From Balneolaceae bacterium (GTDB lineage Bacteria; Bacteroidota; Rhodothermia; Balneolales; Balneolaceae), in the NCBI GenBank assembly GCA_034521495.1, contig JAXHMK010000017.1, positions 1 through 64,000 on the forward strand: a stretch of 64,000 nucleotides of DNA, given 5' to 3'. Position numbers and translations under genes: made by a program. Below the pieces are notes generated by a model. The model was given only the letters and a program-made list of their open reading frames with translations, was not told where the DNA came from and searched no databases. This document shows positions 1-64,000 of this stretch, one piece after another; the first letter of the stretch is position 1, and every line of letters begins with the position of its first letter.

Positions 1-346
1 AACGAACAGCAAATTTCGTCAGCACATGCCCTTCCTTCCTCTGCAAAATCCACTCCTCAATATCCGACCTAAGCCAACCCACTGCCTGACTGGAAATCTT
101 CACCTTGGTTGGTAATTGGCCTTCACTATACATTTTATAAATCGTTGAAATGCTTAAGGAAAGCATCTCAGCCAACTCTTTTGGCCGTATAATTTCTCCC
201 TTTGAAGTAGAAGTTTGTGTTTGAGTAGACCGACTCTGTAAGTTTTCGAGATGCATTAAAGTTTTCTTTAAATCATCGAACTCCCTGGCCACAGCTTCTT
301 TAACTGCATTCTGGATGGTTTGGGTGAGGTAGGTTTCAAAGTTCAT
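1..346 (-). CDS. AlpA-family HTH regulator (C-terminus cut by window edge)
   Basis: From an ATG at 346 an open frame of 115 codons runs off the left edge. Residues 1-50 form a helical leader followed by a Ser/Thr/Gln-rich linker. Residues 55-101 are a winged helix-turn-helix of the AlpA/excisionase type: PKELAEMLSLSISTIYKMY, then the wing-helix segment GWLRSDIEEWI. AlpA-type proteins usually control excision or transcription of integrative elements, which fits the island context, although the integrase lies 26 kb away. The frame is clean, unlike the genes just to its right. The exact target is unknown. Confidence 0.75.
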   Translation of the reverse strand, partial: MNFETYLTQTIQNAVKEAVAREFDDLKKTLMHLENLQSRSTQTQTSTSKGEIIRPKELAEMLSLSISTIYKMYSEGQLPTKVKISSQAVGWLRSDIEEWILQRKEGHVLTKFAVR

Positions 347-403
347 AATATGGATCTCCATAAAGGTTTAAGTGACGAGAATAACCCTAAAATAAAGCAG
401 GGG

Positions 404-447
404 AGACCATTCTATTCTAAATTTCAGGCTCTTAGAAGCGAAATTTG
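404..447 (+). repeat. 44-bp direct repeat, left copy
   Basis: This copy matches 4562-4605 in the same orientation with about four mismatches and shares the core GGCTCTTAGAAGCGAAATTT. The two copies bracket the decayed nuclease/SIR2 module exactly. The rest of 347-614 shows no gene. Confidence 0.85.
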
Positions 448-614
448 CGAGAGGATGACATTAGATGTCAATTTCATTTGTTATATGCATTAATGAAAAA
501 CTTTAGCTAAGTTTTTATATTCTTTCCATGTAAAGAGCAATAAAGTTGATCCTATGTACATCGGATTCTATCAATAATGACGAACTAATAACTATCTGAA
601 CACGTTTTAAAAAC

Positions 615-1665
615 AAAATATTCAAGAACTCTTGGGTAAGTATCCTAATCTATTAGCCGGAAACTTGATTGATAAACATCCCAGAATCGATTCTTGCTAC
701 CAGGAGATGGATTACAAATACGGATACTACAGGTGACAGATGGTCTGTCAGTCGTCTTTTTTTTTAATCAGGACGGTATACCAACATTAGTTGAAGTTAA
801 AGAAGTAATGATACCGAATACGAAGAGAAGTAATTGGTCAAATGGTATTCGTTTGTGCTGCTAATGCAATTGTTTATTGGCCAATAGAGAAATTATATCC
901 ATTAGAGAAACATGTGAAGAGAAAGGGGCAGAATACCTGAAGAAGTTATTCAGAATTTTACGACGGATGACATTCGTATTTTTGGAATCAGGTTAAAACC
1001 AATCTGAAAGCTGGAAAAATCCGTATGATCTTTTACGCAAAATGAAGTGCCAACAGATCAACGGATTGTAGAGTTTCTGAATGAACAGATGGATCCAGCC
1101 GTAGTTTTGGCACTTGAAATTCGACAATTAGAAACGCACATGGTATTCAACCCTTATTCCACACTTGTATGGGAATACCTCTGAAGCCGATAAAAGGAAG
1201 AAGTTATAGCCAAAGGTGACAATCAACAGAAGAATTTTTCATGAGCTGAATAAAAATGTGCTAAGGAACAAGTTAAAGTAGGAGAGAAAATTTTCGATTG
1301 GGCTAAAAGAAAAATATGTGATGATTTCAAACTTGGATTTGGTCGACTTACGAACGATGGGATCCGATGGGCCCAATATTTATCATAATGATGACACTAT
1401 ATCTATCCATTCGCTATCTGGACTACCGGGTATGCTGAGTGCTCTGTTTCAGTGGTATGCACTTAAAATACCATTCGATTCTGATGAAATGAGGCTTATA
1501 ACGCTTGAAAAGTTCAACGAAATAAAGGCATAATCTTAGAAAGGAAGATATAAGCAAGAGGCCAAGTATTAAATTTGAGCTGCTGAAAGGAAGAGAGCTG
1601 AAGTGGCAGAGCTTATGGGAGTGATTGAGTGGTTTATTGAGAAGGTGAAAGAGGAAAAACATTAA
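615..1665 (+). pseudogene. PD-(D/E)XK-like endonuclease family protein, multiply frameshifted
   Basis: Joining all three forward frames recovers one protein. It starts with LLGKYPNLLAGNLIDKHPR, then has a nuclease-like core (TDGLSVVF, NQDGIPTLVEVK with the E-x-K pair), IGQM, AANAIVYWPIEK, and the segment RIVEFLNEQMDPA. It ends with the conserved tail ALKIPFDSDEMRL and RPSIKFELLK. This layout matches a roughly 350-residue family of predicted PD-(D/E)XK nucleases often found near restriction and defence genes. At least eight indels or stops interrupt it, so no functional product is expected from the sequence as given. The family link is from memory of conserved motifs; the nuclease role is inferred. 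Confidence 0.65.
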
Positions 1666-1691
1666 TAGAGAATAAATAGAATATAGGACTA

Positions 1692-3328
1692 TGAATCCAT
1701 TCAAATCGAAAAGGATATTCAGTTTTTTAATGCAGATGATTTTTCAATTCTTAAAAAATGGGCTGGAAAAGAGTACGACTCAGAAAATGAAATTCATCAG
1801 AAAGCCAAAGAAAATTTAAAAAAAGACCCTTGGAAAAAGACAAAACATCGGTGTGAAGAAGTAGCAAAAAGAACAAACATGGATTACAAGGCTTCTTCCG
1901 TTCCTGGCGCGAGCAAGCTGGTCGAGGGAAACTTGAATTCAGGCCTTACGCCTGGGCAAGATTATTTGAAAAGGGGGCAATTACGAATGAAATATATTTC
2001 ACTGTTGGCATAGTTGTTGGAGAACAAGATTATTTACATTTAAAACTTGATCGCCAGTTTGAATCCCCAAACGAACTCAATAAAAAGCAACTTAAGATTG
2101 CAACATCTAAATTAGTAGATGAGAACAATGGCTCTCTTGTATGAGACAAAAATTTTCACGGATGATATAGATTACCTTATAACTGGATAAGCTTATAGAC
2201 TTCTCTGTTAATTTTATTGAAAGAATTCGTAAGATATATGAGGACTTGCTAAGCACTTTAAATGAGCAAGCAAGTACAAGTTGGAACACGGGTATGCTGG
2301 AATACGAACGGATGATTGCACCAGTGAAGAGGAGAGGGTAAGAGCAATTCTCCAGAATCTTTTGAAAACCTGATGGGATTTGGTTTTGAAATGGTTATTC
2401 AATGAAAACATGAATCATAATGGTTACCAATACGGTTTCTTGCAGGTATTAATCAGGACAATCCTTCAAAGAACGTCAATTCTAATCCATTGAAAGGACT
2501 GGAAACACAAGCATTCCACATTGGGTAGCAAGCTTAAAGAATGTGCAAGCTTTGAAAGAAAGTGAAAAATAGAGGAAATTGTTAATAGACTGGAAGTCAA
2601 AAAACTCTTCGATCGACATTAAAGAACTAGATGTTGATGCTGAAATTGAAGAAAAAATACAATCCTATACAGGTGGTCTGTGATATTTTAAATTTAAACT
2701 TTCAGAAGTTGTTTTCCCCACCGATGGAAATAAAACAGAAATTGATTTTGATTAAGTAGAGATAAAGCCTATTGTGATTATATAAAGGAAGTTTATGGGA
2801 TAAGAATTGATTATTTTAGACTTTTAGTGATCAAGAAAGTTCAGGATGAGTATGATTTAGGTGAGGTTTCATTTCGGAGATCAAAAAACCGTAAATCCAT
2901 AGTAAAGCGCTCTGCCGGGTCCTATGAAATGCATCGTAAACACGATGATATTAGTGAAAAACTCGAAGCTTATCTTAACAACAACTTAAAGGAGAAAATG
3001 AATTAATTACCTACTAAAGCAGCCAAAAAATAAGCATCATGGGTGTGGTATATGTAAAGAAAAATAAAGAGGCCTTACTTTATGAAATTAAAACATATCC
3101 AAATTTGAGAAATACGATTCGAGAAGGTTTGGGACAACTTTTGGAATATGCATTTTGGGATAATCCTTACGATAACTATAGACTCAGAATTAGTTATTGT
3201 TGGTATGAAAAAAGCAGAAGCAATGACGTAACGATTGATTATTTAGACTCTTAAGAGACAGATTTCATCTACCTATCCATTATCAGCACTTTGATTTAAA
3301 GAAGGGTAAGCTTGGGACTGAAGTTTAA
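1692..3328 (+). pseudogene. Decayed two-part protein with a C-terminal PD-(D/E)XK-like nuclease
   Basis: The first part (about 1692-2580) reads through frameshifts as FNADDFSILKKWAGKEYDS, LEFRPYAWARLFEKGAITNE and IYFTVGIVVGEQDYLHLKL; I cannot name this domain. The second part (about 2770-3328) reads RLLVIKKVQDEYDLGEVSFR, KSAGSYEMHRKHDDISEKLE, then LLYEIKTYPNLRNTIREGLG followed by QLLEYAFWD. The E-x-K within EIKTYPNLR plus the following Q-rich helix is the usual PD-(D/E)XK layout, here like those in standalone and McrBC-like restriction proteins. Whether this was one gene or two cannot be settled because of repeated frameshifts. It sits between the preceding nuclease-like pseudogene and the SIR2 remnant. 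Confidence 0.5.
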
Positions 3329-3427
3329 CAAAAACTGTTAATCCTATTTGATGCATTCGTTATTTTAGGGCAATTATGATCTAAACGATAATTGGATCGT
3401 AAAATATTTTCTTCTGGGAGTGAATCA

Positions 3428-4554
3428 ATGAGTGTTTGTTTTTTATTAGGAGCTGGTATCTCACAACCAGTATTAGATATTAATCTAGATACAATAAGTC
3501 AGAGTATATTTAACGACCATTAAAAAGAACTCTTTTCAAAATGCAATTTATTATAGAACAGAAAGACCAGAAGATGAACAAGCCATTGTCAAAAATTATA
3601 AGGGCTTTTTAAATGTAGTGCGAAGTGAATTAGAAGACTACTATAGGAGTATTGGGGAGGAAAGCAATTTAAATTACGAACAACTTTATTTTGTATGTGA
3701 TCAAATTAAAAATATTAATGAATACGATAAGTCAAATCCTTTGGCATTAAAGCACATCAATGAAATCCAAGAAAAGGCTGGAGAATTATTGAAATAACTA
3801 GCAAGAAGAACTGGAATACCAAGATTTTGCAAAACGAGTCTGTGAATATATCGACTCTGTTGTATTTGATCATTTAGTATTTGATGAGGAAGAGTTTCCG
3901 TATATAAATCTGTTTGATCAACTCAAAGAGAGGGAGATAAAAGGGCATATTTTTACACTTAACCATGATTTGTTGATAGAAAAATATTTTCAGTCAAAAG
4001 AAATTGATTACAATGATTTTTTCAGAGACTCAGAAAAATCATTAAGAAAATTTTCAATTGATGATGTCGGTATATTGGATGGTTTCGATTTTTATTATGG
4101 TTCCATGGATAAATAGGTAGAACGCAGGAAGTGAGCAATGAGCTTTGTGATGCTGCTTGCATTGATGATTATAGTGAAAATTTATTCGAGAAGACTTCTC
4201 TTTTCTATCCCCTGGTATTGCGTATTTGCGAAAGTTAGCCTGAATGATAGCTGGACATCCAGTAGATCTTTGAGATCATCATGGGTTATATCCATTTCTG
4301 ATGGGTAAGTTTATTGATGAACTTAATAATTCTGACGTGTTAATAGTCTCAGGTTTTGGATGGAAAGACTATGTTATCAGACAAATTATTGATGGTTGGG
4401 ACATTTGAAGTCTCATATAGGTTGGTTTTAGCTTATGAAAACGATGTTGATCCACGATTCTTAACATTAGAATGCATAACCGACAAGTTGTTAATACAGG
4501 TAAATGGTTAGCCAATTTGAATTCTCTGATATTTCTACCCATTTGAATGATTAG
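3428..4554 (+). pseudogene. SIR2-like (NADase-type defence) protein remnant
   Basis: The reading begins with MSVCFLLGAGISQPV, the glycine-rich NAD-binding start of SIR2-like domains. It continues with HIFTLNHDLLIEKYF (the N-H-D segment typical of bacterial SIR2-like defence proteins) and ends with NNSDVLIVSGFGWKDYVIR, the conserved late Rossmann segment. At least four frameshifts or stops break it. SIR2-like proteins of this type deplete NAD+ during phage infection in systems such as Thoeris and DSR; assignment to a specific system is not possible. It is the last gene inside the 44-bp direct-repeat bracket. Confidence 0.7.
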
Positions 4555-4561
4555 TAGAGGA

Positions 4562-4605
4562 AGACCGATCTTTTCTAAATTTTAGGCTCTTAGAAGCGAA
4601 ATTTG
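4562..4605 (+). repeat. 44-bp direct repeat, right copy
   Basis: This is the second copy of the repeat at 404-447, lying between the SIR2 remnant and the 3' end of the SbcC-like gene. It marks the right border of the decayed module. Confidence 0.85.
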
Positions 4606-4623
4606 AAAGAAGAATAAATAAGG

Positions 4624-7106
4624 TCAGAATTCAAAAACGTTTTCTCTATCAGCCAACTCCCCCGCATGATCCGGATGGCAAGTCATCACTATCATCGTAT
4701 TTCTGAAAACTCATTAATCGCCTTCACAACATTTTTTCTTCTTTCCGGGTCGATATCCACCATCGGATCGTCCAGGATAATAAAACCTGAGTACTGTTAT
4801 CAAGAAATTTCTCCGTAAGAGCAAACCGCCAGGCCAACGCTACAGTGTCTTTGGTACCGTGGGAGAGGAGTTCATAGGTGAGTGATGGAGTATCTTGCGA
4901 TTTAAAAGCGGTCGGCAGGTCATTATCCATCTCTATTGAAGAGAAACGCTGACCGGCCATCTTTTCGAGCCATTTAATGAAGCTTGTTTCCAGGCCTTTG
5001 TAGGTGTCGCTGTCCATGGATTCTATCAATTCAAGCGCCTTGTCGCGAACTTTTGCTAATGTCTCGGCTTGTTTATCAATGCGTTCAGACAATCGCGTAG
5101 CATGCATCCTAAGAGTTTCTGCAATTCCTCTGAGGAGGTTTCCGGCGCTTTTCGCTTCTAATTCAGTTCTCTCCTGTTTCTTTTCAAAGATGTGATCTTT
5201 CAGGTTCTGAATTGCCTGGTCCAACTGATTGACCTCCTGTATAAACTCGTCGGAAGACTCATATCCTTCGGGCAGGGAGGGGAGATCGTCAAGCTCCTGG
5301 TTTAATTCTTTAATGGTTCGTAGATGTTTATCTGCCAGACTGCCAATAAGACTTCATCGGATGAGCCATATTTCTCCTTCCACTCATCCAATTTGGTCTG
5401 GGCTTCCCCGGCTTCCTTGCTTAAATCGTTACGCTCTGTTTTGGCTTCAACAAGATCATCTGTGATCTCTTTTTCAGAACGTATGTTTGACAGGTCTCCA
5501 TATTCAGCAAGTTGTTCCTTGAGTTCGCTTAAATTTTGGCCTTCCAATTCACTTTTTAAGCTTTTTTGAGCCTGTTCCAGAGTATTTTGTTTCTGTCTGT
5601 ACAGTTCAGCGTACGATTCTGCGTCTTGTATGGAATCCACTCCAAGGTTTTCCAGGTATTCAGAAAGTTCTTTCTCTTTGGTATCCAATTCCCGGATCGT
5701 TTCTTCGAGATCTCCTTCACCGGCAAATACCGTTATGTTCAGGTCACCGGTTTTTAACGTAAACCCGCCGGATGCCTTTTTCTCAACAGGCTTTCCGCTT
5801 CTGCGGTTTTGATTTTCGTTTTCTTCTTTTTCCCTGCTTCCGTGTCCGAACTCGTTTGATCGGTGTCACTCTCAAGGCGTATCGTCAGTTTGGCCGCTTC
5901 AATTTTTGTGCGGTTCCGGGAGATGTGGGATTTCAGTTCTCTAAGGGCTTTTAAATCCTTCTCTTCAACTTTTAGTGCTTCTTTAACATCTTTTTTTGTC
6001 TGATCAACGGCATTTGAAAGATCTTCAATTCGTTTGATCTGCTGCTTTAGCTGTTGCGCTTTGTGCTTGTTCTAGAGCCTGTTTTTGTTCTTCCTCCAGC
6101 TTCTGGATTTGCTTATTTAAGGAATCGCAGTTCAGGTTGACGGTTCGCAATCTTATCTTCAAAAACCGGCCACTTTTTACTGACCTCCAGGTACCGGGTT
6201 TTCCGCTCATTTTTGTCTGCTTGTAACTTCTGCTCTTTTGACTGCCATTTGTTGGATTCCCTCTTTCAAGAGGATTGAGGCGGTCGAATTTCTCCCTGTT
6301 TTTCTCCTGTTGGCTGATAAGCTTCGTCAACTCTTCATTCACGAAGATACCAATTCATCTTCGGAACGGCAAGAGCTTCCTCGAGATCGATTTGTAGCTC
6401 GCTCTTTTTTATCGAAAGCTTCGACTACTTTTTCCGGTACCGACTTTATATGGATTTTTAATCCCCCGGTTATTCTCAGGGTATTGTTGCTCTCGATCGC
6501 AGCGGTTGGAATACTCTTCATACCTGTGATCCAAATTCTCTTTAAACGGTCTACAGACACGCCGCCTGTTTGCATCAATTGATTTTTTCGGAGGATGTTC
6601 TGCCAACTCTTTTCGAACCCGGCACAGTCCTGTCTCATCTGATGCATGGTATGAGTGCAAGCCGGACTGGTCGGCCAGCGGAATGGTTTCCGGAGCGTAG
6701 ACAGGGGAGTAGCGGTAAGATGCTCCTCGATGCTGTTGCTGAACGCTCTCTTCATTTGTGGTTGCGGTATCATCCGCTAAATGAAGGCTGGCCTGTCCTC
6801 TGCTGCTTCCTTTTTCCAGGTTTTTTGATCGGAGTATGCTCTTCTCCAGTGCGAATCGGATCAACTGGATACCCACGCGTGCCTACATCGCCACCGGAGG
6901 CTGGAAAATAAATCCCCATCGTATCTTCCAGTTTTGCGGTCGTCAGAAGGGTTGTCGTCAGTAGTCCGTGTAAAATAGCCTGAAAAAGAGTAGATACTGC
7001 CCGCTTCGTTTCGGTCCCAGAGAATGACATTCAATCCGTCTGGCAGATCAAATCGTTTATCCCGGATTCCGGCAAAGGGATGGAGATAGACCGACGTGAG
7101 TTTCAT
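4624..7106 (-). pseudogene. SbcC/Rad50-like coiled-coil ATPase, frameshifted
   Basis: The start is an ATG at 7106 (MKLTSVYLHPFAGIRDKRF), sharing an ATGA overlap with the SbcD-like gene upstream. A degenerate Walker A (LWDRNEAGS, expected GRNEAGKST) lies near residue 35. Long Glu/Lys/Gln-rich coiled-coil stretches follow (about 6340-5000), then RFALTEKFLDN. Walker B and the D-loop (LDDPMVDIDPERRKN) are recovered by a frame change near 4780. The end reads TMIVMTCHPDHAGELAD with a stop at 4624. About 825 codons is normal for a compact SbcC-like ATPase. There are at least seven frameshifts. Such ATPases pair with SbcD-type nucleases on DNA ends; here the pair follows a Schlafen-type protein, suggesting a defence role (inferred). 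Confidence 0.7.
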
Positions 7107-8237
7107 TGCTGAACCTCCTTGATCAGTTCGTAGGCCAGTTGCAGTTCCTCTTCCTCCTCTTTATCTGAAAACGAAGAAAGCAGTTGTTCCGGGAATGAGC
7201 CTTCGGTGAACTCTTTTTGGATCTGTTCGGTGGTGACTTTTCGGGCGACCTTCTGAATCAGTGCGCTTGCAATTCCAATACGGAATCCGCGGGATGGTTG
7301 ACCGGCCGTCCTGCCATGTTTCTTGCGCGCACCTTGTCTTCAAGCTTTCCGCTTACGTCAAGACTTCAACGACACAAGGATCTTCCAGGGAATCAGTCTG
7401 TGTATTCTGGCGATGAGTTTTGGAAACATCTTCTGCGGTTGAAAGCCGTTCTGTTTGTTGGACAAAACGGTAAGAACCGGTACGGATGGTGTTTCTGGGT
7501 TTGATATTCTTTTGGCCACCAATGGTGTAGAAGAATGCGCGGCCTTCATGTGCACGGGAAAATGCCGGTCCGGTTCGGGAGTGCCAGGATTGAAGATGAT
7601 ATCTCGTTTGTCGGGCTGTCTCCGGCCAGGTGATGATGCGGTATGGCGCGGTGGCCACAGGTCAACGCGCGAATCGTTCCAGTTCAGCGAATCGTCGTGG
7701 GGGTAATAGCGTTGGTCAAAGTCCGGCGAGACTCCCTCGATACTTCCGTGTGCAATTCCAATGTGAATGGCATCCGGTTCTTTCTCCACGTCTTTGACCC
7801 AACCGGTTGCATGTTCGGCGGAGTGCTTGGCATGGCAGGGAGCCGGATAGACAACAATCTTTGATTCAAAAGCGGACAGCTCAAGCGGTTCTTTTTTATC
7901 CAGTACCAGCACATGTTCATCTGACTCTTTTTTGAACCGGTCCCAAAGCTGACTGTCGGGTGTGATATAGTCGTGGTTTCCAGCAGACACCACGACAGCT
8001 TCTCCCTCAAACTTGATTGATCGCCTGGACGGCCGTTCGGATATCCCCAACATTTATGGACGTTCTGTCAAACAGATCACCGGCTATGACGAAGATATCG
8101 GCTTTTATCTTATTCGCTTGCTTGACTGTTTTTTGAAGCGTCTCATATCTCGCACTGGATAGAGTATCCTGGGCTTCCGGATGATTGCGGAAGGTTCGGC
8201 CCAGGTGCAGGTCGGCGATGTGAAAGATGGTTATCAT
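7103..8237 (-). pseudogene. SbcD/Mre11-like metallophosphoesterase, frameshifted
   Basis: The start is an ATG at 8237, overlapping the upstream stop as ATGA. The calcineurin-type motifs appear in order: ADLHLG (D-x-H), AGDLFD (G-D-x-x-D), SAGNHDY (G-N-H-D) and IGIAHGSIEG. The last G-H-x-H motif is garbled to PPRHTASS by a frame change near 7620. The C-terminus ends ELIKEVQQ at a TGA overlapping the next ATG. Total size is about 377 codons, close to SbcD. It is the presumed nuclease partner of the following ATPase. The first half is clean and the second is broken in at least three places. Confidence 0.75.
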
Positions 8238-9751
8238 GATTTTTTTAATCTATACTTTTGGTCGGGGTGTCTGGGGCTTTCCGGGTATATATATTCAATA
8301 AATCCGTCCTTCATCAACCCTCTTAGTGTTCTTGTAAAGAATCCGCTTCTGCTTTTTAATCCTAATTCATTTGCCAATTCTTCTGCTGAGCTTGGCCCCT
8401 GCTCTAAATGCTTTAAAATAGCCTTTTCCGTATCATTAAGGCTTATTTCATGAGCTTGGCCCCCAGCTTCGCCCCTAACTTCGCCCCCAGCTTCGCCCCT
8501 CATTTTTACTTCCGGATGAACCGGTAAAACCGCCAGGAAATAGGTGCGATCATCATCGGTTTCGAATGTAGGTTCCGGGGAACCGTTTCGCTTCATGGCA
8601 TCATAGATCTTGGGGAATCCGGTGGCACGGCCTTCGGTGAGTTGAAGCTCTTTCAAAAAGTCTCCAATCCGCCTGTTGCGATATTCACGGGAGACAATGC
8701 GTTTCTTCTTTAGCATCTCATTATTCACCGGAGGCAGCGGACCGGGGAAGCTGAGTACTTCGATCTGGTTTGGCCGAATATTCACCTCAATCGGGTTGCG
8801 CAATTCGTAACTTTTATGATAAACTGCATTCGCCAGCACTTCTTCAATGGCCGCATAGGGATAGTTGTAAAACCGGTTGGCTTCGGCACGCCCCTGTACT
8901 TTTCTCACCTCTTCGTGGATCACATTGGTGTTGATATACTCAAGTGCATCCAACAGTTGTTTGTGAATGGGCCCCTTGAAAATTTTTTCGGAGAATCGAT
9001 CACCCACTTCGTCTTTGTAGATCACCACATCAATCTGTGTGACTGGAAAAAACTGTTCGGGGTGCTCGTTAAACAACAGGAGACCGGCATTGATCGGTTT
9101 CAACTGCTCGTCCGAACCTTTTACGATCTGCATTTGTCTGCATAACTCCGGGAACGGAATAGAATCTGCTTGCTCAAAAAGCGGACTTCCCACATCTTGC
9201 AAAAACTCTTTGATCAAAGACAATTTCAGATCCTGAACCGTAGCCTGATGATTGATCCGGTCATCAAACGGAATTTTTGCGGCCAGCTCAAACAACGTTT
9301 TCTTCTCCTGCTGATTGGCCTGTACGGTCGAGTTGTACCGCCTGATCCAATAGCTGTGATCTTTCCGTTTTTTGGAAAGTGAAACCGGAGCCGAATAGGG
9401 GCGATTGTCCCCACCGGGGCAATATAAAACAAAAACATTCTTCCCCTGTATTTCAGCGACATCGGATACCCCAAAATAGGCCGGTTGAATGAGATTGCTC
9501 AGTTCCACCAATTTCTTTTGAATGGCATCCAACTGCTTTTCCTGAAGTCCAACCGGCGGCAATTGTGGAACCCCGTCTTTTTCCTCCACACCGATGACAA
9601 TGTAACCCCCACCCAGGTTATGGATGTCATTCGCAAAGGCACACATGGTGTGGATTACATCCTCCGGATTCCATCCTGTTTTATATTCAATGCGCTCGGT
9701 TTCCACTACCTGGCCTTTGATGAGTTTTTCTATGTTGATGGGGAGGGGCAT
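8234..9751 (-). CDS. Schlafen/AlbA_2-type putative DNA-binding ATPase-like protein
   Basis: An intact 505-codon frame stands out in a decayed neighbourhood. Residues about 10-135 form an AlbA_2 (Schlafen) domain (RIEYKTGWNPEDVIHTMCAF, GGGYIVIGVEEKDG). Residues about 245-390 resemble the RecG-like GHKL/HATPase_4 domain (AAIEEVLANAVYHKSYE as N-box, then EVLSFPGPLPP). A winged helix ends the protein (about 440-500). Between them lies a short Gly-Glu-Ala-Gly-Gly tandem repeat encoded near 8458-8502. Proteins of this layout are regulators or sensors in phage-defence and stress loci. The stop at 8234 overlaps the SbcD-like start as ATGA, so the three genes are translationally coupled. Confidence 0.85.
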   Translation of the reverse strand: MPLPINIEKLIKGQVVETERIEYKTGWNPEDVIHTMCAFANDIHNLGGGYIVIGVEEKDGVPQLPPVGLQEKQLDAIQKKLVELSNLIQPAYFGVSDVAEIQGKNVFVLYCPGGDNRPYSAPVSLSKKRKDHSYWIRRYNSTVQANQQEKKTLFELAAKIPFDDRINHQATVQDLKLSLIKEFLQDVGSPLFEQADSIPFPELCRQMQIVKGSDEQLKPINAGLLLFNEHPEQFFPVTQIDVVIYKDEVGDRFSEKIFKGPIHKQLLDALEYINTNVIHEEVRKVQGRAEANRFYNYPYAAIEEVLANAVYHKSYELRNPIEVNIRPNQIEVLSFPGPLPPVNNEMLKKKRIVSREYRNRRIGDFLKELQLTEGRATGFPKIYDAMKRNGSPEPTFETDDDRTYFLAVLPVHPEVKMRGEAGGEVRGEAGGQAHEISLNDTEKAILKHLEQGPSSAEELANELGLKSRSGFFTRTLRGLMKDGFIEYIYPESPRHPDQKYRLKKS

Positions 9752-9763
9752 TGTTTCAGGTTT

Positions 9764-9874
9764 CTATATTGTAGAATCCACTAAATTGTTAAAAACTGGT
9801 TCTAAGGTTTCTGGAAGGTCACAAAAGCTACGGCCGAGATGTAGATCTGCTATGTGAAATAATTTAATAGACAT
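9764..9874 (-). pseudogene. Orphan 5' end of a second SbcD-like metallophosphoesterase gene
   Basis: From an ATG at 9874 a 36-codon frame reads MSIKLFHIADLHLGRSF and stops at a TAG at 9764. It closely parallels the start of the SbcD-like gene at 8237 (MITIFHIADLHLGRTF) but is not identical. It lies only 38 nt downstream of the AAA_13 gene stop, as an operon partner would, and is followed directly by the Schlafen gene. It looks like the stump left when the Schlafen - SbcD - SbcC set replaced or interrupted a related locus. No function is expected. Confidence 0.75.
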
Positions 9875-9912
9875 ATTTTAGTTTCTAAGAAGTTACTGCG
9901 GTTTTTTCATCA

Positions 9913-12059
9913 TCATTTCATAGTGACTGCCGTGATCCATTTGTAAAAGATATCTTTAAAAACCTTCATGTATTTTTCTATATCACTTGAATCCACAGTA
10001 ACTGCTAAATCATCATTTATAAAGTGAGAACCATCATTTATCCAACCAATCAGGGATTTACATATCAACTTTTCATCACCTTCAAATTTATCAATGGCTT
10101 CCACACCATAATCTAAATTACCAAGGATGTTGAAGTAGTACTCCAAAATTCTACGCATAGTATTAAAATGGTAGCAGTATTAATATGATCAGGGTCATCC
10201 AACTCTCTCCACAATAATTCATAGGTAGTTTTTATTGGATTTTCTTTATGTTCTGTTATTCTTGATTGATTGTCATTTTTTTGGACTAACCAATAAGACT
10301 CCTCTTTCCATTTATTATACCTACTACCCCTAAATGTTACTTCCTTGAAGAAGTATACATTGTGTGTAAGTATAAAGATTTGTTTTATTCCATTTTTCCC
10401 TCTTTAGCATCACGTACAATTGTTTTAATTAAATTGCTTACCACAAAAAGAACGCTGCTGTCTAAACTTGATATTGGATCATCTATTACTACAATTTTGT
10501 TTTTTGTAATGCCTGTTTCATCTGTACTACCTTTTAAGAGTTGATAAAAATAAAGGAAAGTTATAAAGGTATATTCACCCTCGCTTAATGTCTGTCCAAC
10601 TTTTCGACCATCATTTCTTACTAATTCATAAAAACCTTTTTTATTAGCCTTTCTAAGTTGAAAATTCGTAAACCCAAAACTTCTTAGAAGTTTATTAATT
10701 TCATTTACACTATGTTGAACACTTGTTATGTTAGACTCTAATTTTTCAATTTTAATTTTTAGATTAGATAATTCACTCTCATGATTCTTTAAGCTACTTT
10801 TCAATCCTTTTAAAGCTTTTTCATGATTTGACTTCTCCTGACTGTATGACTTTAGATCAAGCTCAAGTTTATCAATGAGAAATCTCCAAATTTGTGATTT
10901 TAGAATCTTTTTTCTCGATCGATGTTGATTACAGTCTCATTATTTTCTCTTATTCTGTTATTAAATTGATCAATGATTTTAGTTATTTCCAACGAAATAT
11001 CATCAATAGAATCAATCTTAGCGGGGACACTAGGATTCTTAGTTTTATCTGCAATAATTCTAAGATTATTGTGGTTTTTTCTTCGAAAAGACTTTTTTTT
11101 CAAGAGTTCAGAAAAATCCAAAAAAGGAACTTCTTGCTTTATTATTTGGTCAATTTCTTCAAGTAATTTATTCCTTTCTAAGTGATACTCATTCCTGATT
11201 TTTCTAAAGTATCAATCTTCCTACGATAAGACTCGTCAAAAAAACTTTCAATTTCAGATCTTAGATTATCAGCAACACTCTGCTGACAGAATGGACACAC
11301 TTCATTAGAATGATCCAAATAGCCTAAACCCTCCTTTACCCAATCACTATTATTTAACTTTCTTATTAATTTCCCAATTTCTAAATCTTCTTTGCCAATA
11401 ATTTTTTCACGAAGAACTTTGCTTTGTTGTAAATCTATAAGCTTAGAGAAGTCTGAATTTTTGATTTCATTGTACCTTGATAATGATTCTGAAAACACCT
11501 GGTCACATTTTTCAATAATTTTTTGTTCTTCTAGTAAATCTGATTCATTTGTAGACTCATTCAAACATTTTTCAAAGAATGATTTTTTGCTGCCTAAATA
11601 TCCTCGGTAGGCAGGCTTGAAATGCTCCATGTATTTATCCTTAACACTCCATGCCCTCTCAATATAATTCTCTTCTTTCTCTTTGAACTCTATTTCATTT
11701 TTTTCAATATGCTCCTTAATACTTTGAATCTTTTCAGTAAGTTCATCAACTTTTCCCCTTGCATCTTCTAACTTTTGTTTTACTTCAGTTGAGTTTTTCC
11801 CAAGTGTAAAAATGCCTTTGATAGATTCACTTTGGCTAAAATTTTTTTCAACAAAGTCTTTATTATAAATTATTGTTTCAGTTGGGTTTAATGACCAATT
11901 AATACTACATTCTGAATGAGAATCACAATTATAGATTACTTTACCTATTGTAGTTTTTCCTGTACCATTTCCCCCGAATAGATAGTTAATAATGTTCGGC
12001 TCAAACGTTTCTAAATCTTTAAAAGTAGCGACGTTAGCTAATTCTATTTTTTTTATCAT
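9913..12059 (-). pseudogene. AAA_13-family ATPase (RloC/PrrC-like), frameshifted
   Basis: The ATG at 12059 starts MIKKIELANVATFKDL, with Walker A GGNGTGKTT at residues 29-37. Long coiled coils flank a CPFC zinc-hook-like pair (C255, C258). Later frames give LSEGEYTFITFLYFY (signature), IVVIDDPISSLDSS (Walker B/D-loop) and IFILTHNVYFFKEVTF. The C-terminal RRILEYYFNILGNLDY segment is typical of AAA_13 proteins. AAA_13 includes the anticodon nucleases PrrC and RloC, but I cannot place catalytic anticodon-nuclease residues, so the toxin role is only possible. Frameshifts lie near 11190, 10900, 10390 and 10160. It probably headed the locus whose SbcD-like stump follows. Confidence 0.7.
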
Positions 12060-12099
12060 TTCTCAATTGATGGATTAGTTAACCTTTTAAATAAGAAAC

Positions 12100-12360
12100 T
12101 TAATTTACCTCCAAAACCTTCGTAGCCTGCTCTCCAAACTGACTTACTACCCGGACAGCAACCTTACCACCCTTTTGCAATTCGAACGGATGGGATTTTA
12201 ACCCGTACAGGCGGTCAAAGGCTTCATCGTCAATTTCGATGCGCAGGGTGTGTTCTACTTTCTTTTTGGTGCTGCTTCGTTTTTCAAGTTTATTCAGGTC
12301 CTTTTGGATGTCTTTGAATTCGTCTCCGTCCCCTCCGCTGAAGAAGATCTGTCTACTCAT
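12100..12360 (-). pseudogene. Probable C-terminal remnant of a type III-like DNA methyltransferase
   Basis: The 86-codon frame from an ATG at 12360 ([18 protein letters not shown]) carries the tail pattern [17 protein letters not shown], then [20 protein letters not shown] and TKVLEV. This closely follows the C-terminus of site-specific methyltransferases of type III-like systems, where the last strands read roughly grIAVKVINxxGDEVMKV. No methyltransferase catalytic motifs are present. A longer start at 12405 is possible, but the ATG at 12360 has an AAGAG-like ribosome site. If the resemblance is misleading, this is simply a small unknown protein. Confidence 0.45.
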
Positions 12361-12463
12361 CTTTAATCTCTTCATAATACAATGAGTGGTCCGCCTGAGT
12401 AGCATAGTGTTTTTTCGGTTCTTCGTATGGATTATTTAAAATTGGATTCTGTTCCTTACTCAT
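12353..12463 (-). pseudogene. N-terminal stub of a type III-like restriction helicase
   Basis: An ATG at 12463 opens a 36-codon frame: [20 protein letters not shown], then [16 protein letters not shown] and a TAG. The ILN(N/S)PYEEPxxHYAT opening is characteristic of a family of large DEAD-box restriction subunits. The body is missing; the stub overlaps the methyltransferase-like tail, as a deletion joint would. Family recognition is from motif memory. Confidence 0.5.
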
Positions 12464-13751
12464 CCCTAAAACTGTACCCTGGAATAGTTGTATTGTTGAC
12501 TTTTAAAAGTACTAACGGGAAGCAATATGCAGGAAATTTAGGGGATAGCGCAATGTTTTTAAAAAACGTGAGCTTGACTTTTTAAAACGAGATGTATGCT
12601 AAAAAGTTCATGGTTGGAAAAATCAATGATTTGTGAAAATACGGTGCCAGTAGACTACTTATTGCATTAAATGCAAGAATACAACTGAATGAACTATCAG
12701 ATGAAATGGTTACAAAAATTGATATCCAGTTTTACCCGGATTTGAAGGATTGTTCAGTTAAAAGCGCTACAGGATTGATTTATTCTAAAGTGATAAATTT
12801 CATTTGTTCAGTTGAATGGAATGATTTACATTTGATTTTGTGACTTGCCATCACTTTACCATACCTCTACAAAAGAATTGCTGAAGGAGAGGGGTTAAAA
12901 GAGATTTGTTCGGGGAGAGTGCAAGTCTTTGAGATGATTTGAGTTTAAGCAACTGACGTTCTAACCGACATAGTACAACCAATGTATAAGAGTTGGACTA
13001 AAATATTCGCTTCGCATTACTCTTTAATGGAGGTCACTTTACGAACCTTATCCACAAGTGTTTATGGACAAGTAGACTCTCAAGAGACAGTACTTTTTAA
13101 TATAAATGATATTCAAAATGATATAAGGCACGAGCTGAGCTGAATTACTTCACTTCTCAAAATCTAAGTAAAAAATCTAATAATGACCTGCCTTTGGAAT
13201 ACAATTCCAGTGGAAGATGGGGAAAATCCTTATGAAATAATCAACAAGCGTTTTCGCTTCGCCTGATGGGAATTATGGAAATCAGTGCATATGCTCTACT
13301 CGAGTACTTTACAGGAAAATAACCCCGTACGCGAGATATAATTGAAGGTACAAATACGTGTTACTGGCGATCAACGTAAGCATCCCCACACTTCCATGTC
13401 CACCCTCAAAAGGACGCAGATCGGAGTTATCCGCAGTTTTGGGATCTTAGCGAGCGGTCAAGCTTCTTGGAGTGGTTGAAACGGACGATTTGCTAGAAGG
13501 TTCTCAATCATATCTTGATATACCTTTCTGACAATTAATCCACATAGGGCAGTTTTTGGAGTTTTTAAAGCTTCGGCTCGTACTGTAGATTTATTTCTTG
13601 AGGATTTATCAGAAGAGACACGAATCAGTTTAGTAACCCAAGAATCGTTCTATAGGCGACCAGATCCTAATATTCCATTATTGCAAATGGAATTACCAGA
13701 GACCCCACCATCGAATTTAGGCACTGATAGTATCGAGAAGAAAGAATAGGT
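12464..13751 (+). other. Degraded coding-like stretch, not assignable
   Basis: No frame longer than 60 codons survives, yet short forward segments look protein-like. Examples are MTCLWNTIPVEDGENPYEII near 13182-13240 and ARTVDLFLEDLSEETRISLV near 13575-13640, just before the subtilase start. The latter may be an N-terminal region of the subtilase. Nothing else recognisable was found. Confidence 0.4.
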
Positions 13752-14931
13752 GTGTGTGGAGATTACTTCCCTGAAAGCGTTGGCAAGGAACTTGAAGCCT
13801 TAGGGACAAACTCTATTGGTTACTTGTATCTTTTAGATTTTTATGAAAGTCCTTGCTCTCACGGTGAAAGAGTAGAACAAGTGGTAAAAAAAATTCTAAC
13901 TTTTTACGGTGCAGATAAACTAATCCAGAATATCAAGCGGGTAGAGTTGAGTGCTTTATATGCACCAGATCAAACGAAACAAGAAATTGAAAAATTTGCA
14001 TCTATAAAGCTTGACAAGGTCAAGGAAAAGATCTTACGAGACTACGACTCTCGACTTGGATTTGTTTCAAAATCACGCACGGATGTACCAACTCTTCTAT
14101 GCCTGGAGGCAGTTCTGTGGAGTAAGGTAAGTGATCCCAAAACTCGAAGATTATATCCTCATCTTTTTTTACTCTTAATTTTGATGCAGGTGGAGTATGG
14201 CCTCATAATTATCGATATGGCAGTAAAATTGCACTTATAAGTGCTACAGGGAAATACTCCTATGCGATTGAGCAAGATAGACGTACCCGATTCCCTCAAA
14301 GTGAATATCTACGAGTACAAGAATTATTATCAGGGGGTTATGCTTACTGGCGCTCAAGATGAAAAAGGAGCTCCATTTGGTCCCTATTCAGCTACTGGCG
14401 AGAATGTAGTTGTAGTTGCAGACGGAGTAACGTGGGACGACTGCACAGGGGAAATGGAAATGCATCTAAGGTGCGAGCCATTCGACTGCAGCGGTAGCGG
14501 CATATGCTTAATGCTTACAAAAAGCTTATTGGATAAGCAAAGGGAACACCTCTTGACAATAATTTTGTACGAAGCTATCACTCTGGCGGAAACGCAGTGG
14601 CAATACAATTCAGGGCAGATTTGCTTGTGCCAGGTATCGCCCGAATTGAAATACTTCTAGCCGATAGCCCTGTACTAATTCATCATGACGATAGTGTAAG
14701 TTATCCCAAAGTTCTCGACATAGAAATATGTTATTCTTCAATGTGCGGTGGGTTAATCGGTTTCGCTTCTGTAGATCAGGAATCTGCAACTGCTTTAGAG
14801 CTAATGGACGCAAATGGGGAGGGGTAGGAGTGGATACATTCCGATTGGTAATGGAAGTTGATGGAGTGCGTAAAAATTTTGATAACCCTACTGAATTCTT
14901 CACAACATATAAACAACTAGTAATGCCATGA
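13752..14931 (+). pseudogene. S8 (subtilisin-like) serine peptidase remnant
   Basis: Joined frames give a subtilase outline. A candidate catalytic Asp lies in MCGDYFPES, with a His in CSHGERV 33 residues later, which is normal D-H spacing for subtilisins. Then come KIALISATGKYSYAIEQD, VMLTGAQDEKGAPFGPYSA, TGENVVVVADG, and FDCSGSG where the S-G-T-S nucleophile segment is expected. The stop at 14931 overlaps the next gene's start (ATGA). Frameshifts near 14120, 14240, 14500 and 14800 disable it, and the nucleophile segment is scrambled. The family call rests on the late AxGxNVxVVAxG pattern and the D/H pair. Its role in the island is unknown. Confidence 0.5.
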
Positions 14932-15975
14932 AAAAAATTAACTGCCTGACGATAACTCTCTTTATAGTCATCCTTTTTACTGCCTGTTCCGGACCGAAAT
15001 ATACAGTGATAATGCAGGATGCAGTGAAACGAGCACTAGGACCACGACTATTTCTGAAGATAAGGGATACCAGTATTTTAGTTATCCAACTAACAATTTT
15101 GGAGTTTTGACATCCTATCGGGATCGGAATCAAGATGGAAAATTTTCTGTAGATGAAATAATATGTGCTACCTGGAGCTGTTTGGGATACATTGCTTGGA
15201 GATGACAATGACACCAATGATATACCCACTGATCCTGAAAAAATGGATGAGTTTAGTAGGGTTCGCGGATTTCGGAGGTGACGGTGGTAGCGGGAACCCT
15301 CTCAGAGAGACAACAAAAAGATCCTAGGGCATCAATTTTATTATTCCAAAAGCATTCGAGGTAATTAATGTCGATGGTGGCTTCGAAGAAAAAAGTGTAA
15401 GCAGTGTAACGCTGTCAATTGGCCGAGCTTACCCCAGAACCAGAAACGCTGAGACAGACAGTAGCTCTATTGGATGAGTAATGATGGGAGCAATGTGATG
15501 AGAGACGCATGGGCAGAAGGCTCTTAGAATCTTGTATGTACTAGCAGAGATCGTGGTAGAAAATTTCAGTGTTGAAATTGAGGTTGATAGCCGAAACAGC
15601 AACCAAGTTAGATTAACAAAATTGGACGGCTCAGAAAATCAAAGGCTTTTGGAGATGTAAAGCTCGGTGCAAATTTATCTCGCTCAGCTAACGGAAAGTA
15701 TACATTTGAATGTAACCAATCCTGTGGTCGTAGCCCGCCTGGCAGTTAAACAAGCTAGTGCCGGAGGGTTAGGAGGTGATCGAATCGAATCTACAAATAG
15801 TAAAAGGTGACCTCCCGCAAAGAAGTTGGAAGATATGGTCGAATAAGTCATAGACTAAATTCACAAAAATTAATTGTGCAAGCGGAAAGGGAGCGGCACG
15901 TACACTCTCAGTCTGCCGTTTGAATTTTATAAAATTGAAAACTTACACTCTATATCTAAGAAGCCATACGTCTAG
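14928..15975 (+). pseudogene. Lipoprotein with an EF-hand-like loop, frameshifted
   Basis: The ATG at 14928 overlaps the subtilase stop (ATGA). It begins MKKINCLTITLFIVILFTAC, a lipoprotein signal peptide with the lipobox at Cys20. After a frame change the text reads YQYFSYPTNNFGVLTSYRDR, containing the start of a canonical EF-hand loop DRNQDGKFSVDE. Further fragments include FGGDGGSGNPLRET, and a convincing C-terminus LPFEFYKIENLHSISKKPYV ends at a TAG at 15973-15975. The protein would be about 345 residues and membrane-anchored. Subtilase plus calcium-binding lipoprotein suggests a linked pair, but I do not recognise the system. Confidence 0.5.
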
Positions 15976-15989
15976 AAAGATGTTGCCAG

Positions 15990-17339
15990 CTTAATACCGT
16001 TTCACTTGCCCTTGTATAAGCAGTATAAAAGCCATCTTGCTTTGTCTCTTCTGATCACAGATCGAGATATGGATGAACAAATACTTTGTTCACTCGCCCA
16101 CCTTGTGCTTTATGGCAGGTTAAGAGCGTTTAACCATATCGCAGTCGTAGAGCATTTAAATATTTGTCATCTTGAATATTCTTTGAACTTCTTGAAATAC
16201 AGGGTTTGATTGCATTACTGCTGCATACAATTTGGATTCTTGTTCTGGATGCAATTCTCCTTTTTTAGTTAGTAAAACTTCCCAACAAAAAAGTTTTGTC
16301 ACTTCTTTTTTATTGACTCCAGAACCGAACTCAATAGTACATTCTGAAAAGTGCAGTCCTCCAAATTTCTTGACCATTTCAAATCAACATTTTTCACTAT
16401 ACCGGAATCGCCATTAAAAATAATTCCTTCATTTGTCCAGTTATTTTTATGCAGAGACACCACATCTCCTTCTTCAGATATTCTTACTATAAGGAAATCG
16501 TTCTTTTCGGATTTCCTGGTTCCACCAGTTTACATCTTTATTAGTATGACAGATGATCACAACTTTATCAAGATTGTTTGGTGTGAAACTCTGTAGACAC
16601 ATCCCTCACATGCCACCAATTTCTATTTGAATCTGGATAAATAGTGTACATCGTATTCCCATGTCTAATTTTATCTCTTATATCGGTTGCAAGTTTTAAA
16701 AACATCGCTCTTTTCATCTTGCCGCATTACCTTTGTGAGAGCACTCTCCCCAACTTTAGTTTTAAATTTATTTTGTAAATAGGAAGGGGCCAGAGCGTAT
16801 GAGATGGATTTCTCAAAGTTTGGTACAACAGGTGGTAGTTGATAGTGGTCACCTACAAAAATGATTTTATTTCTCTCATCACCCATAGTAATATATCGAA
16901 TCAAGTCTGTTAATAGAGGTGCTTCCGAAACAAATCGCCCACCGGTATCTTTATAATCTGAAATCATTGAAGATTCATCAACAACTATATGCAATGCCCA
17001 TCTTCATTTTGACTTCTTGAGATTAAACTGAACACGACCGTCATCCAATTGTTCAGGTATATATATCATTGAATGGATAGTTTGAACACTACTTCGAGTT
17101 GGTTTTATCGTATAAACCTTAGCCGCTTTACCCGTTGGAGCCGCAAGTCTGCTTTTTATATTTTTCTTTCGATGATATCTGAAATCGCCTTCATTATGGA
17201 TGTCTTCCCTGTACCGGCCGCTCCCTTAACCACCATAATTTTCCGATCATCTTCAGGATTAATGAATCTAACCAAGTCTTCAAGCACTGAGCTTTGCTCA
17301 GAATTGGGTTTAAAGTTCAGATATGTCTCCAAACTTCAT
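15990..17339 (-). pseudogene. RecD-like (AAA_30/UvrD_C_2) DNA helicase remnant
   Basis: All hallmarks occur in order across changing frames from an ATG at 17339: Walker A VVKGAAGTGKTSIMKAI near 17215, motif Ia RLAAPTGKAAKVY near 17130, Walker B VVDESSMIS near 16980, motif III IIFVGDHYQLPPV near 16850, and the C-terminal UvrD_C_2 motif TCHKAQGGRVNKVFV near 16110. A middle segment, TIEFGSGVNKKEVTKLFCWE, is also recovered. There are at least six frameshifts. RecD-like helicases of this size accompany several defence systems. It converges with the lipoprotein gene and lies directly downstream of the retron operon on the same strand. Confidence 0.7.
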
Positions 17340-17442
17340 CAAATCAACTCCTATTCAAGTGTTGACTTAATCGATAGAAAGGATTAGTGCAGTGTTTGTG
17401 CACTATTAGAATTCAATTTTATTGATTATGAGCAATTAAAAA

Positions 17443-18567
17443 TCAGCTTAAACAAATTTTCAAATATTCCATGAATTCTATAATCTCAGATGGCTTTATA
17501 TAGTTTTTGATGATTACATTATCTCCATGTGCAATTTTATTCTCGAAGATCATTGTGATATCCAAAATCTTCTAAAATAGAATTGTCGCAATTATGTCTA
17601 AATGCCAATACAAAACTGATTTTCGCTAAACTATTTGGTTTATATCGATTGTAATTATCACGTATTTCAAAGTAAGGGTAATGTTCATTATCTCCTTCGA
17701 TATGTTCTAACTTCCAAAGTTTTTCTCCTCTATCATTTCCACTAGTACCTGATACAACGCACACATAGCTACCATCTTTCTTATACACATAATCATTACG
17801 GTCAATCGATTTGTATACATCTTCTACATTAGAGGAATAATCTTCCAATATTTGGAAATACATCAAATAAGCAAAATTAAGATTTACTTGTTCACTTTTT
17901 GACTTACTTAATAATGAGAATGCAATTTTTAAATGGTTAATAGCCCTGGAATAAAAGTTTTCTAATCCACTTTTATTTGTTTCTTTTTTTAGGTGAATAC
18001 ATTTTTTATTAAATCTACGTGTATTTCAAATATTTCTCTCAAATACGAAGCATTGATGCATTCGAGAATTGTATCCTTAAAATTTTTTAGATTTTCTTTT
18101 GATTCTTTTCTATTAAAGCCATCTAAAGGTGATTCTTTAATGTCAGTAGCCATCGACACCAATATCATAGCCATCTTCGTACATTTCAAGTAATGCTTTC
18201 ATATTCCAAGCTTTGTTTGAAGCTGTGAAAACAACAACTTGGTTTCCTTTATTTTTAGTCTTTATTTTCTTAGCAATTTTTGACCCAGACAGTTTAGTTG
18301 TATTTAAGTTTTCTTCAAGATCACCCTTTAATCTTAAATCGACTAAAAACAGATCAAAATCCCCTGATTCAATCATTTTTTTGCTTGAATCAGTCAATTC
18401 TGAATAATCATAAACAGATTCATCTATTATTTGAAATTGCCCATCAATATTCTCCTCAAATATCAGTAGATAGTACTTCGCTCCAACCTTTATTAGCTTC
18501 ATCATCAATCAAAAGAATACGTTTATCACCTAAATTGATTCTAATCTCTTCGTTTAGAAGGAATCAT
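17443..18567 (-). pseudogene. Receiver-domain protein with C-terminal HEPN (RNKIAH) domain, frameshifted
   Basis: This is the last gene of the retron operon, 3 nt after the previous stop. Across frame changes the N-terminus is a complete response-regulator receiver: RILLIDDEANKGW (acidic pair), FDLFLVDLRLKG (phospho-Asp), VVVFTASNKAW (Thr) and DGYYIKESP (Lys). The remaining ~230 residues are helical and end near LRNKIAHGD, an R-x4-H motif of HEPN ribonucleases, once one extra G near 17543 is discounted. As written, the frame stops at LRE just inside that motif. Further frame changes lie near 18560, 18455, 18160 and 17990. HEPN proteins commonly cleave RNA as toxins; I infer that this is the effector, controlled by phosphorylation or by a partner. 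Confidence 0.65.
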
Positions 18568-18569
18568 CT

Positions 18570-19211
18570 TTATTGACTTCTATTAACGTATTTTTTTCGA
18601 AACAGATCGTAATTTCGTGCACGTAAAAAATTAAAGTAGAGTGAATCAAGAGATTCTAGAGTAGCATTTGGTAAATTAGAATAATTAATATTCGCTGCTT
18701 CAGCCATTCTATAAGCACCCCATTTATTAGCGATGGAATGATTTCCAATGTAGTCACTTCTATCAATATAAATTGAGTCTAAAAAGTCATTGTAAGTCTT
18801 GGCTTTAAATTCTAATCCGTCAAGTTTTTCATAGTTTTTTTGCAATTCTTCAAAATCAGAAAAAAAATATACTCCTTCAGTCAACAAAAAATTAGTGTGA
18901 GGACCTATGGATTTTGCTATATCATTCAAATTACTTTCGTCATCTGTTAAAAAAACTATAGGTACAAGTGATCGATCATTTAAATTGTGTGGAGATAGCC
19001 TAACATGTAAACTTAGTTCAATTCTTTTAATCCTTTCAGCAGACGAAGTTGGGAATGGAACTATTAGACCACCTAAATCTGCATACTTACCCAACTCATG
19101 TTCTATCCATTCTGATGGTGAAATCCCAAGTTCATCAGGAAAACCAACTGAAATAAAATTTTCAATATTTGCATTTGAATCTAAAATCAGCCACTCTTTA
19201 TTAGTTTCCAT
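18570..19211 (-). CDS. Unknown 213-aa protein of the retron operon
   Basis: The frame is intact from an ATG at 19211, about 10 nt after the preceding stop. I do not recognise a family. The middle (LVPIVFLTDDESN, then NFLLTEGVYFFSDFEELQ) has an alternating strand/helix rhythm like a receiver or Rossmann fold, without an evident phospho-acceptor set. The C-terminal third contains NHSIANKWGAYRMAEAANI and a helical tail ending at residue 213. Position between a pseudo-receiver and a receiver-HEPN gene suggests a signalling or adaptor role in the retron system (inference). Confidence 0.7.
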   Translation of the reverse strand: METNKEWLILDSNANIENFISVGFPDELGISPSEWIEHELGKYADLGGLIVPFPTSSAERIKRIELSLHVRLSPHNLNDRSLVPIVFLTDDESNLNDIAKSIGPHTNFLLTEGVYFFSDFEELQKNYEKLDGLEFKAKTYNDFLDSIYIDRSDYIGNHSIANKWGAYRMAEAANINYSNLPNATLESLDSLYFNFLRARNYDLFRKKYVNRSQ

Positions 19212-19220
19212 CCTTCTCTT

Positions 19221-19890
19221 TTAAAAGTTCCGTAATTCTTTTTTGAATTGTTTAACTCTAATTGGTTTATTATCCCAGTTTTTAACTACTTCAGAATAAT
19301 CTATTTGAGTTTGAGCGTTTCGGATAAACTCTCGAAATTGTTCCTTTGGTAAGTAACTAAGTTTTACCAATTCATCATCTTTTCGATATATCAATTTAGC
19401 TAATATTTGATCTGCTAATTTTTTTAGTCTCTCTTTGTCAGCTTTTTGGCCAAAAGCAAATATGGATAAATCCACATTTCTCGTTTTTTGAAAGTTATTA
19501 AGAAAGGGAATAAGTCTTTTATAGAATGTAGATTTCTTTAATATTCTTCTATAATCGCGGGATTATTTTTATCGAAAACGATATCATTATTTGCACCACC
19601 TGAAAAAATTACTAAAGGAATTTTTTCACCAATTGAGAAATATCCTCAATTATTTTATCAGCGTTAGTGGTTGAACCACTGATATAGTTGCCATCTTCAT
19701 CAACATCTTCAATGGATTTATGTAATAGGATACATTCAGCATCATTTAAAAAATTTAAATGCTCAATAAATGCTATATCCTTAGTTTTTGGGATTTTTGG
19801 AATAATTTTAAGGGAATATTTTTCAGTCTTTATATTCGATAAAAATCTCTCTCTTTGAGAATATTGATTATCATCAATTAAATAAATCAT
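19221..19890 (-). pseudogene. Receiver-like (pseudo-receiver) protein, frameshifted
   Basis: The ATG at 19890 overlaps the upstream stop as ATGA. It starts MIYLIDDNQYSQRERFL, the beta-1/acidic-pair start of a receiver domain. The expected phospho-Asp position reads ECILLHKSIEDV, so the acceptor appears replaced, while beta-4 PLVIFSGGAN keeps the small hydroxyl residue. A frame change near 19612 sits in a run of six A where seven restore the frame (VKKIPLVIF). A second lies near 19545. The C-terminal ~85 residues (VDLSIFAFGQKADKERLKKL onward) are helical and unassigned. I read it as a non-phosphorylatable partner of the receiver-HEPN protein. Confidence 0.6.
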
Positions 19891-21179
19891 GGTCTATAAA
19901 AAAATGTAATAGTATGCTTAAATCCATTTACACCTTTGTCAGTTTTTAAATATTCAATATTAGGTTCATTATCATCTAATAACATATTTACTTTTACTGG
20001 GACTAGTTTATCGTCATTATTAAATGCTTTTGTTTCAATTGACCAATTAGCTTGCCTGAACAAATTTTTCCTTATTTCTCCCATTTCTCCTTTTTCAATA
20101 GATTTGATCCAATTATCCTTTATGTCAGAAATATCTATTTCTGGATACGATCCTAATTGCTCTATAAATATGTTGTTCACACGATAATTTTCAGCTGCTT
20201 CTTTATTTGTTTTAATATTGATTTTTTTGTGACTGGAGTGATTAAGCATTTCTTTAAGAATTAAATCAAATGCTCCAACTACTGAAGGGACATGACAATA
20301 AAAATCTAACCTTTTCAGACTTGAATTAGTCGTTATTTCCCAATCACTATCTTTAAAATTATCTTTGATTAATTCATCAAATATCTGCGCTAAATCATTT
20401 TTCTTTTTATCTATTCTAATTAGTTTTCTAAATGCGTTTATATACTTTTCTTTAAAATCATCATTCCCATATGGACTGCGTTTAGTCATTGAAGACCATT
20501 GTTTTATTTCTGGACTTGACCAACCCATCGTTAGTACTTCTTCATCTGCATCCCTCCAATGTATCAGATTCCCTTTATTATTTTTTTACCAAGATTTTTT
20601 TCAAATGCAAACCGTTGCATTACTATCCAAATAGTTTTTGGGAATTTTAAGTTTTTTCGTTTTTGAATTAAATAATTTCTCAGTCTTGTTTAAAAAATTT
20701 TCAATATCAAATATCTCAACTTTATCAAAATCATGTGTTAAATATTTGAAACCATCACGAGCATTAAACAACTGCATAAAATCTGCAAACTCCTTTGGCT
20801 TATGAGTTTTGAGATTAATTTTATTTTTTTCTTTTTCAGTTTTAGCCGAAGAAGTTGATATTTCATTTGAAATATTTTTGTTGTTATCTATCCGTTTTTC
20901 AAATTCTTGAATCTTCCGTTTTATAATCTCTACGTCCTCTTTAACCGAATTTTGGTCATTTTCTAGATTCTTTACTTCTTCGGATACTAAATCGAGAATC
21001 TTCTCCTTATGCTTCAAATCTAATATTTTGCTTTTTAATAACTCTTGAATAAAAGCAATTTTTGATGGAACTGATTTTTTTGTTAGGATCTTATCAGTGT
21101 TTGTTGATATTCTAATAGATTCAGAAGTTGATTCATCGTTAAAACTTCTTAAAATTTTAATCGGATCTGTATTAGTCAT
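19887..21179 (-). pseudogene. Coiled-coil protein with possible GHKL-like N-box, frameshifted once
   Basis: It starts about 20 nt downstream of the RT stop. Residues 1-130 are highly charged and coiled-coil (FIQELLKSKILDLKHKEKIL and on). Then come KPKEFADFMQLFNARDGFKY and, after a frame change near 20600, HWRDADEEVLTMGWSSPEIK. The C-terminal part contains FDLILKEMLNHSSHKKINIK, resembling the N-box helix of GHKL ATPases (E...N...H), followed by NGFKHTITFFYRP at the end. No clear G1/G2 boxes are visible, so a histidine-kinase-like ATPase is only a suggestion. Joined length is about 430 residues. With two receiver-like neighbours, a kinase-like or scaffold role is plausible. Confidence 0.55.
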
Positions 21180-21199
21180 GATAATTTTTTTAACTAATT

Positions 21200-22394
21200 C
21201 TAGCTTTTATAAAAATAATTCATGGCTTCCCAAATACCATTCGTTCTCCATATACTTATTAACTTATCTGGATCAAAATCTCTAGACTCTCCAATTAAAA
21301 CATCAAACCTATGCTTTAATTTTTTATAAGTAGTATCCGAGTGGCCTTTCACCATTTTCAAATATTGTAATTTGCCATGTATTAAGTTTTCTATTTTTGG
21401 CGTTCCATTTTTAATATGGCCTTTATCTTTTACATAAGCATTTGAAATCAACTCTTCGGCTTTCTCATAGCCATATCTCTCCCAAAAATAGATCCAATGT
21501 CTTAGCTGCTTTACATATCGTCTTCGGACATTAACTTTTTCATTAACAATTAAACCTGTCACTTCCTGGCTTTGGGAGCTTGTATTTAACCGTGTCTTTT
21601 TTGCTTTAGGTGAAAATTTTGAGAATTAATAATCTGTGCTAACTCAGTTCTAAAACTCCCTTTTTTCTGATATATGTTATGATTTGAAGAGAATGTAATA
21701 TCATCTGCATATCGTGTGTAGGTACATCCATAAATACTGCTAAGTTTTTTGAGTTCTTATCAAGTCTGGCAAACAATAATGTAATAATTACCGGTGAAGA
21801 TGGAGCCCTTGCGGGAGTACGTCTTTGTTAACCTTTATCCACTGCCCATTTTGTTTTCGTTCCACTTCTAAATTTGTAAAACAGATACCTGCAATACGAT
21901 TTGCCAATTCGATTCTGTCTGTTTCTTTTATTCAAATTAAATGGAGAATATTGTATTCGTTTCCAGAAGCGAGGTTTATCTATTGAAGGAAAGAAATCCT
22001 TTAAATCGATATTGAAAACAAATTCTTTGTCAACATGAGCTCTGGCGTTATCAACTATCGATTTATTATCAACAAATCCGGTAGCAGCTGGATGTGGTTC
22101 AAAAAGAGATTGAAGAAGTATTGCAATCGATCTTTGAATACTTTTCAAACCTCCTTTAGGAGCATGTATTGTCCGAAAGCCTCCTGATTTCTTAGGTATT
22201 TTAAACTCTTTAGATGAATCGGTAACCTTTCTGGGACTTGAGTAGTATGTAAGTGATTTGATTTGTATAGGGCGAGCCTTATTTCCGTACAGGAAACTAT
22301 TTATCAAATTTAATAGAGAGAGTAAATCTTCTAAAGAGTGCATTTCATTGAATTGCTCTTTAATGATGTTAATATGTGATTCTGTTATATCCAT
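21200..22394 (-). pseudogene. Retron reverse transcriptase, frameshifted
   Basis: The RT makes msDNA from the adjacent ncRNA. I choose the ATG at 22394 because an earlier in-frame TTG (22436) would place the start upstream of the a2 arm. Motifs in order: FKIPKKSGGFRTIHAPKGG (RT1-2), DNARAHV (retron region X, NAxxH), FVFNIDLKDFFPSI (catalytic Asp), LPQGAPSSPVI (RT4), YTRYADDITFS (catalytic DD), VTGLIVN (retron region Y, VTG), then a basic thumb VRRRYVKQLRHWIYFWERYG. Frame changes occur near 21915, 21800, 21735 and 21570, yet every catalytic and signature residue survives. It is the first gene of a five-gene same-strand operon. About 400 codons, slightly longer than a typical retron RT. Confidence 0.85.
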
Positions 22395-22410
22395 TAGACT
22401 CTTTAAAACC

Positions 22411-22427
22411 CTTTGAAAATACCTGCT
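22411..22427 (-). repeat. Retron a2 arm
   Basis: This 17-nt arm pairs perfectly with 22641-22657. It forms the 3' end of the putative ncRNA, 16 nt before the RT start codon. Confidence 0.85.
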
Positions 22428-22640
22428 GATACTCAATTATATATGTCCAATCATTCGAGAGAATAATCAGTCATAATAGCAGCCATAGATAATCACTTCC
22501 ATGTTACTGCTTGTGCAGTTGTACATGATCAGCAACCTTGATTTATGCTGCAAATCAAGTGCTTACATTCAACCCAAAGGATGTTGCAACATCTTACTTT
22601 GGGCAGACACGCCGAATACAGCGTGTAGGTTCAATATCAT

Positions 22641-22657
22641 AGCAGGTATTTTCAAAG
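22641..22657 (-). repeat. Retron a1 arm
   Basis: This 17-nt arm is the exact reverse complement of 22411-22427. It forms the 5' end of the putative ncRNA. Confidence 0.85.
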
Positions 22658-22765
22658 AACTTATTTGATTGTAGTTGGTTAAAATTGAAGAATTTTATTG
22701 TATTCGTTAATGATAAGTGATAAAGTAGGCATAAACGATGCACTTAATCTGCATTAAAATTCAAT
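22658..22765. promoter_or_regulatory. Divergent promoter region between retron and WYL regulator
   Basis: The 108 bp between the ncRNA 5' end and the WYL gene ATG must hold both divergent promoters. The segment is very AT-rich and has an imperfect AAGTG...CACTT inverted pair around 22714-22745, a possible operator. No confident -35/-10 pair could be assigned. Confidence 0.4.
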
Positions 22766-23797
22766 ATGCCAACAAATAAAAATGCAATTATAAGGTATCA
22801 AGTCCTTGACCGGTGCTTTAGAAATCCTGGAAGGAAATACTTTTGGCAAGATCTTCTTAATGAAGTTAATAAAGCTCTTGAAGAGTATAATGGTCCAGAA
22901 AGTAAAATCAAAAGACGGCAACTTTTTGACGATATACGATTTATGGAGAGTGACCAAGGATGGTCTATACCTTTGAAAAGGCATAACGACGAACTCGATA
23001 GGAGAAAAATATACTACCGGTATTCCGATCCCAACTTTTCAATTTCAAATCGAACCTCTGAATGAAAGCGAGATCAACCAGATTGAGGCTGCTGTTATCT
23101 GTTCTATCCAGGTTTGCAGGTGCACCTCAGTTTGAGTGGGTACAGGAGCTGATCCCGGTATTGAAAGACCGCCTTGGTTTAAAAGAGACGGAAAAAGAAG
23201 TCATCTCCATTGAATCCAATATTGATCTTAAAGGGTTAGACCACCTATCCACACTTTACGAAGCAATCATCAAGCGAACAGGTCTTAAAAGTAGAGTACC
23301 AAGATTTTAAATCAGAAAAGCCGTTTCCAGTAATATTTCATCCCTACTACCTGAAACAATACAACAACCGCTGGTTTGTATTTGGCTTAAACGAAGAATT
23401 GGATATTGAAACCTGGAATATGGCTCTTGATCGGATTGTATCCATTAAGCAAATACAAGGGAGCATACAGGTCGACAGGCATTGATTGGAATGAATACTT
23501 TTACGATATCATCGGGGTGACAAAGAAAGCTGGTGAGGATGTACAAAAAATTGTACTTGAATTCTCTGAAAAGTCGGCACCTTATGTTCAAACGAAACCG
23601 CTCCATCCTACTCAAAAAATCAGAAGAAAGAGATTGTAAGCTGATCGTCACGAATTGAAGTGATCCCCAACTATGAACTGGAGTTTTTAATTTTGTCATT
23701 TGGGGAGAATGTTAAAGTACTTGACCCTGAAAAGTTGAAAAAGAAAATTGAAGATCGATTTAAGGAGGGAAGAGGCAATTATACAAATCCTTACTAG
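22766..23797 (+). pseudogene. WYL-domain transcriptional regulator, frameshifted
   Basis: The ATG at 22766 begins MPTNKNAIIRYQVLDRCFRN, the winged-helix start of WYL-type regulators. A frame change near 23045 leads to LSRFAGAPQFEWVQELIPVL. Another near 23288 gives the WYL core (VIFHPYYLKQYNNRWFVFGL, then MALDRI). The C-terminus is NYELEFLILSFGENVKVLDP, a WYL C-terminal extension, with a stop at 23797. WYL proteins bind nucleic-acid ligands and repress many phage-defence loci (for example CapW and BREX regulators). Divergent orientation from the retron suggests it regulates that operon (inference). There are three or four single-base frame changes. Confidence 0.75.
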
Positions 23798-24350
23798 AGA
23801 AAAATCATGTTTTTCAGAAAAATAAACCTGATCCGGTATAATCTAAGTTACTTTGATATTGAATCGGTAGGAGGGATGGTCCGATTTTTAAACCATTGGC
23901 AGGATTAGGATTTTAAATGCTATAGAAAAACAGGTTTTCGAAAAAATCTGTATGCAGAATACCTGGCAAATGTTCTTGGGTTTTTTAGGTAATCGCTTCA
24001 AATCTCAGAAAATTTATTAAATAGATAATGATGCTGACCATTTATCAACATTTTTTCAATAATTGAAAAGCTGTAAATAGATGATTGATCGTGAATTTTC
24101 TGCTTTTTGACACTTTTCCTACAGTTGTTCATCGAAAATGACGGATAATCAGCTATTTCCATCGAAATTTTTCTGAAAATCTGCATCAAAAGAGTGCCAT
24201 TATCTGAATTTTCATAATAACCACGATTTCGAGATGGATTCATAAACTGTAGATATCCCAGTGAATTTTCTGAAAAATGGGGTGGAAGTGTTTCAATAAT
24301 CATAAAATTGATGACTAATAACTGAATTTTCTGAAAATTGAACTCATCCG
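23798..24350. other. Intergenic stretch with iteron-like TTTTCTGAAAA repeats
   Basis: A minus-strand 123-codon frame (24369-23998) starts inside the end of the RepO-like gene. It has low-complexity content and no recognisable domain; I consider it doubtful. The DNA carries several copies of AATTTTCTGAAAATT-like sequence (about 24092, 24166, 24262 and 24324), continuing into the RepO gene. Confidence 0.4.
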
Positions 24351-24736
24351 CTACGATTTCAGCCTCCACATCGCCCTGTCGCGGTCGTCTTTTATACCAG
24401 GAAGCCTCTCAAAATCTGATTGTTCATTTTGGCCGCTGGTAACTCTGTCTATCATCTGTTCATATTCAAACAGATCTGCCGGAGTTCGGTGCAGATCGGC
24501 TCTGATCGTGTCCGGATAGGGAAAGAAACACTTTGGATTATGCTTGAGTCCATAGCGATTTTCATAAAATTTGGCACCTGAACGGTTGGTCATCGCTTTT
24601 TTAAGCTCTTTTTCTGAAAATTCATGTAAAGATTGTTCAATGTCGTTGAGCAGATCGGAATGATGCTTTAAAATTTGAAAATAGAACAAGTTGTTCCAGT
24701 ACTCTGCGATACGAATCAATTTTTCAGAAAATTCAC
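24092..24736. repeat. Iteron-like repeats, candidate replication origin or operator cluster
   Basis: Near-palindromic copies with consensus GAATTTTCTGAAAATT occur at about 24092-24104 (partial), 24166-24181, 24262-24279, 24324-24340, 24609-24623 and 24718-24736. They span the 3' half of a RepO-like gene and its downstream flank. Phage-lambda-type origins lie within the O gene as iterons, so a replication origin is plausible; a repressor operator array is the alternative. Confidence 0.4.
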
Positions 24737-25152
24737 TACTACTAATAGTAGTATCTTTCTTTTCTTTGGAAGCTTTCTTTTGTGTGTCCGGTTTTCGAAC
24801 CAGCTTTTGGTTTGATTTTTGGACCGAATCGGGTTGTTTTTTCGGACCGTCCAAATCTTGTGGGTCCGATTCTACTACCAGGTACTCATGGGGCACCACG
24901 TTCTCATTCTTTTTTATGATTTTCTTCCGGATCAGTTTTTGTAGCGCATTGATGACCGTGCTCTTAGCTAACCCGGTGGCATCGACCATCTGGCTGATCG
25001 AGATTTTATCCCGTTTTTTATGAAATCCATAGGTTGACCTGCAGATCGTCATTAAAACTTTAAACTCACTGCCCGACAGATCGCTGATTCACGTCATCAA
25101 GGATTCTGTTCGGAACTTTTGTAAACGGTATTCCTTCGTCTAAGCCATTCAT
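24351..25152 (-). pseudogene. Phage replication protein O-like (N-terminal winged helix), one frameshift
   Basis: The ATG at 25152 reads MNGLDEGIPFTKVPNRILDD, the RepO_N opening. One frame change near 25080 (at LSGSEFKVLMTICRSTYGFH) leads into a winged helix (ISISQMVDATGLAKSTVINA, LQKLIRKKIIKKNE). A Ser/Lys-rich linker follows, then a C-terminal domain (FSEKLIRIAEYWNNLFYF ... MWRLKS). RepO-type proteins open the origin and load helicase for phages and integrative elements. About 265 residues is normal. Iteron-like repeats within and after the gene support an origin here. Neighbours are an excisionase-like gene and the integrase, making this the element's core module. Confidence 0.65.
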
Positions 25153-25173
25153 AGTTATAATACCTCCAAATAA

Positions 25174-25431
25174 TTAACGTAAATGAAAAATTCGTTCGAT
25201 CACCTTCCGCTCAAAGTACTTCCGTCGGCTTCCGCCAAATTGAATGGAAGGGATGTAGCGGGGATTTTGATCGTCCAGGTTGGAGCGATTCAGGATCGTA
25301 CGATGGTTCAGCCCGGTGAGGTCTTCTACCTCTCTGGCTGTGATATACTTTTTCTCGTTAATACGATGCTTGTTGGAGTTGAGAAGGAGATCCAACTTGT
25401 TTTCGATTCTGTTCAATATTTTTTCACTCAT
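25174..25431 (-). CDS. Excisionase-like helix-turn-helix protein
   Basis: I choose the ATG at 25431 (MSEKILNRIENKLDLLLNS); an upstream start at 25527 would add an unlikely Phe/His-rich leader. The 85-residue protein has a short leading helix, then a MerR/excisionase-type HTH (KYITAREVEDLTGLNHRTIL) and a basic wing (IQFGGSRRKYFERKVIERI). The size and layout match element-encoded excisionases or AlpA-like regulators. Located 21 nt before the RepO-like start and in the integrase's orientation. Confidence 0.65.
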   Translation of the reverse strand: MSEKILNRIENKLDLLLNSNKHRINEKKYITAREVEDLTGLNHRTILNRSNLDDQNPRYIPSIQFGGSRRKYFERKVIERIFHLR

Positions 25432-25615
25432 TATTACGGGGTTTAATTGATGAAAATGTTTCACTTCATGATATCCCGAAAATGAATTTTTGGCGTATGC
25501 CCAAAAACAGAAAAATCTGTAGGTCAACTACAGAAAAGCTGAAAATCTCTACAGAAATAACCTGTTTTTTACAGAAAAAGAGGATAAAACTACAGAATCG
25601 AAAAAAAGCTGAAAT

Positions 25616-26370
25616 TTACTTGTGCGGGATTTTCTGTCTATTGGGTTTGCTGCTTTCATGGTCGACCCAGGAATTGATTCTTTTATTGATAACTTCCCAA
25701 TCAAGTTTTTCACCATTTTCGTGAATAGTTGAATATTTTTTGATGCGGTCTTTGAGAATTTTTCTGGTCAGTTGATCACCTAACTCATTCTCGTAATAAT
25801 GACAGGCATCAGGAACACTCTCGAATGGCTGCTTTAAATTAAAGACACCTTCCAGTTCAATTTCTTCACAGTACGTCGTTCTGATTGATTCCAATTTGTA
25901 TATGAAGCGCGTTCCTAATCTTCTTTGAGCGAGAGATTTTAAATGGTTGAACTGAATTCGGTCGAGTTACGTTTAATGAAATCGAAGCTACTGTCTAAAG
26001 TCCTTCTTGCCGTAGACCGATTAAATGAAATGCAGAAATCTTTTAACCTTTCAGTCGGTAATGCTTCAAGTTGAACTTCGTAGCGTTTATAATTTTCAAC
26101 CTGAGGTTTATAGCAATCCAACCACTCAATTTTCTTTTCAATGATATTGGAGAGTCGTTTTCTATCCCTTTCTATATTTGATATCTGCTCTTTATCATAA
26201 CCATCGTACTCCGATAAATATTGATATTTGAGATCCTCAATGTCGTCATCAAGCTCAACATAAATAATCGCAGCTTCCTTATAGGATGGCCGACCGTTCA
26301 CAAAGCCGCTTTCAACTTTGCTTGAGCAAATTAAGTCAAGAATCAGTTTTTTTAAGTAATCCTTATCCAT
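25616..26370 (-). pseudogene. Unknown island protein, probably one gene split by a frameshift
   Basis: An ATG at 26370, directly next to the integrase stop, opens MDKDYLKKLILDLICSSKVE. The first frame ends at 25939. The next frame continues smoothly as FKSLAQRRLGTRFIYKLESI and runs to 25616 (LDWEVINKRINSWVDHESSK). Joined, it is about 250 residues, rich in charged helices, with no recognised domain. Adjacent placement suggests co-transcription with the integrase. Alternatively these are two genes of 143 and 92 residues. Confidence 0.5.
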
Positions 26371-27546
26371 TTATTCAATCCCCTTTATCGCATTCGTAAT
26401 ATCGTTCTGATCCAGATGTTCATAAATTTGAGTTACATGGACCGATGAGTGTCCCATAATTTTTTGAACAATATGGATGGGAACTCCTTTTCTCAGCAGG
26501 TCCGTTGCGCAAGAATGGCGTAATCCATGCAGAGTTACGGTGTTTGGAACCTTGGAGGCCTTCTTCACAAATTTCTTAAAGGATTTCGACAGTGCTCCGG
26601 GGTCCATTCCATGATATCGATTCAGTCCTGTCGAACTGGGAAATACATATCCGTCACTCGGTTCGCCCTGGTCTTTATGCCATTGCTCTAACCAAGGTTT
26701 TAGAGGCTTGCGGATCGGTATGACGCGTTCTTTACCGGATTTTGTGGTGTTATCATCTGTATTTGTAATGTAAATACGCCCGTAATCCTTTGGATCGTTT
26801 GGATTCCCAGTCAAATCAACGTCAGTCCATTTTAGATTAACCGCCTCCTTTGCCCTGAGTCCGCAATAGTAGATCGTATTGATCATCGGCTTAAACCACA
26901 ACCGTTTTTGATGAGGTTTGGTGACGGCTCCTTCTTTCTCCTGGATTTTATAGAATTTATCAAACGCCTTAAACACTTTATTCAGTTGCTTTCTTGAGAT
27001 CGTTTTTTGTGTAATTTTCTGCGGAATTCGGGGAGCTTTGATGTTTTTGACGATGTTTTCTTTTATGATGTCGCGTTCATAGAGCCAGTTAAAAAAGACT
27101 TTGAGATGCCGGAGGTAACTGGCCTGGGTAGCAGGGGCCAGATCAGACCGAAAACAAAACTCGCGGATATCCGATTCATAAATCTGAGTTACCGGCATGG
27201 TTTTTCCCAGTTTCTTCTTCAACATATCCAAATGTTTGCGGTAATTTTCCTTGGTAGTCGCGTTTGCCTGGCTTCGTTGTGCAACGAATTTTTTTGCAGC
27301 TTTATGAAGTGAAATATAGCGGCCTTTTAATTTCTCCCGTTTCTTTTCTGCTTCTTTCTGAGGAGTCCAGCCATTAAAGGGATCGATCTCGCCCCGAATA
27401 TATTTGTCTTCAAATTCTATCCGCAGCTTTTCGGCTTCCCTTTTGAGTGTAGTTCCTAAACTGAACGCCTTTCGTTCTCTTTTTCCATTTATTTTTCTAA
27501 AGAAACGGATGTAATAGATATCACCTCTTTTCTTAAGACTGGCCAT
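26371..27546 (-). CDS. Tyrosine recombinase/integrase
   Basis: An intact 391-residue integrase. The N-terminal part is an Arm-type DNA-binding region (MASLKKRGDIYYIRFFRKIN). A SAM-like core-binding domain spans about 75-165, and the catalytic domain about 180-385. Catalytic residues are visible: R231 (CGLRAKE), K269 region (TTKSGKER), H340-x-x-R343 (HGLRH), H366 (GHSS) and nucleophile Y375 (QIYEH). It presumably integrates the island into the CAU tRNA 522 bp away, downstream of the tRNA 3' end. It is one of the few uninterrupted genes of the island. Confidence 0.93.
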   Translation of the reverse strand: MASLKKRGDIYYIRFFRKINGKRERKAFSLGTTLKREAEKLRIEFEDKYIRGEIDPFNGWTPQKEAEKKREKLKGRYISLHKAAKKFVAQRSQANATTKENYRKHLDMLKKKLGKTMPVTQIYESDIREFCFRSDLAPATQASYLRHLKVFFNWLYERDIIKENIVKNIKAPRIPQKITQKTISRKQLNKVFKAFDKFYKIQEKEGAVTKPHQKRLWFKPMINTIYYCGLRAKEAVNLKWTDVDLTGNPNDPKDYGRIYITNTDDNTTKSGKERVIPIRKPLKPWLEQWHKDQGEPSDGYVFPSSTGLNRYHGMDPGALSKSFKKFVKKASKVPNTVTLHGLRHSCATDLLRKGVPIHIVQKIMGHSSVHVTQIYEHLDQNDITNAIKGIE

Positions 27547-28067
27547 AAATAACGTAGTTCATTTGAGTTCGAATTACATTTTTAAAAGAGTCTCCCCTTG
27601 AGGAGAGTCCGCCTTTAGGCGGGAGGGGTGTTCTTGTTCTTTATTCAAGGCTACAAGTTCAATAACTGGCTCGTTACAATCTTCAACCATCCCTAAATTG
27701 CCTCCCCCGAAGTCTCGTGATCAAAAGAGACTTGGAAAGGAGGGACTTTTCCTCATCCAAATTCAGATTTTTTCAAGCTTACCCTGGATGAAGTTCAAAA
27801 TTCTGAATGGGTACATGAGCGGGTACAATTTGTACCCATTTATTGGCTTCTAAATAGTCCCAAATAAAGCACAAAATCTTGGATGAAAAGTGTTAACTAC
27901 CTCCATTTTTGTACCCACTGGTGTACCCACTAATTACGTAATTCGTGTTTAAAAATGAAAATGATTCACGCAGTCTTTTTTTGATTGAATCTGGAAAAGT
28001 TCAAAAAATGTACGTTTAAACGGATTAAAGGGCGATTTTTTGGTAATTTCAGGAGGGAAGAAAAAAG
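27547..28067. other. Integrase-tRNA intergenic region, presumed attachment flank
   Basis: No gene is visible. It holds a copy of a dispersed palindromic repeat (27591-27630) and several GTACCCA direct/inverted copies (about 27808-27935, for example TGTACCCACTGGTGTACCCA), which could be integrase arm-type sites. The T-rich run after the tRNA 3' end may serve as its terminator. No duplicate of the tRNA 3' end was found elsewhere in the window. Confidence 0.45.
27591..27630. repeat. Dispersed CCCCTCCCGCC...AAGGGGAG repeat
   Basis: The reverse complement of this stretch nearly matches 53931-53970, sharing CACCCCTCCCG-CTAAA-GC and CTCAAGGGGAGA. It appears only in intergenic DNA. Confidence 0.6.
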
Positions 28068-28141
28068 TGGGCCCGGAGGGACTTGAACCCCCGACCAATC
28101 GATTATGAGTCGACTGCTCTAACCGGCTGAGCTACGGGCCC
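28068..28141 (-). tRNA. tRNA with CAU anticodon (Ile2 or Met)
   Basis: The cloverleaf folds fully: acceptor GGGCCCG/CGGGCCC, D stem GCTC/GAGC, anticodon stem GTCGA/TCGAT around loop CTCATAA (anticodon CAU), and T arm GGGGG-TTCAAGT-CCCTC. CCA is not encoded. The TTGGTCG variable region and TTCAAGTCC T arm resemble E. coli tRNA-Ile(CAU), which needs lysidine at C34; an elongator tRNA-Met is the alternative. Its 3' end faces the integrase, the usual geometry for an island attachment site. Confidence 0.92.
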
Positions 28142-28348
28142 GTTTGTGGATGGGCAACGATTGATATTCGATCAATCGAAAGACTCTAAAATTACGAGCT
28201 TTCACGGCGAGATACAAGGTCAGTTGACAGTAAACAGTAATCATCTTTTTCTTCCTTGCTCTATTTTTTGGGAATAGGAGCCTGACCGACTACCGGCGGT
28301 AAAGGGAGAGGCCAGCCTTCCGTAGCCTTGGCGAAGGGAGGAGATGGG

Positions 28349-29350
28349 TCAAAACTGAAATTGAAAATTCCCGGACAGGCCAACCTGCGTATCACCTGCT
28401 TCAGGGATTAAAGTAAGCAGATTTACCTGGAAGCTGACCAGTTGCGTGGCCTGGTGATTCAAACCGAATGTGAGAAGTTCAGATTTTCTGTCGAGCTCGT
28501 CATATTCAAGATGGTCCCATCGTGCAAGCAGATCTGTTTTGTCGGAGAGATGGGTTCCGAGTGTAGCAAAAAATCCGGTGATGGTTTCTTCAGTATTCGG
28601 TTGAGGTGTATCGAATTGGGTTTGCAGGAATTCAAACGTTCCAAAAAGCGACTCGCTGTCATATTGAGTAAAAAATCCATAGAGTATCCGGTCACCGGTA
28701 GATATCAACCCGGAATTTCCGACTCGCTCCATTTCGGTTTGGTTGACGGCAGTGTTCAATCCAATCTCAAAATCACTGTTATCAGATGGAAATAAATAAC
28801 CGAGGCGAGCTGTGTATAGAAATCCGCCATCATTTGTTCGATTAAGTCCGTTCCCGTTGTACATGCCAACCCGGTAGTTCAGGTTGCCGGATTCTCCCAG
28901 TGCAGTGATGCCGATTTCCCTTGAATTCATCATCGCACCTACGTGTCTTGCACGATTGATGAAATCCGTAATACCGGGATTAGGATCAAGATCGATACTT
29001 AAAAAGGGTTTAAAAGCCCCGGTTATGATTCTGAAATTATCTGAAAATGCATATCCAACCTGTGCATCCATTATGCTCACGGATCGCCGGAAATCGATCT
29101 GCATTTTGTAGATAAAATTGTTGTCCACCGTTCCCTGAAAACTCAAACGGGTAGCGCCGATATCAAACAGGTTCCCGCCGTTAAAATCGTCATCGGTAAA
29201 AGAAAAATTACCGATCGATTGCAATAACATACCGACACTGAACTCTTCCGATTTCAGGTGATCTCTCATCCGGTCGGCAGCCGGTTCCTGGGCCCGGAGG
29301 CCTGTAGTGAATATGAGTAAAAAGAGCCCGGTAATAACGATCTTTTTCAT
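28349..29350 (-). CDS. OprO/P-like outer-membrane porin
   Basis: 333 residues with a signal peptide ending TTGLRA before QEP. The mature part is a series of alternating beta strands with aromatic girdles (FSVGMLLQSIGNFSF, YRVGMYNGNGLNR) and ends in the terminal Phe (NFQFQF) required for BAM-dependent insertion. The pattern FRRSVSIMDAQVGYAFSDNF, GAFKPFLS and NSREIGITALGE is typical of phosphate-selective porin O/P family proteins. The substrate is not predictable. It stands alone, 207 bp from the tRNA. Confidence 0.8.
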   Translation of the reverse strand: MKKIVITGLFLLIFTTGLRAQEPAADRMRDHLKSEEFSVGMLLQSIGNFSFTDDDFNGGNLFDIGATRLSFQGTVDNNFIYKMQIDFRRSVSIMDAQVGYAFSDNFRIITGAFKPFLSIDLDPNPGITDFINRARHVGAMMNSREIGITALGESGNLNYRVGMYNGNGLNRTNDGGFLYTARLGYLFPSDNSDFEIGLNTAVNQTEMERVGNSGLISTGDRILYGFFTQYDSESLFGTFEFLQTQFDTPQPNTEETITGFFATLGTHLSDKTDLLARWDHLEYDELDRKSELLTFGLNHQATQLVSFQVNLLTLIPEAGDTQVGLSGNFQFQF

Positions 29351-29499
29351 GAAAGCAGGTTATTTTTTTGACGACTAATGTCTGAACAATAATATATTTT
29401 CAAGGGTTTTGATGGAAGTTTTAAGATAAGAAAGGGAGTAGAGATCCGCGAAGTATGAAAAAGAGTATTTGTTTAGCGTCCTGTCAGAGTGCGATAGCT

Positions 29500-29825
29500 C
29501 CTGCCAGAGTCGCGTGGGACGGTTTTCGAAGGAAATGCCCTTATCCCACAACTCTCATATGTTACATCTCCCATATGATTTGGAAATGTAACCATTTGAA
29601 ACGTTTTTATGAACATTGCTGAACAAGGAATGGGTCTGGTACTTCCTTCCCAACTCTAAACACCAGTTCGAGCACCGCTTGTGCTGGATGTACTCTGTCA
29701 GGTATATCCGGGCCCATTTTTCTGTCGTTGACCTCCAACAGTACCTATTGTAATTGCTTTCGAGTCGGCTCGTAGCAATATCACCAATTTATGAGACATG
29801 CTGGGTGCGTCAGGATCCTGTTTAG
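29500..29825 (+). ncRNA. Candidate IS110 bridge RNA region
   Basis: The noncoding segment before the transposase contains strong stem-loops: 29561-29592 (GTTACAT...ATGTAAC), 29671-29685 (AGCAC/GTGCT) and 29753-29779 (ATTGCT...CGAG TCGG CTCG...AGCAAT). In IS110-group elements this position encodes the bridge RNA that pairs with target and donor DNA. The guide loops are not assigned. Confidence 0.45.
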
Positions 29826-29834
29826 CGTTTAAAT

Positions 29835-30956
29835 GTGAACCAAAACTTCATAATACCCATGATTTACAGCCTTGGTACCGATATGTCCAAAGATGAGTTC
29901 AGTGCGTGTCTGCAACGCTACAATCTTTACGAACAAACCTACCATCTACTTGCCCGCAAAACTTTTGCAAACAAACTCTCTGGTTTTAAAGCCTGTATGC
30001 GTTGGTTGAGGAGACACACCAACAAACAACCAGCCCCGGTTCGTGTGACGATGGAAGCCACCGGCGTGTATTATGAACCACTGGCCCTGCATATTGGCCA
30101 GCATCACCCGGAGATTCATCTGGCCGTGGTCCTGCCCAGTCAATCAAAAAAGTTTATCGAATCTCAGGGATATCGCAGTAAAACCGATAAAATTGATGCT
30201 GAGGGACTCTCGCTGATGGGAGCCGAACGCAAGCTGTCTGCGTGGAAGGGAATCGATCCGTTTTGGCGGGAATTGCGGTCCATGACCCGTACGCGTTCGG
30301 AATTGTTGGAGCAGCGCACACAGTTGCGTAACCAACTTCACGCCCTTTCCCACAGCGGGCAGCCAGCCCGTTATGTTGACGGAGCTCTACAGGAGTGTAT
30401 TCAGACACTCAGTGAGCAAATTGACAAGCTGACCCGTCTTATCAAAAAACACCTGAAGTCTCGCAACGATCTGAAGACCTCGGTCGCTTGTCTGAAAAGT
30501 ATTCCCGGGATCGGCATGCTGACGATTGCCTGCATCCTGGCTGAGACCAACGGATTCGCTGAGTTCCACAGCATTTCTCAGTTAATTTCCTTTAGCGGTT
30601 ATGATGTGGTGGTCAAACAATCCGGCAAATGGACCGGACAACCGAAAATTTCCAAAAAAGGCTCCAAATATATCCGCAAGACGATGTATATGCCTGCCTC
30701 GACCATTGTGCGGTGTGAGCGGGGTCCGGTATATGAATTATACCAGCGACTGCTCTCGGTCCACAATGTGAAGATGAAGGCCCACGTAGCTGTTCAGAAA
30801 AAACTACTGACCTACATGTATGTATTGTGGAATAAACAACAAACATTTGATCCGGATGTCATTCAAAACCAACGCAACCAACATCAAACAAAGATAGCCC
30901 CTCCATCAGCTGACGGAGAGGCTACAGTAGATACATCACATGCAAAAGCATCATGA
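29835..30956 (+). CDS. IS110-family DEDD transposase
   Basis: 373 intact residues. The N-terminal RuvC-like DEDD domain shows D in GTDMSKDEF, E in MEATGVYYE, and D..D in KTDKIDAEGL. The C-terminal Transposase_20 domain shows LKSIPGIGMLTIACILAE and FSGYDVVVKQSGKW, with the conserved Ser segment MPASTIV. A start a few codons downstream (M9, IYSLGTDMSK) is possible. It catalyses bridge-RNA-guided recombination in this family. The intact frame suggests a recent, possibly active copy. Confidence 0.92.
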   Translation: MNQNFIIPMIYSLGTDMSKDEFSACLQRYNLYEQTYHLLARKTFANKLSGFKACMRWLRRHTNKQPAPVRVTMEATGVYYEPLALHIGQHHPEIHLAVVLPSQSKKFIESQGYRSKTDKIDAEGLSLMGAERKLSAWKGIDPFWRELRSMTRTRSELLEQRTQLRNQLHALSHSGQPARYVDGALQECIQTLSEQIDKLTRLIKKHLKSRNDLKTSVACLKSIPGIGMLTIACILAETNGFAEFHSISQLISFSGYDVVVKQSGKWTGQPKISKKGSKYIRKTMYMPASTIVRCERGPVYELYQRLLSVHNVKMKAHVAVQKKLLTYMYVLWNKQQTFDPDVIQNQRNQHQTKIAPPSADGEATVDTSHAKAS

Positions 30957-31185
30957 TGTTCTTTGAACTCAAAAACTATAAAAATATATTGATTTTTAAC
31001 ACAGTACCTGACAGGAACCGAAAAGAACGGCGCTCTGTCAGGTTGTTTGACTCAAACCGCTAAATACGTACGAAAAAGACTTCGCGGATCTTATCATAGT
31101 CTTCAATCACATTAGATATAATCTTGATGGTATCGTACTTTTCAGAGATAGGAATAAAAATACTGGATAAGACGGGCAAGAAGAA

Positions 31186-32607
31186 ATGACAGATCAGATT
31201 AAATTTGGGACGGACGGCTGGAGAGCGGTAATCGCAGAAAACTACACATTTAAAAATGTTGAAGTGGTTACCCAGGCGGTTGCAAAATGGATTGTGGATG
31301 AAGAGGTAACCGAAAACGGTGTGGTGATTGGGTATGATGCACGTTTTCTAAGCGAACGGTTTGCCCAACATGCGGCTGCTGTTTTTGCTTCTATGCAGAT
31401 CCCGGTTCGAATGGCTGACCGGATTACACCCACGCCTGCCGTTAGCTGGGCAGCAAAGCATTTCAATACAATCGGAATTGTCATAACGGCAAGTCATAAT
31501 CCGCCGGAGTATAATGGATTTAAAATCAAGGCCCCATTTGGGGGATCTGCCAATCCGGATCAAATTGCCGGCGTGGAACAAAGACTGGATCTATATGACG
31601 AATCGATTCAAATCAAACCCTATTTAGAGTGTGTGAGGGAAGGATTGATTCGTGAAATGAATATTTGTGACGGATATTTAAACCTTATTCGGGACTCGAT
31701 TGATCTTGATGAAATTCGGAAAAGCGGAATCAAGATTGCTCACGATCCGATGTATGGGTCGGGCAGAACGATTGTACAACAGTTGTTACCCGATCAGGTG
31801 TTGGAGATTCACGGTGAGATTAATCCCTCTTTTGGAGGAGTACCCCCCGAACCGATGGAAAAAAATTTGGATGAACTATCAAAATGTGTGGTAAATAACA
31901 ATTGTGCGGTTGGACTGGCGAATGACGGAGATGCAGACCGAATCGGGATGGTGGATGAAAACGGAACATTTGTAACCTCTCATCAGCTTTTGAGTTTACT
32001 GGTGGAATATCTTCATAACGAAAAAGGAATGAGCGGAAAAATTGTGAAGACATTTTCTACTACAAATATGCTCAACAAACAGGCCGAAAAATATGATCTG
32101 CCGATAGATGTTACGCCTATTGGATTTAAACATATCGCCGAAAAAATTGTAAATGAGGATATTCTTGCCGGCGGTGAGGAGTCGGGAGGAATTGCCGTGA
32201 AAGGGCATCTGCCGGAACGGGACGGTATCTACATTGGCCTTTTGATTACGGAGATGGTTGTGAAATCCGGTAAATCGTTGAGTGAACTGGTTCAGGATCT
32301 TTTTGATGAGTATGGACCGCATAGTTACTACCGGAATGACATTCACACGAATGATCAAAAAAAGAAGGGTATGATCAACTATTGCAAAGAGAAGAAACTA
32401 CGAGAGATTGCCGGCCGGAAGGTTACGGGCTGGGATATGAAAGATGGCATCAAACATTACCTGGAAAACGGGTCATGGCTGCTGGTGCGTCAATCTGGTA
32501 CTGAACCGGTGTTGCGGATCTACTCGGAAGCGGCCACAAAAGAAGATGCCGTTGCTTTCGTTGAGGATGCAACATCGTGGGTGGATCGTCCTGAGATTCT
32601 GTCATAA
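31186..32607 (+). CDS. Phosphoglucomutase/phosphomannomutase family protein
   Basis: 473 residues with all alpha-D-phosphohexomutase loops: phosphoserine loop TASHNPPEYNG (Ser103), metal loop DGDADR (Asp247, 249, 251), sugar-specificity loop GEESGG (330-335) and the C-terminal phosphate loop RQSGTEPVLRIY. It isomerises hexose 1- and 6-phosphates; which sugar cannot be told. Starts with ATG after an AAGAAG-type site. It is about 110 bp ahead of the peptidase gene. Confidence 0.92.
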   Translation: MTDQIKFGTDGWRAVIAENYTFKNVEVVTQAVAKWIVDEEVTENGVVIGYDARFLSERFAQHAAAVFASMQIPVRMADRITPTPAVSWAAKHFNTIGIVITASHNPPEYNGFKIKAPFGGSANPDQIAGVEQRLDLYDESIQIKPYLECVREGLIREMNICDGYLNLIRDSIDLDEIRKSGIKIAHDPMYGSGRTIVQQLLPDQVLEIHGEINPSFGGVPPEPMEKNLDELSKCVVNNNCAVGLANDGDADRIGMVDENGTFVTSHQLLSLLVEYLHNEKGMSGKIVKTFSTTNMLNKQAEKYDLPIDVTPIGFKHIAEKIVNEDILAGGEESGGIAVKGHLPERDGIYIGLLITEMVVKSGKSLSELVQDLFDEYGPHSYYRNDIHTNDQKKKGMINYCKEKKLREIAGRKVTGWDMKDGIKHYLENGSWLLVRQSGTEPVLRIYSEAATKEDAVAFVEDATSWVDRPEILS

Positions 32608-32717
32608 AAAAATTAAGCGAATCATCTGCAGAATTTGGAGTATAAACTTCATTGTATGATTGTGCCCAAACCTGCGTTCTTCAATTGTTATCATGTCGAT
32701 AAAAACCAAACATTTTT

Positions 32718-34995
32718 ATGAAATACGTCTTTTTAAAACTTTATTCAGGTCTCATTACTATATGCCTGTTGTTTTTATTACAACCGACAGATTTATTTGC
32801 TCAGCGGGAATACCAAAATATTGAACATGCACTTTTTTCAACCCGTCAATTAACCGGAGAACAGGGCCCGAAAAATGTGCAATGGATTGAGGGTGGGGAT
32901 CGCTTTTCCTATATGCAATACAATCAAGCCGAAAACAGTAATGATATTCGCGTGTATGATCCCTCTACCGGGGAAGATCAGCTGATTTTCCGTGATTCTG
33001 ACCATACGTTTCCCGGTAGTGATGATCCTTTCAGCTACAAATCATTTCAATGGTCGAACGATTTTCGATTCCTGGTTTTTCAGTCGGATTTTACTCCTGT
33101 TTATCGAAATTCGGGAATTGCCAACTACTATTACTATTCGCTGGAAGATGAGACGATGAACCTGATTGCTGAAGATGCGTTTACTGCGGAACTATCCCCG
33201 GATGGAGAGAAAGTAGCGTACCATCGTGATGGAGAGATGTACGTGTTTGATTTGAACAGTGGAGAGGAAACACAACTTACGTTTGATTCAAAAGAGAATG
33301 TTTTCAACGGACGGTTCGGATGGGTGTATGAGGAAGAATTTAGTTTAGTGCAGGCCTGGAAATGGTCGCCTGACAGTCGATACATTGCTTATTGGCAGAC
33401 AGATGAACGAGACGTAAAACGATTTGTATCTACTTCGTACGAAGGCCAATATCCGGAATACACGGATATTCCCATATCCCAAAGTTGGAGAGAAAAATCC
33501 CGGCGTAAAGGTTGGTGTGATTGATGTTGAGTCCGGCGAAAACACCTGGCTTACGGAAGCGGAGGATGATGAACTTATTCCAAGAATTTTGTGGACAAGC
33601 AATGCCGGTGAACTGGCGGTTGTAAAGATGAATCGACAGCAAAATCATGTGGCCCTCTCCTTTTTTGATGTGAATTCCGGCAATGGAGAACTTATCATGG
33701 AAGAATCAACGGAAAATGGCTGGATTGAGGTATATGATCATCGATCAGACCTGGAGAGCTATTTTGTGTTTCCGGATGACAGACAGGAATTTCTCTGGTT
33801 ATCAACCCGGGATGGATATAAGCATTTGTACCGCTACAATTATGATGGGGAGTTGATGAACCAGGTAACAGACGGAAATTGGGAGGTGACCAATATACTT
33901 GCTGTTAATAGTAGCCAGGAACAAATTTATTATGTTTCTACTGAAGAGAGCCCGCTGGAACGTCATCTCTACTCCATTGGATTTGATGGATCGGACAAAC
34001 AAAAATATACCGAAACGGTGGGTATGCACTCCTTCAGTATGGGGCCGGATGGAAGGCACTATATCGATACGTGGTCGAATGTGTCCACGCCCAATCAGGT
34101 TGAATTGTGGACTACTGCAAACGGCGGGGAGAAAATCGAAACGTTTGTGGACAATGCATCTGTGAAAGATTATATCAAACAATATGCATATTCACCCAGA
34201 GAGATGGAGACAATCACTACATCAGATGGCCGGGAGCTGGACGCTTATATTATTAAACCGACCAATTTTGATCCGAACCGATTATACCCCTTGATCTTGA
34301 TGGTATATGGCGGTCCCGGCTCACAAGGTGTTCAAAATGAGTTCGAAACCACAGCCTGGTATCAATATTTAGCTCAGCAGGGATATGTAATTGCGAATGT
34401 AAACAATCGCGGAAATGGCGGATACAGTTGGGATTTTGAGAACTCCGTTTATAAAAATCTTGGAGAGCTCGAGGCGGAAGACTTTACCGAGACGGCTACA
34501 TATCTTTCATCAGAATATGATTGGATTGATGCGGACCGAATGGCTATTCGGGGCCACAGTTACGGTGGTTACATGGCTGCCCTGACGATGGTTCTACACC
34601 CTGATATATTTAAAACGGGAATTGTAGCGGCACCGGTTACCGACTGGCGGCTATACGATACTATTTATACAGAGCGATATATGGGATTATTGGATGAGAA
34701 TGAGGAAGGCTATGAAAAAAGCGCCGTAATGACTCACGCAAAAAACCTGAAAGGAAATATGTTGGTCGCCCACTCCTCGATGGATGAAAATGTTCACATC
34801 CAGAATACCATGCAGATGGTAACGGCGTTTACAACCGCCGGAAAGGATGTTGATTTAAGGATCTACCCGCCGGGCGATCACAGCGTATCTTACAACTTAC
34901 AGAGTGAAATTTTGCTCTATAAAACCTATACAAATTATCTAAACAGACATCTGAAGCCCGGAAAAACCAACAGCTCTGAAACCAGCAGTAAGTAA
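32718..34995 (+). pseudogene. Dipeptidyl peptidase IV-like S9 peptidase, single frameshift
   Basis: The first frame gives a signal peptide (cleavage near LFAQ) and the start of the DPP IV beta-propeller, including NGRFGWVYEEEF, which holds the double-Glu motif that binds the substrate N-terminus. At 33471-33473 a CCC run carries one C too many; removing it restores GQYPEYTDIPYPKVGEKNPG and one 758-residue protein. The catalytic domain is complete: nucleophile in RGHSYGGYMAAL, Asp in SSMDENVH, His in PPGDHSV. It removes N-terminal X-Pro dipeptides outside the inner membrane. The rest is so well conserved that a consensus error is likelier than a dead gene. Confidence 0.88.
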
Positions 34996-34997
34996 TT

Positions 34998-35438
34998 TTG
35001 AGCCTGAAGCCCGCAAAACATATCATGCAGGCAGCTATTGATGTTGCCGAAAAAAACAGCACTCCATTTGGGGCTGCTTTGGCTATGGGAGAGGAGTTAT
35101 TCGCAACTGCCGCCAATCAAACCAAACAAAAGAATGACCCCACAGCTCACGCAGAAATAGAAGTCATTCGAAACCTCTCCGATCAGCTTCGAAAAAAGGA
35201 TCTCTCCGGATTTATTCTTTACACCACATGTGAACCCTGCCCCATGTGTACGAGTGCCATCATCTGGTCCGGTATTCAAACCGTGGTTTATGGGTGTGAT
35301 ATCCCAACGATCTCTTCCTACATGAAACAGATTGAGATTCGGGCGGAGGAGATGATCCAAAAAAGTTCAGCAAACATAGAATTGCATTCGGGTTTTATGG
35401 CTTCGGAGTGTGAGGATCTATTGCAAAAGTACTCTTGA
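34998..35438 (+). CDS. Nucleoside/guanine deaminase family protein
   Basis: 146 residues of the cytidine-deaminase fold: H51-A-E53 (TAHAEIEVIR) and the zinc Cys pair C81-P-M-C84 (CEPCPMC), as in guanine deaminases and tRNA adenosine deaminases. The C-terminal YMKQIEIRAEEM segment fits the guanine deaminase-like group better than TadA. The start shown is a TTG at 34998, 3 nt after the peptidase stop; an ATG at 35025 (M10) is the alternative. Probably cotranscribed with the peptidase. Confidence 0.85.
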   Translation: MSLKPAKHIMQAAIDVAEKNSTPFGAALAMGEELFATAANQTKQKNDPTAHAEIEVIRNLSDQLRKKDLSGFILYTTCEPCPMCTSAIIWSGIQTVVYGCDIPTISSYMKQIEIRAEEMIQKSSANIELHSGFMASECEDLLQKYS

Positions 35439-35944
35439 TTAATAAATGTTTCCTCGTGCCAAAGGTCTGTATGTGTTTAGCGCGAAAAGACTCCTTGTTC
35501 CATTCATCGTTTCGCCCTCTCCCCCAACCCCTCTCCCGCGGGAGAGGGGCGAAGGGGTGAGGGCGAAAAAACGGTCTGTGCCAAGAGATTGGCTTTTTTC
35601 ATCTGTCAGATCGCTAAACAGGTACAAAGGTCTCCTTTGGTACGCCAATTCGAAGCTCCGCTTCGATTCATCTGTTAAACTGGCAATAAAAAATATATTC
35701 TAAAACGTTTTACCGGAAGCAGAGCTTCCACGGGAGCGTTCCGAAGGAAGACCTTCGGAACGAGTAAACTACGCCGGGGCTACAATGATCAGGGACCTTC
35801 GGAACAAGTAAATACTGAATATTGAAGTGATAGAACTCTTCGAAATTCGAAATTGTAGATTCGGTGTTCAATATTCATACAGCCTTTCAATTTCTATGGA
35901 ATAAGGATAACTTTGAATGATTCTTTTCAAAAACGAGGAAATCA
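35439..35944. other. Intergenic region with dispersed palindromic repeats
   Basis: No gene. It contains the complete GTTTAGCG-type repeat (35474-35620), and at 35730-35770 an inverted GAAGG...CCTTC stretch with GGAACGAGTAAA direct copies. The TTG start of the TrkA gene follows a GAGGAAAT ribosome site. Confidence 0.6.
35474..35620 (+). repeat. GTTTAGCG...CGCTAAAC dispersed repeat, complete copy
   Basis: Ends are TGTTTAGCGCGAAAAGA and CAGATCGCTAAACA, inverted with respect to each other. A G/C-rich hairpin (CCCCTCTCCCGCGGGAGAGG) fills the centre. A second copy lies inverted at 45582-46269 (interrupted) and a short one at 61443-61497. Confidence 0.8.
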
Positions 35945-37291
35945 TTGAAAATAGTAATTGCGGGTGCCGGTGAGGTTGGATATGAACTGAGTAAAGTTCT
36001 GTCCATTGAAAAACATGACGTTACCGTTATAGATCAACGGAAAGAATGCCTGCAGCGGGTGCTCGATAATCTTGATGTACTCACTGTTGAGGGTAATGCT
36101 ACCTCTCCAAAAATACTTGTTGAGGCCGGAGCCCGATCAGCCGATCTGATGGTTGCTGTTACCAGTGTGGATGAGGTTAATATCATTGCGTCTATGATGG
36201 CCAAACGCCTGGGTGTTAAACGCGTTATTGCGCGGGTTCGGAACAACGAACTTTCCCGTAAAGATTCTCCTCTTACACCCTCAGAATTGGGAATTGAAGT
36301 ACTGATCCACCCCGAAGAAAGTGCGGCCAACGAAATTCATCAGTTGGTAAAAAGGGCCTCTGCAAGTGATGTGGTTTCCCTGGCCGATGGTCAGCTGCAA
36401 ATGGTGGGACTCCGCGTGGAGAAACACTCTGATATGGTCAACAGAACACTTCAGGATCTGGCCGAATCGTATTCGGAGATTCCTTTCAGAGTGGTGGCTA
36501 TTTCTCGTCGGGGAAGTACAATCATTCCGCGCGGAGATAACAAGATCATGCCGCTGGATCATATTTTTATCATCACTAAAATTGAACACGTTCGGAATAT
36601 CATTGAGGCGACCGGCCATAAAGATGTCAGCCTTCGCCGAATTATGATTGCGGGAGGAGATGAAGTGGGCCGGATGCTTGCAAAAAAACTCTCTCAAGAC
36701 AAACAGAAATGGGAAATTAAACTGATTGAGCCAAATCCCGATAAAGCGACTGACATTGCAAATAATCAGCGCGATCTACTTGTGTTAAATGGCGATCCCA
36801 CCGATCCGAATCTGCTGGTTGTGGAGGGAATCCAGGAGATGGATGCTTTTGTTTCCGTCACGGACGATGAGGAATCAAATATAATATCCTGTTTGATGGC
36901 GAAGCATCTTGAGGTGAAAAAGGCGGTCGCTCTCGTTTCTAAACCACAATATACTCCACTCAGTCAAACGATTGGAATTGATGCTGTGGTTAACGTAAAA
37001 GCGTCGGCTTCGGATGAAATTCACCGTCATATTCGTCAAGGGCAACTGTTAACCGTAAAGGCATTACACGGAATTAAGGCAGAAATTATGGAAGTTGTGG
37101 CAGGTAAAAACTGCGATATTTCCAACTCACCAATCCATTCAATACATATTCCCGATGGTATTGTAATAGGTGGAATTTTAAGCGGAGATTCAGCCGAAGT
37201 AGCCACCGGCGATTCGGTCATTAAAAAAGGAGATCGGGTGATTGTACTGGCTCTTCCCAATGCTATCCATCAAGTAGAAAAACTTTTCTGA
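35945..37291 (+). CDS. trkA: Trk potassium uptake system NAD-binding subunit TrkA
   Basis: 448 residues made of two tandem RCK units. Each is a Rossmann TrkA_N domain (MKIVIAGAGEVGYEL at residue 1; IMIAGGDEVGRMLAKKL near 235) followed by a TrkA_C domain. It binds NAD(H) on the cytoplasmic side and gates TrkH. The start is a TTG at 35945 behind a well-placed GAGGAAAT site. Its TGA shares one base with the TrkH ATG, so the two are translationally coupled. Confidence 0.93.
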   Translation: MKIVIAGAGEVGYELSKVLSIEKHDVTVIDQRKECLQRVLDNLDVLTVEGNATSPKILVEAGARSADLMVAVTSVDEVNIIASMMAKRLGVKRVIARVRNNELSRKDSPLTPSELGIEVLIHPEESAANEIHQLVKRASASDVVSLADGQLQMVGLRVEKHSDMVNRTLQDLAESYSEIPFRVVAISRRGSTIIPRGDNKIMPLDHIFIITKIEHVRNIIEATGHKDVSLRRIMIAGGDEVGRMLAKKLSQDKQKWEIKLIEPNPDKATDIANNQRDLLVLNGDPTDPNLLVVEGIQEMDAFVSVTDDEESNIISCLMAKHLEVKKAVALVSKPQYTPLSQTIGIDAVVNVKASASDEIHRHIRQGQLLTVKALHGIKAEIMEVVAGKNCDISNSPIHSIHIPDGIVIGGILSGDSAEVATGDSVIKKGDRVIVLALPNAIHQVEKLF

Positions 37292-38805
37292 TGGTTGAAT
37301 TCATGTCTCAAAGTGCGAACCGCCCGCGAATTGATTTCCGGTTAATTGGGGGAATTACCGGCGGACTTCTGTTTTTCCTGGGAGTGGCTATGTTACTTCC
37401 TTTTTTGATAGCACTGATCTACCAGGAAGCATCATGGAGTGCATTTCTGATAACAGCAGGCGGGACCATGCTGATAGGAGGAACACTTTTCTACCTCTAC
37501 AAACCGGAAGAGGAACTGCGAATGCGCGAAGCTTTTATGATTGTGACCCTAATCTGGTTTTTGGGATCCATATTCGGGGCATTCCCATTTACCCTTTCCG
37601 GTTCACTTGCATCGTACACAGATGCCGTTTTTGAGGCGATGAGCGGACTGACTACAACCGGGGCTACCATTTTCGGGGGAATCACGGCAGCGGGCATTCA
37701 AAACCCGGATATTGAATCTCTCGATAAAAGCATTCTCTTCTGGCGATCTCTTTCTCATTGGCTGGGCGGAATGGGAATTATTGTATTAACTCTGGCCTTG
37801 CTTCCGCTTTTGGGAATTGGAGGCATGCAGCTCTATCAAGCCGAATATTCAGGGAATACGGCCGATAAAATCACTCCAAGAATCCAGGAAACGGCGATGC
37901 TGCTCTGGACGATCTACGTGGGGCTAACAGCCGGAGAGTTTATACTGCTTTGGCTGCATCCATCCATGGATTGGTTTGAGGCGATCAATCATGCATTTGC
38001 TACCCTGGCAACCGGTGGATTTTCAACAAAGAATGCATCCATTGCTGCTTTCGATTCTGTTTATATAGATGTAATTATCACGGTGTTTATGTTTCTCGCA
38101 GGGATCAATTTTGCACTGCATTACCGGCTGTTTACGGGTAATATCAGTTCGTTTTTTCAAAATCGGGAGCTCCGTTTTTACATTCTTCTCACACTAATTT
38201 TTACCACAGCTATAACAGCCGGATTATATATTGCACAAGATTATTCATTCGGTGAAGCCCTTCAGTATGGCGCCTTCCAGGTGGTTTCCATTCTCACAAC
38301 AACCGGCTTCGGCACGGATGATTATCTGTTATGGCTGCCATTTACCTCCTTCCTGCTGTTTTTGTTGTTTTTTACCGGCGGCTGTGCCGGTTCAACCGGT
38401 GGCGGAATTAAGATGATGCGCCTTATGATTATCATGAAAAATATCAGCCGGGAATTTCGTCAGATTATACATCCGCAGGCGGTGTTGCCCATCCGAATCG
38501 GGGAGCGCGTGGTGGAATCTAAAATTTTGAAAACAATTCTTGGTTTTTTTGTGATGTACTTTATCATCTTTGCAGTCGGCGCCATTTTTATGAGTCTCAT
38601 GGGGTTTGACATGATGTCTGCCATGGGAGCAAGTATTGCCAGTTTGGGAAATATCGGCCCGGCATGGGGGCAGTTCGGACCTGTCGAGAATTACGCAGCA
38701 GTGCCGGCATTCGGAAAATGGGTTCTCTTGATTTTGATGTTGATTGGCCGCCTGGAGCTGTTTACAGTTTTAGTCTTGTTTACACCCTGGTACTGGAAAA
38801 ACTGA
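37291..38805 (+). CDS. trkH: Trk potassium uptake membrane subunit TrkH
   Basis: 504 residues with many membrane segments in four M1-P-M2 repeats. The four filter loops are visible: SGLTTTGATIF, LATGGFSTKN, LTTTGFGTDDY and ASLGNIGPAW. FTGGCAGSTGGGIKMMR before repeat 4 is typical of TrkH. It imports K+ driven by the membrane potential. Overlaps the TrkA stop by one base; converges with the RCK channel gene at its 3' end (8 bp apart). Confidence 0.95.
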   Translation: MVEFMSQSANRPRIDFRLIGGITGGLLFFLGVAMLLPFLIALIYQEASWSAFLITAGGTMLIGGTLFYLYKPEEELRMREAFMIVTLIWFLGSIFGAFPFTLSGSLASYTDAVFEAMSGLTTTGATIFGGITAAGIQNPDIESLDKSILFWRSLSHWLGGMGIIVLTLALLPLLGIGGMQLYQAEYSGNTADKITPRIQETAMLLWTIYVGLTAGEFILLWLHPSMDWFEAINHAFATLATGGFSTKNASIAAFDSVYIDVIITVFMFLAGINFALHYRLFTGNISSFFQNRELRFYILLTLIFTTAITAGLYIAQDYSFGEALQYGAFQVVSILTTTGFGTDDYLLWLPFTSFLLFLLFFTGGCAGSTGGGIKMMRLMIIMKNISREFRQIIHPQAVLPIRIGERVVESKILKTILGFFVMYFIIFAVGAIFMSLMGFDMMSAMGASIASLGNIGPAWGQFGPVENYAAVPAFGKWVLLILMLIGRLELFTVLVLFTPWYWKN

Positions 38806-38813
38806 CGGAGAAG

Positions 38814-40508
38814 TTACTCATATTTTTTGTTGAAGGCATTTTCAGCTTCGAATGAGCCGATCAGTACTATCTCTTTATCGAGCTCTAAAACAGTATCGGG
38901 GGAGGGATTGATATCCATATTCTCATCTTCGCAGTCGATAGCTATAACTGTACAGCCAGTCTCCTGCCGGATGTTCGATTCAATCAATGTTTTTCCGGCT
39001 AATTTTTTATTGATTCGGTGATTAAAAACATTTAACCCTTCAGCCAAAACCATTGCATCCTGTCCCTCTAAAATATTGAAAATAGAGTTGGCTCCCATGG
39101 AGGCGTACGACATAACAAAGTCGGCTCCCGCACGATGCATGGTATTAATATTTCTTTCGTAAGTTGTACGGCTGATTATCTGCATTTCAGGTGAAAGCTG
39201 CCGGCAATAAATAGTGAGGTAAATATTAATATCGTCGTCATGAGTTGTAATAAGAGCGGTATGAGCCTGATCAATTCCGGCTTTGTGGAGTACATCAATA
39301 TCAGCTGCATCGCCCAAAATATAATTGTCATCGTCCATAATGAGATCCGGTTTTTTTTCAATTACCCGATAATTTATCCCTCTCTCTTCCAGGCTTTTTG
39401 CGGCAGCACGTCCAACTCTTCCGCCACCAATAATGATAACCGGATGATCGGATACATGGTAGATGCTTAATAGTTCATCGTATGCACGTAATTGTGCAAC
39501 GGTTCCGGCAAGAACAAGTACACTCTCATCACGGATGATTGTATCGGGATATGGAATCTTAAACAATCCGCGCTCCCAAATACCCACAATATTTACACCG
39601 GCTTTTTCGCGTATGTTACTCTCTTTTATGGTTTTGCCAATTAAGGGTGTTCCCTTTACCGTGGTTTCTGCAATTACCATTCGGTCTATATGGCCTATAA
39701 CATGAACTCTTGCATCTCCGCCCAGGGTTCTCCTGGCCAGTGCGCGCCCTAAAATCTCTCCCATTTTTAAAACATGATTAGCTCCGGCAAGTTGAAGTAC
39801 ATCAATAGAATCAGGGGACGTAGCTGTTGCTACAATCATAAGGTCCGGCTGAACCTCCTCTACTGTAAAAACTGCATTGGTATTTTCGGTGTCGGTTCCT
39901 GAGGCAATAAACATGGATGCCTTCTCAATTTGAAGATGATTGTATGTCTCAAGATCTGTGGGATCAAGGTTAACAACGTTATAATCTAAATCAGACAGAT
40001 CGAGGGCTTTTTGCAGGTCCGGTTCCAGTATGACGTAATCAATTTTATATGCCTCCAGCTTTTTTATTAAAGCTTCGGTAATGGAGTCGAGCTTTGAAAT
40101 GATGATGTGATCTTTAATATCATCATCTACCTTATTTGGTGCACGGGCCTGGTTTTGTGCCTTCAGCCAGGGAGCATAGAAGAATTCAATAAAGGTGAAC
40201 GGCAAAAGAATCAGCAAAAATAGAACCCCGGAAAAAAGCACCACCATAGAGAAGAGACGTCCTATATCACTATGAAATACGATATCACCAAATCCAAGGG
40301 TAGACATGGTTACCAATGTCCAGTAAAACCCGGTTATCCAGGAGTAACCCCCTTCAACCTCCTCGTAAATAGCTATGTAATGAAAAAGAATAGAATAGGT
40401 TATATACATCGCGAACAAAACCCCGATAAATTTCAACAATTTTCGAACATTGGTTTTTGTCCGCCGATTAGCGAAAAAATAGGATAATTGAGAGCCGAGA
40501 AATTTCAA
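38814..40508 (-). CDS. Two-TM RCK potassium channel-like protein
   Basis: 564 residues. Two membrane helices (about 24-46 and 84-106) flank a K+ selectivity filter, TMSTLGFGD (residues 67-75). The cytoplasmic part has two RCK modules: TrkA_N from DHIIISKLDSITEALIKKL with TrkA_C, then a second from HPVIIIGGGRVGRAAAKSLE with TrkA_C. Tandem RCK on one pore resembles MthK/Kch-type channels with a duplicated gating ring. Placed convergently with trkAH, forming a K+ cluster. Confidence 0.9.
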   Translation of the reverse strand: MKFLGSQLSYFFANRRTKTNVRKLLKFIGVLFAMYITYSILFHYIAIYEEVEGGYSWITGFYWTLVTMSTLGFGDIVFHSDIGRLFSMVVLFSGVLFLLILLPFTFIEFFYAPWLKAQNQARAPNKVDDDIKDHIIISKLDSITEALIKKLEAYKIDYVILEPDLQKALDLSDLDYNVVNLDPTDLETYNHLQIEKASMFIASGTDTENTNAVFTVEEVQPDLMIVATATSPDSIDVLQLAGANHVLKMGEILGRALARRTLGGDARVHVIGHIDRMVIAETTVKGTPLIGKTIKESNIREKAGVNIVGIWERGLFKIPYPDTIIRDESVLVLAGTVAQLRAYDELLSIYHVSDHPVIIIGGGRVGRAAAKSLEERGINYRVIEKKPDLIMDDDNYILGDAADIDVLHKAGIDQAHTALITTHDDDINIYLTIYCRQLSPEMQIISRTTYERNINTMHRAGADFVMSYASMGANSIFNILEGQDAMVLAEGLNVFNHRINKKLAGKTLIESNIRQETGCTVIAIDCEDENMDINPSPDTVLELDKEIVLIGSFEAENAFNKKYE

Positions 40509-41011
40509 GTTGTTTGGGTGTAGTTAAAATCTATACAGAACATGGGTTCAAGATACTTTCCTAACAGAAATATTAGGACTTTAGTTACGTCATCTAATCC
40601 CGATAGTACGGGACTCAGAATGATTCAGAACTGTTACACTATCTCGATTTCAAGTTCAACAGAGGTTTTGTAGACTTATTCAAAAGAAAAACATTGAAAG
40701 TTTGTGAAGCAATTTTAAATACCATCAAGAAACAGAAAATTACTTGAAATTGCTTACAGAGACAATCAGATCGATAAAATATAATTGAAAAGAGCTTTGA
40801 AAATAGATCAGGAGGCTGGTTTCGGCGTTTGATGTGTGTTCATTTTTAACCGATTAACTTTTCCGGTCATCCAAAGATAGATCTTTTGCAAAAAAGAAAG
40901 CAGTTGGACAGAAGGGTGTCACGAGGCTTTTTTAAAAAATTTAAACCTTTTACAAAGAACTTACGGATTGATTGGAAATTCACGGGTTGAATTGATTACT
41001 TTTAAGATTCT
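40509..41011. other. Intergenic region without recognised elements
   Basis: About 500 bp of AT-rich DNA between divergently transcribed genes. It should contain both promoters, but I could assign neither. A short hairpin ATCCCGATAGTACGGGAC lies near 40592. Confidence 0.5.
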
Positions 41012-42295
41012 TTGAAAGATCAATCTACAAGGCAACAGGCATTCGTGTATCGCCATTTAACATTTATTTTTCTCTTTATTATTGCATCCCAGGCAGTTAT
41101 GGCTCAGGGAAATGGTTCTCAGAATTCTGTTCCAAATGTTTATCTCGACTGCGGTTCCTGCGATTTTTCATACATTCGAACCAATGTAACGTTTGTAAAT
41201 TATGTGAGAGATCAGAGTGACGCCAACATCTATCTTTTGGTTAACTCTTTGGGCACGGCAGGTGGGGGACGCGAATTTACACTTATCTTTTCGGACATCA
41301 ATATGGAGATGAATCGCTCGGATACGCTCAAATATGTATCTCCAAGTACTGATTCGGGTGATGAACGCCGAAGAGGCCTTACGAGATACATAAAGATAGG
41401 TCTCGTTCCTTTCGTGAGTAATACACGGGCGATGGAGTCACTCGATGTTTTTTACGAAGAACCGGATGAAGAGGACATAGAAGAAGAAGCTGTTGAGGAC
41501 CCCTGGAACAATTGGGTGTTTGACCTTGATGTTCGTTCAAACATGTGGGGGGAGTCTTCTGAGTTTAATTTTGGTCTTTATAATGGGATTGAGGCAGAGA
41601 GAATCACCCCGATCTGGAAAATTCGTTCAAGAGTTCGCGGAGAGATTCGCCGGAGGAATGTAGAGCTGACCGATCAAACGATTAATGTAAATCGCGATTG
41701 GGGTGAATACAGAACGATGGTAGCCTACACCATAAACGACCATGCGTCTGTAGGCTTGTTCAACCGCATGAACTTCTCGAGAACCGGTAATATTGCTTTA
41801 AATGCTGAACTCTCACCTGCATTTGAATACAACTTTTTCCCCTATACGGAGTACGAGGAACGCCGCTTTATTATTCAGTACAGCCTTTCTCCAGCCTACC
41901 GGAAATATTTTAACACTACAATTTTTCTGAAAGACTCTGAGTTTGTGATGAACCAGGAACTGAGTACCCGGCTGCGATATGATCAGCGATGGGGCAGGGT
42001 GGATATTCGGTTAGCAGGAGCTAACTACTTTCATGATCTTTCCATCAACCGATTGGTGATAAATCCGTCTTTGAATGTGCGAATTGTGCGCGGGCTCTCC
42101 GTAAGTTTTTCCGGCCGTTACAGGCTCATCAACGATCAGTTATCCCTGGAACTTCCCTCCGAAGTAGACCCGAACGATCCCATTAGTATTATTGAAGGGG
42201 TTCAACGCCCAACGGCTTATGATTATAGTCTTTCATTTGGCCTTTCCTATACTTTTGGCTCAATTTATAATAATGTGGTGAACCCACGTTTCTGA
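41012..42295 (+). CDS. Outer-membrane beta-barrel-like protein of unknown function
   Basis: 427 residues, with an N-terminal signal peptide ending near ASQAVMAQ and the start of the mature part VPNVYLDCGSCDFSYIRTNV, then FVNYVRDQSDANIYLLV. This opening is shared by a conserved Bacteroidota family of unknown function. The C-terminal two thirds alternate polar and hydrophobic residues like a barrel (TMVAYTINDHASVGLFNRMN) and end in Phe. The acidic stretch EEPDEEDIEEEAVEDP separates the halves. The listed start is TTG; a GTG at 41045 just before the signal peptide is a good alternative. Confidence 0.75.
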   Translation: MKDQSTRQQAFVYRHLTFIFLFIIASQAVMAQGNGSQNSVPNVYLDCGSCDFSYIRTNVTFVNYVRDQSDANIYLLVNSLGTAGGGREFTLIFSDINMEMNRSDTLKYVSPSTDSGDERRRGLTRYIKIGLVPFVSNTRAMESLDVFYEEPDEEDIEEEAVEDPWNNWVFDLDVRSNMWGESSEFNFGLYNGIEAERITPIWKIRSRVRGEIRRRNVELTDQTINVNRDWGEYRTMVAYTINDHASVGLFNRMNFSRTGNIALNAELSPAFEYNFFPYTEYEERRFIIQYSLSPAYRKYFNTTIFLKDSEFVMNQELSTRLRYDQRWGRVDIRLAGANYFHDLSINRLVINPSLNVRIVRGLSVSFSGRYRLINDQLSLELPSEVDPNDPISIIEGVQRPTAYDYSLSFGLSYTFGSIYNNVVNPRF

Positions 42296-42355
42296 GATTG
42301 TTACCATTTTGTGAATCTATTTAGGTTTCAGGCTTCTATTATTAAGAAAAAGAAG

Positions 42356-42979
42356 ATGAAATATTATAGTCTTATTTCTGTAATATGCCTGGCTCTGTTG
42401 CTCACCAACTGTATGAATTCTCCGGTTCCCGAACGAGCTGAAGATGTATCCCCTGTAGAAACCGGGGAAATCATTCCGGATGTTACACTAAAAACTGTGT
42501 TTAATCACGATGCTAACCTTCGTGAACTGGTTTCAGAAAAACCAACGCTCCTTATTTTTTATCGTGGCGGATGGTGTCCGTACTGCAACAAGCACCTAAG
42601 CCAGCTTGCAGAAATAGAGGAGCAGCTTTATGACAGGGGGATACAGGTTTTGGCAGTGAGTCCCGATAAACCATCCTATCTAAAAGAATCAACAATGGAG
42701 CACGAATTGAACTACCGGCTGCTCTCAGACAGCGATATGAATGCAACGAAAAAGTTTGGGTTGGCTTTCAAAGTCGATACGGTTACTGTGAACCGCTATA
42801 AGAAAAATGGACTTGATCTGGCCAAACGGTCGGGATACGATCATTACATGTTACCGGTACCGGCTGCTTTTTTGGTAGATACCACGGCTGTAATCCGTTA
42901 CCGTTATTTCAACCCTGATTATACCGTACGGATTGAGAATGATGAGATTTTATCAGCAGTCGGGAAGATTCTGGAATGA
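42356..42979 (+). CDS. AhpC/TSA-type thioredoxin-fold lipoprotein
   Basis: The ATG at 42356, behind AAAAAGAAG, is chosen over an upstream GTG at 42311 because it starts exactly at a lipoprotein signal peptide (ALLLTNC lipobox, Cys near residue 18). The mature domain is a peroxiredoxin/AhpC-TSA fold with FYRGGWCPYCNKHLSQL, whose CPYC pair provides the redox cysteines. PVPAAFLVDTTAVIRYRYFN is the late strand with the cis-Pro region. It likely reduces peroxides or disulfides in the periplasm. Confidence 0.82.
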   Translation: MKYYSLISVICLALLLTNCMNSPVPERAEDVSPVETGEIIPDVTLKTVFNHDANLRELVSEKPTLLIFYRGGWCPYCNKHLSQLAEIEEQLYDRGIQVLAVSPDKPSYLKESTMEHELNYRLLSDSDMNATKKFGLAFKVDTVTVNRYKKNGLDLAKRSGYDHYMLPVPAAFLVDTTAVIRYRYFNPDYTVRIENDEILSAVGKILE

Positions 42980-43727
42980 ATATCGAATAACCAATAATGA
43001 ACATCGAATGTCGAAGTGATAGAATCCACCGACTGGCGCAAGTGTTAAGCGAAGCGTCACTTGTGCCCCTTTCCCTTTGCAAATAAACATAGGCACAAGT
43101 GACATCCTTGACTTACGGATGGCAGAATTATTCTTCCAGCAAGACAAACCCTGTATTGAGGAGTTACCACATTTTTTTAAGCAAATAATTAGCAATGACG
43201 ATGAAATTTGTCTCGGTTTTTGAAACGTCCCCAACCGTCGGGACCAAGGAGTTTTTGCGATCAAAAGCCCCGAAGGGGCGTCATCAATAGCATAGGACGG
43301 AGTCCTATGTATTGGGAATCATAGGAATTGTGTAGCCCTGAAAGGGCGTAAGCTTTCCTCTGACAATCTCTTGGGCTTACGCCCTTTCAGGGCTGATCGA
43401 ATGAAATGCGTTATTTTTCATAGGGTTTCACCCCATGCTATTGATGACGCCCCTTTGGGGCTTATTATGTAGTCTTCTTTCAAACAAAGAGCATTTCCAC
43501 TTGTTTAAAAAAGTATCCTTCTGATTTTATTGAACTTACAGTTCAAGAAGTAAAAATTTCGGGGTAACTTCTCAAACCCTGTATTATTCCAATTTTTGCT
43601 TTCGAATACCGGATTTAACACTTGCGCCAGTTTGGGGATAGAACCCTTCGAAATTCAACATTAGATATTCAGTGTTCGATATTCACACCCTCTGTTGATT
43701 CCGCCTGTATGTTTGTATCTTTAGCCC
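42980..43727. other. Intergenic region with a large nested palindrome
   Basis: No convincing gene. Besides the palindrome at 43266-43462 it holds GTGATAGAA(T/C)CC copies near 43015 and 43640 and TTCGATATTC/GAATATC motifs around both ends, which look like degraded repeat flanks. Confidence 0.55.
43266..43462. repeat. 197-bp nested palindromic repeat
   Basis: Outer arms AGCCCCGAAGGGGCGTCATC (43266 on) and its near-complement ending at 43462 share the motif CATCAATAGCA/TGCTATTGATG. Inner arms AGCCCTGAAAGGGCGTAAGC (43334) and GCTTACGCCCTTTCAGGGCT (43374) are perfect complements. The shape suggests a folded intergenic repeat or nonautonomous element. Confidence 0.75.
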
Positions 43728-44846
43728 ATGGAAAATGAAGAGATAACAGAGACGAAAAAAACAGATTTAAAAAGCCTTACGAAAGACCAGCTTTCCGAAA
43801 CCCTTGAAGATTTGGGCCTGCAGAGTTATCGCTCTGACCAAGTGTTTCAATGGCTCTACCAGAAAGGTGTCAGTTCATTTGAGGAGATGACCAATCTCTC
43901 GAAAGATCTTCGGGCTACACTTTCTGATCTGGTTGATATCAAACGAATTGAGGTATTTAATAAACAGGAGTCTAAGGACGGTACGATCAAATTTCTGTTC
44001 CAGTTAGACGATCCCAATCAGTATAAGGTAGAGGCTGTACTGATTCCCGATTTCTATTCTGATGGATCGATTAACAGGCTTACGGTTTGCGTCTCCTCGC
44101 AAGTGGGTTGCATGTTCGGGTGTTCATTTTGTGCCACCGGCAAGATGGGATATTTTCGAAATCTCACACATGGTGAGATTGTAGACCAGGTACAAATTAT
44201 CAATGAAGTTGCTGAGGAGAAGTTTGGTAAAAAAATCAACAATATTGTGTATATGGGAATGGGTGAGCCGCTGCACAACTACAAAGCGGTTGTGGAATCC
44301 GCCAAAATTTTGTCTGATCCGCTGGGCCTGGAGATGTCACCCCGCAGAATTACGGTCTCCACGGTAGGTCTTTCCAAGCAGATCAAACAGCTTGCCGATG
44401 AAGATCTGGGAGTAAATCTCGCTATTTCACTGCATGCCGCCGATGATGAAAAGCGGGATAAAATTATGCCGATCAATGAGTCCCTGAATCTCGAACAGCT
44501 GCAAGAAGCTGTAACCTACTATTTTCAAAAGACACAGCAGCCGGTTACCTATGAATATCTTCTGTTCGATCAGTTTAACGATTCGGTTGAGGATGCTCAC
44601 AATCTGGCAAAAATAACCCGTTGGGTACCATCGAAAGTGAATATTATCATGTACAATAATGTAGCCGGGGTTGAACTGAAACGAGTGCGGGAAAATCGAC
44701 TTGATCGGTTTATGCAAGCATTGATAGGCAAGGATGTGACAGCGACCGTCCGCCGCAGCCGTGGAGATGATATTGATGCCGGATGTGGCCAGCTTGCTGT
44801 AAAAGAGGGGCAGGAGAGAGGAAAGAGCATGGCGAAGGAGAACTGA
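43728..44846 (+). CDS. rlmN: 23S rRNA (adenine-2503-C2)/tRNA methyltransferase RlmN
   Basis: 372 residues. The radical-SAM cluster motif is C128-MFG-C132-SF-C135 within VGCMFGCSFCATGKMGY. GEPLHNY and the C-terminal GDDIDAGCGQLA (Cys353, the substrate-adduct cysteine) are present, so both catalytic cysteines can be seen. It methylates C2 of A2503 in 23S rRNA and A37 in some tRNAs. The N-terminal accessory domain (about 15-75) is normal. Intact and probably monocistronic. Confidence 0.96.
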   Translation: MENEEITETKKTDLKSLTKDQLSETLEDLGLQSYRSDQVFQWLYQKGVSSFEEMTNLSKDLRATLSDLVDIKRIEVFNKQESKDGTIKFLFQLDDPNQYKVEAVLIPDFYSDGSINRLTVCVSSQVGCMFGCSFCATGKMGYFRNLTHGEIVDQVQIINEVAEEKFGKKINNIVYMGMGEPLHNYKAVVESAKILSDPLGLEMSPRRITVSTVGLSKQIKQLADEDLGVNLAISLHAADDEKRDKIMPINESLNLEQLQEAVTYYFQKTQQPVTYEYLLFDQFNDSVEDAHNLAKITRWVPSKVNIIMYNNVAGVELKRVRENRLDRFMQALIGKDVTATVRRSRGDDIDAGCGQLAVKEGQERGKSMAKEN

Positions 44847-44950
44847 TAATCGTTATTGGAATTGGAGAAAGATAGCGCAAACGTCTCGCTTGTGCTTTGG
44901 GTTGAGCACCAGCTAAACGCTCCATCGTTAAACTTTCAAAGGCTTCCAGG

Positions 44951-45463
44951 ATGAATTTCAAGATAAATATCAGGCCCGAAAAAGAGAGCGATATATCCCA
45001 GATTCGTAGTGTCGTCAAATCCGCATTTGAAAACCTCTCCTACAGCAACCAAAAAGAGCATCTTTTAGTTGATGCATTGAGAAAGGCCGGAGCCTTGGAT
45101 TTATCATTGCTTGCCGAGATAAATGGAAAAATTGTAGGACATATTGCCTTCTCTGAGATTACCATCAATGAAGAAAATTGTTCATGGTTTGGTCTGGCTC
45201 CGGTCTCGGTTCACTCGGGATATCAAAACAAGGGAATTGGTTCAAAATTGATTTTAGAAGGCTTAGATAAAATCAAAAAATCAGGAGCAAAAGGTTGCGT
45301 ATTGCTTGGTGAGCCGGAATACTATAATCGTTTTGGGTTTCAACAGAATGAGCAATTGATGCTACAAGGTGTTCCGCCGGAGTATTTTTTGATTAAATCT
45401 TTTACAGATTATATTCCCGAAGGATTGGTAGAATATCATCCGCTTTTCAAAGAATTTAGTTGA
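44951..45463 (+). CDS. GNAT-family N-acetyltransferase
   Basis: 170 residues. The GNAT core is clear: VGHIAFSEITI (strand 4), then the acetyl-CoA pyrophosphate loop SGYQNKGIGSKLILEGL (Q/R-x-x-G-x-G), and CVLLGEPEYYNRFGF near the end, a signature of the YhbS-like subgroup. The substrate is unknown. Starts with ATG 104 bp after rlmN. Confidence 0.85.
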   Translation: MNFKINIRPEKESDISQIRSVVKSAFENLSYSNQKEHLLVDALRKAGALDLSLLAEINGKIVGHIAFSEITINEENCSWFGLAPVSVHSGYQNKGIGSKLILEGLDKIKKSGAKGCVLLGEPEYYNRFGFQQNEQLMLQGVPPEYFLIKSFTDYIPEGLVEYHPLFKEFS

Positions 45464-45581
45464 ATAAGGATAACGCAACCATCTCTCTTCTGCTTACGGA
45501 ATGGTTACGATCGAGACGCTCGCGCCATCATTAAGATCAAATTGTAGCTGGATTTTATCTATTACCGTCAGTTTCGTACCT

Positions 45582-46269
45582 GTTTACCGATCTGACAGAC
45601 GAAAAAAGCCAATCTCTTGGCACAGACCGTTTTTTCGCCCTCACCCCTTCGCCCCTCTCCCGCGGGGAGAGGGGTTGGGAGCTGACATTACCCATGTAAT
45701 TTCAAATATGACTAATTTAGTCTATGTAAAGTATTGGTAATGATTGACGTAAAGCTGTTAGGTATATTTTCGAAAAATATCTGTTTATCATTTTAAAAAT
45801 AGATTTGCAATACGCTTTTTGAAAGATGAATAATAGGTGCTTCAACATCTATTCATTGCTGTTTTAGAGTTGATTTATTTTAGGGTCAGAACAACTCCGG
45901 CCTCGAAAGAATTGGCGGATTGAGGGAGCCTGAAGATCTGCGGAGACCTTTTATCATACCGGCTCTTAACGATGTTAACAAGCTATAAACGCGGTGGACC
46001 ATTGATAAAAGGTAGCAGAGATTCAGTGACCGCCGCCAATTCTTTCACCGCCTTGAATTTTTGGTTCTTTTGTCCCGAAGCGTCGGGATGAACAAGGTGA
46101 ACGTTACGGTTGATAGCCTATTATTATGAATGATATTCAACCTTTCCAATAAACCTTGATAAAGATATCATCTCAAAAATTGAGATTTTATGGGTAATGT
46201 CAGGGGTTGGGGGAGAGGGCGAAACGATGAATGAATGGCCTGGAGCAAGAATTCTTTCACGCGCTAAAC
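45582..46269 (-). repeat. GTTTAGCG...CGCTAAAC repeat copy, interrupted
   Basis: The two outer parts, 45582-45681 and 46204-46269, match the inverted complete copy at 35474-35620. The match breaks at the same G-rich point, where 522 bp are inserted. Confidence 0.8.
45682..46203. mobile_element. MITE-like element with 14-bp terminal inverted repeats
   Basis: Perfect terminal inverted repeats CTGACATTACCCAT (45682-45695) and ATGGGTAATGTCAG (46190-46203) bound 522 bp with no open frame over 60 codons. It is flanked by GGGTTGGGAG (45672-45681) and GGGTTGGGGG (46204-46213), a 9-of-10 target duplication. The uninterrupted repeat copy at 35474 shows the empty site once. Internally it has a palindrome: AAAGAATTGGCGG/CCGCCAATTCTTT with ACCTTTTATCA/TGATAAAAGGT inside. 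Confidence 0.8.
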
Positions 46270-46347
46270 ACGTACTCAGTTTCAACTGACGGGTAATAAA
46301 AGTGAATAAACATAAGTGGCTTTAGCCACATTCAGAGTTTTTAAGAA

Positions 46348-46470
46348 GGCTTTGCAAAACTCTGACCGTCATCCTGAACTTGATTCAGGATCTCCAGATA
46401 CAGGCTATAAAGACGAATGGAGAATCTGAATCGAGTTCAGATTGACCAGTAACCACGGTTTTGCAAAGCC
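46348..46470. repeat. Palindromic intergenic repeat (GGCTTTGCAAAAC type)
   Basis: Arms GGCTTTGCAAAAC (46348) and GTTTTGCAAAGCC (46458) are perfect complements. The interior carries GGAGAATCTGAATCGAGTTC, nearly shared with the repeat at 53682-53820. It may terminate transcription of the gene at 46486. Confidence 0.65.
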
Positions 46471-46485
46471 CTCTTTAAATGGTAT

Positions 46486-47403
46486 TTAATATCCCTTCTC
46501 CCGATCTACAACATTCTGCAACTTCATCCCCGAAAGCAGCCGTTTATAGTTATCAACTATTTCCGCTGCAACATTATCGGGATCACTTCCCCCGGCCACA
46601 TGTGGAGTGATATGAATTTTCTTTCGGTTCCAGAACGGGTGCGATTCCGGCAGAGGCTCCTCAGAAAACACATCCAGGTATGCCGCTTCGATTGTATCCG
46701 TATCCAATGCGTAGATCAGGTCTTCATCCACTAAATGATCTCCTCGTGCTGCATTAATCAAAAAGGAGGGACTGCTGAGCGATTTAAAAAGATCAAGATC
46801 CAAAATACCCTCAGTTTCTTTGGTAAGAGGCAGAAGGTTTACAAGAATATTCACCCGGCTCAGGAATAGTTTGTGCTGTTCGGGTGTAAATGTTTCTACA
46901 TTAGGTATGCTTTTTTTGGAATTAGATAGTCCCAGTACGTTGAACTTTTGATCAGCCAGATATACAGCCACCTCTTTTCCAATATTTCCAAGTCCCATCA
47001 CACCGATATTCAGCTCCTCGCGGGTAAATTTTTGCTGAGGTTTCCAACTTTTTGAGTTCTGGTAAGTATCAAGCCGCAGCAGAATGGTAAGTACACAGGC
47101 ATAAACATAATCAATCATCTGTGAGATTAAAGACGGCTCGGTGATTTTTGTAAAAATGATATGATCGGGGATCGTTGAATCTTTTAACAGATGATCTGCT
47201 CCGGCTCCCAGTGATGAAATAACTTTCAGGTTTGGAAAGGAATCAAACAGATTTTCAGGCTGATTCCAGGCGACGGCAAACTGCACCCGATCCGGCTGTT
47301 CAATATTCGGCCAGATCTCTACATCCAGGTTTTTATCGGCCTTGAGCAGCGCTTCTTTAAATGGTTCTAAATTTCTGTTTTTCGCAACCAGTAAAATCGA
47401 CAT
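46486..47403 (-). CDS. D-2-hydroxyacid dehydrogenase (GhrA-like)
   Basis: 305 residues. The NAD(P) fold is marked by MGLGNIGKEVAVYL (GxGxxG). Catalytic positions are Arg in INAARGDHLVDEDL, Glu in VFSEEPLPESHPFW and His in ITPHVAGGSDPDN. The short length and FNVLGLSNSKK region fit glyoxylate/hydroxypyruvate reductase A. It reduces 2-keto acids in the cytoplasm. First-from-3'-end in a same-strand run that includes the DinB-like gene upstream (26 bp away). Confidence 0.88.
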   Translation of the reverse strand: MSILLVAKNRNLEPFKEALLKADKNLDVEIWPNIEQPDRVQFAVAWNQPENLFDSFPNLKVISSLGAGADHLLKDSTIPDHIIFTKITEPSLISQMIDYVYACVLTILLRLDTYQNSKSWKPQQKFTREELNIGVMGLGNIGKEVAVYLADQKFNVLGLSNSKKSIPNVETFTPEQHKLFLSRVNILVNLLPLTKETEGILDLDLFKSLSSPSFLINAARGDHLVDEDLIYALDTDTIEAAYLDVFSEEPLPESHPFWNRKKIHITPHVAGGSDPDNVAAEIVDNYKRLLSGMKLQNVVDREKGY

Positions 47404-47429
47404 GGATACCGTTGGTTTTTAATTCAAAA

Positions 47430-48002
47430 TCAGTATTTATCACCCGAGAGTTTCAGAAGGGTTTGCTGCAATTGCCAGAAATGTCGCCGCTGATGCGCCT
47501 CAAGAATTAAAATGAATTCAGTAAGGCTCATAGACACCCATTGTAATACCGGGTTATTTCCTTTGATTTTATTCAAATCCAATTGCTTTTCGCGAAAGCT
47601 ATCAATCCGGTTCCTGATCTCAATATTGCTCTCTTTTAATTCATTGATCGGCTTTTCAGGATCTGTATTGCCAGAATTATTTGGGTACATCGGGGCAATG
47701 GTTTTTAACTTTAATCTATAAGGCGGTTCAAGGAAATGAATAAACTGCCTGAATATGAATCGGGGTTTGAACTCCTGGCTATTCGCTTTAACAGGTTCTC
47801 CGGATTCAATCGCTTTGTTTAACTCTTTCATGTAAAGCCCGTTGAACTTGTTGATATGTTGAATAATTTCGCAGGCACTCCAACTTTTCGGTTCAGGCTT
47901 CAGCGAAATCAGATCTTCGGGGATCTCATAGAAATCGCTAATTCGGTCAATATCTTTTTTGATAAGATCCGACATTTCATCGTAAGAGTATGTTTTTGCC
48001 AT
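47430..48002 (-). CDS. DinB/YfiT-like four-helix protein
   Basis: I prefer the second ATG (48002, MAKTYSYDEM) because AAGAA sits about 9 nt before it, while it abuts the first ATG at 48011. The 190-residue protein shows PKSWSACEIIQHINKFNGLY near the N-terminus and EAHQRRHFWQLQQTL at the C-terminus, the His positions that form the metal site in DinB-like proteins. The function is likely metal-dependent thiol transfer or unknown. Confidence 0.75.
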   Translation of the reverse strand: MAKTYSYDEMSDLIKKDIDRISDFYEIPEDLISLKPEPKSWSACEIIQHINKFNGLYMKELNKAIESGEPVKANSQEFKPRFIFRQFIHFLEPPYRLKLKTIAPMYPNNSGNTDPEKPINELKESNIEIRNRIDSFREKQLDLNKIKGNNPVLQWVSMSLTEFILILEAHQRRHFWQLQQTLLKLSGDKY

Positions 48003-48048
48003 GTTACGCATTTCTTAGATTGTATAATAAAAATGGCTTTTACTCGAT

Positions 48049-49149
48049 CTACAAAGAGTTCTTTGCTTCCATAATTCGATGATACGACTCATCAATTCGA
48101 CGTTCCGAAATTTCTCCTGAGTCGATTTTTTGTTTGATAATCTCCACAGCCCGCGGCACAATATCCGGCCAATACACTGAATTATTCCCAAAAACCAATA
48201 CATCAATACCAGCATTGATCGCTCTGGTGATGGCTGTTTCAATCCCGTAAAATGAACGGATTGCTTCCATCTGCATATCATCCGAAAAGAGGACGCCATT
48301 GTATCCAAGTTCATTTCTGAGAAGCTCTGTTTGAACTTCTTTCGACAATGTAGCCGGCCATTCTTCATCAAGGTTTTTATTGAGAACGTGAGCGGTCATA
48401 ATAGCAAATTGGTAATCCGTTTGAATCAGATCGCGATACGGCTCTAACTCAGTCTCTTGCCAGGTTTCCGTAACATCGGCCATGCCAACATGCGAATCAT
48501 TCCAGGCGCTGCCATGTCCCGGATAGTGTTTTAAAACTCCGAGAATGTTGCGCTTGTTAAACTCTTCGAGAAAGATGGAAGCGTGCTTCTCTACAATCTC
48601 CGGATTGGCACTAAAACTCCGTTCAATTCGGCCGATGACAGGGTTATCCGGGTTTATGTTCAGATCAACCACAGGGGCAAAATTCAGATTAAAACCCAGT
48701 TGATGGAGTTGGTCAGCCATCGATTCTGCATAGCGGCGAGTGGAGTCAGCATTATTAATTTCTCCCAAATATTCGGCTGAGACATTCGGCACAAACCCAC
48801 GTGATTCCTTCAACCGTGCTACCCGGCCGCCTTCCTGGTCAACGGCTATAAACAGTTTCTGATCCGAAAGATCATTGAGTTGAGAAATGAGACGCTGAAC
48901 CTGTTTTGGGCTATCAATATTTCGCACGGGTCTGTCGGTCGGCACATCATAATCAAAGAGAATAACACCCCCTAAATGATACTTCTTGATATCCCGTACA
49001 ATATGAGATGTATCACTGACCTCATATCCTTTAAAACCGATCATCAGCATCTCGCCGATTTTCTCATCAAGTGTGGGTTCTTCTGATTGAGCAAAGCAGA
49101 AAGGAGCAGTAAAAAGAACAGTTAAGAAAAGTAAAATCAGGTTTTTCAT
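48049..49149 (-). CDS. Glycoside hydrolase family 3 beta-N-acetylhexosaminidase
   Basis: The ATG at 49149 (MKNLILLFLTVLFTAPFCFA) starts a signal peptide; the upstream TTG is less likely. The GH3 catalytic region contains KHYPGHGSAWNDSHV (His/Asp dyad loop characteristic of NagZ) and LFSDDMQMEAI with the Asp nucleophile. AVDQEGGRVARLKE is the conserved early motif. It cleaves GlcNAc from muropeptides or chitooligosaccharides, exported here, unlike the cytoplasmic E. coli NagZ. About 367 residues. Confidence 0.9.
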   Translation of the reverse strand: MKNLILLFLTVLFTAPFCFAQSEEPTLDEKIGEMLMIGFKGYEVSDTSHIVRDIKKYHLGGVILFDYDVPTDRPVRNIDSPKQVQRLISQLNDLSDQKLFIAVDQEGGRVARLKESRGFVPNVSAEYLGEINNADSTRRYAESMADQLHQLGFNLNFAPVVDLNINPDNPVIGRIERSFSANPEIVEKHASIFLEEFNKRNILGVLKHYPGHGSAWNDSHVGMADVTETWQETELEPYRDLIQTDYQFAIMTAHVLNKNLDEEWPATLSKEVQTELLRNELGYNGVLFSDDMQMEAIRSFYGIETAITRAINAGIDVLVFGNNSVYWPDIVPRAVEIIKQKIDSGEISERRIDESYHRIMEAKNSL

Positions 49150-49167
49150 AGGAAAAGATTCCAATAT

Positions 49168-49680
49168 TTATCGGCCATAATCGTCTTCAAGGCGTACAAT
49201 GTCGTTTTCGTCAGACGGGTTGGATGGATCGGTATGCTGCCAGATTTCAGCAACTACACCCCATTCCTCTAAACCGACCAAGCGATGGCGCTCTCCGCAA
49301 TCAATTTTAATCAACTCATCTGAGTTGAACTTCTGAAGTTCTGTTTGATTGTCATCATCACTCAGAATTATGCCAACCGGTCCGTTTATGATTTTCCAAA
49401 GTTCCGCACGCCGGTAATGATATTGCCAGGACAGACGTTTATCAGGCTGAACAAGCAGAATTTTCGGGCTGAGCACCTGGTCTAAGCTGTTATTTCTCGG
49501 ATCAGAAGATGGAAAAAATTGATCAATAAAGGTCTCGAGAGAGGTTTCATCAATCACAAAAAAACCACCCCAGGGACGTTCTTTATCTTTAGCCTGGATT
49601 GATAAATTTTTCGACGTTAGATATTCCTGAACAGATCGAAAAGCTGATTCTTTATCAATGTTTTCTTTAAAGTTAATCAT
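49168..49680 (-). CDS. Cupin, phosphomannose isomerase type II C-terminal-like
   Basis: 170 residues. KILLVQPDKRLSWQYHYRRA and ELWKIINGPVGIILSDDD followed by IKIDCGERHRLVGLEEWGVV form the two conserved cupin motifs, as in the C-terminal half of mannose-1-phosphate guanylyltransferase/phosphomannose isomerase. The first cupin motif's usual HxH is partly altered (QYHYRR). Ends 19 bp before the GH3 gene and is probably cotranscribed. Confidence 0.75.
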   Translation of the reverse strand: MINFKENIDKESAFRSVQEYLTSKNLSIQAKDKERPWGGFFVIDETSLETFIDQFFPSSDPRNNSLDQVLSPKILLVQPDKRLSWQYHYRRAELWKIINGPVGIILSDDDNQTELQKFNSDELIKIDCGERHRLVGLEEWGVVAEIWQHTDPSNPSDENDIVRLEDDYGR

Positions 49681-49792
49681 TCAGTGTTCTTGTTGCCGTG
49701 AATAGTTTTTAGTTTTGAGAAATGTACGGCAAAACATTGGTTCCTTAAAATAGAAAAAGAGGAGCGGAGTTTTATAAAGGTACTATAAGAGA

Positions 49793-50998
49793 TCAGGCAT
49801 TTTCATCCGACAGCGGAAGCCGAACGGTGAAGGTTGTTCCTTCGCCAATTGTACTCTCTACATCTACTGAGCCGCCGTGAAGATCCGTAAAATGTTTGAT
49901 GATATTTAGCCCTAAACCGGTGCTTTTTTCCCCGGAGGTTCCCTCTTGTCCTTTGGCATTCTCATTGGTAAACAGATTTTGAATCTTCTCGTCCTTCATT
50001 CCTACACCCGTATCAGAAACTTGCAGAATGAGGTTGTCATTCTGTTCTAAAATTTTGCTCCTTATTTTTCCATTTTTCGTGGTGAATTTAATAGCATTGG
50101 ACAGGAGATTGCCAAAAATCTGTTCAAATTTTTCATCATCAATCCATACCTTTTTGCCTATATCCACATCGAATGCCATATCTATATTTTTAAGTTTGGC
50201 AGATGGCATATACAGCCGCCTCATATTCTCAACAATGGAGTGTAAATCAGTCTCTTTACGATTCAGTGTAAATCCTTTTGACTCGATGATTGTATAGTTG
50301 AGTATATCATCAATTAACTGGTTAAGCTGTTTTGCACTTTGATTGATAAGTGAGGTCATCTCCATCGCCTCCTTATTATCCTCGTCAACAAGTTCACCGA
50401 GAAGATCGCTCATACCGATAATTCCGCTTAGAGGAGATCTTAAATCGTGGCTTAGAATCTTCATGAGGTTGTTTTTTTGCTCATTCAATTCAGTAAGCTG
50501 TTGGTTCTGTTTTCGCAACTCCAGGGAGGTCATGACCTGCTCGGCCAGCATCTCTAATTCTCTTTTTTTGCGATCTGAAAGGTGGCGTTCTTTAAAGTCA
50601 AGAACGCAGAGAGCTCCAATTGTATATCCATCCGGATTTTTTAATTGAGCCCCCAGATAGTATTCGAAATACGGTTCGCCTTTTACATAAGGTGCATCTT
50701 TAAACCGCGAATCTTTGCTGAGATTAGGTATTTCGAGGATTGATTTCTGCTTGATGGTGTATTGGCAAACCGTTTTTTCCCTGGCTATAGAGCGTTCGTA
50801 TTGCTCAGACCCATAATTGGATATTGTCCATTGGGTATCTTTGTCAAGAAGATTGATTTTTGCAATGGGTGCCTCGCAAATAGCTGCTGCCAATTCGGTA
50901 ATCTTGTCAAATTCCTCTTTCGAATTGCTGTGGATAATATCATAAACACGAAGAGCTTCAACCCGCTTTTCTTCTTCAATTGCAGTTGACATATACAT
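49793..50998 (-). CDS. GAF-domain sensor histidine kinase
   Basis: 401 residues, soluble. A GAF domain occupies about 25-165 (ICEAPIAKINLLDKDTQWTI). The HisKA helix has H184 in KILSHDLRSPLSGIIGMSDL. HATPase_c boxes are GNLLSNAIKFT (N), VSDTGVGM (G1) and GLGLNIIKHF (G2). Autophosphorylates on His184. The receiver gene 51007-51372 lies 8 bp upstream in the same direction, making them a likely pair. The listed ATG at 50998 and one at 50992 are equally good starts. Confidence 0.92.
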   Translation of the reverse strand: MYMSTAIEEEKRVEALRVYDIIHSNSKEEFDKITELAAAICEAPIAKINLLDKDTQWTISNYGSEQYERSIAREKTVCQYTIKQKSILEIPNLSKDSRFKDAPYVKGEPYFEYYLGAQLKNPDGYTIGALCVLDFKERHLSDRKKRELEMLAEQVMTSLELRKQNQQLTELNEQKNNLMKILSHDLRSPLSGIIGMSDLLGELVDEDNKEAMEMTSLINQSAKQLNQLIDDILNYTIIESKGFTLNRKETDLHSIVENMRRLYMPSAKLKNIDMAFDVDIGKKVWIDDEKFEQIFGNLLSNAIKFTTKNGKIRSKILEQNDNLILQVSDTGVGMKDEKIQNLFTNENAKGQEGTSGEKSTGLGLNIIKHFTDLHGGSVDVESTIGEGTTFTVRLPLSDENA

Positions 50999-51006
50999 TG
51001 TAAATT

Positions 51007-51372
51007 TTATGAAATGAGCAATTCTTCCTTGGAAAGAATATCTTTAATCTGCACTGGATCAATTGGTTTTACTACATAACCAAAATAATCGGTTTCGTCT
51101 GCCAGGTTTTTATGATGAGAATCAGAATTACCGGTTATATAGAGAACACGAACCGGGTGTTTTTGTTGTACTCTTTTTACAATATCAACACCGGTTACTT
51201 CAGTACCGAGATTGATATCCACAAACATTATATCAGGTTCATAATTTTCTAAAACTTCGTGTGCTTGTTCTGGTGAATAAGCTTTTTCCACCTCTGTAAA
51301 ACCTAATCGTTTTACAATCATTTCAAGGGTTAAGGCTTGAATTGCATTATCTTCAACAATTAAAATACGCAT
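51007..51372 (-). CDS. Single-domain response regulator
   Basis: 121 residues, only a receiver. Acidic residues in MRILIVEDNA, phospho-Asp D52 in IMFVDINLGTEVTG, Thr in VLYITGNSD, and Lys in YVVKPIDP are all present. With no output domain it probably relays phosphate or acts through protein contacts. The following gene is the GAF histidine kinase. Confidence 0.9.
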   Translation of the reverse strand: MRILIVEDNAIQALTLEMIVKRLGFTEVEKAYSPEQAHEVLENYEPDIMFVDINLGTEVTGVDIVKRVQQKHPVRVLYITGNSDSHHKNLADETDYFGYVVKPIDPVQIKDILSKEELLIS

Positions 51373-51472
51373 AATCTTTTGTGTGGTCAGGCCACGCTTT
51401 TTTTAAAAATAAAATTTTTGTGATTAGTAATAGAATTACTTGATCCTTTTACTGAATTTGATTTCTGGAATG

Positions 51473-52273
51473 TTATGACAAATTTGTTTTTGTGAATCTG
51501 CGTTCCTCTTCAAGGGTATATTGGCTTGTTTTTTCATGTTGGAGACTCCGAAAGGTATTGATGATATGCTGTTCATTATCATCGGAACTGTATTTCACAG
51601 AGGTTAACTGAACGGGAATGTAGTGTCCGTCTTTATGTTTGTACTCTTTCTCTCCCCGGAAAACGGACTTTTCGTTTCGAATACGCACGACCTCTTTATG
51701 GGCGGGATCATCTACATCTACAATCATGCTTCGGCCTCCCTCCATTAATTCCGATTCAGTGTACCCAAGCATTTTGCAGGCGGCAGGATTTACATCCAGA
51801 ATTTCACCGCTGCTTTTACCGAAAATGATACCTGCTGTGGAGTACTTAAAATTTTGCCTGTACAGGGCTTCCGATTCTCTTAAACGGTGGATGGTTTTGA
51901 TATTTTCAGAGGCGGGATTAAAAACAAGCAACAGATGTTTTTGAGAATTTAGCTGAATAGGAGAGACTTCTGTTTTATACCATCTGTTTGCGCGGGCTGA
52001 AGCAAATTTTATTGTAATCTTAAATTCTTCTTTGGTTCCGTTTAAAACCTCTCTGATTCCAAAGAGTAATCGAAGGGCATAATCGTTGCCTTCATTTATA
52101 GCCACCTTGCAGTGCTCAATAAAGTTGCTGGGTTGAAACTTATCCCCGGACAAGCTAAAAGAACCTGTATTTCTGTTCCATCTCCTGTTTGCAAAAGCGA
52201 TATCACCATTTTCATCAAGAATAATGGCTGCACTTTGTAATGCATTTAGAATCGCAACTTCATTCGTTTTCAT
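51473..52273 (-). CDS. PAS-domain protein without kinase domain
   Basis: 266 residues with two PAS-like units. The first is near residues 5-110 (AAIILDENGDIAFANRRWNR). The second is canonical at about 135-250 (YSTAGIIFGKSSGEILDVNP, AACKMLGYTESELMEGG, then YKHKDGHYIPVQLTSVKY). No catalytic output is visible, so it may be a sensory adaptor for the neighbouring kinases. The C-terminus ends in a short helix. Confidence 0.82.
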   Translation of the reverse strand: MKTNEVAILNALQSAAIILDENGDIAFANRRWNRNTGSFSLSGDKFQPSNFIEHCKVAINEGNDYALRLLFGIREVLNGTKEEFKITIKFASARANRWYKTEVSPIQLNSQKHLLLVFNPASENIKTIHRLRESEALYRQNFKYSTAGIIFGKSSGEILDVNPAACKMLGYTESELMEGGRSMIVDVDDPAHKEVVRIRNEKSVFRGEKEYKHKDGHYIPVQLTSVKYSSDDNEQHIINTFRSLQHEKTSQYTLEEERRFTKTNLS

Positions 52274-52434
52274 AAAATAAATTGCATGAATTCAATTCCC
52301 GTTGACTATTATTGTCGTCTCGTCTCTATTTCATACAAATTTATCTTTTTTATAGGAGAAGTAGTTGACGTGAAAAGCGTATTTATTTATTTCATCAACT
52401 ACCTACTGAGAGGTCGTTTAGGCCGTAGGTTTTT

Positions 52435-52845
52435 TTACGCAGACCGCAGATACTCCGGTTTATAGGTCTCTCCGGCTGTTACTTCTTGAATGGCATGAAC
52501 CAATTCTTTGCGGGATGGTTCATAAAATACATACCCGTTAATCCCCATTTTATAGAGTGGTTCAATCAATTTTGGGGATTGATATATATGAAGTGCAATC
52601 ATTTTAAAATCGGAATTCATCTCTCTCAGCGGAACAATAATTTCTTTTGAATTTTTGTTTGTTCCCATTAAATCAATGAGTAACACTTGTGGTTCATTGA
52701 TATTTTTTAAGGACTCCAGGCTGTCTGTATCAATAATCGGGACTTTGGTAATTTGTTTGAAAAAACTTTTAACCACCTTAGAAAGGACTTCTGTCCGGGG
52801 TTTTTTATCAGAGATGATAGCTATTTGATATTCAGAGCCTTCCAT
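52435..52845 (-). CDS. Receiver-like single-domain protein
   Basis: 136 residues with a receiver fold. D58 in QVLLIDLMGTNK is the likely acceptor; beta-4 reads MIALHIYQS and beta-5 YVFYEPSRKE. The usual second acidic residue after beta-1 is replaced (IIISDKKPR) and the Thr and Lys positions are atypical, so phosphorylation may be weak or absent. Located between the PAS protein and the NarL-type regulator. Confidence 0.7.
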   Translation of the reverse strand: MEGSEYQIAIISDKKPRTEVLSKVVKSFFKQITKVPIIDTDSLESLKNINEPQVLLIDLMGTNKNSKEIIVPLREMNSDFKMIALHIYQSPKLIEPLYKMGINGYVFYEPSRKELVHAIQEVTAGETYKPEYLRSA

Positions 52846-52987
52846 ATAATCAAAGTATTAATGGGAGGTGCCAAAGTGTATCGGTTGAAGAGCGTATTTT
52901 TTTCCTGAATAACTACGTAAAAAAACCTAATAAAATGCCTTGGGGGGCATTTGTGTTCTGCATGTTCGAATCACTAATTTTCTTCTT

Positions 52988-53647
52988 CTACTCATCTTTT
53001 GGTGAAATCAGATTGTGCTGAAAAGCATACTTTACAAGACCAGCTGTGTTTCGGGCCCCGGTTTTTTGGAGTAAATTGCGGCGATGGGCATCTACTGTTC
53101 GGGGGCTTATGTACAGTTTTTCTGCAATTTCCTGGTTTGTGTATTCCTGAACAATCAGTTCAAGAATTTCGAGTTCTCGGTCGGTTATATGTACAGCATC
53201 CAATTTTGTGGACGTGCCTTTTCCCTTCACCAAATCCATCATGATGCTTTGGGTGGCTTCATCACTAAAATAGTGTTGACCGCTCATAATGGTTTCAATA
53301 GCGTCTTTCAGATCCTGCCTTCCGGCGCTTTTCATTATGTAACCCGATGCACCGGCCTGAATCATCTGCCGGATATGCAGATCGTCGTTACTCATAGTAA
53401 GAGCCAGCACTTTTACATCCGGATGATTCTCTTTTAGTTCTTTTGTAGCCTGAATACCATCTTTTACCGGCATACTGATATCCATAATAACCAAATCAAC
53501 CAAAGTGTCTTCCAATTTTTTCTGGATCTCCTCTCCATCAGAAGCTTCAGCTACTACATCAATTTCGGGCTGAGATTCGAGCATAGTTTTAATTCCGTCT
53601 CGAACAATTTTATGATCGTCTGCTAATGCTATTTTTACGTTTGCCAT
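52988..53647 (-). CDS. NarL/FixJ-type response regulator
   Basis: 219 residues: receiver 1-120 with DD at 10-11, D56 in LVIMDISMPVKDG, Thr in ALTMSNDD, and Lys in SGYIMKSAG. A LuxR-type HTH follows at about 150-210 (LTDRELEILELIVQEYTNQE, then ISPRTVDAHRRNLLQKT). It is the natural DNA-binding partner of the NarX-type kinase encoded 425 bp upstream at 54072-56798. Confidence 0.94.
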   Translation of the reverse strand: MANVKIALADDHKIVRDGIKTMLESQPEIDVVAEASDGEEIQKKLEDTLVDLVIMDISMPVKDGIQATKELKENHPDVKVLALTMSNDDLHIRQMIQAGASGYIMKSAGRQDLKDAIETIMSGQHYFSDEATQSIMMDLVKGKGTSTKLDAVHITDRELEILELIVQEYTNQEIAEKLYISPRTVDAHRRNLLQKTGARNTAGLVKYAFQHNLISPKDE

Positions 53648-53681
53648 GAGAATGTTATTTAATCCTAAGTGGTTTAATTCC

Positions 53682-53820
53682 GAGGCTGTCCAAAAAGGAT
53701 GTAAGAAAAATCAATATTCTCATTTTTGTCATACCGGACCCCGATCCGGTATCTCCAAGCATGATTAACAATTGGAGATTCTGAATCGAGTTCAGAATGA
53801 CATCCTTTTTGGACAGTCTC
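53682..53820. repeat. Palindromic repeat, GAGGCTGTCC type
   Basis: Arms GAGGCTGTCCAAAAAGGATG (53682) and CATCCTTTTTGGACAGTCTC (53801) pair at 19 of 20 positions. The interior has GGAGATTCTGAATCGAGTTC, nearly as in 46348-46470. Confidence 0.7.
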
Positions 53821-53832
53821 AAAAAGACTAAA

Positions 53833-53993
53833 GTCCCCCTTTGAAAGGGGAAGGCTGAGAGATCTGGGGGATGACTTTCGAAGTTCTGGAATGCCCAATT
53901 CGTGGTTTTGATGCATTACACCCCTCCCGGCTAAAGCCGTACTCCCCTCAAGGGGAGATTGATCATCCCCCATTGCCCCCTTCAAAGGGGGAC
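53833..53993. repeat. Palindromic repeat, GTCCCCCTTTGAAAGGGG type
   Basis: Arms GTCCCCCTTTGAAAGGGG and CCCCCTTCAAAGGGGGAC face each other. The centre contains the dispersed sequence also found near the integrase (27591-27630). Confidence 0.65.
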
Positions 53994-54071
53994 ACTTCAC
54001 AATAAGTGCATAGATTGTTTAAAAAATTTGGATTATAAGTTGATACCTCGTGGGCTCTGCCCCGAGGTAGT

Positions 54072-56798
54072 TCATTGAATAGGAACAACTACCGATATAA
54101 TTGTGCCCCGACCTTTTCTGCTAACAATATCTAAATTTGCAGACATTGCACCAACCCTGGTTTTCATACTGCGAATTCCAAGACCTTCTCCACTAATTTC
54201 ATTTACATCGAATCCTTTCCCGTTATCTTCAATAGTCATCAGTATTTCACCTTCCGAGTAGACCAGTTGCACCTCAATTTTTGTGGGATCAGCGTGTCTT
54301 GTAGCATTGTTTAATGACTCCTGTAAAATCCTGTAGAGGTTAATCTGCACTTTATCCGATAGGTCAATATTATCGAGGTTCGAATAGAAATACACATTAA
54401 TATTATGAGTTTTTCGTAGTTGATTTGTCAACGATTCTGCTGCGAGTTCCAGCCCGTAATCCTGAATTGCTTTCGGCAGAAGGTTTTGTGAGATACTTCT
54501 TGTTTCTGAAATAGCATGACTCAGAAATCGCAAGCCAGCTTTAAATGTTGATCGCAGTTTATCCGGAATCTCCTCAATATCTTCATACACAGATCGTAAA
54601 TTCATATTCGATGCCGAAAGGTACTGTCCGAGTCCGTCGTGAAGTTCTTTGGCAATTCGTTGCCTTTCTCTCTCTTCCCCTTCAATAATTGCACTGATGG
54701 CGCGCTTCTCGGCTCTTCGCTGTTCTGTAATGTCGTTTGCAATCACAAGCCGTTGTTTTTTTTCTTTATAAACAATAGTTGAGGATGAAATTTCAACAGT
54801 TAACTGTTCATTGTTTTTTGTTTGATGAATGGTTTCGTGGAAACGAGATCGTTCTTTTTCAGAGTAACTATTCAATACTTTTTCCAGTTCATTAATCTCA
54901 GATTTTGGACGGATATCATAAATTGTAAGATTAGAAAACTCCTCTTTCGAATATCCATATTTTTTTACGGCGGCTTCATTTACGGTTGTGAATTTGAATG
55001 TGTTAGGATCGTAAATGAACATCGGGATTGGATTCTGCTTAAACAGTAACTTGTATTGCTGTTCAGAGGCTTTTAATTCTTCTTTTGCAACTACATCTGC
55101 GGTAATATCAGATATAGTGCCCACCATATATTCATTTTCACCCTTGCTGTTTTTCATAAAATAACCGCGGTCAACAACATGCGAATAGCTGCCATCGCCA
55201 TTTTTAAATCGATAATAAGCAGTCCAGTATTCGCTGTTAGACTTCATCGATTCATTGAGACTGTTTAACACCTTTTCTTTGTCGTTGGCGTGAATTTTAT
55301 CAGCCCACCAATCAAATGAGCGAGAAACATCTTCATCCTTATAATTAAAGCGCGATTGCCAGCCTTCGCTCCACCAAACATTATCCGTATTCATATTCCA
55401 TTCGTAAAGCACATCGTTTGTGCTTTTTGCAATCATCTCAAACCGATGGCTTTGGTGGCGCAATGCCTCCTGGTATTCAATCTCTTTTGTTTGGTCTACC
55501 ATTGCCCCGATAATTCTTCGGATGCTGCCGTCATCATTTCTAATAATAACCGCATTATCTTCAATTTTTCGCAGGCTGCCATCGGCAGCAATAAACTCAT
55601 ATTCATCACTCCAATGTATAGCACCCGAATCTTCTGCATCTTTCATGCTTTTAACAACTCTCTTCCGGTCTTTTTTAGAAACATGATTTTCCCAAAAATC
55701 GGGGGCTCCCTTATAGTCTTCCTCTTTGTAGCCCAAAACAGATTCAATTCCATCGCCCCACCAAAGTTCATTGATGTACGGTTTCCATTCCCAGATCACA
55801 TCACTTGTTAGGTTCGATGCAATTTCAAACCGCTGACGTTCAGCATTGATGCGTTGCTCAATATTTTTTTGAGAGGTGATATCAACATGAGTTCCCACAA
55901 GCCGGGTTGGGTTGCCATCTGCATCCCACTCTACAGCACGGCCCCGGTCTAAAATCCAGACCCAATGTCCCTGTTTATGTTTCATTCGCACTTCGCACTC
56001 ATAGAGTGTTGTTTCGCCGGAGATATAACGCTCAACCTCTTCTTTGAATTTCTGCAGGTCATCCGGGTGAACCAGGTTGTTCCAGGTTTCAATACTGATC
56101 GGTTGCAGTTCGTCGAGAGTGTATCCTACAAGATTTGCCCATACTTCATCAAAAACAGTTTTTCCGGTTTGTGGATGCCATTCCCACAATCCAACATTTG
56201 AACTGGTAGTGGTTAGCTGCAGCCATTCCTGGTTTTTTTTCAACTGTTCTTCTATCTCTTTACGCTCGGTAATATCCAGCCCAATACCGATCTGAGTTTC
56301 ATCAGACAGGTGGATATTTGTCCACGTTGTATAAACCTTTTCGCCGCTCTTCGTTACCATTTCAAAATCTTTCCAGCCGGCATTCGATTTATTCATGAAC
56401 TCCAGCACGTTCTCTTGATAGTCCCTGTCAGGATAGACTTTATCCATAATATTGACGGACTTTGTTTCCCTGTTTGTCCAACCGGTTACTTTTTCAAATT
56501 CTGGATTCACAGAAACTTCCGAGAGATCGGGACGATAAACGGTTATCATTACCGGAATGGTTTCAAGTATTCTGGTTTGTAACTCCTGCTCTCTCTTCAG
56601 GTTTTTTTCGTAGCTTTTCACCATCAAGTAGAGAATTACAGCTGTAACTGTTACATAGAATATTCCCTTTATGAGTTGAATTTGTGTGATGAGTGCATCA
56701 TCCTGAACAAAATATTCAACGAGCCAGTCGGTCGTTGTTATCCAGAGAAGGGCAAATGCCAGGTAGATCAGAGCTATTCGGATTGGTGTAAACTTCAT
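54072..56798 (-). CDS. Multi-PAS NarX-type sensor histidine kinase
   Basis: The ATG at 56798 (MKFTPIRIALIYLAFALLWI) is preferred to a TTG nine bases upstream. Two membrane helices (about 4-22 and 36-60) precede five PAS/PAC units, several with the PAS_3 W-x-W pattern (LWEWHPQTGKTVFDEVWANL, VIWEWKPYINELWWGDGIES, VLYEWNMNTDNVWWSEGWQS). The HisKA_3 motif is ERQRIAKELHDGLGQYLSAS (His near 718), and HATPase_c ends with TIEDNGKGFDV and GEGLGIRSM. It signals to a LuxR-type regulator, most likely 52988-53647. Confidence 0.93.
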   Translation of the reverse strand: MKFTPIRIALIYLAFALLWITTTDWLVEYFVQDDALITQIQLIKGIFYVTVTAVILYLMVKSYEKNLKREQELQTRILETIPVMITVYRPDLSEVSVNPEFEKVTGWTNRETKSVNIMDKVYPDRDYQENVLEFMNKSNAGWKDFEMVTKSGEKVYTTWTNIHLSDETQIGIGLDITERKEIEEQLKKNQEWLQLTTTSSNVGLWEWHPQTGKTVFDEVWANLVGYTLDELQPISIETWNNLVHPDDLQKFKEEVERYISGETTLYECEVRMKHKQGHWVWILDRGRAVEWDADGNPTRLVGTHVDITSQKNIEQRINAERQRFEIASNLTSDVIWEWKPYINELWWGDGIESVLGYKEEDYKGAPDFWENHVSKKDRKRVVKSMKDAEDSGAIHWSDEYEFIAADGSLRKIEDNAVIIRNDDGSIRRIIGAMVDQTKEIEYQEALRHQSHRFEMIAKSTNDVLYEWNMNTDNVWWSEGWQSRFNYKDEDVSRSFDWWADKIHANDKEKVLNSLNESMKSNSEYWTAYYRFKNGDGSYSHVVDRGYFMKNSKGENEYMVGTISDITADVVAKEELKASEQQYKLLFKQNPIPMFIYDPNTFKFTTVNEAAVKKYGYSKEEFSNLTIYDIRPKSEINELEKVLNSYSEKERSRFHETIHQTKNNEQLTVEISSSTIVYKEKKQRLVIANDITEQRRAEKRAISAIIEGEERERQRIAKELHDGLGQYLSASNMNLRSVYEDIEEIPDKLRSTFKAGLRFLSHAISETRSISQNLLPKAIQDYGLELAAESLTNQLRKTHNINVYFYSNLDNIDLSDKVQINLYRILQESLNNATRHADPTKIEVQLVYSEGEILMTIEDNGKGFDVNEISGEGLGIRSMKTRVGAMSANLDIVSRKGRGTIISVVVPIQ

Positions 56799-57004
56799 AA
56801 CTACCAACTTATAGTGTTAACCCATTTATCGGTTTGTGACAGTTGCTCCAACGGTGTGCCTTTTTTTGGTCTACCGGTAAACGGGTAGTTTTATTTATTC
56901 AACAATATAAAAGCCGCACTACATGCAAATTTAAAAACTCCTCTCGTTGAATCGCTCTATATAATAAATAAAAACTTTGTGTTACGGTAGTTTAAGAAAC
57001 AAAT

Positions 57005-58153
57005 TTACCACTTCCCTTCGCGAACAGGATAGCTGCCTAAATTTTTAAAGTATTGGGCTTTTTTCTGAAGTTTTTTCAACGCATCTTCAACACGCGGTTC
57101 CTCTTTATTTCCCTCAATATCCAGATAGAAGAGAGACTGCCAGGGATGTCCCATTCGGGGACGAGATTCCAGTTTTGTCATGTTTATCCCATTATTTCCC
57201 AAAAGGTTCAGGCATTTCAGGAGAGCTCCCTTTTCATCAACCGTTGCAAATATGAGGGAGGTCTTACAGTTCAGTTGTGGGTCGCAGGTAACCGATTCGG
57301 GGCTTACCACAACAAAACGGGTGTAGTTCTCTTTTTGATTGGCAAGATCTCTTTCCAGGATTTTTAATCCATAAATTTCAGCTGCAAATGCACTGGCAAT
57401 AGCAGCCTGGGAAAGATCAGCATCATCGCGGACTTTTCGTGCCGCCATAGCGGTATCGAAATACGATTCTACATGGCATCGGGGCAGTGAGGTGAGAAAT
57501 TTACTGCATTGGGCGATGGCTTGCGGGTGAGATAAAATCCGGCGAATATTGCCAATTTGAACCTCCTCAGGTCCCATCAAACAGTGATTAATCTTCAGGA
57601 CCTCCTCGCCAATAATGTACAGCTCTTTTTCATTCAAAAGATCGTAGGTATCGTTGATGGAACCGGCCGTGGTATTTTCAATCGGCAGAAAACCAACATC
57701 TACTTCTCCCTCTTCAACGGCATCAGCGGCTTCATCAAACCGGGTGTAGCCAATGCATTCAACATTGTTGTAACGCTGTTCAAAATGACGCATGGCGGCC
57801 TGGTGACTAAAAGCACCATCCGTTCCCTGGTACGAAACCTTGATTGTCTCCTCTTTTGATTTATCATTCTGATGGTCGATCAGTGCATGCGTTTGATAAC
57901 GCACGGAATGATGGATAATCTCCCTGAAAAGTTGCTCGAGGAAGTAGGGATCCATGCCAACTTCCGGGGCTTTATGCCGAATTTTAGAAAGAAGTTTTTC
58001 CTCGCGTTCGGGATCACGAATTTCATCTTCACGCTCGAGTTTATCTATCAGGATCTCACGAACAATTTTTTGTCGTTCACCAAGCGCTTTTACAATGGTT
58101 TCGTCAAGCTTGTCGATCGATTCACGTATTTCTTGCAGCCTGTCTTTAGACAT
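57005..58153 (-). CDS. pheA: Bifunctional chorismate mutase/prephenate dehydratase
   Basis: 382 residues. An AroQ chorismate mutase helix bundle spans 1-95 (LQEIRESIDKLDETIVKALG, then IIHHSVRYQT). The prephenate dehydratase domain spans about 108-285 (YQGTDGAFSHQAAMRHF, IENTTAGSINDTYDLL, LSHPQAIAQCSKFL, TRFVVVSPE). The ACT domain spans about 300-375 (KLESRPRMGHPWQSLFYLDI, the Phe-binding ESRP). It makes phenylpyruvate from chorismate and should be inhibited by Phe. It starts 3 bp after the AAA gene stop. Confidence 0.95.
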   Translation of the reverse strand: MSKDRLQEIRESIDKLDETIVKALGERQKIVREILIDKLEREDEIRDPEREEKLLSKIRHKAPEVGMDPYFLEQLFREIIHHSVRYQTHALIDHQNDKSKEETIKVSYQGTDGAFSHQAAMRHFEQRYNNVECIGYTRFDEAADAVEEGEVDVGFLPIENTTAGSINDTYDLLNEKELYIIGEEVLKINHCLMGPEEVQIGNIRRILSHPQAIAQCSKFLTSLPRCHVESYFDTAMAARKVRDDADLSQAAIASAFAAEIYGLKILERDLANQKENYTRFVVVSPESVTCDPQLNCKTSLIFATVDEKGALLKCLNLLGNNGINMTKLESRPRMGHPWQSLFYLDIEGNKEEPRVEDALKKLQKKAQYFKNLGSYPVREGKW

Positions 58154-58156
58154 TTT

Positions 58157-59869
58157 TTAACGTATCGTTTGTTTCAATTCCTGGATTCTGTTCAACATTT
58201 TATTCCGGTCTAATTTACGGAATCGTTCGGGCAATAGCGCCTTCGAAGTACATTCCGAAACGGCGGTCAGTGTCTGTAGTTCAATCTCTTCGGGATAGGT
58301 GGGAGGTAAAAAATCTTCAAAAACCCGGTCCAGTATCTGAGGTGTGGCTTCATCGAGGTTATCGGATGCCGTTCGGAATTTTGCCCGTGTAAGAGCTGCT
58401 TCCATATCAGCCCCGGAATAATGAACATCCCCTTTAAGAACGGTTTTCGGGATGTGGTTTTCGGATACCCTGATCCCGGTTTTTTTCTTCATGGCATCAA
58501 AAAGTTCAATTCGCTCCTCTTCCGTTTCAGGGGGAAAGAGTGCGATATGTTCTTCGGCACGTCCCTGGCGTTTTAAGTCTATAGGCATCAGGTCGGGGCG
58601 GGCGGTCATCAGGAACCACAGAATTTTTCCGCGGTTACGTGTATCACTCATAAAGGTGGCAATCTGTGAAAAAACCCGGCTCGATACACCGCTGTCTCCC
58701 GATGCAGAGCGGTCGCCAAGATAGGCGTCAGCTTCGTCAATCATTACGGCTACGGGCGACATTGCTTTCAGCAGGCTTAATATTTTTTCCAGATTTCCCT
58801 CTGTTACTCCCTGCCACTGGCTTCGGAAGTTTTTCAGTTTTACCATCGGAATGCCAACCTCACCCGAAAAACAGGTTACAAGATAAGTTTTACCGGTTCC
58901 AACCGGGCCGCATACAAGATATCCCATAGGAATTACATCATGTCGTCCCGATTTTAAAGCTTTGACAGCATGACGCAGATGTTCTTTTACTTTTTTATGC
59001 CCGGCTACATTATCAAGTGTGGTATCCGTCGTTACAAATTCAAGAAGGCCATATGCTTCCGCTTCAATCATATCTTTTTTGATTGCGGTAAGCGAATCGA
59101 ATGTAATTTTTTCTGAATTTTGTATCGCATTTGAGAGGATACTCTTCAGTTTCAAAAATCCAAGACCAGCTGTCATTTGTGCCATCACCGGCTTAGGAAC
59201 GTCCGATATCTCTTCAAATGTATCCGGATCACAAGCCTGTGTGATGTAGGAGAGGCGGTCGTTTTCTTCCGGCAGTGGAATTTTTATCTCTGATGAGTAC
59301 GGATTTTGAATCAAGGTTCGATTGAGGTCGGACAGGTTTTCAGTGAACAAAATCGTGGTAAAATCGGCCGCAAGAAAAAGCGGATCATGAGCCCATTTTA
59401 GTAGATAAACAAGTGCATTACGATCTTCTGAACCAGTGCTGCCAGCCTCATTGGCCGGTACAATTGTTTCTGCAAAATCAACAATCAGGGCGATGCTTTT
59501 CTTTTGATCGAGACGCGATCGGATATATTGTTCCAGTACATTAAATGCACCCACGGGATCTTTCGGCAGTTTTTTTGCGTATTCCGTGCCTATCAGGGAA
59601 TCCCGTCCGGCAAGAGCACGGTTAAAATCCCGTTGCGAATTCTGATCTCTGAAATATATTCCGGATGCCCGGTCGTAAAACAGAACAATATCCCGTGCCC
59701 CAAAAAACTCCTCTGCCATGAACGATTTTAACCGCAGGTATCGGTGTTTATCCTCATCTTTGATTGAAACCAGGTCATTTACATTTCCATGAATGATAAA
59801 TTGGTTGAGCGTGCGGCTCAGGTATTTTTTGGCAAGCTGTTGTGCCCAATATGGATATTTTTCAATCAT
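58157..59869 (-). CDS. AAA-family ATPase of unknown function
   Basis: 570 residues in two parts. The first (1-270) resembles a degenerate P-loop region (IALIVDFAETIVPANEAGS) without a Walker A. The second is a canonical AAA domain: Walker A GPVGTGKT (321-328), Walker B VMIDEADAYLGDR (375-387), sensor-1 LWFLMTARPDLMP and arginine-finger region DLKRQGRAEEHIALFP. This resembles stand-alone AAA proteins of the FtsH/ClpX-like clade lacking protease domains. Its stop is 3 bp before pheA, an unexpected operon partner. Confidence 0.82.
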   Translation of the reverse strand: MIEKYPYWAQQLAKKYLSRTLNQFIIHGNVNDLVSIKDEDKHRYLRLKSFMAEEFFGARDIVLFYDRASGIYFRDQNSQRDFNRALAGRDSLIGTEYAKKLPKDPVGAFNVLEQYIRSRLDQKKSIALIVDFAETIVPANEAGSTGSEDRNALVYLLKWAHDPLFLAADFTTILFTENLSDLNRTLIQNPYSSEIKIPLPEENDRLSYITQACDPDTFEEISDVPKPVMAQMTAGLGFLKLKSILSNAIQNSEKITFDSLTAIKKDMIEAEAYGLLEFVTTDTTLDNVAGHKKVKEHLRHAVKALKSGRHDVIPMGYLVCGPVGTGKTYLVTCFSGEVGIPMVKLKNFRSQWQGVTEGNLEKILSLLKAMSPVAVMIDEADAYLGDRSASGDSGVSSRVFSQIATFMSDTRNRGKILWFLMTARPDLMPIDLKRQGRAEEHIALFPPETEEERIELFDAMKKKTGIRVSENHIPKTVLKGDVHYSGADMEAALTRAKFRTASDNLDEATPQILDRVFEDFLPPTYPEEIELQTLTAVSECTSKALLPERFRKLDRNKMLNRIQELKQTIR

Positions 59870-60036
59870 CGGATGTTGTTCCTGGATTGTTGTTGAAATT
59901 TCAACGGTATGTTTAAGTATTGTTTCATTCTTACTGGTTCAAGTTTGCCCCGTAGGGATCTCTTTGAGGCAACTTGGACCATTCATCGCACAAGTTACAA
60001 ACTTGCGCTGGCAAGGGAGAACCCAAACCGAATGGA

Positions 60037-61320
60037 TTAGTCGCCGGTGAGTATGATTAATTTAACGTTTTCGAGCTTACTCTGTGTTGCTTTGGTGATT
60101 ATAAAGGTGTTTCCGTGTATTTGAAGCTCCTCATTCACTTTAGGGATTCGTCCGGTATGGTGAATGATATACCCGGCAACGGTCTCAAAGTCGCCCTCTT
60201 CAAAATTCAGTTCAATTTCGGGATGAAGTTCAATCAGTTCATCTAACTCTACTGAACCGGAAAGCAAGAATGTGTTATTTGATAATTTTTTGATCTGATC
60301 ATCTTCCTTATCGTACTCATCCTGGATATCACCGACCACCTCTTCAATCAGGTCTTCAATGGTTACCATTCCGGCGGTACCTCCATATTCATCAATCACA
60401 ATGGCCACAGAAATATTGCTTTGCCTGAATTCAGTAAGCAGATTTTTTGATTTTTTACTGGATGGAATCAGGTTTACCGGCCGCGTAATCTGGCTGATGC
60501 TTTTTGGATTACTGAACAGATCATAAGCAAATACTACCCCGATGATGTCGTCAATGGTATCCTGGTATACGGGAATCTTGGAAAAACCCGATTCTATAAA
60601 TGCTTTCTTCAACTCCTCGATGGTGGCATTTCTGTCAATCGCCACAATTTCGGTACGCGGTACCATCGTTTCGCGTACTCTTTTGTTGGAGAGTTCAAGT
60701 ACGTTGTGGAGAATTTCAGAATCATCATGATCGATCTCCTTGCTGCCGCCACTGTCTTTCAGTTCCCTGAATATCATCTCAACATCCTGGCGGCGAAATA
60801 CTTTCTCACTTGGTTCACTGCCAATATTAAGCAGGTTGATAAGTATCCCTGATGAATAATTTGTTATATAGATCAGCGGAGATAAGAGGTAGTTTATTAA
60901 CCTGAGGGGTGCGGCAATGATAGTGATAAGAAAATCGGCCTGTACTCTGAAGATCGCTTTTGCAATAATTTCACCAAACAGCAAAATAACGATAGACGCT
61001 ATCATTGTTTGTATGAAAAGAATCATTGCTGTTGTAGGCATCACACCCGTAAACTGCTGGTAAATAGCCTGTATCGGTTCAACAAGGAAAACGGCCATTA
61101 AAGTGGCATATATAACATTTACAATGTTGTTTCCAACCAATGTTGTGGTCAAAAAGTTTTCCGGATTATCACTGAAAAATGCCAGCGATTTTCCCCGAAA
61201 CGTATCTTTTCTCGATTCAATTTCGAGCTTAAGTTTGTTAGCCGTTACAAAGGCCATCTCCGATCCCGAGAAAAATCCACTTAGTAAAATGGCTGTAAAT
61301 ATGTAGAGGAATTCAGTCAT
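60037..61320 (-). CDS. CNNM/HlyC-CorC family transporter-associated protein
   Basis: 427 residues. An N-terminal CNNM (DUF21) membrane domain with four hydrophobic helices (1-150) starts FLYIFTAILLSGFFSGSEMA. A CBS pair follows at about 205-335 (VRETMVPRTEIVAIDRNATI, FVYDLFSNPK-like linker, VAIVIDEYGGTAGMVTIEDL). A CorC_HlyC domain ends the protein (FEEGDFETVAGYIIHHTGRI). Members export Mg2+/Co2+ or aid resistance; GldE-like gliding-associated paralogues exist in Bacteroidota. Confidence 0.9.
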   Translation of the reverse strand: MTEFLYIFTAILLSGFFSGSEMAFVTANKLKLEIESRKDTFRGKSLAFFSDNPENFLTTTLVGNNIVNVIYATLMAVFLVEPIQAIYQQFTGVMPTTAMILFIQTMIASIVILLFGEIIAKAIFRVQADFLITIIAAPLRLINYLLSPLIYITNYSSGILINLLNIGSEPSEKVFRRQDVEMIFRELKDSGGSKEIDHDDSEILHNVLELSNKRVRETMVPRTEIVAIDRNATIEELKKAFIESGFSKIPVYQDTIDDIIGVVFAYDLFSNPKSISQITRPVNLIPSSKKSKNLLTEFRQSNISVAIVIDEYGGTAGMVTIEDLIEEVVGDIQDEYDKEDDQIKKLSNNTFLLSGSVELDELIELHPEIELNFEEGDFETVAGYIIHHTGRIPKVNEELQIHGNTFIITKATQSKLENVKLIILTGD

Positions 61321-61595
61321 ATGGGTCAGTAAAGATACAATGAACTTATGAAAGAAAAATCGTACAGAAGAGTACCTGTCAAGTTTAAGTTGTTAGGTCG
61401 TATGTTGAGGTAAAGTTTCTCCCCTTCTTATGAAGGAGGGACCTGTTTAGCGATCTGGTAAATAAAAAATCATGAATCATCTTTTCGCGCTAAACAGATA
61501 CTGAAAGAGGGGACTTTTCTAATCCCCCGATACTTTATTGTTGACACGTCAATAGTTTCAGAATCTTCTTGAGGGTTCTTCAATCAGAGATGTGC
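61321..61595. other. Intergenic region with short GTTTAGCG hairpin repeat
   Basis: No gene. It contains the 55-bp repeat copy 61443-61497. The rest is AT-rich and unremarkable. Confidence 0.6.
61443..61497 (-). repeat. GTTTAGCG...CGCTAAAC repeat, short copy
   Basis: Perfect 10-bp inverted ends CTGTTTAGCG and CGCTAAACAG. The inner bases keep the GATCTG and CTTTTCGCG features of the long copies but lack the G-rich centre. Confidence 0.75.
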
Positions 61596-62391
61596 TTAGT
61601 TGCCGGTAAAATTAGCTTTTCGTTTCTCAAGGAAAGCTGAAGTTCCCTCTTTAAAATCATCGGTTTCGCAGAGCTGCCCAAATAAAGTTGCTTCCTTGGC
61701 ATACCCTTGGTTGGCTCCGGAACCGGCATTTATCGCTGCGATAGCTGCGGTGATTGCAACGGGACCATTTTTCATGATTTTCAAAGCAATCTCTTTCACT
61801 TTCTTGAGGGCACTGTCCGAATCAAAAACATGATTCAGTAATCCAATAGAATGGGCTTCATCAGCTTGAATCTGTTTGCCGGTCAAGATCATCTCCATCG
61901 CCTTTCCTTTTCCTGCCAATTGAGGCAAGTCGTTGAGTACCGCCGTAACCCGGAATCAACCCAAGAGAAACTTCCGGCAGACCAAATACAGCGTTTTTGG
62001 TGCCAATTCGGATGTGGCAAGCCATTGCCAGTTCCGCACCTCCGCCAAGTGCATAGCCATTGACGAGTGCTATCACAGGTTTTGAGAACTGCTCAATCCT
62101 GTTAAAGAGCCCCTGACCTTCTGATGAAGTTTTCTCACCGCTCTGCCTGTCAAGAGTGCTGAGTTCTTTGATATCGGCTCCCGCTACAAAGGCTTTTTCG
62201 CCAGACCCGGTGATAATGATCGAACGAATGTGGTCTGATTTTTCGATGAAATCAAAAGCATCGCCCAGATCATTTAAAACCTGTTTGTTTAAAGCATTAA
62301 GCTTATCAGGCCTGTTGATGGTAAGAATCGAAATTCCATCATCGTCAGTTTCAAGTAAAACGGTTTCGCGTTCGAGTGAAGCTGTATTCAT
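61596..62391 (-). pseudogene. Enoyl-CoA hydratase, single frameshift
   Basis: The first frame has the crotonase core: KAFVAGADIKELSTL (oxyanion-hole A-G-A-D-I) and PVIALVNGYALGGGAELAMA, then the catalytic Glu segment FGLPEVSLGLIPGYGGTQRL. One extra T near 61926 shifts the frame; removing it gives GGTQRLPQLAGKGKAMEMIL and a clean C-terminus through SAFLEKRKANF. Joined length is about 264 residues, normal for the family. It hydrates 2-enoyl-CoA in beta-oxidation. As with the S9 peptidase, an isolated single-base insertion is more likely a consensus error than decay. Its start overlaps the upstream gene's stop (ATGA). Confidence 0.88.
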
Positions 62392-63272
62392 ATCGATTTT
62401 TTAACTTTTTCTCCGGTCTCTTTTCGAAGTTCTTTAGCTTCCTTTTTAAGCTGAGCCAGTTCAAGCTCCCGGTCCATATCCTCAAAACCCGGAAGCAGGT
62501 TTGAATCCATCTCTTCGATAATATTCGTGGTTTCTTCCATTTCAGAAAGAAGATAATCGAGCTGTGTTCCTACATCTTCTGCATTCGGCATGGTCATCGA
62601 CTGTTCGTAAATATACCGGACGGCATCTTCAATCGTTTCGAGATGAGTTTCACATATCAGGTATTTCTCTTTGGCTACATCAAACTTATTCAAGCGTTTG
62701 TTCAAGATAGATAGCCTTCGTTGGCGGGTCTTCTTCAGTTTTTCCGAATCGATTGTTTCGAGATCATTCTCCTGCTCTTCCACTTCACGCCGAATCTCCT
62801 CTTCCACTTCAGAATTCATGTAAATCTGGAATCGGCGATTCATATCCAAAAGCGTCAGATATGTGGACAATAGATCATCTACTTTGTTTTCAATATGTTC
62901 CAACATTCCTTTAGATGTGTATGGAAGCGTGTCAAAGTTCTGCTTTACTTCTTTTGTGATATGCTTCAGAACCAAAAATCGTTTTTGCGATCGTGCATCA
63001 AGCTGGTAAAAAATAACTTTATCGTTGGATTCATCCGTCTGCTCCTTCCGTTTTTTAAGCTTCACACTTTTTTGAAAAGCTGGCAGTTTCGGCACAATTC
63101 CCAGGTACATCAACTCAACGCCAAATGTAAATGCAAGAATGGCATTCGATATCAAGCCAATATCACTTAACACTAACGCCGTAATTGTTCCTACAAGCAG
63201 GCAAACCAGGTTAACCGGGTGGAGAAAGGCTTCTTTCGTAAAATTGATGGATGATTCTTCGTCTTTTGCCAT
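62388..63272 (-). CDS. Membrane-anchored coiled-coil protein of unknown function
   Basis: 294 residues. Residues about 17-58 form two hydrophobic helices (LHPVNLVCLLVGTITALVL, then NAILAFTFGVELMYLGIVPK). The remainder is charged and helical with long coiled coils (VEEEIRREVEEQENDLE; LELAQLKKEAKELRKETGE). No enzyme motif is visible. The gene follows two other coiled-coil proteins in one operon-like run at the right edge (4 bp gap), so the three probably act together, perhaps at the membrane. Confidence 0.75.
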   Translation of the reverse strand: MAKDEESSINFTKEAFLHPVNLVCLLVGTITALVLSDIGLISNAILAFTFGVELMYLGIVPKLPAFQKSVKLKKRKEQTDESNDKVIFYQLDARSQKRFLVLKHITKEVKQNFDTLPYTSKGMLEHIENKVDDLLSTYLTLLDMNRRFQIYMNSEVEEEIRREVEEQENDLETIDSEKLKKTRQRRLSILNKRLNKFDVAKEKYLICETHLETIEDAVRYIYEQSMTMPNAEDVGTQLDYLLSEMEETTNIIEEMDSNLLPGFEDMDRELELAQLKKEAKELRKETGEKVKKSI

Positions 63273-63276
63273 TTCC

Positions 63277-63729
63277 TTAAGCTAAATCGCTGTCATTTTT
63301 ATTTTCGTCCGGGTCAGACTCTGGTTGTGTGCCGGGACCGATTGTTTTCTCTGCGTGCAGTTCTTGCGCCTGTTTTTCAATTTCCCTGTAAAGAAGGCCC
63401 ATATCAGACTTAATTTTTTTCAGGCTTTCGCGGGCTTTCTCTTTTTTTAGCTCTTCGTCAAGTTCCGATATATCATCAGGCTGATCCAATATATGTTCCA
63501 TGGCAACATCAAGCCTGGCTTCAATAAGCGACATTTTTGTGCGAACTTTCCCGAGAAATTCATCCACATTTGCCAGAAGTTCATCTGCATTCATTTGATG
63601 CAGCGCCTCATTTACATTTCTCACATACTTCGATCGACGTAACTTCTCTTTCGTCTCCCGGATTTTCCGGTAATGATCTTTGTATTCCTCTTTGAGGCGT
63701 TCCCGTTCCTGTTCGCTGTTGCTGCTCAT
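63277..63729 (-). CDS. Small coiled-coil protein of unknown function
   Basis: 150 residues, entirely charged helix with heptad character (ERERLKEEYKDHYRKIRETK, LDEELKKEKARESLKKIKSD). A Gln/Asp/Asn-rich acidic tail ends the protein. No family recognised. It lies 6 bp after the partial gene at the right edge and 4 bp before the membrane-anchored coiled-coil gene. Confidence 0.7.
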   Translation of the reverse strand: MSSNSEQERERLKEEYKDHYRKIRETKEKLRRSKYVRNVNEALHQMNADELLANVDEFLGKVRTKMSLIEARLDVAMEHILDQPDDISELDEELKKEKARESLKKIKSDMGLLYREIEKQAQELHAEKTIGPGTQPESDPDENKNDSDLA

Positions 63730-63735
63730 GGTTGT

Positions 63736-63999
63736 TTACTTAGACTTGGATCGTTCTTTGCCAACCGTTTTTTGAGGGGATTCTTTTTCTGATTTCGTTG
63801 GCTCCTCAATATCAATAGTTTCGTCCTCTTTAGAAGCTGACTCTTTCCCCATATCGAGCTTAAACTGGTTTACCAGCTCTTTAGCACGCAATTTTTCAGC
63901 GTTAGCTTCAATCTCCATTGTTTCTGTGTCAACGCTTTCAAGAGCGATTTCCATTCTGGCTTCGTTTCGTGCGGTTTCTTCATTCACACGATTCACCAT
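63736..63999 (-). CDS. C-terminal part of a coiled-coil protein (possibly PspA/IM30-like)
   Basis: An open frame enters from the right edge and ends at 63736. The visible 87 residues are an amphipathic helical segment (MVNRVNEETARNEARMEIAL ... AKELVNQFKLDMG) and a Lys/Glu/Ser-rich tail. The NEARxEIAxE pattern recalls the C-terminal helices of PspA/IM30 proteins, but too little is visible to decide. The true start probably lies beyond the window. Confidence 0.5.
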   Translation of the reverse strand: MVNRVNEETARNEARMEIALESVDTETMEIEANAEKLRAKELVNQFKLDMGKESASKEDETIDIEEPTKSEKESPQKTVGKERSKSK

Positions 64000-64000
64000 T

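Follow-up and report, generated by a model that had tools for sequence, protein, structure and literature searches.

Retrons are three-part systems in which a reverse transcriptase (RT) and its msDNA restrain an effector. In a 64,000-nucleotide stretch of a Balneolaceae genome (contig JAXHMK010000017.1, positions 1 to 64,000; here called the window), a long inverted repeat stands directly ahead of an RT gene, which raises the question of whether a retron is encoded there and what it might restrain. The initial annotation read the locus as a retron, an interpretation that missed both the frame breaks and the kinase-like, receiver and HEPN-type genes that make this retron unusual. As described below, what is restrained here looks like a signalling chain of several domains.

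The non-coding RNA and its conservation

The predicted retron ncRNA (msr-msd, a1 to a2) occupies 22411-22657 on the minus strand, which also encodes the RT. We recovered the perfect 17-nt inverted repeat described previously, with the a1 arm at 22641-22657 and the a2 arm at 22411-22427, enclosing 213 nt; the pairing extends to 22 nt when G-U pairs are counted. The a2 arm ends 16 nt ahead of the RT ATG at 22394, and the in-frame TTG at 22436 sits 5' of this arm, both as claimed. The minus strand from 22394 to 22675 folded at -95.2 kcal/mol, its shuffled versions averaging -63.0 (z -6.51; 0 of 200 shuffles equally good). The opposite strand folded with a z of -4.88, as expected from the inverted repeats. 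Five hairpins had been counted between the arms, in agreement with a predicted fold that has five to six within the closing stem. At gathering thresholds, Rfam gave no retron match at the ncRNA, its two matches in the window both lying elsewhere. An Acido-Lenti-1 RNA match at 43266-43309 (minus strand) is barely at its gathering score (37.1 versus 37 bits).

Arms were scored as the best pair ending 5-35 nt ahead of a start codon. The score of 45.5 obtained for the window was matched by none of 184 control ORF starts. Upstream of 10 of the 12 complete RTs of the clade defined below, the best pair near the start scored at least 24.5; L014 and L018 were not above controls by this simple measure. 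Four of the 184 control starts also reached 24.5, one of them belonging to another retron RT in L017. This Flavobacterium locus contains a second retron-type RT (L017:15962-17053) with its own 11-nt arm pair directly upstream.

A conserved 5' domain of the RNA (22565-22638, minus strand) comprises the GATATTGA motif, hairpin 1 (7 bp, 22608-22625), hairpin 2 (22573-22603 in the predicted fold) and the sequence TGAATGT. The G of the ATTGA core of the motif, at 22632, is invariant in eight aligned loci and is a candidate msDNA priming guanosine, since priming as a rule starts from a conserved G adjoining the repeats. When eight loci were aligned by sequence alone, 96.4% of the 56 cells of hairpin 1 were paired, and in eight cells both partners had changed (none of 500 shuffles); slid versions of the hairpin pair in 18-42% of cells. 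With strands picked by hand, standard pairs numbered 53 of 56 for hairpin 2 and 86 of 96 for a1/a2, counts that are biased because the strands were chosen for pairing; the covariation claim therefore rests on hairpin 1 in the sequence-only alignment. Aligning seven ncRNAs over their whole length with MAFFT yielded no consensus fold of use.

A covariance model of the RNA 5' domain (R2) was trained on six loci, with the window and L014 held out. In 252 kb it placed the window first, at 26.7 bits (E 0.013), and L014 second, at 26.6 bits (E 0.014), and it also found the held-out plasmid loci L057 and L058 (E 2e-5 and 1e-4, respectively). At six further plasmid RT loci R2 gave no match, and it missed all four loci of the Prevotella/Muribaculaceae branch (L018, L019, L047 and L049), whose RNAs have diverged but fold with their own stems (z -4.87 for L047). 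A related model, R1, matched 5 of 395 genomes of the phylum, every time at an RT of this clade; the RT search found 12 of the 395, and the five with a clade RT are the same five. All five R1 loci were in its training set, and the result shows specificity rather than discovery. A genuine retron implied conserved structure upstream of related RTs, and such structure was found, both as held-out model matches and as a helix covarying across eight loci.

The reverse transcriptase and the surrounding island

The RT gene lies at 21200-22394 on the minus strand. The retron signatures NARAH, YADD and VTG reported for it are all present, but they fall in different reading frames, the gene being broken by frame shifts in several places, and in this respect the earlier description was incomplete. 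Both RT pieces gave retron RT profiles as their best PADLOC matches. Identification as a group II intron, DGR or Abi RT was considered and rejected because retron profiles win; with NCBIfam models, group II scored 80 bits versus 260 bits for the retron-TIR model.

In a phylogenetic tree, all 12 complete Bacteroidota RT rows form one clade with support of 100/99. The 14-row clade obtained by adding the N-terminal piece from the window and the partial L015 RT again received 100/99, with the window beside L014, so that the window piece falls inside the retron-RT clade, as the initial annotation had predicted. The 12-row tree was built without L002 (no YxDD), the tree with the window piece also without the viral rows and L012/L013, and both without L028-L031, L036 and L061; long-branch warnings attach to L003, L013 and L062. 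In this tree, from which reference RTs of most other retron types are absent, the clade is separate from the rows for type I-C, XII-like and Ec67 RTs. Eleven clade members score 313-350 bits on the PADLOC RT-Protease_XI profile; on their own models, the XII-like RT of L016 scores 464 bits and the I-C RT of L034 526 bits. Judged from profiles and tree, the clade RT is near types XI, XII and I-C yet apart from the rows tested. These types (RT-protease, RT-TIR and RT-Toprim), whose RT profiles are the nearest to those of this clade, carry their effector fused to the RT C-terminus, like the kinase-like domain in three relatives described below. The clade belongs to none of them: Pfam scans of the L019, L018 and L047 RTs found no protease, TIR or Toprim domain. 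Separately, L016:8312-9910 (genome G051) encodes a retron-type RT, nearest type XII, whose C-terminal fusion partner is an Mrr_cat restriction-endonuclease domain (Pfam E 2.8e-6) and not TIR. A search of viral contigs with the window RT found six loci at 32-43% identity, and a search with an L014-type RT found nothing. Overall, the structured and conserved ncRNA, the RT motifs, the profiles and the clade support the original proposal, and the element is very likely a genuine retron.

The copy in the window lies in a disrupted stretch. Comparison with relatives by tblastn shows that the RT, kinase-like, receiver, helicase and WYL genes are all broken, and intact copies of the operon genes are present in relatives. 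In the first 24 kb, the fraction of each 4-kb block taken up by ORFs of at least 200 aa ranges from 0 to 0.6; beyond 28 kb it ranges from 0.44 to 1.0. The frame breaks can come from assembly errors or from decay; either fits. To the right of the broken stretch are a tyrosine integrase gene (26371-27546) and tRNA-Met (28067-28141); no duplicated tRNA-Met end that could mark an island border was found in the window. The broken stretch also holds a fragment of an AAA_13 (RloC/PrrC-type) ATPase gene at 11178-12059, probably another defence gene. A Schlafen AlbA_2 + HATPase_c_4 protein with a C-terminal Fic-like domain match is encoded at 8234-9751, and an intact IS110-family transposase at 29835-30956.

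Kinase-like, receiver and regulatory genes at the locus

The gene following the RT, at 19887-21179 on the minus strand, matches HisKin-conflict (PF22561) and is split into two ORFs. It is followed on the same strand by a small, broken receiver-like gene (19221-19890), recognized by tblastn with its L047 and L033 homologues, and by a broken gene at 17443-19211 encoding iREC, REC and a C-terminal domain that is HEPN-type in relatives; the latter was identified from an iREC match, a weak Response_reg match and tblastn. A broken gene for a RecD/PIF1-like helicase (PADLOC PDC-M16A; 15980-17335, minus strand), a probable accessory, completes the order in the window: ncRNA, RT, HisKin-conflict, receiver-like, iREC-REC, helicase. 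The L014 locus reads helicase, ncRNA, RT, HisKin-conflict, small receiver-like, iREC-REC, and the helicase thus varies in position, from the 3' end of the locus in the window to the 5' side in L014. The HisKin-conflict protein of L014 matches PF22561 with an E of 4e-97, and the window kinase gene matches SKA1 weakly (E 0.087). NCBIfam had no family for the L014 and L057 kinase-like proteins; PADLOC had none for those of L014, L019 and L057 or for the receiver proteins of these three loci, except for SduA, a weak match to the L014 receiver protein alone. The PADLOC candidate PDC-M16A shares the helicase (321 bits in L014), but its models cover the helicase alone, with no kinase-like or receiver protein.

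The kinase-like gene is next to or fused with the RT in the window, L014, L019, L033, L042, L047, L049, L057 and L058. RT and kinase-like domain form one polypeptide in L019 (Prevotella sp. P3-122), L033 and L042 (MT837349.1; the domain was recognized here at E 9e-30 in a tblastn search with the L014 protein), and the genes are separate in L047, L057 and L058. L049 holds the RT and the start of the kinase; L050, on another contig of that genome, holds the kinase end and the receivers, and we infer that the two are joined as one locus. L048 encodes kinase and receivers on a contig that ends before the RT position. The clade members L017, L032 and L035 have no kinase-like gene and carry a 260-263-aa R-x(3-4)-H protein instead, and the L018 sequence ends too early to show the gene. 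Its presence in 8 of 12 clade members is not a frequency, because three of them were reached via the kinase-like gene. L017 additionally encodes a protein of 1003 aa that has weak beta-propeller matches.

A search from the kinase side found the gene in 2 of 395 genomes of the phylum, in 4 of 249 from the G456 genus and in one phage record. Six of these seven places could be tested, and all six have an RT of this clade adjoining or fused. Viral contigs searched with the kinase-like alignment gave nothing, as did plasmids searched with the L019 kinase-like query; the L057 query found two Chryseobacterium plasmids (NZ_CP033935.1 and NZ_CP094531.1), on which L057 and L058 are intact operons. The L057/L058 operon is located inside a type I restriction-modification region, directly after a DEAD/DEAH helicase gene that follows hsdS. 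On NZ_CP094531.1, a plasmid of Chryseobacterium oryzae ADR-1, the locus from RT to response regulator, ncRNA included, spans roughly 11.2-16.4 kb.

One His of an H-box-like stretch is invariant in all eight HisKin-conflict proteins. Canonical kinase ATP-binding motifs (N and G boxes) were unrecognisable by eye in the alignment, and phosphotransfer may therefore not occur. All nine aligned receiver proteins keep the acidic pair, the acceptor Asp and the Lys without variation. Pfam iREC scores well over its cut-off in L014 and also matches in L019, and it is unmatched in L057 and L058. When the C-terminal domains were excised and realigned, the only invariant residues were the R, N and H of RNxxxH (9 of 9). 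The HEPN RNase signature is given as Rx4-6H, with N, D or H following R, in the accessible part of PMC3710099. RNxxxH occurs once per protein in the nine relatives, in which it was read, the window's own stretch spanning a frame break; R[NDH]xxxH appeared in 57 of 2000 shuffled tails. Pfam HEPN_RiboL-PSP matches one of the nine C-terminal domains, weakly (E 0.0075), no PDB sequence match was obtained, and both structure models of the domain were poor (pLDDT 49 and 38). The domain carries a HEPN RNase signature and is a predicted RNase with a putative HEPN fold.

Divergently oriented from the ncRNA is a broken WYL-type regulator gene (22766-23782, plus strand; tblastn with the L014 WYL protein, E 6e-79). 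A WYL gene is nearby in the window, L014, L015, L017, L032, L035 and L047, an identity tested with Pfam in L014 and assigned by reading at the other loci; none is listed near L057 or L058. An operator-like TGCA-N7-TGCA site is present between the WYL gene and the ncRNA (22739-22753) and another just 5' of the helicase gene (17388-17402); the window has four in all, two of them inside genes, versus 0.8 expected. The site is found 5' of the ncRNA at eight loci (the window, L014, L015, L017, L032, L035, L057 and L058) and was not found there in L033 and L042. L014 has a further copy at 6822, between the helicase and WYL genes. In the accessible part of PMC9122601, a WYL-family protein, BrxR, is described as a repressor of a defence island that binds to inverted repeats. 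The WYL protein here probably keeps the locus quiet via the TGCA-N7-TGCA sites as putative operators.

A candidate effector module and its alternatives

By gene content, the effector component of a retron is present as the kinase-like and receiver/HEPN-type genes after the RT, and we consider it quite likely that these genes form the effector module of this retron. Somewhat less firmly, we favour a retron that would guard a relay releasing a HEPN RNase, as an uncatalogued effector variant predicted from domain content. The RT would copy the RNA into msDNA from the guanosine next to a1, and the resulting RT-msDNA particle, touching or fused to the HisKin-conflict domain, would keep that domain resting. 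Phage damage to the particle, or its modification, would start a signal, which the kinase-like and receiver domains would hand on either by phosphotransfer or by shape change; the freed HEPN domain would then cut RNA and stop the infected cell. The RecD-like helicase and the WYL regulator are frequent companions of the operon. That the chain is a working phosphorelay, in which a histidine kinase linked or at times fused to the RT would sense that its own msDNA is lost or modified and would phosphorylate a receiver that turns on the HEPN RNase, is a tentative proposal.

Retrons are divided by effector into sixteen subtypes, HEPN included, in the accessible part of PMC13405049. Type IX retrons (e.g. 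Kva2) likewise have an operon in which RT and ncRNA go with a HEPN RNase effector, and they sequester the RNase (same source, same part). Their partner is a winged-helix protein, whereas here it is a HisKin-conflict protein with receiver domains; no winged-helix gene was seen in the L014 or L057 operons. The L014 RT scores 158 bits on RT_IX versus 342 bits on RT-Protease_XI, which places it outside type IX. We infer that type IX is the closest in output, with RT and middle layer different. HisKin-conflict (PF22561) and iREC (PF22563) both match here; Pfam describes them only as conflict-context domains, with no retron link in either description. A literature search, from which subscription papers were missing, found no retron with a histidine kinase or receiver effector, and none is described in the accessible parts of PMC7159879, PMC8934634 and PMC12548924.

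The same gene order might instead bring together an ordinary retron and an independent kinase/receiver/HEPN defence module, neighbours by chance and working separately. Chance pairing has a precedent in a HipA kinase and DUF3037 beside Retron-Sda1, which defend without the RT or ncRNA (accessible part of PMC12548924), and the shifting position of the helicase would suit it. So would the predicted defence system for which HATPase, REC and SKA1 domains are named in a figure legend of PMC13092281, itself accessible in part; that study may have caught this kinase/receiver module without the retron, because the legend names SKA1, weakly matched by the window kinase gene. However, the RT-kinase order is identical in nine loci, three of which encode both in one polypeptide, and the six testable kinase-like genes all adjoin an RT of this clade, making independent neighbours rather improbable.

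It is also possible, though not our preferred reading, that the HEPN toxin is held directly by the RT-msDNA particle in a type IX-like manner, HisKin-conflict and receiver domains being an inert scaffold. The three clade members that lack a kinase-like gene and encode a small R-x(3-4)-H protein are consistent with this, as are the unrecognisable ATP motifs and the sequestration of a HEPN RNase by type IX retrons. An inert scaffold would not, however, need the invariant His or the invariant receiver Asp and Lys. Finally, the broken genes and the scarcity of long ORFs in the left 24 kb could mean that the retron has decayed and no longer functions in this host. This seems unlikely to us, since the breaks are common to non-retron neighbours, which fits assembly indels, and the ncRNA retains full pairing.

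Should the tentative phosphorelay prove real, no other retron would be known to have a two-component-type output. The favoured reading of a retron guarding a HEPN-releasing relay, if true, would link retron immunity to two-component signalling and would make possible a direct test of whether the state of the msDNA sets receiver phosphorylation, for which the intact Chryseobacterium plasmid copies (NZ_CP033935.1 and NZ_CP094531.1) provide material. The HisKin-conflict and iREC domains would thereby gain a setting.
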